DNA from: Steroidobacteraceae bacterium
Lineage (GTDB): Bacteria > Pseudomonadota > Gammaproteobacteria > Steroidobacterales > Steroidobacteraceae
Direction of reading: 5' to 3'
Assembly (NCBI GenBank): GCA_019634915.1
Contig: JAHCAN010000029.1
Coordinates: 1-36,844, forward strand
Length of the DNA stretch: 36,844 nucleotides
The translations under genes and the position numbers were made by a program. The notes beneath the pieces are model-generated. The model did no database searches and was not told where the DNA came from. It worked only from the letters and a program-made list of their open reading frames with translations. Positions 1-36,844 of this stretch are shown here, in pieces; the first letter of the stretch is position 1, and every line of letters begins with the position of its first letter.

Positions 1-177
1 CTGCGAGGCCGCGACCATCAGTGCATGGCCGGCCGGCGCGAGTGCGATCAGGTTCGGGATGCCGACGGCCGTCAGCACGAACGCGCGCTCCTCGCAGGCC
101 GTGAAATCGTCGGCGACGAACACCGCGACCGGCGCCTCGTCGGGCGCGGCGCCGGTGGGTCCGCCGGCGTCGTGCAT
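1..177 (-). CDS. Partial CDS, probable N-terminus of a rhomboid-like membrane protein
   Basis: An open frame starts with ATG at 177 and runs off the window edge, so only 59 N-terminal residues are visible. The ATG shares one base with the ntrX stop codon (TGATG), which points to translational coupling as the last visible gene of the def-ntrX operon. The visible part is soluble, with the segment ERAFVLTAVGIPNL. This resembles the short domain that precedes the membrane part of some gammaproteobacterial rhomboid-family intramembrane proteases, where a similar 'ERALVL.AVGI' stretch occurs. No membrane segment or catalytic Ser/His is inside the window, so the family call is a guess from memory. 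In many relatives trkA follows ntrX; this is not TrkA-like. Confidence 0.55.
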   Translation of the reverse strand, partial: MHDAGGPTGAAPDEAPVAVFVADDFTACEERAFVLTAVGIPNLIALAPAGHALMVAASQ

Positions 178-1538
178 CAGTCGTCGCTGATGTTGCGGAA
201 CTCGACGCCGAGCGAGCGCAGCTTGCGGTACAGGTGCGTGCGCTCCATGCCGACGCGCTTGGCGAGCAGGCCCACCTTGCCGTTGCACAGCAGCAGCTGC
301 TGCTGAAGGTAGGTGCGCTCGAACTGCTCGCGCGCCTCGCGCAGCGGCAGCGCGAGCAGGTCCTGCTTGACCAGCGGCTCCTCGGGCGGCGCCTGCACCG
401 CGAGCTCGCGCTCGACCTCCTCGAGGCCGATCTCGTCGGCGCCGCCCTTCAACAGCAGGCGGTGCACGAGATTGCGCATCTCGCGGATGTTGCCGGGCCA
501 CGGGTAGTTGCGCAGCCGGTTCTGCGCCGCGACGCTGTACCTGCGAAACGGCAACCCCTCGGCGTCGACCAGCCGGTCGACGTAGTAGCGCAGCAGCTCC
601 GGCACGTCCTCGGCGTAGTCGCGCAGCGGCGGCACGCGGAAGATCACCGTGTTCAGCTGCGCGAGCAGGTCGCGGCGGAACTCGCCGGCCGCGGCGCGCC
701 GCTCGATGCCGGGCTCGGCCGACGCGAACACGCGCGCGGTAAACGGTACCGGCTCGCTGGCGCCGACCCGGTACAGTTGTCCGGTTTCGAGGACACCGAG
801 CAGCAGCCGCTGCGCGGCCGCCGGCAGGTCCTCGATGCCGCTGATGAACAGCGTGCCGCCGGCGGCCTGCTCGAGCAGGCCCGGCTTGACGCCGCCGGCC
901 TCCTGCACGCCGAGCAGCGGCGGCTCGGGGTCGGTCTCGCGCACGGTGCTCGACACCAGCGTCACCAGCGGCTCGCCGGCGCCCGCCGCCGATTCGTGCA
1001 GGTAGCGCGCGAACGCCTCGCGGCCGCTGCCCGGCTCGCCGACGAACAGCACGCGGTTGCTGCGCGCGAGCCGCGCGAGCTCGGTGCGCAGCTGACGCAT
1101 CACCGGGCTCTTGCCGACCGGCACCATCAGCGGCGGCACGCCGAGGCGCGCGCCGCCGCGGCGGCGCCGGCCCGCATCGAGCGCGCGCTCGACGGTGCGC
1201 AGCAGCTTGGCGAGCGACAGCGGCTTCTCGACGAAATCGAACGCACCGAGCCGGGTCGCCTCGACCGCGGTCTCGACGGTGCCGTGGCCCGACATCATGA
1301 CGACCGGGCAGCTCTCGCCGCCCTGCGTCGACCACTCGCGCAGCAGTGTGATGCCGTCGACGTCCGGCATCCAGATGTCGAGCAGCACGAGATCCGGCAC
1401 GCGGTTGGCGCGCGAGGCGCGCGCTTCGCTCGCGTTCGCGGCCGCGTCGACCTCGTAGCCCTCCTCGGACAGGATTTCGGTCAGCAGACTCCGGATGTCG
1501 GATTCGTCGTCCACCACCAGAATGTGCGCAGCGCTCAT
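177..1538 (-). CDS. ntrX: NtrX-like response regulator with a degenerate sigma54-activator domain
   Basis: Response regulator of 453 residues, partner of the adjacent NtrY kinase. Domains: receiver (1-120, acidic pocket D10/D11, phosphoacceptor D54 in LLDIWMPD, K105), AAA+ (about 140-370), and a Fis-type helix-turn-helix (about 400-447, MERTHLYRKLRSLG, typical of NtrX). The AAA+ domain is odd: Walker A is GEPGSGRE (167-174) instead of GESGTGKE, with the Lys replaced by Arg. The Walker B acidic pair is replaced by S233-G234 in GTLFISGIEDL, and the region between them has no GAFTGA loop. The protein therefore looks unable to hydrolyse ATP normally or remodel sigma54 holoenzyme, and may act as a plain DNA-binding regulator (inference). 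The start overlaps the ntrY stop by four bases. NtrYX is linked to nitrogen, redox and envelope control in other proteobacteria. Confidence 0.9.
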   Translation of the reverse strand: MSAAHILVVDDESDIRSLLTEILSEEGYEVDAAANASEARASRANRVPDLVLLDIWMPDVDGITLLREWSTQGGESCPVVMMSGHGTVETAVEATRLGAFDFVEKPLSLAKLLRTVERALDAGRRRRGGARLGVPPLMVPVGKSPVMRQLRTELARLARSNRVLFVGEPGSGREAFARYLHESAAGAGEPLVTLVSSTVRETDPEPPLLGVQEAGGVKPGLLEQAAGGTLFISGIEDLPAAAQRLLLGVLETGQLYRVGASEPVPFTARVFASAEPGIERRAAAGEFRRDLLAQLNTVIFRVPPLRDYAEDVPELLRYYVDRLVDAEGLPFRRYSVAAQNRLRNYPWPGNIREMRNLVHRLLLKGGADEIGLEEVERELAVQAPPEEPLVKQDLLALPLREAREQFERTYLQQQLLLCNGKVGLLAKRVGMERTHLYRKLRSLGVEFRNISDD

Positions 1539-3766
1539 GCCCGCTCCCTTCGCAGTTCACCGCGACGCTCGCGGCCCGCCTGGGCCCGCGCCGCGTCGTT
1601 CAACGGCAGGGTCACGCGTACGCGCGCCCCGCCCTCCGCCGGATTGTCCAGCTCGACGTGGCCGCCGTGCTCCTCGGCGATGCGCCGCACGATGGCCAGC
1701 CCGAGCCCCGTCCCCCGCGCCTTGCTGGTCACGTAGGGATCGAATGCACGGTCGATGATATCGGGCCGGAAGCCCGGCCCGTTGTCACTGACCTCGATCG
1801 TCGCCACCGGCACGCCGCCGGACGTACCGGCCGCGCTCGCCACGCGGATCTGCGCACCGGCCTGCCCGTCGAGCGCCTCGAACGCGTTCGCCAGCAGGTT
1901 GTTCAGGATCTGGCGCACGCGCCCCCGGTCCGCCTCGAGCGTCACGACCTCCTCACCGGGATCGACCTGCAATGCAACACCGGCATTCTGCGCACGATAC
2001 AGGTCCGCCACCTCCGTGACGAGTTGATTGAGCGCGAAGCGCGCCAGGGTCATGTCGGGGGTGCGCGCGTACTCGCTGAACGCGTTGACCATCTGCTTCA
2101 TCGCCTCGACCTGCTGCACGATCGTGTGCGTCGAGCGCTCGAGCACCGCGGCATCCGCCGGGTTCATCTGCGCGAGGAAGCGGCGGCGCATGCGCTCGGC
2201 CGACAGCTGGATCGGCGTCAGCGGATTCTTGATCTCGTGCGCGAGGCGGCGCGCGACCTCGCCCCAGGCCGCCTCGCGCTGCGCGGCGAGCAGCACGGTG
2301 ATGTCGTCGAAAACGATCACGTAGCCGGCCTCGTCCTCGCCGCCCGGGAGCGGCGTGCACGCGCACATCAGCACGCGCCGCCCGCTGTCGCCGGGCAGCT
2401 CGATCTGCTCGCGCCATTCCTCGCGCCCCTCGGCGGCACGCTCGCGCAACTCCTGCACGAGCTGCGCGACCCGCGGATTGCGCTCGCCGAGCATGGCAAG
2501 GTTGTGGCCGGTCTCGGCGGCCAGGTCGACGCCGAGGATCGCGCTCGCCGACTCGTTGGCGATGCGCAGGTTCAGCTCGCGGTCGACCGACAGCACGCCG
2601 GCCGACAGCTTCGCGAGGATCACCGCGAGCCGCCCGCGCTCGTGCTCGACCTCGGCGCGGCTGCGGTTTGTCTCCTCGCGCGCGCGGCGCAGCCGGCGCG
2701 TCATGTCGTTGAACGACTGCACGAGGAAGCCGAGCTCGTCACGCGACGGCAGCGGCAGGCGCGCGCCGAAGTCGCCCTTGCCGACCGCGCGCGTGCCGGC
2801 GATCAGGTCCTGCACCGGGCGCGCGAACCGCCGCGACGAGACGATCGCGCCGTTGATCGCCGTGAGCATCGCGATCAGCAGCACCAGCGTCAGCGTCAGG
2901 CGGAAGCTGTATTTCAGCGGCTCGCGCATCGCGGCGAGCTCGCCGTACTGCGAGTAGGAGCGCTGCACGGCCTCGGACAGCGCCGCGAGCTGCGGCGGCA
3001 CCTCGTAGACCGCGACCACGAAGCGCGGATCGCGCCGCCCCGCGCCGTGGTCCACCGGCGCGGCGATGCGGATGTAGTACTCGCCGTCGGCGCGCGGCTC
3101 GAGCGCGACGTACGGGCGGCCCTCCCCCACCTGGCGCGCGATCTCCTCGGTCGGCCGCGCCGGCACGCCCGACAACAGCGCGGCACTGCTCGCCGCGATC
3201 AGCCGCGAGTTCGCGCCGAACAGCACGATCTCGAGCGCGCCGCTCGCGCGCCGCTCCTCGTCGATCGCGCCGGCGAGATCGATGTCGGGCAGCCCGGCGA
3301 GACGCAATGCGAACGCCTCGGTGCGCCCGGCGTGCTCGCGCAGCCGCAGGTCGACCGCGGCGCGCGACAGGCCGAGCGCATCGGAGAGGCCCTGCTTGAT
3401 CTCGACCTTGAACCAGCTGTCGATGCCGCGATTCAGGAAGTCGAGCGAGAACAGATACACGATCATCAGCGGCGCGATCACCAGTGCACCGAAGGTCGTG
3501 ACGCTGCGCACGGTGAGCCGCGAGCCGGGCACGTGGTCGCGGTAATCGCGCGCGAGGCGCGCGAGGCGGCGCACCAGCAGCACGGTGAGCGCGAGCACGC
3601 CGATGATGTTGAGCAGCAGGATCCACGGCTGCAGGCGGCCGAACTGCGCCGAGTTCTGCGCGGTCTTCGCCAGCAGGACCAGCGAGGCGGCACCGATCGC
3701 GACCCACAGCGCGATCAATGCCGCCGAGCCGAAGCGTTTCAGATGGGCAGGGACCACGAGTACCAC
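1535..3766 (-). CDS. ntrY: NtrY-like membrane sensor histidine kinase
   Basis: Kinase of 743 residues. Hydrophobic segments near 13-33, 47-66 and 90-112, then a periplasmic-type region (about 115-285) and a last membrane helix (about 286-309). HAMP follows (310-365), a PAS domain (about 375-490), HisKA with phosphoacceptor H510 in ARRLAHEIKNPLTPIQ, and HATPase_c with N box ILNNLLANAFEAL, DNGPGF and GTGLGLAI. This is the NtrY order and length. The GTG start at 3766 lies inside the end of the DUF4390 gene (28-base overlap). A second GTG three codons later is an alternative start, and no clear Shine-Dalgarno is seen, so translation may depend on the upstream gene. The stop overlaps the ntrX start (ATGA). 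All kinase catalytic motifs look intact, in contrast to its regulator. Confidence 0.93.
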   Translation of the reverse strand: MVLVVPAHLKRFGSAALIALWVAIGAASLVLLAKTAQNSAQFGRLQPWILLLNIIGVLALTVLLVRRLARLARDYRDHVPGSRLTVRSVTTFGALVIAPLMIVYLFSLDFLNRGIDSWFKVEIKQGLSDALGLSRAAVDLRLREHAGRTEAFALRLAGLPDIDLAGAIDEERRASGALEIVLFGANSRLIAASSAALLSGVPARPTEEIARQVGEGRPYVALEPRADGEYYIRIAAPVDHGAGRRDPRFVVAVYEVPPQLAALSEAVQRSYSQYGELAAMREPLKYSFRLTLTLVLLIAMLTAINGAIVSSRRFARPVQDLIAGTRAVGKGDFGARLPLPSRDELGFLVQSFNDMTRRLRRAREETNRSRAEVEHERGRLAVILAKLSAGVLSVDRELNLRIANESASAILGVDLAAETGHNLAMLGERNPRVAQLVQELRERAAEGREEWREQIELPGDSGRRVLMCACTPLPGGEDEAGYVIVFDDITVLLAAQREAAWGEVARRLAHEIKNPLTPIQLSAERMRRRFLAQMNPADAAVLERSTHTIVQQVEAMKQMVNAFSEYARTPDMTLARFALNQLVTEVADLYRAQNAGVALQVDPGEEVVTLEADRGRVRQILNNLLANAFEALDGQAGAQIRVASAAGTSGGVPVATIEVSDNGPGFRPDIIDRAFDPYVTSKARGTGLGLAIVRRIAEEHGGHVELDNPAEGGARVRVTLPLNDAARAQAGRERRGELRRERA

Positions 3767-4314
3767 TCGCTCGTGCGATGCCAGCTGTCGGTCCAGAACA
3801 TCAGCACGCGCAGCGTGTCGGGCAGGCGGCCGCGCCGCACGCTCGCGCGCACGCTGACGCGGTAGCGGGCATCGGGCGAGAGCTGCGGCTCGACGAGCAC
3901 CGGCCAGCCGTCGACGGTGCCGATCGCGGCGAGCGCCTCGTGCAGCGTGGCAAAGCTCTCCTGCGACGTGCCGGCATCGCTGTCGCGCATCACGAAGCGG
4001 TTGCTGACCGCGTGGTAGGACAGCTCGCGCCGCCGCGTCACCGAGACGACGTCGCTGTCGAACCAGTAGCGGCGCTCGCGCGCGACCACCGCCTCGAGAT
4101 CGAACATCAGCGTGACCCCGTCGCCGAGCGCCGCGCGGATGTCGTCGTTCTCCGGGTACTGCACGCGCGCATGCAGCTTGAACACGCCATGGTCGACGTT
4201 GACGTAGGCCGAGCGCACCTCGAGCACGCCGTCGAGCGCGTTCGCGAGCACGGCCCCGGCAAAGGCGAGGCCGGCGATCAGGACCACGAGGGCAGGAGTC
4301 GGACGCTGTGTCAT
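3739..4314 (-). CDS. DUF4390 family exported protein
   Basis: Protein of 191 residues with a hydrophobic N-terminal signal (residues 8-25, ending ALANA-like), so probably periplasmic. The body (YVNVDHGVFKLHARVQYPEN, later SDVVSVTRRRELSYH and WSLPI at the end) matches my memory of DUF4390 proteins, which sit between rsmB and ntrY in many gammaproteobacteria. The start ATG overlaps the rsmB stop (ATGA, 4311-4314). The constant position just before the sensor kinase suggests a link to what NtrY senses, but no biochemical function is known to me. The longer open frame upstream of this ATG is a shadow of rsmB. Confidence 0.85.
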   Translation of the reverse strand: MTQRPTPALVVLIAGLAFAGAVLANALDGVLEVRSAYVNVDHGVFKLHARVQYPENDDIRAALGDGVTLMFDLEAVVARERRYWFDSDVVSVTRRRELSYHAVSNRFVMRDSDAGTSQESFATLHEALAAIGTVDGWPVLVEPQLSPDARYRVSVRASVRRGRLPDTLRVLMFWTDSWHRTSEWYSWSLPI

Positions 4315-5594
4315 GTCGGGGCCGCTTTGGTCAGGCAAGCATAATAGAAGCCGTCGGTGGGTGCCCGGACGCCGGGCCACAGCTGCAGCGCCGGGCGCTC
4401 CAGCCGCGCCGCGGGCGTCGCGGCGAGGAAGCGCTCGATCACGGCGCCGTTCTCGGCGCCCAGCACCGAGCAGGTCGCGTACACGAGCCGCCCGCCGGGC
4501 GCGAGCCGCGCGAAGCACTCGCGCAGGATCGTGCGCTGCAGGCGCGCGAACGCCGGAATGTCCGCCGCGCGGCGCAGCAGCTTGATGTCCGGGTGGCGGC
4601 GGATGACCCCGGTGGCCGAGCACGGCGCATCGAGCAGGATGCAGTCGAACGGCGCCTCGCCGGCGAGCGCGTGCGGTTCGCGCAGGTCGAGGCGCGCGAG
4701 TCGTGCACGGCGCCCGAGGCGCACGAGATTCTCCTCGACGCGCGCGAGCCGCTGCGCGTCGACGTCGACCGCGAGCAGGTCGATCTCCCCGCCCGCGATC
4801 TCGAGCAGGTGGCCGCTCTTGCCGCCGGGCGCCGCGCAGGCATCGAGCACGCGCTCGCCCGCGCGCGGCGCGAGCAGCGCGGCCGCGAGTTGCGCGCCGG
4901 CATCCTGCACCGACACCAGACCCGACTCGAAGCCCGGCAGCTCCCCGACCGCGACCGGCGCGTCGAGCACGAGCGCGGCCGGAAAGTCCGCGAGCGGCTG
5001 CGCGCCGATGCCGCGCGCGAGGCATGCGGCCTGCGCGTCGGCGACCGTCGTGCGGGCGAGGTCGACGCGCAGCGTCATCGGCGCACGCTCGTTGCCGCCG
5101 GCGAGCACGTCGTCGACGCGCTGCGGCTGCTCGCGCGCGAGCTGGTCGGCGAACCAGCGCGGATGCGCGTGACGCACGGCCCGGTCGGCATCGAGCACCG
5201 CGAACAGCGCCTCGTGCTCGCGCACGAAGCGGCGCAGCACCGCGTTGACGAAGCCGCTCGCGCGCGCCGCACCGAGCATGCGCGTCGCGTCGACGGCGGC
5301 GTCGACGACGCCCTGCGGCGCGTTGCGCGAATAGACGACCTGGTGGGCGGCGGTGACCAGCAACGCATGTACCGTCGGCGCCAGCGCCGCGGCGGGCCGC
5401 GTCAGCAGCCGGCCGATCGCGGGCGCGAGCCGCAGATACCAGCGCAGCGTGCCGAGCGTGATCGCGCGGACCGCCGCGCGCTCGGCGCCGCCGGCCGCCG
5501 ATCCGGTATCGAGCACGTCGTCGGCCGAGCGATGCTCGTGCGCGACGCACGCGACCGCGCGCGCCGCCGCCGCCAGCGCGGCCGTGCCGTTCAC
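4311..5594 (-). CDS. rsmB: 16S rRNA (cytosine-967-C5)-methyltransferase RsmB
   Basis: SAM-dependent methylase for C967 of 16S rRNA. The start chosen is GTG at 5594, which overlaps the fmt stop (GTGA) and gives 427 residues, close to the 429 of the E. coli enzyme; the longer frame starting at 5702 would run through fmt. N-terminal NusB-like RNA-binding domain (about 1-145), then the Rossmann methylase fold. The SAM-binding motif LDACAAPGGK begins near residue 250, DAPCSATGVIRRHPD carries C325, and YATCSVLGAEN carries C375. These match the release and nucleophile cysteines of the family by position. Part of the def-fmt-rsmB translation cluster. Confidence 0.96.
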   Translation of the reverse strand: MNGTAALAAAARAVACVAHEHRSADDVLDTGSAAGGAERAAVRAITLGTLRWYLRLAPAIGRLLTRPAAALAPTVHALLVTAAHQVVYSRNAPQGVVDAAVDATRMLGAARASGFVNAVLRRFVREHEALFAVLDADRAVRHAHPRWFADQLAREQPQRVDDVLAGGNERAPMTLRVDLARTTVADAQAACLARGIGAQPLADFPAALVLDAPVAVGELPGFESGLVSVQDAGAQLAAALLAPRAGERVLDACAAPGGKSGHLLEIAGGEIDLLAVDVDAQRLARVEENLVRLGRRARLARLDLREPHALAGEAPFDCILLDAPCSATGVIRRHPDIKLLRRAADIPAFARLQRTILRECFARLAPGGRLVYATCSVLGAENGAVIERFLAATPAARLERPALQLWPGVRAPTDGFYYACLTKAAPT

Positions 5595-6532
5595 CCGAGC
5601 ACCGCGCCCTCGAGCGCCACGGCTCGCGCGAAATCGAGCGCCGGGACCGGCTTGCGCCCCGGCCGCTGCACGGATTCGAGCGTCAGCACGCCGCTGCCAC
5701 AAGCGACGCGCAGGCCGGTCGCATCAAGGCCGAGCACCGTGCCCGGCGCGACCCCGGACGCAGCGCCGGGCTCGGTCCCTGCCGCGCCGACGCGCGCGCG
5801 CAGCACGCGCAGCTGCTCGCCGCCATGGCGGGTCTCGGCAATCGGCCACGGATGGAAGGCGCGTACCTGCCGGTCGAGCTCGGCGGCACTGCGGTGCCAG
5901 TCGATGCGCGCCTCGGACTTATCGATCTTCGGCGCATGGGTCACGCCCTGCGCCGCCTGCGGCACCGCCTGCGCTTCACCCTTCGCAATAGAGTCGAGCA
6001 CCTCGAGCAGCGCCGCGGCGCCCTCCCCGGCGAGCCGGTCGTGCAGCTCACCGGCGGTCATGCGCGGACCGATCGGCACGCGGCGCACCGCGTAGACCGG
6101 GCCGGTATCGAGCCCGGCCTCCATGCGCATGATCGCGACGCCGCTTTCCGCATCGCCGGCGAGGATCGCGCGCTGGATCGGTGCCGCGCCGCGCCAGCGC
6201 GGCAGCAGCGACGCGTGCACGTTCACGCAGCCGTGGCGCGGCAGCTCGAGCACGGCCGGCGGCAGCAGCAGTCCGTAGGCGACCACCACCAGCACCTCGG
6301 GTTGCCAGGCGAGCAGCGCCGCGCGATCCGCCTCGCCCTTGAGCGAGGCCGGCTGCGCGACCGGCACGCCGAGCGCCTGGGCTTCGAGCTTGACGGGACT
6401 GGCGGTCAGCGCGCGGCCGCGCCCGGCGGGGCGGTCGGGCTGGGTCAGCACACCGACCAGCGTATGCCGGCCGGCGAGCGCGCGCAGCGACGGCAGCGCG
6501 AACCCCGGCGTTCCGGCGAACGCGACGCGCAT
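5591..6532 (-). CDS. fmt: Methionyl-tRNA formyltransferase
   Basis: Transfers a formyl group from 10-formyltetrahydrofolate to initiator Met-tRNA. The 313-residue length is normal. The N-terminal formyltransferase domain starts MRVAFAGTPGFALPSL and carries the signature SLLPRWRGAAPIQRAI; the catalytic Asn-His-Asp set is represented by VNVHAS and LDTGPVY. A C-terminal OB-like tRNA-binding domain follows (about 205-313). It lies 16 bases after the def stop and overlaps the rsmB start, so it is probably co-transcribed with both. Def later removes the formyl group that this enzyme adds. Confidence 0.97.
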   Translation of the reverse strand: MRVAFAGTPGFALPSLRALAGRHTLVGVLTQPDRPAGRGRALTASPVKLEAQALGVPVAQPASLKGEADRAALLAWQPEVLVVVAYGLLLPPAVLELPRHGCVNVHASLLPRWRGAAPIQRAILAGDAESGVAIMRMEAGLDTGPVYAVRRVPIGPRMTAGELHDRLAGEGAAALLEVLDSIAKGEAQAVPQAAQGVTHAPKIDKSEARIDWHRSAAELDRQVRAFHPWPIAETRHGGEQLRVLRARVGAAGTEPGAASGVAPGTVLGLDATGLRVACGSGVLTLESVQRPGRKPVPALDFARAVALEGAVLG

Positions 6533-6548
6533 GCTCAGGATTCCGCGG

Positions 6549-7097
6549 TCAGAGCGGCACGCGTGCCGGCAGCGGCGCCGGCGCGGCCGGCGCGGCGGCG
6601 CGCGCCTTGCGGTCCTTGTCGAGCTTCTTCCGGATGCGCTCGCGCTTGAGGTCCGACAGATAGTCGACGAACAGCTTGCCGTCGAGATGGTCGATCTCGT
6701 GCTGCAGGCACACCGCGAGGATGCCCTCGAGATCCTGTTCGAACTCGATGCCGTGGCGGTCGCGCGCGCGTACCCGCACGCGCGAGGCGCGCTGGACCTC
6801 GTCGAAAATGCCCGGCACCGACAGGCAGCCCTCTTCGGTGACTGCGGTGCCGCTCTTCCCGAGGATCTCCGGGTTGACGAACACGTGGCGCTCGTTCCGT
6901 TCCTCGGAGATGTCGATCACGATCAGGCGCTGGTGCACGTTCACCTGGGTCGCCGCGAGCCCGATGCCGGGCGCCGCGTACATGGTCTCGAACATGTCGT
7001 CGACCAGCCGGCCGAAGGCCTCGTCGAAGACGGTGACGGGTTCGGCGCGGGTGCGCAGCCGGGGATCGGGGTATTCGAGGATCGTGAGCAGGGCCAT
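6549..7097 (-). CDS. def: Peptide deformylase
   Basis: Metal-dependent deformylase of nascent proteins. The start is ATG at 7097 ([15 protein letters not shown]), giving 182 residues; the longer frame from 7145 adds 16 non-conserved residues. A GAAGG ribosome-binding site lies just upstream. All three family motifs are present: GIGLAATQ (44-51), EGCLSVPG with metal ligand C91, and HEIDHLDG with H133, catalytic E134 and H137. The tail after residue 160 is rich in Ala, Pro and Arg. First gene of the minus-strand operon. Confidence 0.97.
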
Positions 7098-7234
7098 GGA
7101 AACCTTCAATAATGCTGCTAATGTACCGGGCCAGTGCGGTTTCATCGGCCGCGGTCCGGGGGGCGAGGTCGCCCGCGCCCCGTGAACCAGCGCACAAAGT
7201 TGACATCGGGCCGTGTGCGCCGGTTCCCGCAGCG

Positions 7235-7240
7235 ATTATA
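7235..7240 (-). promoter_or_regulatory. Candidate -10 element for the def-fmt-rsmB operon
   Basis: A perfect TATAAT reads on the minus strand 138 bases before def, in a locally AT-rich patch of the 185-base divergent spacer between def and the LysM gene. The -35 position 17 bases upstream is GC-rich and does not resemble TTGACA, so the call rests on the -10 alone. Confidence 0.35.
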
Positions 7241-7270
7241 ACAGCGGGGTCGCTTGCCCCACCCGGTATA

Positions 7271-7276
7271 GAGGAG
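7271..7276 (+). promoter_or_regulatory. Ribosome-binding site of the LysM gene
   Basis: GAGGAG lies six bases before the ATG at 7283. It is one of the few strong Shine-Dalgarno sequences in this window and fixes the start of the lipoprotein gene. Confidence 0.75.
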
Positions 7277-7282
7277 TGAGGG

Positions 7283-8509
7283 ATGGTTTCGAATCAGTCA
7301 GTTAGCCCCGCGGCTGTCTGGTCGCGCGTGGCCGTATTCACGTGCGCCGCGCTCGTGGCCGCCTGCCAGACGGCCGACGAGCCGGTGCGGTACGAGGCGC
7401 CGCAGCAGGAATACGTCAGCGATGAGCCGTCCGCCGCCGCGGACCAGGAGCTCACCGCGACCGAGGCCGCCACGATTCTGGGCCAGGGGTCCGACTCCTC
7501 GCAGGCCCCGGCCGTCACCGCCGATGCCGTGCGCCCCGACGCGCCGAGCCGCTACACCGTCAAGCGTGGCGACACGCTGTGGGACATCTCGAGCCTGTTC
7601 CTGCGCGATCCCTGGCTGTGGCCGGAGATCTGGTACGTCAACCCGCAGGTCGAGAACCCGCACCTGATCTATCCCGGCGACGTGCTCGCGCTCGCCTACG
7701 GCGCCGACGGCAAGCCGCGCATCATGCTCGAGCAGGGCGGCGCCGCGCGCCTCAATCCGCGCCTGCGCAGTACGCCGGCCGACGGCCCGATCGCGACGAT
7801 TCCCTATGAAGCGATCGCGGCGTTCCTGTCGCGCCCGTCGCTGCTGTCGGCCGACGAACTCGAGCGTGCGCCGCACGTACTCGCGTTCCGCAACGAACAC
7901 ATGATCGGCGGCACCGGCGAGCAGATCTACGTGCGCAACCTCGACGCCCCGATCGACGCGCGCTTCGCGGTCGTGCATCCGGCAAAGAAGCTGCGCGATC
8001 CCGACACCGGCGACGTGCTCGGCTACGAGGGCGTGTACACGGCCACGGCGCGCGTCACGCGCCCGGGCGAGCCGCTCACCGCGACGCTGCTCGACACGAC
8101 CCGCGAGACGCTCGAGGGCGACGTGCTGATCGCCAACGACGCGAACGCGCCGCTCACCTTCCAGGTGCGCGTGCCGACCGCCGCGGTCGACGGCTCGATC
8201 ATCTCGGTGCTCGACGACACGACACTGATCGGCACCTACCAGATCATCGCGATCAACCGCGGCACGCGCCACGGGCTCGCGCCGGGACACGTGCTCGCCG
8301 TCGACCAGGCGGGCCTCACGGTACGCGACCGCGGCCAGCGCCGCGACACGGCGCTGTCGCGCGGCAGCACGTTCGCGCCGAAGGTGAAGCTGCCCGACGA
8401 GCGGGCCGGCACGGCGCTCGTGTTCAAGACCTATGACCGCATGAGCTATGCGATCGTTGTCGGGGCCTCCGACGCGATTCGCGTGGCGGATATCGTTCGC
8501 ACGCCGTAA
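7283..8509 (+). CDS. LysM-domain lipoprotein
   Basis: A 408-residue envelope protein. The N-terminus has a lipoprotein signal with lipobox LVAAC (lipidated Cys at residue 28). A low-complexity acidic linker leads to one LysM domain (about 91-136, YTVKRGDTLWDISSLFL to IYPGDVLAL), which binds peptidoglycan. The remaining ~270 residues are a conserved beta-rich region usual for the LysM protein encoded next to dprA in gammaproteobacteria. Probable role: outer-membrane or periplasmic cell-wall binding; no catalytic motif is seen. It is divergent from def and separated from dprA by maiA, which is not the usual arrangement. Confidence 0.92.
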   Translation: MVSNQSVSPAAVWSRVAVFTCAALVAACQTADEPVRYEAPQQEYVSDEPSAAADQELTATEAATILGQGSDSSQAPAVTADAVRPDAPSRYTVKRGDTLWDISSLFLRDPWLWPEIWYVNPQVENPHLIYPGDVLALAYGADGKPRIMLEQGGAARLNPRLRSTPADGPIATIPYEAIAAFLSRPSLLSADELERAPHVLAFRNEHMIGGTGEQIYVRNLDAPIDARFAVVHPAKKLRDPDTGDVLGYEGVYTATARVTRPGEPLTATLLDTTRETLEGDVLIANDANAPLTFQVRVPTAAVDGSIISVLDDTTLIGTYQIIAINRGTRHGLAPGHVLAVDQAGLTVRDRGQRRDTALSRGSTFAPKVKLPDERAGTALVFKTYDRMSYAIVVGASDAIRVADIVRTP

Positions 8510-8558
8510 GCGGCCCGGCCACGATCGCAGGACCGGGACCGCGCTGAGGCGCTGGCGC

Positions 8559-8751
8559 GGCTGGGGCGGGGGGCCGACCTGCGGCGCCTCGCTGGCGGGC
8601 GCGGCCTCTTCGAGGCCGTCCCCTCGACGCGGCGGTGCCCGGCGATATGGGAGCAGCGGCAGCAGAATCGTAGTGGGCGCCGGGCACTGATCGCCGCGTC
8701 GAGGCGCCCGCCTGATGCTTCGGCACCGCAGGTCGGCCCCCCGCCCCAGCC
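8559..8751 (-). repeat. ~193-bp palindromic repeat, copy 1
   Basis: A nested inverted repeat. Outer arms 8559-8584 and 8726-8751 pair perfectly over 26 bases. Inside them 8594-8602 pairs with 8704-8712, 8622-8634 with 8692-8704 (13 bases, sharing one base with the previous pair) and 8635-8644 with 8678-8687, around a 33-base loop. A small side hairpin lies at 8602-8618. An outer pair CTGAGG/CCTCAG (8544-8549, 8757-8762) may extend the structure. Strand is given relative to copy 2: read on the minus strand this copy aligns with copy 2 read on the plus strand, sharing blocks such as AGCATCAGG and TTCTGCTGCCGC at matching positions. It could act as a bidirectional terminator, a structured RNA or a miniature mobile element. 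Confidence 0.85.
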
Positions 8752-8870
8752 CCACACCTCAGTGAAGTTCGGCCCGCGAGCGCGTCCGCGCCTGCGCCCA
8801 CCTTTGCGGCCTACCTCGCGCTTGCATCTGCACACGCCCGTGGCCGCGAAGGCGATGACACTTGCGCGCG

Positions 8871-9066
8871 GCTCGGGCGGCGGCGGTGCGAGTCCGGTGA
8901 GGAGCATCAGGAGAGCGCCGAGGTGCGGCGAGCAGCGCGAGGCGCATCGCTGACGGTTCTGCTGCCGCAGTTCCATTTACCGCCTCGCGCCGCCGCGCCG
9001 AGGGCACATCGCCGCAGGCGATGCGCTCTCCAGCGACGAGCCGGACTCACACCGCCGCCGCCCGAG
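8871..9066 (+). repeat. ~195-bp palindromic repeat, copy 2
   Basis: Second member of the same family, in the opposite orientation. Outer arms 8872-8897 and 9041-9066 match at 25 of 26 positions. Inner pairs are 8910-8918 with 9023-9031, and 8935-8944 with 8981-8990. A small hairpin CATCGCC/GGCGATG sits at 9007-9023. The arms differ in sequence from those of copy 1, yet each copy keeps its own complementarity. Confidence 0.85.
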
Positions 9067-9113
9067 TCGCCCGTCCAGTGGCACCTCCTGGCGGCAGCGT
9101 GCAGCCGTGACGC

Positions 9114-9761
9114 TTACGCAGGCACGTCAGGCTGGCGCTCGGGAACAGCAGCCGCAAACGCCGGCAACTCACGCAGCGCCGCATCCACCGCCACCAGCGC
9201 AGGCAACGCCGCAAGCTCGCAGCCGAAGCGGCGCGCGTTGTACATCTGCGGCACGAGGAAGATATCGGCGAGCGTGACGCTGTCGCCGAAGCAGTGGCGG
9301 CCATCCGCCGAGTGGCGCTGCACCAGCGACTCGAGCGCCGCGAAGCCGCTGCCGATCCAGTGCCGTACCCAGCGTTCGACGGCGGGCTCGGGCTGCGCCA
9401 GTTCGCCGCGCAGGTAGTTCAGCACGCGCAGATTGCCGAGCGGGTGGATGTCGCAGGCCACGACCAGCGCCATCGCGCGCACGATCGCGCGCGCCTGCGG
9501 CTCGCGCGGCAGCAGCGGCGGTTCGGGCGTGGTCTCCTCGAGGTATTCGATGATCGCGAGCGACTGCGGGATCACCGTACCGTCCACTTCGAGCGCGGGC
9601 ACGAGCCCCTGGGGATTCAGCGCGAGATACGCCGCGTCGCGCTGCTCGCCGCGCGCGAGATGATGCGCGCGCTGCTCGTAGGCGAGCCCTTTCAGGTTGA
9701 GCGCGATGCGGGTGCGGTAGGCGGCGCTGCTGCGGTAATAGCCGTGCAATCTGATCGTCAT
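9114..9761 (-). CDS. maiA: Maleylacetoacetate isomerase / zeta-class glutathione S-transferase
   Basis: A 215-residue GST-fold protein. The N-terminal thioredoxin-like domain has the zeta-class active-site motif SSAAYRTRIALNLKG (residues 11-25; family consensus SSCSxRVRIAL), and NPQGLVPAL with the cis-Pro. The all-helical C-terminal domain includes GDSVTLADIFLVPQMYNARRF. Known zeta enzymes isomerise maleylacetoacetate to fumarylacetoacetate in tyrosine breakdown using glutathione. The start is ATG at 9761 (MTIRLHGYY); the longer open frame beyond it is a shadow of dprA. No other tyrosine-degradation gene is in the window, so the substrate is inferred. It is divergent from dprA (84-base spacer) and sits next to the palindromic repeats. 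Confidence 0.92.
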   Translation of the reverse strand: MTIRLHGYYRSSAAYRTRIALNLKGLAYEQRAHHLARGEQRDAAYLALNPQGLVPALEVDGTVIPQSLAIIEYLEETTPEPPLLPREPQARAIVRAMALVVACDIHPLGNLRVLNYLRGELAQPEPAVERWVRHWIGSGFAALESLVQRHSADGRHCFGDSVTLADIFLVPQMYNARRFGCELAALPALVAVDAALRELPAFAAAVPERQPDVPA

Positions 9762-9845
9762 CGGCGGCTCCCGGCCCGAATCGAAGCGGACGCGCCCGAA
9801 ACGCGCGCGACCCTGCGCGGGCACGCGCAGTATTCTTCGCTGCGC

Positions 9846-11018
9846 ATGTCCTACGATACCAGCGCCCTCACCCTCGCGCGCTGCCCCGCGCTGACCGCCG
9901 AGCAGCTCACCGCGGCAGTCGCGGTCGCGGGCGATTTCGCCGGCGTGCTGCGCCTGCCGGAAGCGCGGCTGCATGACTGCGGCTGGCGCGATGCCGCGCT
10001 CGCCTGGGCGAGCGGACCCGGCAGCGCTGGCGAGGGCGCCACCGCCGGCGGGCCCGGCGCCGGCCCGGCCGCGAAGCTCGAAGCCGCCGCGCGCGATGCC
10101 GCCTGGCTCGAGCGCAGCGGCACGCAGCTGGTCTCCTGCTTCGACGTGGCCTACCCGCCGCTGCTGCGCGAGTCCGGCCATGCGCCCGCCTTCCTTTATG
10201 TACGCGGTGACGCGGGGCTGCTCGCCTCGGCGCAGCTCGCGATCGTCGGCAGCCGCAGCCCGACCGCGGGCGGGCGCGCCGATGCCTTCGAGTTCGCACG
10301 CTATCTCGCCGGCGCCGGGCTCACCATCACGAGCGGGCTCGCGCTCGGCATCGATGCCGCGGCCCACCGCGGCGCGTTGGCCGGCGGCGGGCGCACGATC
10401 GCGGTCTGCGGTTCGGGGCTCGATCGCGTCTATCCGCGCGAGCACGAGGGGCTCGCCGCCGAGATCGCCGCCAGTGGCGCGCTGGTCTCGGAATTCCCGC
10501 CGGGGGTGCCGCCGCTGCGGGGCAATTTCCCGCAGCGCAACCGCGTGATCAGCGGGCTCGCGCTCGGCGTGCTGGTCGTCGAGGCGGCCCGCCAGAGCGG
10601 CTCGCTGATCACCGCGAGGCACGCCGGCGAGCAGGGGCGCGAGACCTTCGCGATCCCCGGTTCGATCCACAACCCGCTGTCCCGCGGCTGCCACCAGCTG
10701 ATCCGCAGCGGGGCCAAGCTGGTCGAGTCCGCCGCCGACATCCTGGACGAGCTCAAAATTCCCTTTTCAATACAATCACTTGAGCTTTCCGGGGCCGCGG
10801 CCGGAGAGGCCCCGGGCGAGCCGCCGCCGTTGGACAAGGAATACGAAATCCTGTTAGATGCGCTCGGCTTCGACCCGACGGGCGTCGATACGATCGTCGA
10901 GCGGACAGGTTTGCCGGCCGACTCGGTCGCCTCGATGCTCCTGATACTCGAACTCGAAGGTCGCATCGCCCCTCACCCGGGCGGCCGTTACAGCCGCGCA
11001 CCCAGAAGCAGAGCATGA
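9846..11018 (+). CDS. dprA: DNA-processing protein DprA
   Basis: Binds incoming single-stranded DNA and loads RecA during natural transformation. It is 390 residues from ATG at 9846 (MSYDTSALTL); the longer frame upstream is antisense to maiA. An N-terminal helical region contains an unusual Gly/Ala-rich insert (about 59-76). The Rossmann fold (about 110-320) carries AIVGSRSPTAGG, TSGLALGIDAAAHRGAL, PLRGNFPQRNR and ESAADILDEL. The C-terminal winged helix (about 335-385) ends LEGRIAPHPGGRYSR. Its stop overlaps the smg start (ATGA, 11015-11018). Confidence 0.95.
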   Translation: MSYDTSALTLARCPALTAEQLTAAVAVAGDFAGVLRLPEARLHDCGWRDAALAWASGPGSAGEGATAGGPGAGPAAKLEAAARDAAWLERSGTQLVSCFDVAYPPLLRESGHAPAFLYVRGDAGLLASAQLAIVGSRSPTAGGRADAFEFARYLAGAGLTITSGLALGIDAAAHRGALAGGGRTIAVCGSGLDRVYPREHEGLAAEIAASGALVSEFPPGVPPLRGNFPQRNRVISGLALGVLVVEAARQSGSLITARHAGEQGRETFAIPGSIHNPLSRGCHQLIRSGAKLVESAADILDELKIPFSIQSLELSGAAAGEAPGEPPPLDKEYEILLDALGFDPTGVDTIVERTGLPADSVASMLLILELEGRIAPHPGGRYSRAPRSRA

Positions 11019-11491
11019 TCACTGGCAGCGTTCTCGACATCCTGATCTACGTCTTCGATCACTACATGCTCGAGGACACCCCCGACGTGCCCGAGCGCGA
11101 GGCGCTCGCGCACGACCTCGAGCGCGCCGGCTTCGCCGCGCCGAACGTCGAGCGCGCGCTCGACTGGCTCGCGGACCTCGCCGGCGAGCGCCACCGGCCC
11201 GATTTCCCGATCGGCCGGCGCGCGATCCGCGTCTATGCCGACGGCGAGCTGACCCGCATGTCGACCGAGTCGCGCGGCTTCCTGCTGACCCTCGAGCGCA
11301 CCGGCATCCTGAGCCCGGCGCAGCGCGAGATCGTCATCGACCGCCTGCTCGCGCTCGACACCGACGAGCTGTCGATCGACCAGTTGAAGTGGGTCGTGCT
11401 GATGGTGCTGTCGAGCCAGCCCGGCCAGGGCGAGGCCTGCGCGCGCATGGAAGACCTCGTGTTCGATTCCGACGGATCCGCGCCGCATTGA
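11015..11491 (+). CDS. smg: Smg family protein (DUF494)
   Basis: A 158-residue acidic helical protein starting MITGSVLDILIYVFDHYM, the hallmark opening of Smg/DUF494 proteins found between dprA and topA in gammaproteobacteria. Function is poorly defined; the constant neighbours suggest a role in DNA handling. Both ends overlap neighbours by four bases (ATGA with dprA, TTGA with topA), so the three are translationally coupled. Confidence 0.92.
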   Translation: MITGSVLDILIYVFDHYMLEDTPDVPEREALAHDLERAGFAAPNVERALDWLADLAGERHRPDFPIGRRAIRVYADGELTRMSTESRGFLLTLERTGILSPAQREIVIDRLLALDTDELSIDQLKWVVLMVLSSQPGQGEACARMEDLVFDSDGSAPH

Positions 11492-13953
11492 ATCTCGTCA
11501 TCGTCGAATCGCCCGCCAAGGCGCGGACGATCAAGAAATACCTCGGCAAGGACTTCGAGGTGCTCGCGTCCTATGGACACGTGCGCGACCTCGTGCCGAA
11601 GGAAGGCGCGGTCGATCCGGACAAGAAGTTCGCGATGCAGTACCGCGTGCTCGAGAAGAACGAGAAGCACGTCGATGCGATCGCGCGCGCGCTGAAGAAG
11701 GCCGGCGCCCTGTATCTCGCGACCGACCCCGACCGTGAAGGTGAGGCGATCTCCTGGCACCTGAGCGAGCTGCTGCGCGAGCGCGGCGCGCTCGACGGCA
11801 AGGACGTGCACCGCGTCGCGTTCTACGAGGTGACGAAGAACGCGATCCGCCAGGCGATCGAACAGCCGCGCGGGCTGTCGATGGACCTCGTCAACGCGCA
11901 GCAGGCGCGGCGCGCGCTCGACTACCTGGTCGGCTTCAACCTCTCGCCGCTGCTGTGGAAGAAAGTGCGCCGCGGCCTGTCGGCCGGGCGGGTGCAGAGC
12001 CCCGCGCTGCGCATGATCTGCGAGCGCGAAGAGGAGATCCAGCGCTTCGTCGCGCAGGAATACTGGACGATCGACGCCGAGGGCGAGCACTCGCAGCAGC
12101 AGTTCCCGCTGAAGCTGGTCGAGTACGACGGCCGCAAGGTCGAGCAGTTCAGCTTCACCGACGCGGCCGGCGCGCAGGCGGTCGAGCAGGCACTGCGGCG
12201 CGCGGCCGGCGCCGACCCGGCCACCGGCCTCGGCGGCACACTGACGATCAGGCGTATCGACCGCAAGCAGCGCCGGCGCAATCCGGCGCCGCCGTTCACG
12301 ACCTCCACGTTGCAGCAGGAAGCGGCGCGCAAGCTCGGCTTCTCCGCGCAGCGCACGATGCGTCTCGCGCAGCAGCTCTACGAGGGCGTCGACTACGGCG
12401 AGGGCAGCGTCGGCCTGATCACCTACATGCGCACCGATTCGGTGTCGCTCGCGGCCGAGGCGGTCAGCGAGATCCGCGCCGTGATCGCGCAGCTCTACGG
12501 CAAGGAGGCGGTGGCCGACGAGGTGCGCGTCTACAAGGTCAAATCGCGCAACGCGCAGGAAGCGCACGAAGCGGTGCGGCCGACTTCGGCGGCGATCACG
12601 CCGCAGCTGATCGAGGGGCGCATCGATCCCGACCAGTGGAAGCTCTATTCACTGATCTGGAAGCGCGCGGTCGCCTGCCAGATGGCGCACGCGTTGTTCG
12701 ACACGGTCGCGATCGACATGGCGGCCGGCGCGCACGTGCTGCGCGCGAACGGCTCGACGCTCGTGAAGGCCGGCTACATCGCGGTCTACCAGGAAGGCCG
12801 CGACGACGCGGCCGAAGACGACAGCGACCGCGTGCTGCCGCCGATGCAGGAAGGCGACAGCGTGCAGCTCGTCGCGGTGCATCCGGAACAGCATTTCACC
12901 GAGCCGCCGCCGCGTTATTCCGAGGCCTCGCTGGTCAAGGCGCTCGAGGAGCACGGCATCGGCCGGCCGTCGACCTACGCGTCGATCATCTCGACGCTGA
13001 AGGATCGCGAATACGTCGACATGGACAGCCGGCGCTTCATCCCGACCGACATCGGCAAGATCGTCAACGGTTTCCTGTCGAAGCACTTCCACCGCTACGT
13101 CGAATACGGCTTCACCGCCGCGATGGAGGACGAGCTCGACGCGGTGTCGCGCGGCGAGGAAGAGTGGACGGTGCCGCTGAAGAAATTCTGGAAGCCGTTC
13201 ATCGATCTCGTCGAGTACACCGAGAAGAACGTGTCGCGCGACGAGGTCGCGCAGGCGCGCGAGCTGGGCAAGGACCCGGCGAGCGGCAAGCCGGTGTCGG
13301 TGCGCATGGGCCGCTTCGGGCCGTTCGTGCAGATCGGCACCAAGGACGACGCGGACAAGCCGCGCTTCGCCGGCCTGCGTCCCGGCCAGAAGATGGACAA
13401 GATCACCTACGAGGAAGCGATGGAGCTGTTCAAGCTGCCGCGCAACCTCGGCACGACCGCCGACGGCGATCCGGTGCAGGCGAACGTCGGCCGCTTCGGG
13501 CCCTATGTGAAGTACGGCGCCAAGTACGTCTCGCTCAAGGCCGAGGACGATCCGTACACGATCACGCTCGAGCGCGCGCTCGAGGTGATCGAGGCGAAGA
13601 AGATCGCCGACGCGAACCGCATCATCAGCGACTTCGGCGTCGACGACATCCAGGTGCTGAACGGCCGCTACGGACCGTACGTGACCGACAAGAAGAAGAA
13701 CGCCAGGATCCCGAAGGACCGCGACCCGAAGACGCTGACGCTCGAGGAGTGCCGCGCGCTGCTCGCCGCGGCGCCAGAGCGCGGCGCGCGCTTCGGCCGC
13801 GGCCGTGGCCGCGGCGCGCCGAAGAAAGCCGACAAGGCCGCGGCACCGGCGGTCGCGGCACCGGAGCCCGCGAAGAAAAAAGCGCCGGCGAAGAAGACCG
13901 CCGCAAAGAAGGCCGCGAAGAAGAAAGTAGCGGCGAAGAAGAAAACGGCCTGA
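11488..13953 (+). CDS. topA: DNA topoisomerase I
   Basis: Type IA topoisomerase that relaxes negative supercoils; 821 residues. The start is TTG at 11488, overlapping the smg stop and giving the conserved MNLVIVESPAKARTIKKYLG; the ORF extension upstream is not conserved. Toprim domain with E7 and DPDREGE (D80, D82), active-site tyrosine Y313 in GLITYMRTDS, and HEAVRPT and GIGRPSTYASI in the core. Instead of the C-terminal CxxC zinc ribbons of the E. coli enzyme it carries three Topo C-repeats (GRFGPFVQIG, GRFGPYVKYG, GRYGPYVTD) and a Lys/Ala-rich tail of about 45 residues, probably for nonspecific DNA contact. Confidence 0.97.
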   Translation: MNLVIVESPAKARTIKKYLGKDFEVLASYGHVRDLVPKEGAVDPDKKFAMQYRVLEKNEKHVDAIARALKKAGALYLATDPDREGEAISWHLSELLRERGALDGKDVHRVAFYEVTKNAIRQAIEQPRGLSMDLVNAQQARRALDYLVGFNLSPLLWKKVRRGLSAGRVQSPALRMICEREEEIQRFVAQEYWTIDAEGEHSQQQFPLKLVEYDGRKVEQFSFTDAAGAQAVEQALRRAAGADPATGLGGTLTIRRIDRKQRRRNPAPPFTTSTLQQEAARKLGFSAQRTMRLAQQLYEGVDYGEGSVGLITYMRTDSVSLAAEAVSEIRAVIAQLYGKEAVADEVRVYKVKSRNAQEAHEAVRPTSAAITPQLIEGRIDPDQWKLYSLIWKRAVACQMAHALFDTVAIDMAAGAHVLRANGSTLVKAGYIAVYQEGRDDAAEDDSDRVLPPMQEGDSVQLVAVHPEQHFTEPPPRYSEASLVKALEEHGIGRPSTYASIISTLKDREYVDMDSRRFIPTDIGKIVNGFLSKHFHRYVEYGFTAAMEDELDAVSRGEEEWTVPLKKFWKPFIDLVEYTEKNVSRDEVAQARELGKDPASGKPVSVRMGRFGPFVQIGTKDDADKPRFAGLRPGQKMDKITYEEAMELFKLPRNLGTTADGDPVQANVGRFGPYVKYGAKYVSLKAEDDPYTITLERALEVIEAKKIADANRIISDFGVDDIQVLNGRYGPYVTDKKKNARIPKDRDPKTLTLEECRALLAAAPERGARFGRGRGRGAPKKADKAAAPAVAAPEPAKKKAPAKKTAAKKAAKKKVAAKKKTA

Positions 13954-13965
13954 GGCCGCGCGCCG

Positions 13966-14838
13966 ATGAAGTATCGGCACGCCTACCACGCCGGCAACTT
14001 CGCCGACCTGCACAAGCACGTCGCCCTGATCGCGCTGCTGCGCCTGCTGCAGCAGAAGGACAAGGGGCTGCTGTTCGTCGATACCCATGCGGGCCGCGGG
14101 CGCTACGCGCTCGGCGGCGGCGAGGCTCGCATGACCGGCGAGGCGCTCGCGGGTGCCGGCGCAGTGCTCACGGCGCTGCAGGGCCGGACCGACGTCGAGC
14201 CGGAGCTCGCCGATTACGCCGCGGTGATCGCCGGCTGGCGGCGCGCGAGCGGCGCACGCCACGATTATCCCGGCTCGCCGCTGATCGCCGCGCAGTTGCT
14301 GCGGCCGCAGGATCGCGGCGTCGCGATCGAGTCGCAGCCGGCCGAATTCGAGGCGCTGCGCAAGGCGCTCGGTCGCGAGGCGCGCGTCACGGCCGAGCAC
14401 GGCGATGGTTACGCACGATTGCGCGCGCTGCTGCCGCCCGCGACGCGGCGCGGCCTCGTGCTGATCGATCCCCCCTATGAGAACAGCCGCGCCGACTTCC
14501 GCGCGGCCACCGCCGCGATGCGCGCGGCGCTCGAGCGCTTCGAGACCTGCGTGATCGCGATCTGGTACCCGGTCAAGGACGCGCGTGACACCGACCGCTG
14601 GCTGCAGGAGCTCGCGCGCGAACTCGCGCGACCGGCATGCGCGGCCGAGCTGTGGGTGCATCCGCCCGATTCGCGCGCCGGCCTCAACGGCTCGGGTCTC
14701 GTGGTCGTCAATCCGCCGTGGCACTTCGCGCAGCGCTGCGAAATCTGGCAGGCGGCGCTGTGGCCGATGCTGGCTCGCGTCGGCGCCGGCAGCGGCGGCG
14801 GCAGTCGCGTGGTCTCGCTGACCGGCGAAAGGCGGTAA
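13966..14838 (+). CDS. rlmJ: 23S rRNA (adenine-2030-N6)-methyltransferase RlmJ
   Basis: A 290-residue SAM-dependent methylase. The opening MKYRHAYHAGNFADLHKHV is diagnostic of RlmJ. A Rossmann motif follows (VDTHAGRGRYAL), and the N6-adenine catalytic motif IDPPYE has D168-P-P-Y171. The NPPWHF segment near the end is also typical. It modifies A2030 of 23S rRNA in E. coli. It starts 12 bases after topA and ends 11 bases before aroE, so it is probably in the same operon. Confidence 0.95.
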   Translation: MKYRHAYHAGNFADLHKHVALIALLRLLQQKDKGLLFVDTHAGRGRYALGGGEARMTGEALAGAGAVLTALQGRTDVEPELADYAAVIAGWRRASGARHDYPGSPLIAAQLLRPQDRGVAIESQPAEFEALRKALGREARVTAEHGDGYARLRALLPPATRRGLVLIDPPYENSRADFRAATAAMRAALERFETCVIAIWYPVKDARDTDRWLQELARELARPACAAELWVHPPDSRAGLNGSGLVVVNPPWHFAQRCEIWQAALWPMLARVGAGSGGGSRVVSLTGERR

Positions 14839-14849
14839 GCTCCCGCCTC

Positions 14850-15704
14850 ATGGGGGAGGAAACGCAGGACGGCACGGTCGACCAGTACGGCATCGTCGGC
14901 CATCCCGTCGCGCAGAGTCGCTCGCCGTTCATCCACGGCCTGTTCGCGAAGCAGACCGGGCAGCGCATGGCCTACCGGCTCTACGACGTCCCGTCCGACG
15001 ATTTCCTCGCGCACGTCACCCGATTCTTCTCCGGCGGCGGGTGCGGGCTCAACGTGACGATTCCGCACAAGCCCGCGGCGGCCGCCTTCGCGCACACGCT
15101 GACGCCGCGCGCCGAACAGGCGCGCGCGGTCAACACGCTCAAGATGCAGCCCGACGGCACCGTGCTCGGCGACAACACCGACGGCGTCGGCCTGGTGCGC
15201 GACCTGACCGGCAATCTCGGCCTCGTCGTCGCGGGGCTGCGCGTGCTGATCCTCGGCGCCGGCGGGGCCACGCGCGGCATCGTCGCGCCGCTGCTCGATC
15301 TTGCGCCGGCGGAGCTGCTGATCGCCAACCGCACGCCCGAGCGCGCGCGCATCGTCGCGGCGAGCTTCGCCGACCTCGGGCCGGTGAAGGGCTGCGGCTT
15401 CCACGAGCTCGAACCGCGGCCCTGGGACCTCGTGATCAACGCGACCGCGGCGAGCCCGACCGGCGGGCGGCCCGAAGTGTCCCCGGCGATCGTCGCGGCC
15501 GGCACGATCTGCTACGACATGGCGTACGGTCAGGAGCTGACTCGCTTCCTGCACTGGGCGCTCGCCGAAGGCGCCGCCGCCGCGCATCTCGGCTGGGGCA
15601 TGCTGGTCGAGCAGGCCGCCGAGTCGTTCTATCTGTGGCGCGGCGTACGGCCCGAGACGCGGCCGGTGCTGGAAGTCCTCAAGGACTGGCGCACGCCGTC
15701 ATAG
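14850..15704 (+). CDS. aroE: Shikimate dehydrogenase
   Basis: Reduces 3-dehydroshikimate to shikimate with NADPH in aromatic amino-acid synthesis. It is 284 residues from ATG at 14850; the longer frame overlaps rlmJ. The substrate domain has GHPVAQSRSPFIH, NVTIPHK (catalytic K74) and GDNTDG (catalytic D111). The nucleotide domain has GAGGATRG and ANRTPERA, the NRTxxR NADP phosphate site, and the C-terminus holds GMLVEQAAESF. No clear Shine-Dalgarno is seen. Its last 76 bases overlap, tail to tail, the end of the opposite-strand polymerase-domain gene. Confidence 0.96.
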   Translation: MGEETQDGTVDQYGIVGHPVAQSRSPFIHGLFAKQTGQRMAYRLYDVPSDDFLAHVTRFFSGGGCGLNVTIPHKPAAAAFAHTLTPRAEQARAVNTLKMQPDGTVLGDNTDGVGLVRDLTGNLGLVVAGLRVLILGAGGATRGIVAPLLDLAPAELLIANRTPERARIVAASFADLGPVKGCGFHELEPRPWDLVINATAASPTGGRPEVSPAIVAAGTICYDMAYGQELTRFLHWALAEGAAAAHLGWGMLVEQAAESFYLWRGVRPETRPVLEVLKDWRTPS

Positions 15705-16468
15705 CCCTGCCAGGCGCGCTGCAGGCGGCGCGCCGTCGCGGCATCGAGTTCGCGCAGCGCGTACCACGGGCGCCCGTCCTGCGACTCGAGTTCCTCCCAC
15801 GACAACGGCACGGCGACGGGCACTCCCGGCCGCCAGCGCGGGCTGAACGCCGCGACCGACGAAGCGCCCCGCGTGTTGCGCAGATAGTCGATGAACACGC
15901 GCCCGCGGCGCGCCGCCTCGCCGGTGCGCGCCGTGAACTCGCCGGGCGCGGCGCTCGCGAAATGCCGTGACACCGTGCGCGCGAATTCGAGCGCACGCGG
16001 CCAGCGCGGCCGCGGCGGCGTCAGCGGCACGACCACGTGCAGGCCCTTGCCGCCGGTCGCCTTCGCGAACGACTCGAGGCCGAGGCTCGCGAGATGGCGG
16101 CGCACCGCGAGGGCCGCATCCCGCACGCGCGACCACGGCAGGCCGGCACCCGGATCGAGATCGAAAGTCAGCCGGTCGGCGACCGAGGTCCACGAGCGTC
16201 GCGTGCCCCAGGTGTGCAGTTCGACGACGCCGAGCTGCGCGAGCTGCTGCAGGCCTTCGCGGCTGTTGCAGGTGACGAACGGCGCACGCCGGCCGGCGAG
16301 ATGGCGCTGGAAGAACGGCGGGCGCTGGCCGGTCACCCGCAGCACCGACAGCGGCCGATCGATCAGGTGAGGCAGCAGCGAGTCGGCGACCGCGTCGAAC
16401 CATGCGGCCAGCTCGGCCTTGGTGACGCCGTCATCGGGATAGAGCACACGCTCGGGATGCGTCAGCAC
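15629..16468 (-). CDS. Stand-alone LigD-type polymerase (primase-like) domain protein
   Basis: A 279-residue protein equivalent to the polymerase domain of bacterial LigD, an archaeo-eukaryotic primase-family enzyme that fills gaps in non-homologous end joining. It starts at GTG 16468 (LTHPERVLYPDDGVTK), 13 bases after the glutathione reductase stop. Catalytic acids are D103 and D105 (TFDLDPG) and D194 (FIDYLRN); GGKGLHVVVPL with H144 and the SWEELES end region are typical. No ligase or phosphoesterase domain is fused and no Ku gene is in the window. It may work with partners encoded elsewhere or in another repair route (inference). Confidence 0.9.
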   Translation of the reverse strand: MLTHPERVLYPDDGVTKAELAAWFDAVADSLLPHLIDRPLSVLRVTGQRPPFFQRHLAGRRAPFVTCNSREGLQQLAQLGVVELHTWGTRRSWTSVADRLTFDLDPGAGLPWSRVRDAALAVRRHLASLGLESFAKATGGKGLHVVVPLTPPRPRWPRALEFARTVSRHFASAAPGEFTARTGEAARRGRVFIDYLRNTRGASSVAAFSPRWRPGVPVAVPLSWEELESQDGRPWYALRELDAATARRLQRAWQGYDGVRQSLRTSSTGRVSGRTPRHR

Positions 16469-16481
16469 GGGCCACCCCCGC

Positions 16482-17831
16482 TTACCTCATCGTCACGAAT
16501 TCCTCGGCGCTCGTCGGATGGATCGCGACGGTATCGTCGAAATCGCGCTTGGTCGCGCCCATTTTCACCGCGACCGCGAAACCCTGCAGCATCTCGTCGG
16601 CGCCCTGACCGATCACGTGCAGGCCGACGATGCGCTCCTCGGCGCCCGCGACGACGAGCTTCATCGAGGCGCGCGGCTTGCGGCTCGTCAGCGCGTGGTA
16701 CATCGGCACGAAGCCCGAAACATAGGTGCGCACATCCGTCTCGCCGAAACGCTCGCGCGCCTCGGCCTCGGTGAGACCGACCGTGCCGATCGGCGGGTGC
16801 GTGAAAATCACGGTCGGTACGTTGTCGTAATCGAGTCGCCGATCGGTCATGCCGCCGTACAGGCGGTCCGACAGCCGCCGCCCCGCCGCGATCGCGACCG
16901 GCGTCAGCGCGAAACGCCCGGTCACGTCGCCGATCGCGAAGATGTGCGGCACGTTCGTCTGCTGGAAGGCGTTGGTGCCGATGTAGCCCGAGGCGTCCAG
17001 CTGAACGCCCGCACGGTCGAGGCCGAGGTCGTCGACCACCGGTTCGCGGCCCGTCGCCCACAGCACGCGGTCGACCGGCGGCAGCACGCGGCCGTCCTGC
17101 AGCGTCAGCGCGAGCGCGCTGCCCTGCCGCGCGAGACTCGCCGATATCGCGCCAGTGACGATCTCGACGCCCGAATCGCGCAGCGCCTGCGTCGCGCCCT
17201 CGCCGAGCATCACATCGAAGGCGCGCAGCACGCGGTCGTGGCGGATCGCGAGCGAGACCTGCGAACCGAGGCCGGCGAGGATGCCGGCGAGCTCGACCGC
17301 GATATAGCCGCTGCCGACGATCAGCGCGCGCGGCGGCACGGCCTCGAGCTCGAAGAAACCGTCGGAATCGATACACAGCTCGCCGCCCGGTATCTGCGCG
17401 CGCTGCGGCCGTCCGCCGGTGGCGATCACGATGCGCCCGGCGGTGATCGCCCTGTCGCCGATGGCGAGTTCGTGCGGACCGGTGAAGCGGGCCTGCCCGC
17501 GCACCAGCGCGACGCCGCGTTTGTCGAGATTGGCGGCATAGATGTCGTTCAGGCGCGCGACGTAGGCGTCGCGTTTGCCCTTCAGCGTCGCGAAATCGAG
17601 TCCGCGCGCATCGACTGCGAAGCCGTAGTCGGCCGCATCTTCGAGGCCGGCCGCGAGCTCGGCGGCGTTCCACATGACCTTCTTCGGCACGCAGCCGACG
17701 TTGACGCAGGTGCCGCCCAGGCGGCCGGATTCGATGACGACGGCGCGGGCGCCGTACTCGGCGGCGCGCTGCGCGCAGGCGAGGCCGCCGCTGCCGCCGC
17801 CGATGACCGCAAGATCGTATTTTTCAGGCAT
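16482..17831 (-). CDS. gor: Glutathione-disulfide reductase
   Basis: FAD enzyme of 449 residues that reduces oxidised glutathione with NADPH. N-terminal FAD site [13 protein letters not shown], redox pair C42/C47 in [18 protein letters not shown] fold [12 protein letters not shown] with downstream IRHDRVLR supplying Arg residues for the 2'-phosphate, a second FAD motif IFAIGDVTG, and C-terminal catalytic [12 protein letters not shown] (H438, acidic partner after it). The [13 protein letters not shown] and [10 protein letters not shown] forms favour glutathione reductase over dihydrolipoamide or mercuric reductase. Divergent from prlC with only a 31-base spacer. It may supply glutathione for enzymes such as MaiA. 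Confidence 0.95.
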
Positions 17832-17836
17832 TTCTC

Positions 17837-17856
17837 ATTCTACACGCCGGTACAAT
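17837..17856. promoter_or_regulatory. Possible back-to-back -10 elements in the gor/prlC spacer
   Basis: In the 31-base spacer, TACAAT (17851-17856) points to prlC and TAGAAT (17837-17842, minus strand) points to gor. Each lies only about six bases from its start codon, so the transcripts would be nearly leaderless. Neither has a convincing -35, so this is weak. Confidence 0.25.
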
Positions 17857-17862
17857 GGCGGC

Positions 17863-19881
17863 ATGACCAACCCCTTGCTGACCGACCAGTTGCTGCCCCG
17901 TTTCGACGCGATCCGCCCCGAGCACGTCGGGCCCGCGATCCGCGGCCTGCTCGACGCCAATCGCGCCCGCATCACCGGGCTCGCGACCGGCGATCCGCCC
18001 ACGTTCGCGAGCGTCATCGAACCGCTCGAGGAAATGAACCACCGCCTCGCCCGCGCGTGGTCGCCGGTCAGTCACCTGAACGCGGTCGTCAACTCGCCCG
18101 GCCTGCGCGAGCAGTTCAACGAGTGCCTGCCGCTGCTGTCCGCCTACCACACCGATCTCGGCCAGAGCGAAGCGCTCTACCGCGCCTGCAGTGCCGTCGC
18201 CGAGCGCGAGGCGGCGACGCTCGATCCGGTGCAGCAGCGCGTGATCGAGCACATGCTGCGCGATTTCCGGCTCGCCGGCGTCGCGCTCGATCCTGTGCGC
18301 AAGGCGCGCTTCAAGCAGCTGATGCTCGAGCTCGCGACATTGCAGTCGAAGTTCGAGGAGAACGTGCTCGACGCGACCAACGCCTGGACGCGCCACGTCA
18401 CCGACGCCGCCGAGCTCGCCGGCCTCAACGAGGCGATCGTCGAGCAGGCGCGCCAGCGCGCGCACGAGCGGCGCACCGAAGGCTGGCTGCTCGCGCTCGA
18501 CCAGCCGACCTACGTGGCGGTCGTGACCGACGCCGAGTCGCGCGCACTGCGCCGCGATTTCTACGAAGCCTGGAGCACGCGCGCCTCCGACCGCGGCCCG
18601 CTCGCCGGCCGCTGGGACAACAGCCCGGTCATGGAGGACATCCTGCGCCGACGCCACGAAGCCGCGCAGCTGCTCGGCTTCGACAACTTCGCGGCCTACG
18701 CGCTCGCGACCCGCATGGCGAAGAGCGTGCCGGAGGTGATCGACTTCCTGCACCAACTCGCGCGCGCCGCGCGGCCGGCCGCGCAGCGCGAGTTCGCCGA
18801 GCTCGAGCAGTTCGCCGGCACGAAGCTCGAGGCCTGGGACGTCGCCTTCTGGTCCGAGCGCCTGCAGCGCAGCCGCTACGCGGTATCGCAGGAGGAACTG
18901 CGTCCGTACTTCCCGCTGCCGCGCGTGCTCGCGGGCCTGTTCAAGGTCGCCGAGCGGCTGTTCGGCATCCGCATCGCCGAGCGCCAGGGCGTTGCGGTCT
19001 GGCACCCCGACGTGCGCTATTTCGAGATCGCCGGCCCCGGCGGCGACGTCGCCGGCAGCTTCTATCTCGACGCCTACGCGCGCCCGCACAAGCGCAGCGG
19101 CGCCTGGATGGACGACTGCGTCGGCCGCAAGGAGACGTCCGGCGGCAAGACGCCGCCGGTCGCCTACCTCGTCTGCAATTTCCTGCCGCCGAGCGGCGCG
19201 CAGCCGGCGCTGCTGACCCACGACGACGTCGTCACGCTGTTCCACGAGTTCGGCCACGGCCTGCACCACATGCTGACGCGGGTCGCGTACCCGAGTCTCT
19301 CCGGCATCAACGGCGTCGCCTGGGACGCGGTCGAGCTGCCGAGCCAGTTCCTCGAGAACTACGCCTGGAACGAGGCCGTGCTCGGCGAGATTGCGGCGCA
19401 CTACTCGACCGGCGCGCCGCTGCCGGCCGACACGCGGCGCCAGCTGATCGCGACCCGCAGCTTCCACGCGGGGCTCGCGACGATGCGGCAGGTCGAGTTC
19501 TCGCTGTTCGACTTCCGCGTGCACGCCGGCTACGACCCGGCGCGCGGCGGGCGCGTCCTCGAGACGCTGGGCGACGTGCGCCGCGAGTTCGCCGTCGTGC
19601 CGGTGCCCGACTGGAACCGCTTCCCGCACAGCTTCGGCCACGTATTCGCCGGCGGCTATGCGGCCGGCTACTACAGCTACAAGTGGGCCGAAGTACTCGC
19701 CGCCGATGCCTTCGCCGCGTTCGAGGAGAGCGGCGTGTTCGATCGCACCACCGCGACGCGTTTCCTCGACTCGATCCTCTCGCGTGGCGGCAGCCGCGAT
19801 CCGCTCGAGGCGTTCATCGAGTTTCGCGGCAGGAAGCCCGACATCGCGCCGCTGCTGCGCCAGCATGGCATCGCGGCGTGA
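17863..19881 (+). CDS. prlC: Oligopeptidase A (M3 family)
   Basis: Cytoplasmic zinc metallopeptidase of 672 residues that degrades oligopeptides, including cleaved signal peptides in E. coli. The start is ATG at 17863 (MTNPLLTDQLLPRFDAI), as in the family; the upstream extension is a shadow of gor. The Zn motif HEFGHGLHHML begins at H461, with the downstream GVAWDAVELPSQFLEN supplying the third ligand, and HSFGHVFAGGYAAGYYSY follows near the C-terminus. Length and motifs are complete. The 29-base spacer to xthA suggests co-transcription. Confidence 0.96.
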   Translation: MTNPLLTDQLLPRFDAIRPEHVGPAIRGLLDANRARITGLATGDPPTFASVIEPLEEMNHRLARAWSPVSHLNAVVNSPGLREQFNECLPLLSAYHTDLGQSEALYRACSAVAEREAATLDPVQQRVIEHMLRDFRLAGVALDPVRKARFKQLMLELATLQSKFEENVLDATNAWTRHVTDAAELAGLNEAIVEQARQRAHERRTEGWLLALDQPTYVAVVTDAESRALRRDFYEAWSTRASDRGPLAGRWDNSPVMEDILRRRHEAAQLLGFDNFAAYALATRMAKSVPEVIDFLHQLARAARPAAQREFAELEQFAGTKLEAWDVAFWSERLQRSRYAVSQEELRPYFPLPRVLAGLFKVAERLFGIRIAERQGVAVWHPDVRYFEIAGPGGDVAGSFYLDAYARPHKRSGAWMDDCVGRKETSGGKTPPVAYLVCNFLPPSGAQPALLTHDDVVTLFHEFGHGLHHMLTRVAYPSLSGINGVAWDAVELPSQFLENYAWNEAVLGEIAAHYSTGAPLPADTRRQLIATRSFHAGLATMRQVEFSLFDFRVHAGYDPARGGRVLETLGDVRREFAVVPVPDWNRFPHSFGHVFAGGYAAGYYSYKWAEVLAADAFAAFEESGVFDRTTATRFLDSILSRGGSRDPLEAFIEFRGRKPDIAPLLRQHGIAA

Positions 19882-19882
19882 C

Positions 19883-19906
19883 GGCATGAAGGCATGAGGG
19901 CCTGAG
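19883..19906 (+). repeat. Three tandem 8-base repeats forming two mini-ORFs
   Basis: GGCATGAA, GGCATGAG and GGCCTGAG lie in tandem between prlC and xthA. They create two overlapping three-codon frames (ATG at 19886 and at 19894, joined by ATGA) that end just before the xthA start. Probably slippage, with possible leader or coupling effects on xthA. Confidence 0.5.
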
Positions 19907-19910
19907 GCCG

Positions 19911-20681
19911 ATGCGCGCGATCGCGACCTGGAACGTCAATTCGCTGCGCGTGCGCCTGCCGCAGCTCGCCGAATGGCTCGCGGCGAACCCGGTGCACACG
20001 ATCGCGCTGCAGGAGACCAAGCTCGAGGACGCCGCGTTTCCGCGCGCCGAAATCGAAGCGCTCGGCTACCACGTCGCGGCGAGTGGCCAGCGCACCTACA
20101 ACGGTGTCGCGATCCTTGCCCGCGCGCCGCTGCACGACGTGCAGGCGGGCATCCCCGGCTTCGACGACCCGCAGCGCCGGGTGCTCGCGGCGACGATCGA
20201 CGGCGTGCGCGTCGTCAACCTCTACGTGCCGAACGGCCAGTCGGTCGGTTCGGAGAAATACGCCTACAAGCTGCGCTGGCTCGCGGCGCTGCGCGACTGG
20301 CTGCGCGAGGAGCTCGCCCGCCATCCGCGGCTGATTGCGCTAGGCGATTTCAACATTGCGCCGGAAGACCGCGACGTGCACGACCCGGCCGCCTGGGCAG
20401 GTTCGGTGCACGTCAGCGAACCGGAGCGCGCCGCGCTGCGCGAGCTGCTCGCGCTCGGCCTCGCCGACAGCTTCCGGCTGTTCGAGCAGCCGCCGGGCAC
20501 CTACAGCTGGTGGGACTACCGCCAGGGCGCGTTCCGCCGCAACAACGGCCTGCGCATCGACCTGCTGCTCGTATCGGATGCACTCGCGAAAGCCTGCTCG
20601 CAGTCGGTCATCGACCGTGAACCGCGTCGCGCCGAGCGCCCGTCGGATCACGCACCCGCCATCGCGAGCTTTGACATATAG
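19911..20681 (+). CDS. xthA: Exodeoxyribonuclease III
   Basis: A 256-residue EEP-family nuclease for base-excision repair (AP endonuclease and 3' phosphodiesterase). Motifs in order: WNVNSLR, LQETKL with metal ligand E35, [37 protein letters not shown] and catalytic SDHAP (D246, H247). The start ATG at 19911 gives the conserved [13 protein letters not shown]. It follows prlC by 29 bases. Its stop codon lies in a short motif that recurs near the IS630 element (see repeats). Confidence 0.96.
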
Positions 20682-20695
20682 ATAGGGGAAGCCCC
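20672..20695 (+). repeat. Short hairpin motif TGACATATA...GGGG...CCCC, copy 1
   Basis: TGACATATA is followed by AT-rich bases and a GGGG/CCCC hairpin. It contains the xthA stop codon. A near match lies at 29952-29976. There is no T tract, so it is not a typical terminator. Confidence 0.45.
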
Positions 20696-20749
20696 GAGTC
20701 TGTGCAAAGTGTGCGTTGCGTCGCTGGTTTTTTGTCCAGCCGGTGCCTA

Positions 20750-20763
20750 GACTCGCCCGAGTC
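20750..20763. promoter_or_regulatory. Palindrome upstream of the HD-domain gene
   Basis: GACTCG-CC-CGAGTC is a perfect six-base dyad with a two-base centre, 17 bases before the HD-domain start codon. A second stem, GCTGG/CCAGC around a T-rich loop, lies at 20723-20740. The dyad could be an operator; no convincing promoter hexamers were found around it. Confidence 0.35.
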
Positions 20764-20780
20764 AAACGTCACCTCGACCG

Positions 20781-21779
20781 ATGCAAAACAACAGGCGCAG
20801 CGATTTCGACGTGACGAACACCGTGCAGGTCAGTTCGCCCGGCGAAGTATGCGGCGCGGTCAAGAAGCTCTTCACCGCCACCTGGCCCGGCGCCCCGTTC
20901 GACGCAGTGGTGCGCGGCTTCGACCGGCTCGAGGAAGTGTTCTCCGGCCGCGATCCCGAATACCACGCGCTCGACACCGTCTACCACGACCTCCAGCACA
21001 CGCTCGACATCACGCTCGCGATGGCGCGGCTGTGCGCCGGCTATGAGCGCCAGGCGCCGCCGGGCCGCGCGCTCGGCGCCGAGCGCGCGACGATCGGCCT
21101 GCTGGTCGCGCTGTTCCACGACGTCGGCTACCTGCGCGAGCGCACCGACACGGTGACGCAGAACGGCGCGGAGCTGACCGCCACGCACGTCGCGCGCGGC
21201 GCGCGCTTCCTCGAGAAATACCTGCCGGTGGCCGGCTTCGACGACTGGGTGCCGATCGCCACGCAGATCATCCATTTCACCGGCTACGAAGTGCCGCTCG
21301 ATTCGATCCAGGTGTTCGACGAGCGCGACCGCAAGCTCGGCCACCTGCTCGGCACCGCCGACATGATCGCGCAGATGGCCGACCGCTGTTACCTCGAGAA
21401 ATGCCGCGACCGCCTCTACCCCGAGTTCGTGCTCGGCGGCTATGCGCTGCCGCTGTCGACCCAGGGCGGCCGCAACGTCAAGTACGCCTCGGGCCTCGAC
21501 CTGCTGCGCCAGACGCCGCAGTTCATCGCCGAGACGCGCGCCAGGCGCCTCGACGGCGCCTTCGGCGGTGCCTACCACTACCTCGAAGTGCTGTTCGACG
21601 GCGTCAATCCGTACATGGACGCGATCGACCGCAACGTCGTGTTCCTGAAGCAGGTGCTGCGCAGCGAGAGCTGGCGCATGCTGCGGCGGAACCCGCCGGT
21701 GTTCGCGGCCGGCGAGGATCCGCTCGGCACCACGCGCGGGCTCGCGATGGGGTATATCCGCCGGGCGTGGAGTCAGTAG
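20781..21779 (+). CDS. HD-domain metal-dependent phosphohydrolase
   Basis: A 332-residue soluble protein. The HD metal site is built from YHDLQHT (H69, D70, H73) and LFHDVGY (H113, D114), followed by helical segments with ATQIIHFTGYEV and LLGTADMIAQMADRCYLEK. This pattern (H...HD...H...D, with an early YHDxxH) is that of HD hydrolases and resembles the catalytic core of cyclic-nucleotide phosphodiesterases; the substrate cannot be told from sequence. The start ATG at 20781 lacks a clear Shine-Dalgarno. The gene ends immediately next to the stop of the oppositely oriented vapC. Confidence 0.85.
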   Translation: MQNNRRSDFDVTNTVQVSSPGEVCGAVKKLFTATWPGAPFDAVVRGFDRLEEVFSGRDPEYHALDTVYHDLQHTLDITLAMARLCAGYERQAPPGRALGAERATIGLLVALFHDVGYLRERTDTVTQNGAELTATHVARGARFLEKYLPVAGFDDWVPIATQIIHFTGYEVPLDSIQVFDERDRKLGHLLGTADMIAQMADRCYLEKCRDRLYPEFVLGGYALPLSTQGGRNVKYASGLDLLRQTPQFIAETRARRLDGAFGGAYHYLEVLFDGVNPYMDAIDRNVVFLKQVLRSESWRMLRRNPPVFAAGEDPLGTTRGLAMGYIRRAWSQ

Positions 21780-22118
21780 TCAGCCCGCCCTGAGTCCCAG
21801 GTGCCGCACGAAGGGAAGAGCGATGATCACGTCGACGGTCTTGCGAACCGTCACGCCGCGTGCCCGCAACGAGCGGTAGTTCTCGGCGCTTCGAATGGCC
21901 ATCCTCTCGCCGAGCATTTCCAGCACCGCCAGTGAAGTCATCAGCTCCCTGGCAGTCTTGTAGTGGGCATCGTTTCTGAAGCCCTGCAGTACTTCGGCCA
22001 GGATCAGGTCACCGACGGCCAATAGCTGGACGCCAAGCAGCCCATCCAGGCGTTCGGTCGCCGTTGTCTCCCTGCCATTGAAATAGTCGATCCAGACGCT
22101 GGAATCGACGACGATCAC
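21780..22118 (-). pseudogene. vapC: VapC-type PIN toxin with an internal deletion
   Basis: A 112-residue PIN-domain protein starting with GTG at 22118 (IVVDSSVWIDYFNG). Catalytic acids D5, E42 (LILAEVLQGF) and D96 (TVRKTVDVIIA) are present. In complete VapC proteins of this subfamily about 17 residues (TFC...LLH.DRDFD) stand between DVIIA and PF..HLGL. Here DVIIA runs straight into LPFVRHLGLRAG, so the segment with the fourth active-site acid is missing without loss of frame. The product is probably an inactive or weakened RNase. Its GTG overlaps the stop of a vapB remnant (GTGA), the usual vapBC coupling. Confidence 0.75.
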
Positions 22119-22228
22119 CGTCCAAGGCTCCGCGACTCACGCAGATTGCCTTCCCAGACCAGTGCCAAGCTGCTGCCCGGCCGGTCGGCCGGGGCATTGC
22201 CGTCGATCGATCGGTGTTTTTCGCCCAG
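22115..22228 (-). pseudogene. C-terminal remnant of a VapB antitoxin
   Basis: The frame that ends at 22115 with TGA overlapping the vapC GTG reads LALVWEGNLRESRSLGR at its end. This resembles the conserved VapB tail (L.WEGdLdemR). Upstream, the frame has no ATG and meets a TAG at 22229-22231, inside the left arm of a palindromic element. The DNA-binding N-terminal half of the antitoxin is gone, so no working autorepressor is expected. Confidence 0.6.
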
Positions 22229-22278
22229 CTATCAACACACGGACAAATTCGCCCAATTTGTCCGGCAGTTGATAGCTG
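22226..22278. repeat. 53-bp cruciform-forming inverted repeat
   Basis: Arms 22226-22236 and 22268-22278 (11 bases, CAGCTATCAAC) pair perfectly. After a three-base mismatch on each side, 22240-22249 pairs with 22255-22264 (10 bases, CGGACAAATT) around the loop CGCCC. It is much more AT-rich than its surroundings and sits exactly where the vapB frame is broken, so it may be a small mobile repeat or a bidirectional terminator. Confidence 0.75.
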
Positions 22279-22296
22279 CCGCGCGGCGAGGGAATT

Positions 22297-22347
22297 CTCC
22301 GGCGTTGCGCAAGCTCCGGCGTCGTGCAAGCTCCGGCGCGGCGCAGG
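22297..22347. repeat. Three tandem 17-bp repeats
   Basis: Units start at 22297, 22314 and 22331 with CTCCGGCG and mostly end in GCAAG. The first two differ at two positions; the third is more diverged. This is a small minisatellite in the vapB-vanY spacer with no spacer/repeat pattern of a CRISPR array. Confidence 0.7.
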
Positions 22348-22350
22348 GCC

Positions 22351-22367
22351 CGCACCGACGCGGTGCG
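22351..22367 (-). terminator. Stem-loop just after the VanY-type gene
   Basis: CGCACCG/CGGTGCG, a seven-base stem with a three-base loop, begins a few bases after the minus-strand stop codon at 22371. No T tract follows, so it is only a possible terminator. Confidence 0.3.
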
Positions 22368-22370
22368 CCG

Positions 22371-23054
22371 CTACTCTTCTTCCACGTACCTCGCCCGGAT
22401 CTCGCCGATCCGCTCGAGCACCCGCGCCTTGCCCTCGATCACCGCGCCCTCGTTCGCCGCGCCCTCGATCGCCTCGCGCATCACCTCGACAGTGAGCGCC
22501 GCGACGGCCGGCCGGGCCACCGCGCCGAAACTGAGGTGCCACGGCTCGGGCTGCACGCCGCCGCGATCGCGCGCGTACGGCCGATAGAAACCGAAACGCG
22601 GCAGCGCGCCGGCGAGCCAGTCCTCGAGGCGCGCGAACACGCCGCCCGGCGCGTACTCGGCCGGCACGAGTTGCGGGCGATAGCCGGCCGGCAGCGCCGC
22701 GCGATCGATCACGTCGATGTCGCTGCCCCAGTGATGGCGGCTCGCGCCGGGCAGCGCCGACCAGGCGAGGATCGCGTCGATGCGCTCGTCGGCGCCCAGC
22801 AGCTCCGCATCGAGCGGCCGGCCCGAGCGGTCGAGCAGCGGCCGCTCGCCGCGGTACTTCTCATTCCAGATCCTGAGCTGACGCTCGAAGTCGCGGAACG
22901 CCGAGACCGGCGCGAGCTCGATGCCGGCCTCGGCGCGCGCCGCCGCGACCAGCGCCAGCAGCGGCGCGACGACATCGCGGTGCACGGTGCAGCGCGGCTC
23001 GGGCAGCTCCACGACATGGCTGCGCGCGCGGCCGGTCAGCTCGAGCGCATTCAT
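22371..23054 (-). CDS. VanY-type D-alanyl-D-alanine carboxypeptidase (M15)
   Basis: A 227-residue zinc peptidase that should trim D-Ala from cell-wall peptides. The start ATG at 23054 overlaps the frnE stop (ATGA). Family motifs: SAFRDFERQLRIWNEKY (51-67), the Zn site SRHHWGSDID with H107 and D114, and EPWHLSF with catalytic E170 and ligand H173. No signal peptide or membrane helix is seen at the start, unlike typical exported VanY proteins, so its location is uncertain. No van resistance genes are nearby; a housekeeping or recycling role is more likely. Confidence 0.88.
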   Translation of the reverse strand: MNALELTGRARSHVVELPEPRCTVHRDVVAPLLALVAAARAEAGIELAPVSAFRDFERQLRIWNEKYRGERPLLDRSGRPLDAELLGADERIDAILAWSALPGASRHHWGSDIDVIDRAALPAGYRPQLVPAEYAPGGVFARLEDWLAGALPRFGFYRPYARDRGGVQPEPWHLSFGAVARPAVAALTVEVMREAIEGAANEGAVIEGKARVLERIGEIRARYVEEE

Positions 23055-23698
23055 GCGGTCGCGGCGCTCTCCGCGGCGATCCGGTCCATCAGCTCGATGA
23101 ACACCTGCGGCTCCTGGCCGCCCGAGATCAGCCAGCGCCGATCGAAGACGAACGCAGGCACGCCGCTGATGCCCCAGGACTGCGCCTGCGCCTCGAGCGT
23201 GGCGATCTGCCCGTGCAGCGCCGGGTCGCCGAAAGCCGCGCGGGCGGCGCCGGCATCGAGCCCGGCTTCGGTCGCGAGCGCGGCGAGCACGTCGGAATCG
23301 CCGATGTCGCGGCCCTCGCTGAAATAGGCCCGCAGCACCCGCTCCTTGATGTCGGCCTGCGCGACCGCGCTCGCGCCGCCGGCCCACGCGATCAGCGCAT
23401 GCGAGCGGCGCGTGTTCGGCATGCGGGTGATGCGCTCGAACTGGAAGTCGATGCCGAGCGTCGCGCCGATGTCGCGCAACCGCTGCTGCGCGTCGCGGAA
23501 ACGGTCGGCGTTGCCGAATTTTGCCCGCAGGTACTCGGCGCGGTCGGCGCCGCCGGCCGGCAGGTCGGGGTTGAGCTCGAACGGCAGCCAGCGCAGCTCG
23601 ACCGGCAGGTCGGGCCGTGCGGCCAGCGCCTGCTCGAAACGGCGCTTGCCGACATAACACCAGGGACAGACTGTGTCCGAAAACACCTCGACCAGCAC
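23051..23698 (-). CDS. FrnE-like DsbA-family oxidoreductase
   Basis: A 215-residue protein with a thioredoxin fold and a helical insert. The active site is C11-P-W-C14 in SDTVCPWCYVGKRRF, the cis-Pro loop is SGVPAFVFDRR, and TRMPNTRRSHALI lies in the helical domain. This is the FrnE/2-hydroxychromene-2-carboxylate isomerase-like branch of DsbA, which is normally cytoplasmic; no signal peptide is seen. It may act on disulfides or glutathione conjugates. Translationally coupled to the VanY-type gene, an unusual partner. Confidence 0.88.
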   Translation of the reverse strand: MLVEVFSDTVCPWCYVGKRRFEQALAARPDLPVELRWLPFELNPDLPAGGADRAEYLRAKFGNADRFRDAQQRLRDIGATLGIDFQFERITRMPNTRRSHALIAWAGGASAVAQADIKERVLRAYFSEGRDIGDSDVLAALATEAGLDAGAARAAFGDPALHGQIATLEAQAQSWGISGVPAFVFDRRWLISGGQEPQVFIELMDRIAAESAATA

Positions 23699-23872
23699 AT
23701 CGCTCTCCTGCGGCTATTCCATGCGCCTGTCGCGGCCGCCCGACATCCGGCCGGGACACCCCGCATATGCCCGTAGACGGCGCCTGCCCCCGGCAGGGTA
23801 AGATAGCCGAGCGCAGTAAATACAAGGGGATATGCGTCCGGGGCGCTCGTCAGTATACCCGGTCGCGCCATC

Positions 23873-26371
23873 GTGAATCGGGCGAGCCTCAAGCTGAAGT
23901 ACGTGGTCTTCGCCGTCGTGGCGACGATCGCCGGATCCGTGCTGCTGTCCTCGCTGCTGCTGTGGCATGCGAAGAGCGAGTCGCGCCTGATGGCCGAGAT
24001 CGCGACCGCGGAATACCGCGAAGCGATCGGCGCCGAGCTGCACGCGCACGCCGGCTCGATCGCATCCCATGTCGCCGACGCCGCCGCGCCCGCACTGGCC
24101 GCGCGCGATCGCGCCGCGCTCACCGAACGCCTGGCCGAACGCCTGCAGGTGTTTGCGGCCGATCCGGCCATCGTCTCGATCGAGATCACCGGCGCCGGCG
24201 GCGAAACACTTTACCGTTTCGCGCGCGCACCTCAGTTCGACCAACCGCTGATCGAGCGTGACGCCACGCAGCCGATCCGCCCGCTGGTGCCCGGCTATGC
24301 CGGCGCGAGCGCGCCGCAGACGCTCGGCAGCGCGCGCGTCGAGCTTGCGACCCACGATACCTCGCCGAGCAACGTCGGCGCACCGCTCACCGCGGCGAGC
24401 CGCGCGATGCTCAATCGTGCGCTCGCGATACTCGGCGCCGTGCTGCTGTTCGGCCTCGTCAGCGCGGTGGCCGTCGCACTGTGGGCCGCGCGCGGCATCG
24501 AGCGGCCGATCCACGCGCTGATCCGTTCGGCCGACCGCATCGGCCAGGGCGACCTGTCGCGCCCGACCGATATCGCGCGCCGCGACGAGATCGGCGAGCT
24601 ACAGCAGGCGCTCGAGCGCATGCGCCACAAGCTGCGCCAGACGACGATCACCAAGAACTACCTGAACAGCGTGCTCACCGGCATGACCGACGCGGTGTTC
24701 GTCACCTCGCCCGACGGGCTGATCCGCGTCGCGAATCTCGCCGCGCAGCGCCTGCTCGGCTACGGTGAGGACGAGCTGAACGGCCGCAGCATCGTCTCGC
24801 TGCTCGACGGCCCCGACCGCGACAGCTTCGACGTGCTGCAGGCGTCGAACGAGACGCGCGAAGCCGTGGTGCGCACCCGCAAGGGCCAGACGATTCCAGT
24901 GTCGCTGACCGGCTCGGCAATCGCGACCGACGACCCGCAGTTCCAGGGCTGCATCTTCGTCGCGCGCAACATCACCGACAGGAAGCGCGCCGAGCGGCGC
25001 ATCCGCTACCTCGCACGCTACGACGCGCTGACCAAGGTGCCGAACCGGATGCAGTTCCAGCACCTGCTGCAGCAGGCGATCGCGCGCTCGCTGCGCAACC
25101 GCCAGATCGTCGCGCTGCTGTACCTCGACGTCGATCACTTCAAGGAAGTCAACGACACCTTCGGCCACGCCGCCGGCGACCGCACGCTCGAGATCCTGAC
25201 CGAACGCCTGAATCGCGTGCTGCCCAAGGACTCGGTGGTCGGCCGCCTCGCCGGTGACGAGTTCGCGGTGATGATCGACTCGCTCGCCGGCGACACCGAT
25301 CATCGCGGGCCGATCGGCCAGCTCGCGCGCTCGATCCTCGCCGAGACCGGCAAGGTCTTCCAGCTCGGCCAGCACGAGGTGTTCCTGACGACCAGCATCG
25401 GTATCGCATTCTGCCCGCGCGATGCGGAGAACGTGATCGACCTGATCCGTAACGCCGACGCCGCGATGTACTACTCGAAGCAGAACGGCGGCAACACCTT
25501 CGCGTTCTACGCGCCGGAGATGAACGCCGCGTCGGTCGAGCGGCTGATGCTCAAGAGCAAGCTGCGGCGCGCGCTCGAGCGCGACGAGCTGATCGTCAAC
25601 TACCAGCCGAAGGTCGACCTGCGCTCCGGGCGGATCGTCGGCGCCGAGGGCCTGCTGCGCTGGCGCCTGCCGGGCTACGGCGACATTCCGCCGAGCCAGT
25701 TCATTCCGCTCGCCGAGGAATCGAACCTGATCCTCGAGATCGGCGAGTGGGTGCTGAACCGCGTGTGCCTCGATTACCGCACGCTGCGCCGCGAAGTCGC
25801 CGACCCGGGCCGCATCTCGCTGAACCTCTCCCTGAAGCAGCTGCGCCAGGCCTCGTTCATCGTGCGCTGCCGCTCGGTGTTCCGCCGCCACGGCGTCTCG
25901 CCGGCCGCGTTCGAACTCGAGATCACCGAGTCGACGCTGATGGCCGACGCCAAGCGCACCGTGCACCTGCTCGGCGAGCTGCATGCGATGGGCCTGCACC
26001 TGTCGATCGACGATTTCGGCACCGGCTACTCCTCGCTGTCTGCGCTGCAGCAGTTCCCGATCGGCACGCTCAAGATCGACCAGTCCTTCGTGCAGAACGT
26101 CACCGACGACCCGGGCGACGCGACCATCGTGCGCACGATCATCGACATGGGCCGCAGCCTCGGCATGGACGTGATCGCCGAGGGCGTCGAGACGGCGCGC
26201 CAGCTCGCTTTCCTGCGCGACCACCGCTGCGACTACGGCCAGGGCCGCCTGTTCGGCGACACGCTGCCGCTCGAGGAACTGCTCGCGCTGCTCGTCACGC
26301 AGCAGAACGGCATCGCGCCGTTTGCGCCGCTGCTGCCTCCCGCGGCGGGTACCGCGGGCCTGAGCGCCTGA
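23873..26371 (+). CDS. Membrane-bound HAMP-PAS-GGDEF-EAL protein
   Basis: An 832-residue cyclic-di-GMP signalling protein. Two membrane helices (about 10-30 and 182-204) flank a periplasmic sensor region. Then HAMP (205-258), PAS (about 262-380), GGDEF (about 385-550) and EAL (about 560-810). The synthase signature is AGDEF (460-464), a variant often still active. The phosphodiesterase signature is E592-G-L-L-R596, keeping ExLxR; NLSLKQL, ELEITES, IDDFGTGYSSL, KIDQSFV and AEGVET are all present, so PDE activity is likely. The usual QGYLF near the end is QGRLF. The start is GTG at 23873 with no clear Shine-Dalgarno, so the exact start is uncertain. The 174-base spacer to frnE should hold its promoter. 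Confidence 0.93.
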   Translation: MNRASLKLKYVVFAVVATIAGSVLLSSLLLWHAKSESRLMAEIATAEYREAIGAELHAHAGSIASHVADAAAPALAARDRAALTERLAERLQVFAADPAIVSIEITGAGGETLYRFARAPQFDQPLIERDATQPIRPLVPGYAGASAPQTLGSARVELATHDTSPSNVGAPLTAASRAMLNRALAILGAVLLFGLVSAVAVALWAARGIERPIHALIRSADRIGQGDLSRPTDIARRDEIGELQQALERMRHKLRQTTITKNYLNSVLTGMTDAVFVTSPDGLIRVANLAAQRLLGYGEDELNGRSIVSLLDGPDRDSFDVLQASNETREAVVRTRKGQTIPVSLTGSAIATDDPQFQGCIFVARNITDRKRAERRIRYLARYDALTKVPNRMQFQHLLQQAIARSLRNRQIVALLYLDVDHFKEVNDTFGHAAGDRTLEILTERLNRVLPKDSVVGRLAGDEFAVMIDSLAGDTDHRGPIGQLARSILAETGKVFQLGQHEVFLTTSIGIAFCPRDAENVIDLIRNADAAMYYSKQNGGNTFAFYAPEMNAASVERLMLKSKLRRALERDELIVNYQPKVDLRSGRIVGAEGLLRWRLPGYGDIPPSQFIPLAEESNLILEIGEWVLNRVCLDYRTLRREVADPGRISLNLSLKQLRQASFIVRCRSVFRRHGVSPAAFELEITESTLMADAKRTVHLLGELHAMGLHLSIDDFGTGYSSLSALQQFPIGTLKIDQSFVQNVTDDPGDATIVRTIIDMGRSLGMDVIAEGVETARQLAFLRDHRCDYGQGRLFGDTLPLEELLALLVTQQNGIAPFAPLLPPAAGTAGLSA

Positions 26372-26387
26372 CCCGCACGCCTTCGCG

Positions 26388-28325
26388 ATGCTGACGCTAC
26401 GCGACGTTCGTTTGCGCCGCGGCCCCCGTATCCTGTTCGAGCAGGCTTCGGTCGGCGTGTTCCGCGGCGACAAGGTTGGCATCGTCGGCAGGAACGGCTC
26501 CGGAAAATCGAGCCTTCTCGCACTGATCCGCGGCGAACTCGCGCCGGACCTCGGCGACTACGACGCACCGACAGACCTCTGCATCGCGGTCGTCGAGCAG
26601 TCGGTGCCCGACTCCGCGCAGAGCGTGATCGAGTACGTGCGCGAGGGTGACGCCGAGCTGATCCGCATCGAGCAGGCGATCGCCGCCGCGCACGCGGCCG
26701 GCGACGGCCACCGCGAGGCGCAGCGGCACGCCGACTACGACGCCGCGGGCGGCTACGGCGCGCGCAGCCGCGCGGCGGCGCTCGCGACCGGGCTCGGCTT
26801 CGACACCGCGGAGCTCGAGCGACCGCTGCACGAATTCTCCGGCGGGCTGCGCATGCGCGCAGCGCTCGCGCGCGCGCTGATGCGCCGTTCCGACGTGCTG
26901 CTGCTCGACGAACCGACCAACCACCTCGACCTCGACGCCGTGCTGTGGCTCGAGGGCTGGCTGCGCGCGTACCGCGGCACGCTGCTCGTGGTCTCGCACG
27001 ATCGAGAATTCCTCGACGGCATCGTCTCGCGCACCCTGCACATCGAGAACGGCCGCCTGACCGCCTACAGCGGCAACTACTCGGCGTTCGAGCGCCAGTG
27101 GGCCGCCGCACGCGAGCGCAACGCCGCGCTCGCCGAGAGCCAGCGGCGCGAGATCGCGCACGTCGAGAGCTTCGTCGAACGCTTCCGCGCCAAGGCGAGC
27201 AAGGCGCGCCAGGTGCAGAGCCGCATCAAGTGGCTCACCCGGCTGCCCGCGATCATCGAGGCGCAGGGCGAGGAATCCTTCGCGTGGCAGTTCCCCGAGC
27301 CGACGAAACTGCCGCGCCCGCTGGTCGCGCTCGACGCGATCAGCAGCGGCTACGGCAGTCGTGTCGTGTTCGCCGGCGCGAGCCTGTCGATCTCGCCCGG
27401 CGATCGCATCGGCGTGCTCGGCAGGAACGGCGCGGGCAAGTCGACGCTGATGCGCACCGTGGCCGGCAGCCTGCCGCCGCTCGCCGGCGAGCGCGTCGCC
27501 GCACCCGATCTCGAGGTCGGTTTCTTTGCCCAACTCGAGGTCGAGCAGCTCGATGCATCGAGCTGCTCGATCGAGGCGCTCGGCCGGGGCGGTGGCCCGC
27601 GGCTCGCCGGCTGGACCGTGCAGCAGAAGCGCGATCATCTCGGCCGATTCGGTTTCCGTGGCGAGCGCGTCTTCGAGCCCGTGCGCAATTTCTCGGGCGG
27701 CGAGCGGGCACGGCTGACGCTCGCGATCATGGTCGCGCGGCGGCCGAACCTGCTGCTGCTCGACGAGCCCACCAATCATCTCGATTTCGAGATGCGCAGC
27801 GCACTGCTGCTCGCGCTGCAGGACTACGCTGGCGCCGTGCTGATCGTCTCCCACGACCGCTCGCTGCTGCGTGGCGCCTGCGACCAATTCATGGTCGTCG
27901 GCGGCGGCGCCGTGCGGCCCTTCGACGGGGATCTCGAGGACTACGCCGCGTGGCTCGCGAAGGGCGCGCCGGAGCCGAGCGCGGCGACGGGAGACTCGCA
28001 TCCGACAGCGACCGAGGAGACGGTGCGACCGCTCGCGCGCGCGCCTAGGCAATCGACCGCGCAGCCAGCCGTAAACCGGCGCGATGCCCGGCGCCGCGAG
28101 GCCGCCGCCCGCAACCGCCTGTCACCGCTGCGTGCCGAGCTGCGCGCGATCGAAGCCGAGCTCGCGACGCTCACCGCGAAGCGCGGCGAACTCGAACGCG
28201 CGCTCGCCGATCCCGCGAACTTCGAACTCGCCGCCGAGTTCGGCCAGCTCACGGCGCACACCTCGGCGCTCGAGGACCGCTGGCTCGCGCTCAGCGAGGA
28301 AATCGATGCCGCGCAGCGCGCGTAA
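26388..28325 (+). CDS. ABC-F family ATPase (YheS-like)
   Basis: A 645-residue soluble protein with two ABC ATPase domains and no membrane part, so a ribosome-associated ABC-F factor rather than a transporter. First domain: Walker A GRNGSGKSS (34-42), signature FSGGLRMR, Walker B LLLDEPTNHLDLD. The linker (about 235-300) is Arg/Lys-rich. Second domain: Walker A GRNGAGKST (near 345), signature FSGGERARL, LLLDEPTNHLDFE. A C-terminal charged coiled coil (about 565-640) follows a variable stretch. Length and layout resemble YheS. It starts 16 bases after the GGDEF-EAL gene and overlaps the phospholipase gene by 20 bases. Confidence 0.93.
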   Translation: MLTLRDVRLRRGPRILFEQASVGVFRGDKVGIVGRNGSGKSSLLALIRGELAPDLGDYDAPTDLCIAVVEQSVPDSAQSVIEYVREGDAELIRIEQAIAAAHAAGDGHREAQRHADYDAAGGYGARSRAAALATGLGFDTAELERPLHEFSGGLRMRAALARALMRRSDVLLLDEPTNHLDLDAVLWLEGWLRAYRGTLLVVSHDREFLDGIVSRTLHIENGRLTAYSGNYSAFERQWAAARERNAALAESQRREIAHVESFVERFRAKASKARQVQSRIKWLTRLPAIIEAQGEESFAWQFPEPTKLPRPLVALDAISSGYGSRVVFAGASLSISPGDRIGVLGRNGAGKSTLMRTVAGSLPPLAGERVAAPDLEVGFFAQLEVEQLDASSCSIEALGRGGGPRLAGWTVQQKRDHLGRFGFRGERVFEPVRNFSGGERARLTLAIMVARRPNLLLLDEPTNHLDFEMRSALLLALQDYAGAVLIVSHDRSLLRGACDQFMVVGGGAVRPFDGDLEDYAAWLAKGAPEPSAATGDSHPTATEETVRPLARAPRQSTAQPAVNRRDARRREAAARNRLSPLRAELRAIEAELATLTAKRGELERALADPANFELAAEFGQLTAHTSALEDRWLALSEEIDAAQRA

Positions 28326-29817
28326 GCGGGTCCTGCGCTGGATCGGCGGCGCACTGCTCGGCGCATGGCTCGGCGTCATCGCCTGGCAGACGCTCAAACC
28401 ACTGCCGCCCGGCGTCGTCGTCGAGAGCGGCTGGACCGCGCTGCACGACGGCGACGCGCAGTTCCTGCGCGACATCACCGCCGCCGACGCCTACGGCCAT
28501 CCGCTCGTCGACCAGCAGATCTTCGACGCCGCGTTCGCACTGATCGCCGAGGCGCAGCACTTCATCGTGCTCGACATGTTCCTGTTCAACGCGCATCGCG
28601 GCGCCGGCGCAGCCGCGCCGGTGCATCGCGCGCTGTCGAGCGAACTGACCGCCGCACTGCTCGAGCGGCGCAGCACGAGCCCGCAGCTGCGCATCCTCTT
28701 TGTGACCGACCCGATCAACGACATCTACGGCGCGATGCCCTCACCCGAGCTCACGGCGCTGCGCGCGGCGGGCGTCGAAGTCGTCGAAACCGACCTCGAC
28801 CGGCTGCGCGATTCCAACCCGCTCTATTCCGCGTTCTGGCGCCTCGCGATTGCATGGTGGGCGCACGGCGCGCCCGGCGACTGGCCGAACCCGTTCGATT
28901 CGGGCGCGCACGGCGTATCGTTCGGCACCTGGGCGCGGCTCGTGAACTTCAAGGCGAATCACCGCAAGGTGCTGATCGTCGACCGCGACGACGGCACGCT
29001 CGCCGGCCTCGTCACATCGGCCAATCCGCACGACGCCAGCAGCCTGCACTCGAACGTCGGGTTGCGCATCCAGGGTGAAGCGCTCGCGCCGCTGCTGGAG
29101 AGCGAGCTTGCGATCGCGCGCTTCTCCGGCTGGGTGGGCCCACCGCTACCGCTGCCGTTGTCGCAGGCGGAGGGCCACGCCGACGCGGCGGCCACGACCG
29201 GGGATCCGCGGGCCAGCGCAGGCCGCATCCGCATCTACACCGAAGAAGGCATCGCCGATGCCGTCGTCGCTCGCCTCCAAGCCTGCGCAGCCGGCGACGC
29301 CATCGACATCGCGATGTTCTATCTCTCGGACCGCCCCGTGCTGCGCGCACTGCGCGACGCGGCGGCCCGTGGTGCGTCCGTGCGCGTACTGCTCGACCCG
29401 AACAAGGACGCCTTCGGCCGCCAGAAATCGGGTATCCCGAACCGCCCGGTCGCGACCGAACTCGTCAGCGCGACCGACGGCGCGATCCGCGTGCGCTGGT
29501 ACCGCACCCACGGCGAGCAGTTCCACGTCAAGCTGCTCGCGATCCGTGGCCGCGACAGCTTCTGGGCGACGCTCGGCTCGGCGAACTTTACGCGCCGGAA
29601 CATCCGCGACTACAACCTCGAGGCGAACGTGGCGGTCGAAACGCCGCGCGACTCGCCGCTCGAGCAGGCGATCGAGGAATGGTTCGACGGGTTGTGGAGC
29701 AACCGCGCACCTGCGGGTGTGGAATACACGGCTGAGTACGGTGCGTATGCCGATCCCGGGCAGCTCAATTACTGGGGGTATCGGGTGATGGAGGCTACCG
29801 GGTTGTCGACGTTCTGA
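28306..29817 (+). CDS. Membrane-anchored phospholipase D-like protein
   Basis: A 503-residue protein from ATG at 28306, which lies in the last 20 bases of the ABC-F gene. An N-terminal positively charged stretch and one membrane helix (about 10-28, GGALLGAWLGVIAW) place the rest outside the cytoplasm. Two PLD half-sites: NHRKVLIVD is a full HxKxxxxD (H219, K221, D226) followed by TSANPHD, and FHVKLLAIR has H407 and K409 but Arg at the position of the Asp, followed by GSANFTRRN. Related proteins are cardiolipin synthases and outer-leaflet phospholipases. A complete active site still needs only the two HxK pairs, so activity is plausible. Confidence 0.88.
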   Translation: MPRSARKRVLRWIGGALLGAWLGVIAWQTLKPLPPGVVVESGWTALHDGDAQFLRDITAADAYGHPLVDQQIFDAAFALIAEAQHFIVLDMFLFNAHRGAGAAAPVHRALSSELTAALLERRSTSPQLRILFVTDPINDIYGAMPSPELTALRAAGVEVVETDLDRLRDSNPLYSAFWRLAIAWWAHGAPGDWPNPFDSGAHGVSFGTWARLVNFKANHRKVLIVDRDDGTLAGLVTSANPHDASSLHSNVGLRIQGEALAPLLESELAIARFSGWVGPPLPLPLSQAEGHADAAATTGDPRASAGRIRIYTEEGIADAVVARLQACAAGDAIDIAMFYLSDRPVLRALRDAAARGASVRVLLDPNKDAFGRQKSGIPNRPVATELVSATDGAIRVRWYRTHGEQFHVKLLAIRGRDSFWATLGSANFTRRNIRDYNLEANVAVETPRDSPLEQAIEEWFDGLWSNRAPAGVEYTAEYGAYADPGQLNYWGYRVMEATGLSTF

Positions 29818-29951
29818 CGATTCCCACGGTAGGCGCGAACTGTAGCGGAGCGCTTCGACAAGCTATTCCGGCGCAAGCACAAGCGAAATGCGTGTTGCCG
29901 GGGACCCTCTGGTGAGTAGAATCAATTGATAAGAAACGCTTGCTAAGCGGG

Positions 29952-29976
29952 TGACATATAAATGGGGCCAGTCCCC
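29952..29976 (+). repeat. Short hairpin motif TGACATATA...GGGG...CCCC, copy 2
   Basis: A near match of the motif after xthA, here only eight bases from the left end of the IS630 element. The GGGGCCAGTCCCC part resembles short repeats that I recall near mobile elements in gammaproteobacteria. Confidence 0.45.
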
Positions 29977-29983
29977 TACCTGC

Positions 29984-31066
29984 CTAGTGTTGCGTTCCGC
30001 CGATAACTTTACACAGTCGCTCGATCTTGGCGAGGATCGATTCCGCGGTGGCAGTCCACACGAACGGACGTGCGGTGAGGTTGTAGTGCTCGGTGTAGCG
30101 TTTGATGCGCCCGACAAGATCCGGCACGCTCTGGAAGGAGCCGCGGCGGATGGCCTGCTGGGTGATCAGGCCGAACCAGCGCTCGACCTGATTGAGCCAG
30201 GACGCGTAGGTCGGTGTGTAATGCAGGTGATATCGCGGACGTCGTGCCAACCAGGCACGCACCTTGGGGTGCTTGTGCGTGGCGTAGTTGTCGCAGATCA
30301 GGTGCACGTCGAGGTCGGTGGGCACGTTCTGGTCGATGTGCTTGAGGAAGGCGAGGAACTCCTGGTGCCGATGCCGAGGCTTGCACTGCGCGATGACTTC
30401 GCCATTGGCGACATCGAGCGCGGCAAACAGCGTGGTCGTGCCGTGACGCTTGTAATCGTGCGTGATGCCCTCGACGTAGCCGAGCCCCATCGGCAGCACC
30501 GGCTGCGTGCGTTCGAGTGCCTGGCACTGGCTTTTCTCATCGACGCACAGCACCAAGGCGTTCTCGGGCGGCGACAGATACAACCCGACGATGTCGCGCA
30601 CCTTCTCGACAAAGAACGGGTCGTTCGACAACTTGAAGCTCTTCGACCGATGCGGCTGCAAGCCAAAGAGGCTGATGTAGCGATGCACCGAGGTGGGCGA
30701 CAGTTCCGTCGCGGCCGCCAGCGAGCGCACACTCCAGTGTGTGCGTCCTTCGGGCTTGCCGTTGAGCGCAGTGCTGACCAGCTCGGCGACCCGCTCGTCA
30801 TCGATGCTGCGTGGGCGCCCGGGGCGCAGTTCCGTGTGCAGCCCGGCGAGGCCCGCCTCGCGCCAGCGCCGGCACCACAAGTACACCGTCGGTCGGCTGA
30901 TCCGATGCTGGCGCGCCAGTTCACTGCTGCCGACGCCGTCGGCCGAACCGAGCACGATTTGCACGCGCCGCACCAGACCGTGCGGCATCGAGCGCGAGCG
31001 CGCAATCGATTCAAGTTGCTGGCGCTCTTCGCGCGTCAGGATCACTGCGCTGTTCGATCGAGCCAT
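29984..31066 (-). CDS. IS630-family transposase
   Basis: A 360-residue cut-and-paste DDE transposase. The N-terminal helix-turn-helix region (about 10-130, including RISRPTVYLWCRRWREAGLAGL) binds the ends. The catalytic core has D176 (LVLCVDEKSQ), D259 (HLICDNYATHKH) and E295 (WLNQVERWF), the DDE set of the family. The coding frame has no stop inside the element: the last codon is the final CAC of the IS, and the stop TAG is made of the duplicated target TA plus a flanking G. Confidence 0.95.
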   Translation of the reverse strand: MARSNSAVILTREERQQLESIARSRSMPHGLVRRVQIVLGSADGVGSSELARQHRISRPTVYLWCRRWREAGLAGLHTELRPGRPRSIDDERVAELVSTALNGKPEGRTHWSVRSLAAATELSPTSVHRYISLFGLQPHRSKSFKLSNDPFFVEKVRDIVGLYLSPPENALVLCVDEKSQCQALERTQPVLPMGLGYVEGITHDYKRHGTTTLFAALDVANGEVIAQCKPRHRHQEFLAFLKHIDQNVPTDLDVHLICDNYATHKHPKVRAWLARRPRYHLHYTPTYASWLNQVERWFGLITQQAIRRGSFQSVPDLVGRIKRYTEHYNLTARPFVWTATAESILAKIERLCKVIGGTQH

Positions 31067-31141
31067 GGCCGAGAACTCCGTTGCCCAAGGATAAAGCTTG
31101 GACAGCGCCCAGCGCGTAAAGTTACTTACAGAACGCTACAC
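29987..31141 (-). mobile_element. IS630-family insertion sequence, apparently intact
   Basis: A 1155-bp element bounded by imperfect 26-bp inverted repeats (29987-30012 and 31116-31141, 20 of 26 positions alike, both ends reading GTGT inward). It is flanked by TA on each side (29985-29986 and 31142-31143), the target duplication expected for IS630. It carries one full-length transposase gene. The intact ends and frame suggest recent insertion. It separates chromosomal phoshopholipase-side DNA from a truncated NYN gene and the nuclease island. Confidence 0.9.
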
Positions 31142-31155
31142 TAGCGGCCATTTTT

Positions 31156-31218
31156 ATGCCCGTCAGTTACGCGATGCTCCTGGATGGCGGCTTCCTGAGG
31201 CACAAGCTGTCGGTCTGA
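31156..31218 (+). pseudogene. N-terminal fragment of a NYN-domain protein
   Basis: Twenty codons (MPVSYAMLLDGGFLRHKLSV) end at a TGA. The YAMLLDGGFL opening is that of NYN-domain (DUF88/LabA-like) proteins, which form a PIN-like RNase fold; the rest of a normal ~200-residue protein is missing. The fragment starts 12 bases after the IS630 target site, so the element sits in what was its promoter region. Confidence 0.5.
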
Positions 31219-31237
31219 AGCAGACACGCCCCGCAGC

Positions 31238-31825
31238 CTAATGCCGCTTCGCCGCGGAACTCATCAGACTGAGGATCGCCTCGTAGACTTGGTCAAACTG
31301 CTTCTGCGTCTTGGCATCGAGGCTGACCAGCGAACTGCGGAGCGACCGCAATTCCTGGGCAAGCTCCGTGTGGGTATGCAGCAATTCACGCATCTTTGCG
31401 AATGCCCTGACCACATAGACACTCATTTGCACCGCACGGGGACTGCTCAGCACGGTCGCCATCATAATGGCCCCATGTTCGGTGAAACCGATCGGCGGCT
31501 TGCGCCTTCCGCCCCAACTTGATGTTGCATTCTGCAACATCAAGTTGCGCAGATCAGCCAATGGTATCTCGAAGGCAAAATCCGCCGGGAACCGCGCGCG
31601 ATTGCGGCGGAACTGTTGATTCAGGCGCGCGGTCGTGACTCCGTAGATGGCTGCCAGATCGACATCCAGCATCACGCGTTGGCCATGCCTTTCGAAGATG
31701 CGGCTGGCGATCTCGAGTGGTGACTGATCAACGACCTTGCCCACTTCACCATCATCGTGCGTGACCCGACATGAAGGCGACGCGCATTTCCACCCGATAT
31801 GCCCAGATATGGGCTGCACCGACAT
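31238..31825 (-). CDS. ORF6N-domain DNA-binding protein
   Basis: A 195-residue protein, or 168 if translation starts at an in-frame GTG at 31744, which better matches the usual family start. The ORF6N domain (from RHGQRVMLDVDLAAIYGV) continues through LNQQFRRNRARFPADFAFEI, GGRRKPPIGFTEHGAIMMATVL and SVYVVRAFAKMRELL; a C-terminal coiled coil follows. ORF6N/KilA-N-type domains are common in phage and mobile-element regulators. It lies downstream of the DUF262 gene on the same strand (18 or 99 bases apart), so it is probably co-transcribed and could be a regulator of the locus. Confidence 0.82.
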   Translation of the reverse strand: MSVQPISGHIGWKCASPSCRVTHDDGEVGKVVDQSPLEIASRIFERHGQRVMLDVDLAAIYGVTTARLNQQFRRNRARFPADFAFEIPLADLRNLMLQNATSSWGGRRKPPIGFTEHGAIMMATVLSSPRAVQMSVYVVRAFAKMRELLHTHTELAQELRSLRSSLVSLDAKTQKQFDQVYEAILSLMSSAAKRH

Positions 31826-31843
31826 CGCGGTGAAGCCCCGGGC

Positions 31844-33994
31844 TCAATCCTCATCGTCGGGATCTTCATCATCATCCTCGCCCCCGTCCTCGTCCAGCGA
31901 GTCCAGATACTCCCGGCGCACGGCGGCGAGACTCTTGCGCGGCGAGACTTGCACGAGAAAGAACCACCAACCATTCATCGGATGCCCGACAAGGTGCGCG
32001 GCTGCCAGCGATGGGCTGTCGAAGATCTGATTCTCTACTTCGACCCTGCCATCGGGCAGGACGGTGCCAGTGCGACCGGAAAACTGCTTGCGCCGTGGAA
32101 TCAGCACTGTTCCAGGCTGAAGCGCATTCGCGGCGATGAGATCCGCAAGTTTCGGCCGCCTGCGCCTCATTGGCGCACGCTCCGTGGCAAAGCCCGACTT
32201 GTGACCAGCCGGAACCGGCCAGATGCGAAGGATCGTGGAAATGATGTACTCCGTCCGCTCGGCGATCTGTGTCTCGCTCCACGAAGGCTCACCGCGTTTC
32301 AGTACATCGCGATTGAGCAGCAGAACATCGTTACCTTCCAGACCGCTGCGCTTTCCGCCTGGTCCCGCCCACGGCCCGTTGGAAACACGGGAGTTCAGCC
32401 GGCCGGTCAGCAGCGTGAGATTCCCCAGTGTGTGAATGAGCTTGTCCCGCTCTTCTTCCGTGTGCCCGTCCGGCATCAGCGGCCAGCGAGATTGCCACTT
32501 CCGGGGCATCACATGCTCGATGGCCAAAGTCGATCTGGCGACGCGCTCGCCGCCCATTGCCACCTGACCCGGCTGCCAACCGCGCATGCGATCCTCGACG
32601 GCTTCCAGCAACATCCGCAACCGGCCGCGGCCAATGCGGCGATACGCCTGTAGCAGAGTCAGCTCGCCGCGCAGTTCGGCATCATCCGGCCAGTATCGAT
32701 TGGCGCCGCTCTGGCCGGCGAAGAACTTCTCGATCTCATCACCTGCGGAGTTCCGGCCCGTGCGCTGTATCAGCGCGATCAGCTCTGCCACGACCTGGCT
32801 GTAGGACTTCGTCGTGGCGCGAACCAGCATTCGACGCACCATCCAGCTCTCGACCACATCGAGTGCCTTGGCAATTTGTGACTCTGGGATCGGCGCTTCC
32901 TGAGGATCCAGCAGGCACAGCACCAATGGCTTGATGACTTCACTTTCCAGCACACTGGTTCGATACCCGAATAATCCCAGCCGTTCGATATGGCCTGTAC
33001 GAACACTCGCCGCTTCGATGAAGCTGCGGTACACATTGGACGCCTTGCTCAGGTGCTGGATCAGCGCCGTCATCGGCTGCCCGGACTCATGGACCGAATA
33101 GCGCTTGAAGCGATCGAAGACCTCCCGCGCCACAACCTCTTCACCAGTACGAGCCACCAACCAGTGATTGAGGAAGAGCGAGGAGCGCGGCGTGCGTACG
33201 CGGCCAACGCTGAGTTCGGCCTCCCAGAAGGCAGTTTCGAACTCCTTCCAGTACTTCTCGTAGAGCGATTCGACATCCGCGCCCTCTTCCATCAGGCGCT
33301 GGAAGATGAAATTCTTGATGAGGTCTGCGGCCGTGAGTTGCGCGCCGCGCGCGTTTAGCGTTTCGAAGATTTCCTGGGCGTTCTCATCGACGGTGAGATC
33401 GATGACCACCAGTTGCAGCAATTCGCGGGCGGCGGTTTCGATCACGGCTGCGCGCTGCTGTATGGCATCCGGACCCTTCTCCTGCAGCCACTGGGCGGCG
33501 GACTCGCTGAAATAGCGGTGAGCCTCCTGCATACGCTCGCCCGGGAACGCCAGCGTGCTGTAGTCGATGGGCGGGGTGGCGCTCATCACGGCATTAAAGG
33601 CAGGCCGGTCACGGTTCGTGGGCCACACCTTGAAGCGGTCTTCAGGCTGGGTGCAGAACGCTTCCGCATTCTCGACGAGTGGCTGGATACGCTGCGCCGG
33701 CCCCGCGGCTCCGGCCGCGAGCAATTGCGTGTGCAGCGCATCGAGCAGGAGTTGCAGGGTTGTCAGGCGTTGCTGTCCATCGATGATCGTTCGCTCCTGC
33801 ATCCGGCCGACCGGATTCTGGACCTGCTGCAACACCACGGCGCCGAGGAAGTGAGGTGGGTGCTTGTCGGCGGGGCGCGCGAGAACGCGCTCGACCACGC
33901 GGATGAGATCGTTCCAGAGAGGTTCCCATTGGGTTTCCTCATTCCAGACGTAGGGGCGCTGGAACAGGGGGACGATCAGCCGTTGGGGCTGCAT
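31844..33994 (-). CDS. DUF262-HNH(DUF1524)-RAMA protein, putative modification-dependent restriction enzyme
   Basis: A 716-residue protein from the first in-frame ATG. DUF262 domain: VPLFQRPYVWNEETQWEPLW at the very start and IIDGQQRLTTL (D72-R76), a nucleotide-binding/ParB-like motif. HNH/DUF1524 nuclease: IEHVMPRKW (E493, H494), HTLGNLTLL (H521, N525) and RLNSRVSN. The C-terminal part (about 613-682), with LQPGTVLIP, DGRVEV, FDSPSLAAAHLVG and MNGWWFF, fits a RAMA domain, a predicted reader of modified bases. It ends in an acidic tail. This is a GmrSD-like, type IV restriction architecture. The family normally has 10-30 more residues before VPLFQRP: an upstream ATG at 34031 is one base out of frame because of a run of seven C. 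Confidence 0.85.
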   Translation of the reverse strand: MQPQRLIVPLFQRPYVWNEETQWEPLWNDLIRVVERVLARPADKHPPHFLGAVVLQQVQNPVGRMQERTIIDGQQRLTTLQLLLDALHTQLLAAGAAGPAQRIQPLVENAEAFCTQPEDRFKVWPTNRDRPAFNAVMSATPPIDYSTLAFPGERMQEAHRYFSESAAQWLQEKGPDAIQQRAAVIETAARELLQLVVIDLTVDENAQEIFETLNARGAQLTAADLIKNFIFQRLMEEGADVESLYEKYWKEFETAFWEAELSVGRVRTPRSSLFLNHWLVARTGEEVVAREVFDRFKRYSVHESGQPMTALIQHLSKASNVYRSFIEAASVRTGHIERLGLFGYRTSVLESEVIKPLVLCLLDPQEAPIPESQIAKALDVVESWMVRRMLVRATTKSYSQVVAELIALIQRTGRNSAGDEIEKFFAGQSGANRYWPDDAELRGELTLLQAYRRIGRGRLRMLLEAVEDRMRGWQPGQVAMGGERVARSTLAIEHVMPRKWQSRWPLMPDGHTEEERDKLIHTLGNLTLLTGRLNSRVSNGPWAGPGGKRSGLEGNDVLLLNRDVLKRGEPSWSETQIAERTEYIISTILRIWPVPAGHKSGFATERAPMRRRRPKLADLIAANALQPGTVLIPRRKQFSGRTGTVLPDGRVEVENQIFDSPSLAAAHLVGHPMNGWWFFLVQVSPRKSLAAVRREYLDSLDEDGGEDDDEDPDDED

Positions 33995-34005
33995 GAATAC
34001 GAGTT

Positions 34006-34012
34006 GGGGGGG
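34006..34012 (-). other. C7 tract that puts the DUF262 gene's likely start out of frame
   Basis: On the coding strand ATG (34031) GAA ACC CAG GTC AGA is followed by A-CCCCCCC-AA. With six C the frame would read METQVRTPQLVFMQPQRL and continue into the DUF262 protein; with seven it stops after about 30 codons. It could be a phase-variable tract, a disabling mutation or a sequencing error. Confidence 0.6.
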
Positions 34013-34078
34013 TTCTGACCTGGGTTTCCATCAATCGCTCGGGTTCGGAGGCTCGGCCTCTTCTTGTCCATTCCTGCG

Positions 34079-34122
34079 GGGGATTGTCGAGCAATCCCCA
34101 CCCTTGCACTGTGAAACGTTTC
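34079..34122. promoter_or_regulatory. Two dyads in the DUF262/NERD-helicase spacer
   Basis: GGGGATTG-TCGAG-CAATCCCC is a perfect eight-base stem at 34079-34099. Fourteen bases on, GAAACGTTTC (34113-34122) is a perfect palindrome. Both lie in the divergent spacer of about 160-200 bases and could be operators shared by the two genes. No clear promoter hexamers were found. Confidence 0.45.
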
Positions 34123-34190
34123 GCCAACCAGATCAACGCCTTGTGACCTGAGCGGCAGCCTTTCTCCCGCCCCTCGCCCACGATCGCCCC

Positions 34191-35990
34191 ATGGCGACCT
34201 TCCTCTCCAGCCCCCTCTCGGCTGGCGCCCGTGCCTCCAACGGCGAACGCCGCCTGGCCACGCGCTTCGCCGAGCTCCTGGAAGACGACTATCTCTGCTG
34301 GTACGACGTCCCCGTCGGCCCGCAGTACCAGCACCCGGACTTCGTGCTGCTCCATCCCGCCCGCGGCCTGCTCGTGCTGGAGGTGAAGGACTGGAGCCTC
34401 GAGTCCATCGTCGATGCGAATCCCGAATCCTTCACGGTGGCGTTCGGCACCGGCCACAAGGTGCAGTCGAACCCCCTCGAGCAGGCGCGGCAGTACGCGC
34501 ACGCCATCGTTCGCGTGCTCGAGGCCGATCCGCTGCTCGCAAATCCGGTCGGCGATGACTATGCAGGCAAGCTGAACTTTCCCTGGGCGTACGGCGTCGT
34601 GCTCACGGGCATCACGCGGCGGCAGTTCGAGCCATCTGAGCTCTCGTCGATCCTTCGCTCGCACCTGGTGCTCTGCAAGGACGAGATGACCGAGTCCGCC
34701 GAAGCCGAGTCCTTCCAGAAACGACTGTGGGACATGTTCAACGTGCGCTTCGCCAGCCGCCTCACGCTGCCGCAGGTGGATCGCATCCGCGCGCGCCTCT
34801 TTCCAGAACTGCGCGTCAGCCAGCGCAGCCTGCTTGATGATTCCGTCGTGCCGGACCTGCGCGTGATGGACCTGCAGCAGGAGGCGATCGCTCGCAGCCT
34901 TGGCGAGGGCCATCGCGTCATCCACGGTGTGGCAGGTTCGGGCAAGACGCTGATCCTGGCTTACCGCGCGCAGTTCCTCGCGCGCACGCTGGCGAAGCCC
35001 ATCCTCGTGCTCGTCTTCAACAAGGCGCTGGCCGTTTGGCTCGCGCACCAGATGGCGGAGCGTGGGCTTCGCGACAGCGTGCATATCCGCACCTTCCACG
35101 CTTGGTGCAAGGCGCAGCTGAAGCTCTACCACGTTCCGGAACCCGCGGGCACGGGCCAGCAGTTCTACGATGCGATGGTGGGCGCCGTCATCCGCGCGGT
35201 GGACCGAGGACAGATCCCGCGTGCGCAATACGGCGCCGTGCTCATCGACGAAGGGCACGACTTCAATCCCGACTGGTTGCGACTCGCGGTGCAGATGCTC
35301 GATCCGGAGAGCAACTCGCTGTTGCTGCTCTATGACGATGCGCAGTCGATCTATGCAGCCAATCGGCCGAAATCTTTTTCGTTCCGCAGCGTCGGCATCT
35401 CGGCGGTGGGGCGCACGAAGATCCTGCGGCGCAACTACCGCAATACTGACGAGATACTCGCCTGCGCCAGCGCCTTCGCACGCGACCTGCTTTCGCCGAA
35501 GGATGCGGATGAGGACGGCGTACCGCTGGTGTCACCGGAACCCGGCGGGCGCAAAGGTGCGCGGCCGCGCTTCTATGACGCGCGATCCGTGAGGGAGGAG
35601 GCCGCCTGCATCACGCAGGAGCTGCAACAACTACACGATCGTGGCGTGCCCTGGAAAGAGATGGGCGTGGTGTACACGGCGCCGTTCGTGGCGGAGGAGC
35701 TGTGCAGGGAGTTCACGGAGGCCAGACTGCCCTTCGAATGGCTGAAGGAGCAGTTCGATCCCGCGCGAGACTGCGTACGGGTGATGACGGCGCAAAGCAG
35801 CAAGGGGTTGCAGTACCAGGTGGTCGCCGTGGCGGGAGCGGGATTCATGCCGTATCGGGACGAAACCGAAGAGGCCCGGCTGCTCTATGTGGCGATGACC
35901 AGGGCGACGGACGAGCTGGTGATCACCAGCAGCAAGCGGAGCACGTTCAGTCAGAGGCTGAAGGAATTGTGTGATCTGATGGCGGCGTAG
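34191..35990 (+). CDS. NERD nuclease - UvrD-like helicase
   Basis: A 599-residue fusion. The N-terminal NERD domain (about 15-150) has the PD-(D/E)xK-like set E19, D50 (HPDFVLL) and E64-V-K66 (LLVLEVKDW). A superfamily-1 helicase follows: Walker A GVAGSGKT (246-253), DE box LIDEGHDF (353-354), LYDDAQSIY, LRRNYRNTDEIL, MTAQSSKGLQYQVV and LLYVAMTRATDELVIT. All helicase motifs look complete though the protein is short for UvrD (no large 1B/2B insertions). It is divergent from the DUF262-RAMA gene, and a role in attacking invading DNA is inferred from domains and neighbours. The start ATG at 34191 has no clear Shine-Dalgarno. Confidence 0.9.
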   Translation: MATFLSSPLSAGARASNGERRLATRFAELLEDDYLCWYDVPVGPQYQHPDFVLLHPARGLLVLEVKDWSLESIVDANPESFTVAFGTGHKVQSNPLEQARQYAHAIVRVLEADPLLANPVGDDYAGKLNFPWAYGVVLTGITRRQFEPSELSSILRSHLVLCKDEMTESAEAESFQKRLWDMFNVRFASRLTLPQVDRIRARLFPELRVSQRSLLDDSVVPDLRVMDLQQEAIARSLGEGHRVIHGVAGSGKTLILAYRAQFLARTLAKPILVLVFNKALAVWLAHQMAERGLRDSVHIRTFHAWCKAQLKLYHVPEPAGTGQQFYDAMVGAVIRAVDRGQIPRAQYGAVLIDEGHDFNPDWLRLAVQMLDPESNSLLLLYDDAQSIYAANRPKSFSFRSVGISAVGRTKILRRNYRNTDEILACASAFARDLLSPKDADEDGVPLVSPEPGGRKGARPRFYDARSVREEAACITQELQQLHDRGVPWKEMGVVYTAPFVAEELCREFTEARLPFEWLKEQFDPARDCVRVMTAQSSKGLQYQVVAVAGAGFMPYRDETEEARLLYVAMTRATDELVITSSKRSTFSQRLKELCDLMAA

Positions 35991-36162
35991 ACCTCGACTG
36001 CCCACCCTTTGAGAGCCACCAGTGCGCGGCACCAATCCACCAGCGCCAATAGTAGGCGAAGATCCCGGGCGCCACGCTCGTCGCAGACGTGGCGCACGAA
36101 GCGCGCCGCGAGCGCGCCGAGTTCGGCGTGCACGTCGCCCAAGATGTCGAGCAATCCGCCGC
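35991..36162. other. Spacer with no confident gene
   Basis: A minus-strand frame covers this spacer (readable as LLDILGDVHAELGALAARFV and onwards to 35951). It has G/C-biased third positions in its first half but no ATG, no recognised family, and overlaps the helicase end. It may be a gene remnant at the island edge; I do not call it as a gene. Confidence 0.3.
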
Positions 36163-36844
36163 CTAATGTACCTCCCGCCGCTGCCGGGTCCCCTTGCTCG
36201 CCAGCGAGAACCGCGGCTCGACCGCGGCGAGCTCCCCGGTCACGAGCTGCGCGACATACCGCCCGACCGCCGGGCCGTGCTTGAAGCCGTGCCCTGAGCC
36301 GCCACCGACGAGCCACACGTTCTCGAACTGCGGATGGCGGTCGATGAGAAAGTCGCCGTTCTCGCTGTTCTCGTACTGGCACACGCGCGTCTCGACGAGC
36401 GGCTGCTGCGTGAGCGCGGGGAAGCGCCGCGCGAGATAGCGGCGCACGTCGGCCTCGCCTTCGCGGCTCGCGCGCCGCTCGCCGGTGTCCGGGTCGAACG
36501 CCGCGCCGTGCGTGTCGTTCGCGATCTTGAAGCCGCGGTTCTCGAGGTCGGGCATGCCGTAGTACATGTCGCCCGCCGAGAATTCGGCCCAGCCCGGGAG
36601 ATGTCGCGCGCCGTAGCGGTCGTCGCCCGCGGGCGGGGCGAAGAAGAACACTTCCTGGCGCGTCGGGAAAATGCGCGTCGCGAGGAGATCCGGAAACAGC
36701 TTCGGCAGCCACGGGCCGCAGGCGAACACGAGCTGCCGGGCAGTGACCCGCTCGCCGCTGCTCGTGCGCACGCTCGCGAGCACCTCGCCCGCGGCTGCGG
36801 CCTCGGCGCGCGACCCGGCGGCGGGCGCGGCTAACGCTCCCGGC
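36163..36844 (-). CDS. FAD-dependent amine/amino-acid oxidoreductase (DAO family), partial
   Basis: The C-terminal 226 residues or so of a flavoprotein; the frame is open to the window edge, so the N-terminal FAD-binding GxGxxG part is missing. Visible DAO features: VTARQLVFACGPWLPKLFP, the aromatic segment TRQEVFFFAPP, VCQYENSENGDFLIDRHPQ and GGGSGHGFKHGPAVGRYVA near the end. The Cys in VCQYENS lies where monomeric sarcosine oxidase and N-methyltryptophan oxidase attach FAD covalently. The substrate cannot be told. It looks like normal chromosomal sequence in composition and may mark the right border of the accessory region. Confidence 0.88.
   Translation of the reverse strand, partial: PGALAAPAAGSRAEAAAAGEVLASVRTSSGERVTARQLVFACGPWLPKLFPDLLATRIFPTRQEVFFFAPPAGDDRYGARHLPGWAEFSAGDMYYGMPDLENRGFKIANDTHGAAFDPDTGERRASREGEADVRRYLARRFPALTQQPLVETRVCQYENSENGDFLIDRHPQFENVWLVGGGSGHGFKHGPAVGRYVAQLVTGELAAVEPRFSLASKGTRQRREVH

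Follow-up and report, generated by a model that had tools for sequence, protein, structure and literature searches.

A GmrSD-type nuclease gene with a RAMA domain and a NERD-UvrD gene as probable independent cargo of a variable chromosomal slot in a Steroidobacteraceae bacterium

Two large divergent genes lie side by side near one end of the window, that is, the whole stretch of 36,844 nucleotides of Steroidobacteraceae DNA that was analysed. The initial annotation put them forward as a candidate undescribed defence locus, and the question is whether they form a system at all or are merely neighbours. The locus contains the following features.

28345..29817, plus strand: left border, a PLD-type gene, named by eye, its start chosen within the open reading frame 28084-29817
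29984..31144, minus strand: insertion sequence of the IS630 family (transposase 29984-31066; NCBIfam 1.4e-81)
31238..31825, minus strand: ORF6N-domain gene (Pfam 2.7e-27; PADLOC candidate PDC-S05, 3.7e-43)
31844..33994, minus strand: RAMA-GmrSD nuclease gene, 716 aa, identified by Pfam, motifs and alignment with relatives; DUF262 at residues 6-231, DUF1524/HNH at 435-585, RAMA at 607-700, then an acidic tail
33995..34031, minus strand: probable true 5' end of the RAMA-GmrSD gene (METQVRTP), in another frame than the listed open reading frame
34191..35990, plus strand: gene for a NERD nuclease joined to a UvrD-like SF1 helicase, 599 aa, identified by Pfam, PADLOC and motifs
36163..36783, minus strand: right border, a FAD-dependent oxidoreductase gene, named by eye and cut by the contig end

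Domains and motifs of both proteins were computed here. In the 716-aa protein, GmrSD_N/DUF262 (6.6e-35), GmrSD_C/DUF1524 with HNH (4.2e-21) and RAMA (1.9e-14) were all matched by Pfam, which confirms the three-domain protein seen earlier. The RAMA match reached 53.9 bits against a cut-off of 35.2 and covered residues 607-700, where the initial annotation had expected it near residues 600-690; a DUF4357 match stayed below its cut-off (20.6 bits vs 38.4). The motifs of the GmrSD family, (I/V)DGQQR in DUF262 and EHxxP in DUF1524, are represented by IDGQQR at residue 71 and EHVMP at residue 493, and the motif search also found GNLTLL. RAMA likewise passed the curated Pfam cut-off in the relatives L091, L092, L093 and L099.

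By family, a modification-dependent nuclease is the natural reading of this protein. It would be a single-chain GmrSD/BrxU-type (type IV) restriction enzyme, in which DUF262 would bind and hydrolyse NTP and thereby license the DUF1524 HNH domain, and the C-terminal RAMA would add a reader of modified DNA. The substrate choice (modified DNA only, NTP-dependent) is predicted from the family, and so is the remaining biochemistry, the modified base read included.

In Machnicka et al. 2015 (PMC4619093), single-chain GmrSD proteins have DUF262 with IDGQQR and DUF1524 with EHxxP in one chain, as the window protein does, and homologues of the family often lie where defence and mobility genes abound. 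The same paper gives DUF4268, DUF4357 and DNA_binding_1 as extra domains, so that GmrSD proteins with a C-terminal DUF4357 were already listed in 2015; unlike those in that list, the window protein has an extra domain that passes the cut-off of RAMA and not that of DUF4357. BrxU, described in PMC10952713 and PMC12707154 as a GmrSD homologue in a BREX island, has both core domains in common with the window protein. A further likeness is that the relatives L099-L101 of the window gene adjoin BREX genes. Unlike BrxU, the window copy has no BREX gene among its adjacent genes, which are ORF6N, IS630 and NERD-UvrD. The RAMA domain would be an addition relative to BrxU, which is not known to carry one.

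For the 599-aa protein, Pfam and motif searches agreed on the NERD nuclease and SF1 helicase reported initially. Matches to NERD (6.4e-13), UvrD-helicase (1e-10) and UvrD_C (1e-17) were found together with the motifs GERR, PDF, VLEVK, GVAGSGKT, VLIDE, DDAQSIY and VAMTR, so both the NERD and the SF1 helicase motifs are present; we read the NERD motifs as PD-(D/E)XK-like and the rest as SF1. The PADLOC model C3a187, 'NERD+UvrD', matched residues 1-593 at 6.8e-160. The UvrD-like helicase also resembles GajB of Gabija (2.1e-18, PADLOC); unlike GajB, it is preceded in the same protein by a NERD domain at the N-terminus. Gabija was rejected, as no GajA (OLD-type nuclease) gene adjoins the helicase, judged by the Pfam domains of the adjacent genes and, for the cut right-border gene, by eye. 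Literature queries on the terms NERD and UvrD brought up no named NERD-UvrD defence system.

Relatives of this gene showed no recurrent neighbour: among 140 immediate neighbours, any one Pfam or PADLOC family turned up in 3 at most. Phage records gave no match at E <= 1e-20, and of 72 pattern matches in viral contigs none was confirmed. One relative (L126), carried by a plasmid of Nostoc, adjoins type III-B CRISPR genes. In the window no CRISPR gene is adjacent, and a CRISPR accessory role was discarded for the window gene. On sequence grounds, the best reading of NERD-UvrD is a free-standing nuclease-helicase gene that is widespread without a fixed partner; its product would translocate on and cut nucleic acid.

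RAMA-GmrSD and NERD-UvrD diverge, their listed starts lying 196 bp apart, as would be expected of a co-regulated pair. The initial annotation gave them a common promoter region; the divergent arrangement and the short gap stand, but no sigma-70-like site was found in the gap (0, against 0.1 in shuffles), so that 'one shared promoter region' describes the arrangement only. In a true two-gene defence system, RAMA-GmrSD would detect modified phage DNA and nick or cut it, and NERD-UvrD would load on the break and degrade the DNA, both being expressed from the common divergent region. The motifs present in both proteins and the PADLOC models matching both are consistent with this, and a plasmid GmrSD gene (L132) also has a divergent helicase, although that helicase is SF2 and lacks NERD.

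The genome survey, which the initial annotation had itself named as a check, points the other way. No GmrSD homologue was found at any of 80 NERD-UvrD loci, either by phmmer or with a profile of ten relatives, within the available flanks, which on both sides reach 2.2 kb or more at about 60 of the 80 loci and 7.8 kb or more at 47. Of the 80 genomes, 50 were tested for a GmrSD anywhere, and one has it: a distant copy, located on a different contig, with a match that ends at residue 593, before RAMA. The NERD-UvrD scan demands exact short peptides and therefore reaches close relatives only. In the reverse direction, NERD-UvrD was found in none of seven GmrSD-bearing genomes, three genomes of RAMA-GmrSD relatives included. 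It was also absent from the loci L091-L097 and L099-L101 and from the genes listed around five plasmid GmrSD genes. RAMA-GmrSD keeps other neighbours. Because the homologues almost never co-occur, neither the two-gene system nor the proposed degradation by the helicase-nuclease of DNA cut by the HNH enzyme is supported; the survey largely refutes the pair, and we regard a true two-gene system as very unlikely. A striking adjacency is thereby dropped as a candidate system. A genuine pairing might still exist if it were rare or young and confined to this lineage.

We consider it probable (about 80%) that the locus consists of variable cargo occupying a slot in the chromosome, where a nuclease of the GmrSD/BrxU type that carries a RAMA reader came to lie beside a free-standing NERD-UvrD gene, each acquired independently. 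The slot was delimited by its two border genes. The PLD-type gene was found in all seven genomes of the genus and the FAD-oxidoreductase gene in six of the seven, the own genome counted in both cases. What lies between them varies: in G090 the slot is nearly empty, with about 13 bp between the stop codons, in G051 it measures 0.6 kb and in G079 4 kb, in G014 it holds 17 kb with Druantia-like genes, and in G066 AbiEi/AbiEii follow the PLD gene. Homologues of neither window gene were detected in the six other genomes of the genus (E <= 1e-40 and E <= 1e-60). The GC content is 0.58-0.66 within the slot vs 0.68-0.73 outside. In this genus the PLD/FAD slot has the look of a hotspot for defence genes, and either gene may protect against phages; the two were probably acquired separately.

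The IS630 element and the ORF6N gene noted beside the pair were both confirmed. The element is bounded by end repeats of 29 nt (inverted repeat I2, 79%), and the ORF6N gene is the next one downstream of the nuclease gene, at a distance of 18 bp by the listed start. A phmmer search for ORF6N homologues over 127 loci (E <= 1e-3) matched only the window's own locus. A 20-nt repeat at 34085 and 36145 (85%) was considered as a pair of att sites and set aside as weak, being one among many of like strength.

The 5' end of the nuclease gene contains a frame change that was missed when the sequence was first annotated. In the alignment, the N-termini of the relatives read M[E/D]TQVRTPQ..FM[Q/H]PQRL, the first codon in L099 being TTG. 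The corresponding METQVRTP of the window starts at 34031 on the minus strand, out of frame with the listed open reading frame 31844-33994, and the frame changes at a run of seven G at 34006-34012. Since the first codons lie in another frame, the RAMA-GmrSD copy in this assembly may not be made in full.

A copy that is broken, or phase-variable across the G run, is possible, at somewhat less than even odds. The relatives L091, L093, L099 and L101 have an open frame where the window gene is interrupted, and the run is the only one of G or C of at least 7 in the 36.8-kb window, although about 2.4 such runs would be expected from a first-order model. An error in the draft assembly is equally likely, and with a start at the internal ATG at 33994 all three Pfam matches are kept, the one to GmrSD_N beginning at profile position 12. 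A run of seven is short for slippage.

The company of the nuclease relatives, also computed here, suggests a further reading, namely that RAMA-GmrSD regularly accompanies defence systems that methylate adenine (BREX, type I RM) and would cover phages whose modified bases evade those systems; the window copy would then be one that lies apart from them. BREX or type I RM genes adjoin RAMA-GmrSD in three of only four independent contexts, one relative (L091) having less than 200 bp on one side: BREX genes lie beside L099-L101, and both L092 and L093 have type I genes next to them. Additionally, L128, a relative whose DUF4357 match is weak and stays under the cut-off, has DUF1156/PLD anti-phage genes beside it, and two N6_Mtase matches were found in the own genome, on contigs C4 and C15. 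BrxU offers a precedent, as it covers phages with base modifications that evade such systems, according to PMC10952713. However, GmrSD genes with neither a RAMA nor a DUF4357 match keep similar company (L131 beside an anti-phage cluster, L132 beside a type I RM operon), so the association is not specific to RAMA; no methylase system is among the adjacent genes in the window, the contexts are few and defence genes cluster anyway. We find a standing companionship rather unlikely.

The same neighbourhoods could be read in yet another way: RAMA-GmrSD might take the adenine methylation of its host for a mark of 'self', which would restrain the nuclease, where a foreign mark would trigger it. If true, this would explain why the cell survives an enzyme encoded next to BREX and type I systems that methylate adenine, the supposed type IV enzyme would in fact be an effector that attacks unmarked DNA, and a G-run switch at the gene start could keep the nuclease off in part of the population. 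We hold it to be very unlikely, the more so because GmrSD genes without RAMA keep similar company. That GmrSD enzymes with a RAMA domain lie next to adenine-methylating systems in three of four contexts speaks against the simple view that any N6-methyladenine acts as a trigger through RAMA, and makes the protein a testable case for what the RAMA reader recognises.

Both open reading frames were found in the ORF listing of the window at the positions claimed for them in the initial annotation:

31844–33994, minus strand, RAMA-GmrSD nuclease gene, 716 aa
34191–35990, plus strand, NERD-UvrD gene, 599 aa

The domains proposed there were confirmed in Pfam searches. The 716-aa protein, described as DUF262-HNH-RAMA, matched GmrSD_N, GmrSD_C and RAMA, and the 599-aa protein, described as a NERD nuclease with an SF1 helicase, matched NERD and UvrD domains. 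Among the PADLOC models, Orf5, HEC-06 and mREase_IV matched the former, and C3a187 'NERD+UvrD' spanned nearly the whole of the latter. PDB sequence matches were obtained for the GmrSD protein with DUF262, SspE and DUF1524 chains, together with two others at chance level, and for NERD-UvrD with UvrD, PcrA, Rep, GajB and similar helicase chains. A motif scan found catalytic and nucleotide-binding motifs in both proteins; of these, IDGQQR and EHxxP are described in PMC10952713 and PMC12707154.

RAMA-GmrSD belongs to the already known GmrSD kind. GmrSD with an additional DUF4357 domain is listed in a 2015 paper (PMC4619093), and a C-terminal DUF4357 was found above the cut-off in the Lactococcus relative L130. 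A description of the RAMA-DUF262-HNH fusion was not found in the accessible parts of the literature on RAMA with DUF262, HNH restriction or GmrSD/BREX; an author note in PMC12707154 refers to studies of proteins in which RAMA is fused to HNH endonucleases.

The claim that the two adjacent genes form one undescribed two-gene defence system was not supported by a survey of relatives. Genome contigs were scanned for NERD-UvrD using exact short peptides, a procedure which covers close relatives. This confirmed 108 relatives, of which the best 80 were retained; these show 46–57% identity, and their titles place most of them in the Proteobacteria and a few in other phyla. When the ORFs of at least 60 aa at these 80 loci were searched by phmmer (E ≤ 1e-3), GmrSD matched the window's own copy only. 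A ten-sequence GmrSD profile matched none of the 80, and its 19 matches in 127 loci were the window's own loci and GmrSD loci. The flanks on both sides reached at least 2.2 kb in about 60 of the 80 loci and at least 7.8 kb in 47, the match end being approximated for full-flank loci. Among the genomes behind 50 of these loci, GmrSD was detected in one at E ≤ 1e-40; it showed 35% identity over residues 4–593 only and lay on a contig of 69,039 bases, with NERD-UvrD on a different contig of 78,604 bases. The background, with the own genome counted each time, was 3/200 genomes at E ≤ 1e-40, and 3/369 and 4/398 at E ≤ 1e-60.

In the reverse direction, NERD-UvrD was not found at the loci of the GmrSD relatives L091–L097 and L099–L101. 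It was also absent at E ≤ 1e-20 from 7/7 GmrSD-bearing genomes, three of them with RAMA, in a search that had no internal positive control; the same query elsewhere recovers the own genome and genome G010. The gene is not listed in five plasmid GmrSD regions, whose gene tables may be incomplete. On one plasmid (L132, 4184–9118), an SF2 helicase gene without NERD is divergent from a GmrSD gene that gave no RAMA match, and a type I RM operon follows downstream.

The location of the two genes was compared within the genus. They lie between a PLD-type and a FAD-oxidase-type gene (named by eye), present in 7/7 and 6/7 genus genomes, respectively, including the own genome. The border genes are convergent in G090, G051, G079, G014 and the window; their stop codons are about 13 bp apart in G090, and the interval takes up 0.6 kb (G051), 4 kb (G079), 17 kb (G014) and 6.3 kb (window). 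The insert of the window has a GC content below that of its borders. Both border genes of G034 sit at the ends of contigs; no FAD-oxidase-type gene was found in G066. This slot is variable (L116–L119, L123), being nearly empty or holding a small insert, Druantia-like genes or AbiE genes. In G014 it contains DruE (E = 0), a cytosine methyltransferase recognised by both the MTase_II and the DruM model, and a gene that matches DruF weakly; in G066 AbiEii and AbiEi follow the PLD-type gene. The large ORF of G079, the small ORF of G051 and two further ORFs of G014 gave no PADLOC match (E ≤ 0.001). Searches of the six remaining genomes of the genus returned neither RAMA-GmrSD nor NERD-UvrD at the thresholds applied. 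The window contig ends within its FAD-oxidase-type copy (36163–36844), and a second copy (L120; 93% protein identity, different neighbours) is on own-genome contig C23; the two may reflect a duplication or a strain mixture in the assembly.

The 5' end of the nuclease gene was also examined. Aligned relatives begin with M[E/D]TQVRTPQ..FM[Q/H]PQRL, and the matching first codons start at 34031 (minus strand) in a frame different from that of the listed ORF. The frame changes at a seven-G run (34006–34012), the sole run of at least seven G or C in the window, against about 2.4 expected from a first-order model; in relatives L091, L093, L099 and L101 the frame is open here. The out-of-frame start may be an assembly error, a broken gene or a switch.

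NERD-UvrD is without a steady partner. Single-linkage clusters of its neighbours extended to no more than 7 of the 81 loci and were scattered in position, one cluster of nine ORFs (antisense to the NERD-UvrD gene where inspected) being left aside. Among 140 immediate neighbours at 73 loci, a count that omits seven loci lacking a match within a single ORF as well as any neighbour longer than 1400 aa, no Pfam or PADLOC family occurred more than three times; some families were defence-like, such as Mrr_cat (3), PDC-S02 (3), Fic (2) and HipA (2). On four plasmids the gene was accompanied by porin and transporter genes, by an N-6 methylase, by type III-B CRISPR genes, or lay inside a type VI secretion cluster. 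The CRISPR case is a Nostoc plasmid (L126), with the relative downstream of the CRISPR genes.

RAMA was confirmed in relatives at L091, L092, L093 and L099. L099 is identical to L100 over the compared stretch and L101 differs; the three were counted as a single context, in which RAMA-GmrSD and brxA form a divergent pair and brxA is succeeded by brxB, brxC, two HEC-02-like genes and the beginning of pglX. Gene families in this context were tested on L099 alone. The L099 and L101 contigs, with this BREX-type operon and divergent RAMA-GmrSD, come from the IMG/VR viral collection. Type I methyltransferase and specificity genes lie downstream in L093. In L092 (9070–10089) only a C-terminal HNH and RAMA fragment is present, in an ORF without the N-terminal half, and genes for a methyltransferase and a restriction subunit of type I lie downstream. 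L091 has a HipA-like gene nearby and, by eye, no BREX or type I system within 4.1 kb. BREX and type I systems place their methyl groups on adenine, and RAMA-GmrSD thus adjoins adenine-methylating systems in 3/4 contexts. Such company is not confined to RAMA: the GmrSD genes at L131 and L132, neither of which matched RAMA or DUF4357, likewise adjoin anti-phage or type I genes.

We propose that RAMA-GmrSD would work in the manner of GmrSD/BrxU: its HNH domain would cleave modified DNA under NTP gating, and RAMA would be a putative added reader on the nuclease. Cutting of any 6mA DNA is disfavoured because of the adenine-methylating neighbours and because the own genome gave two matches to N6_Mtase. 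NERD-UvrD would act as a nuclease-helicase on its own.
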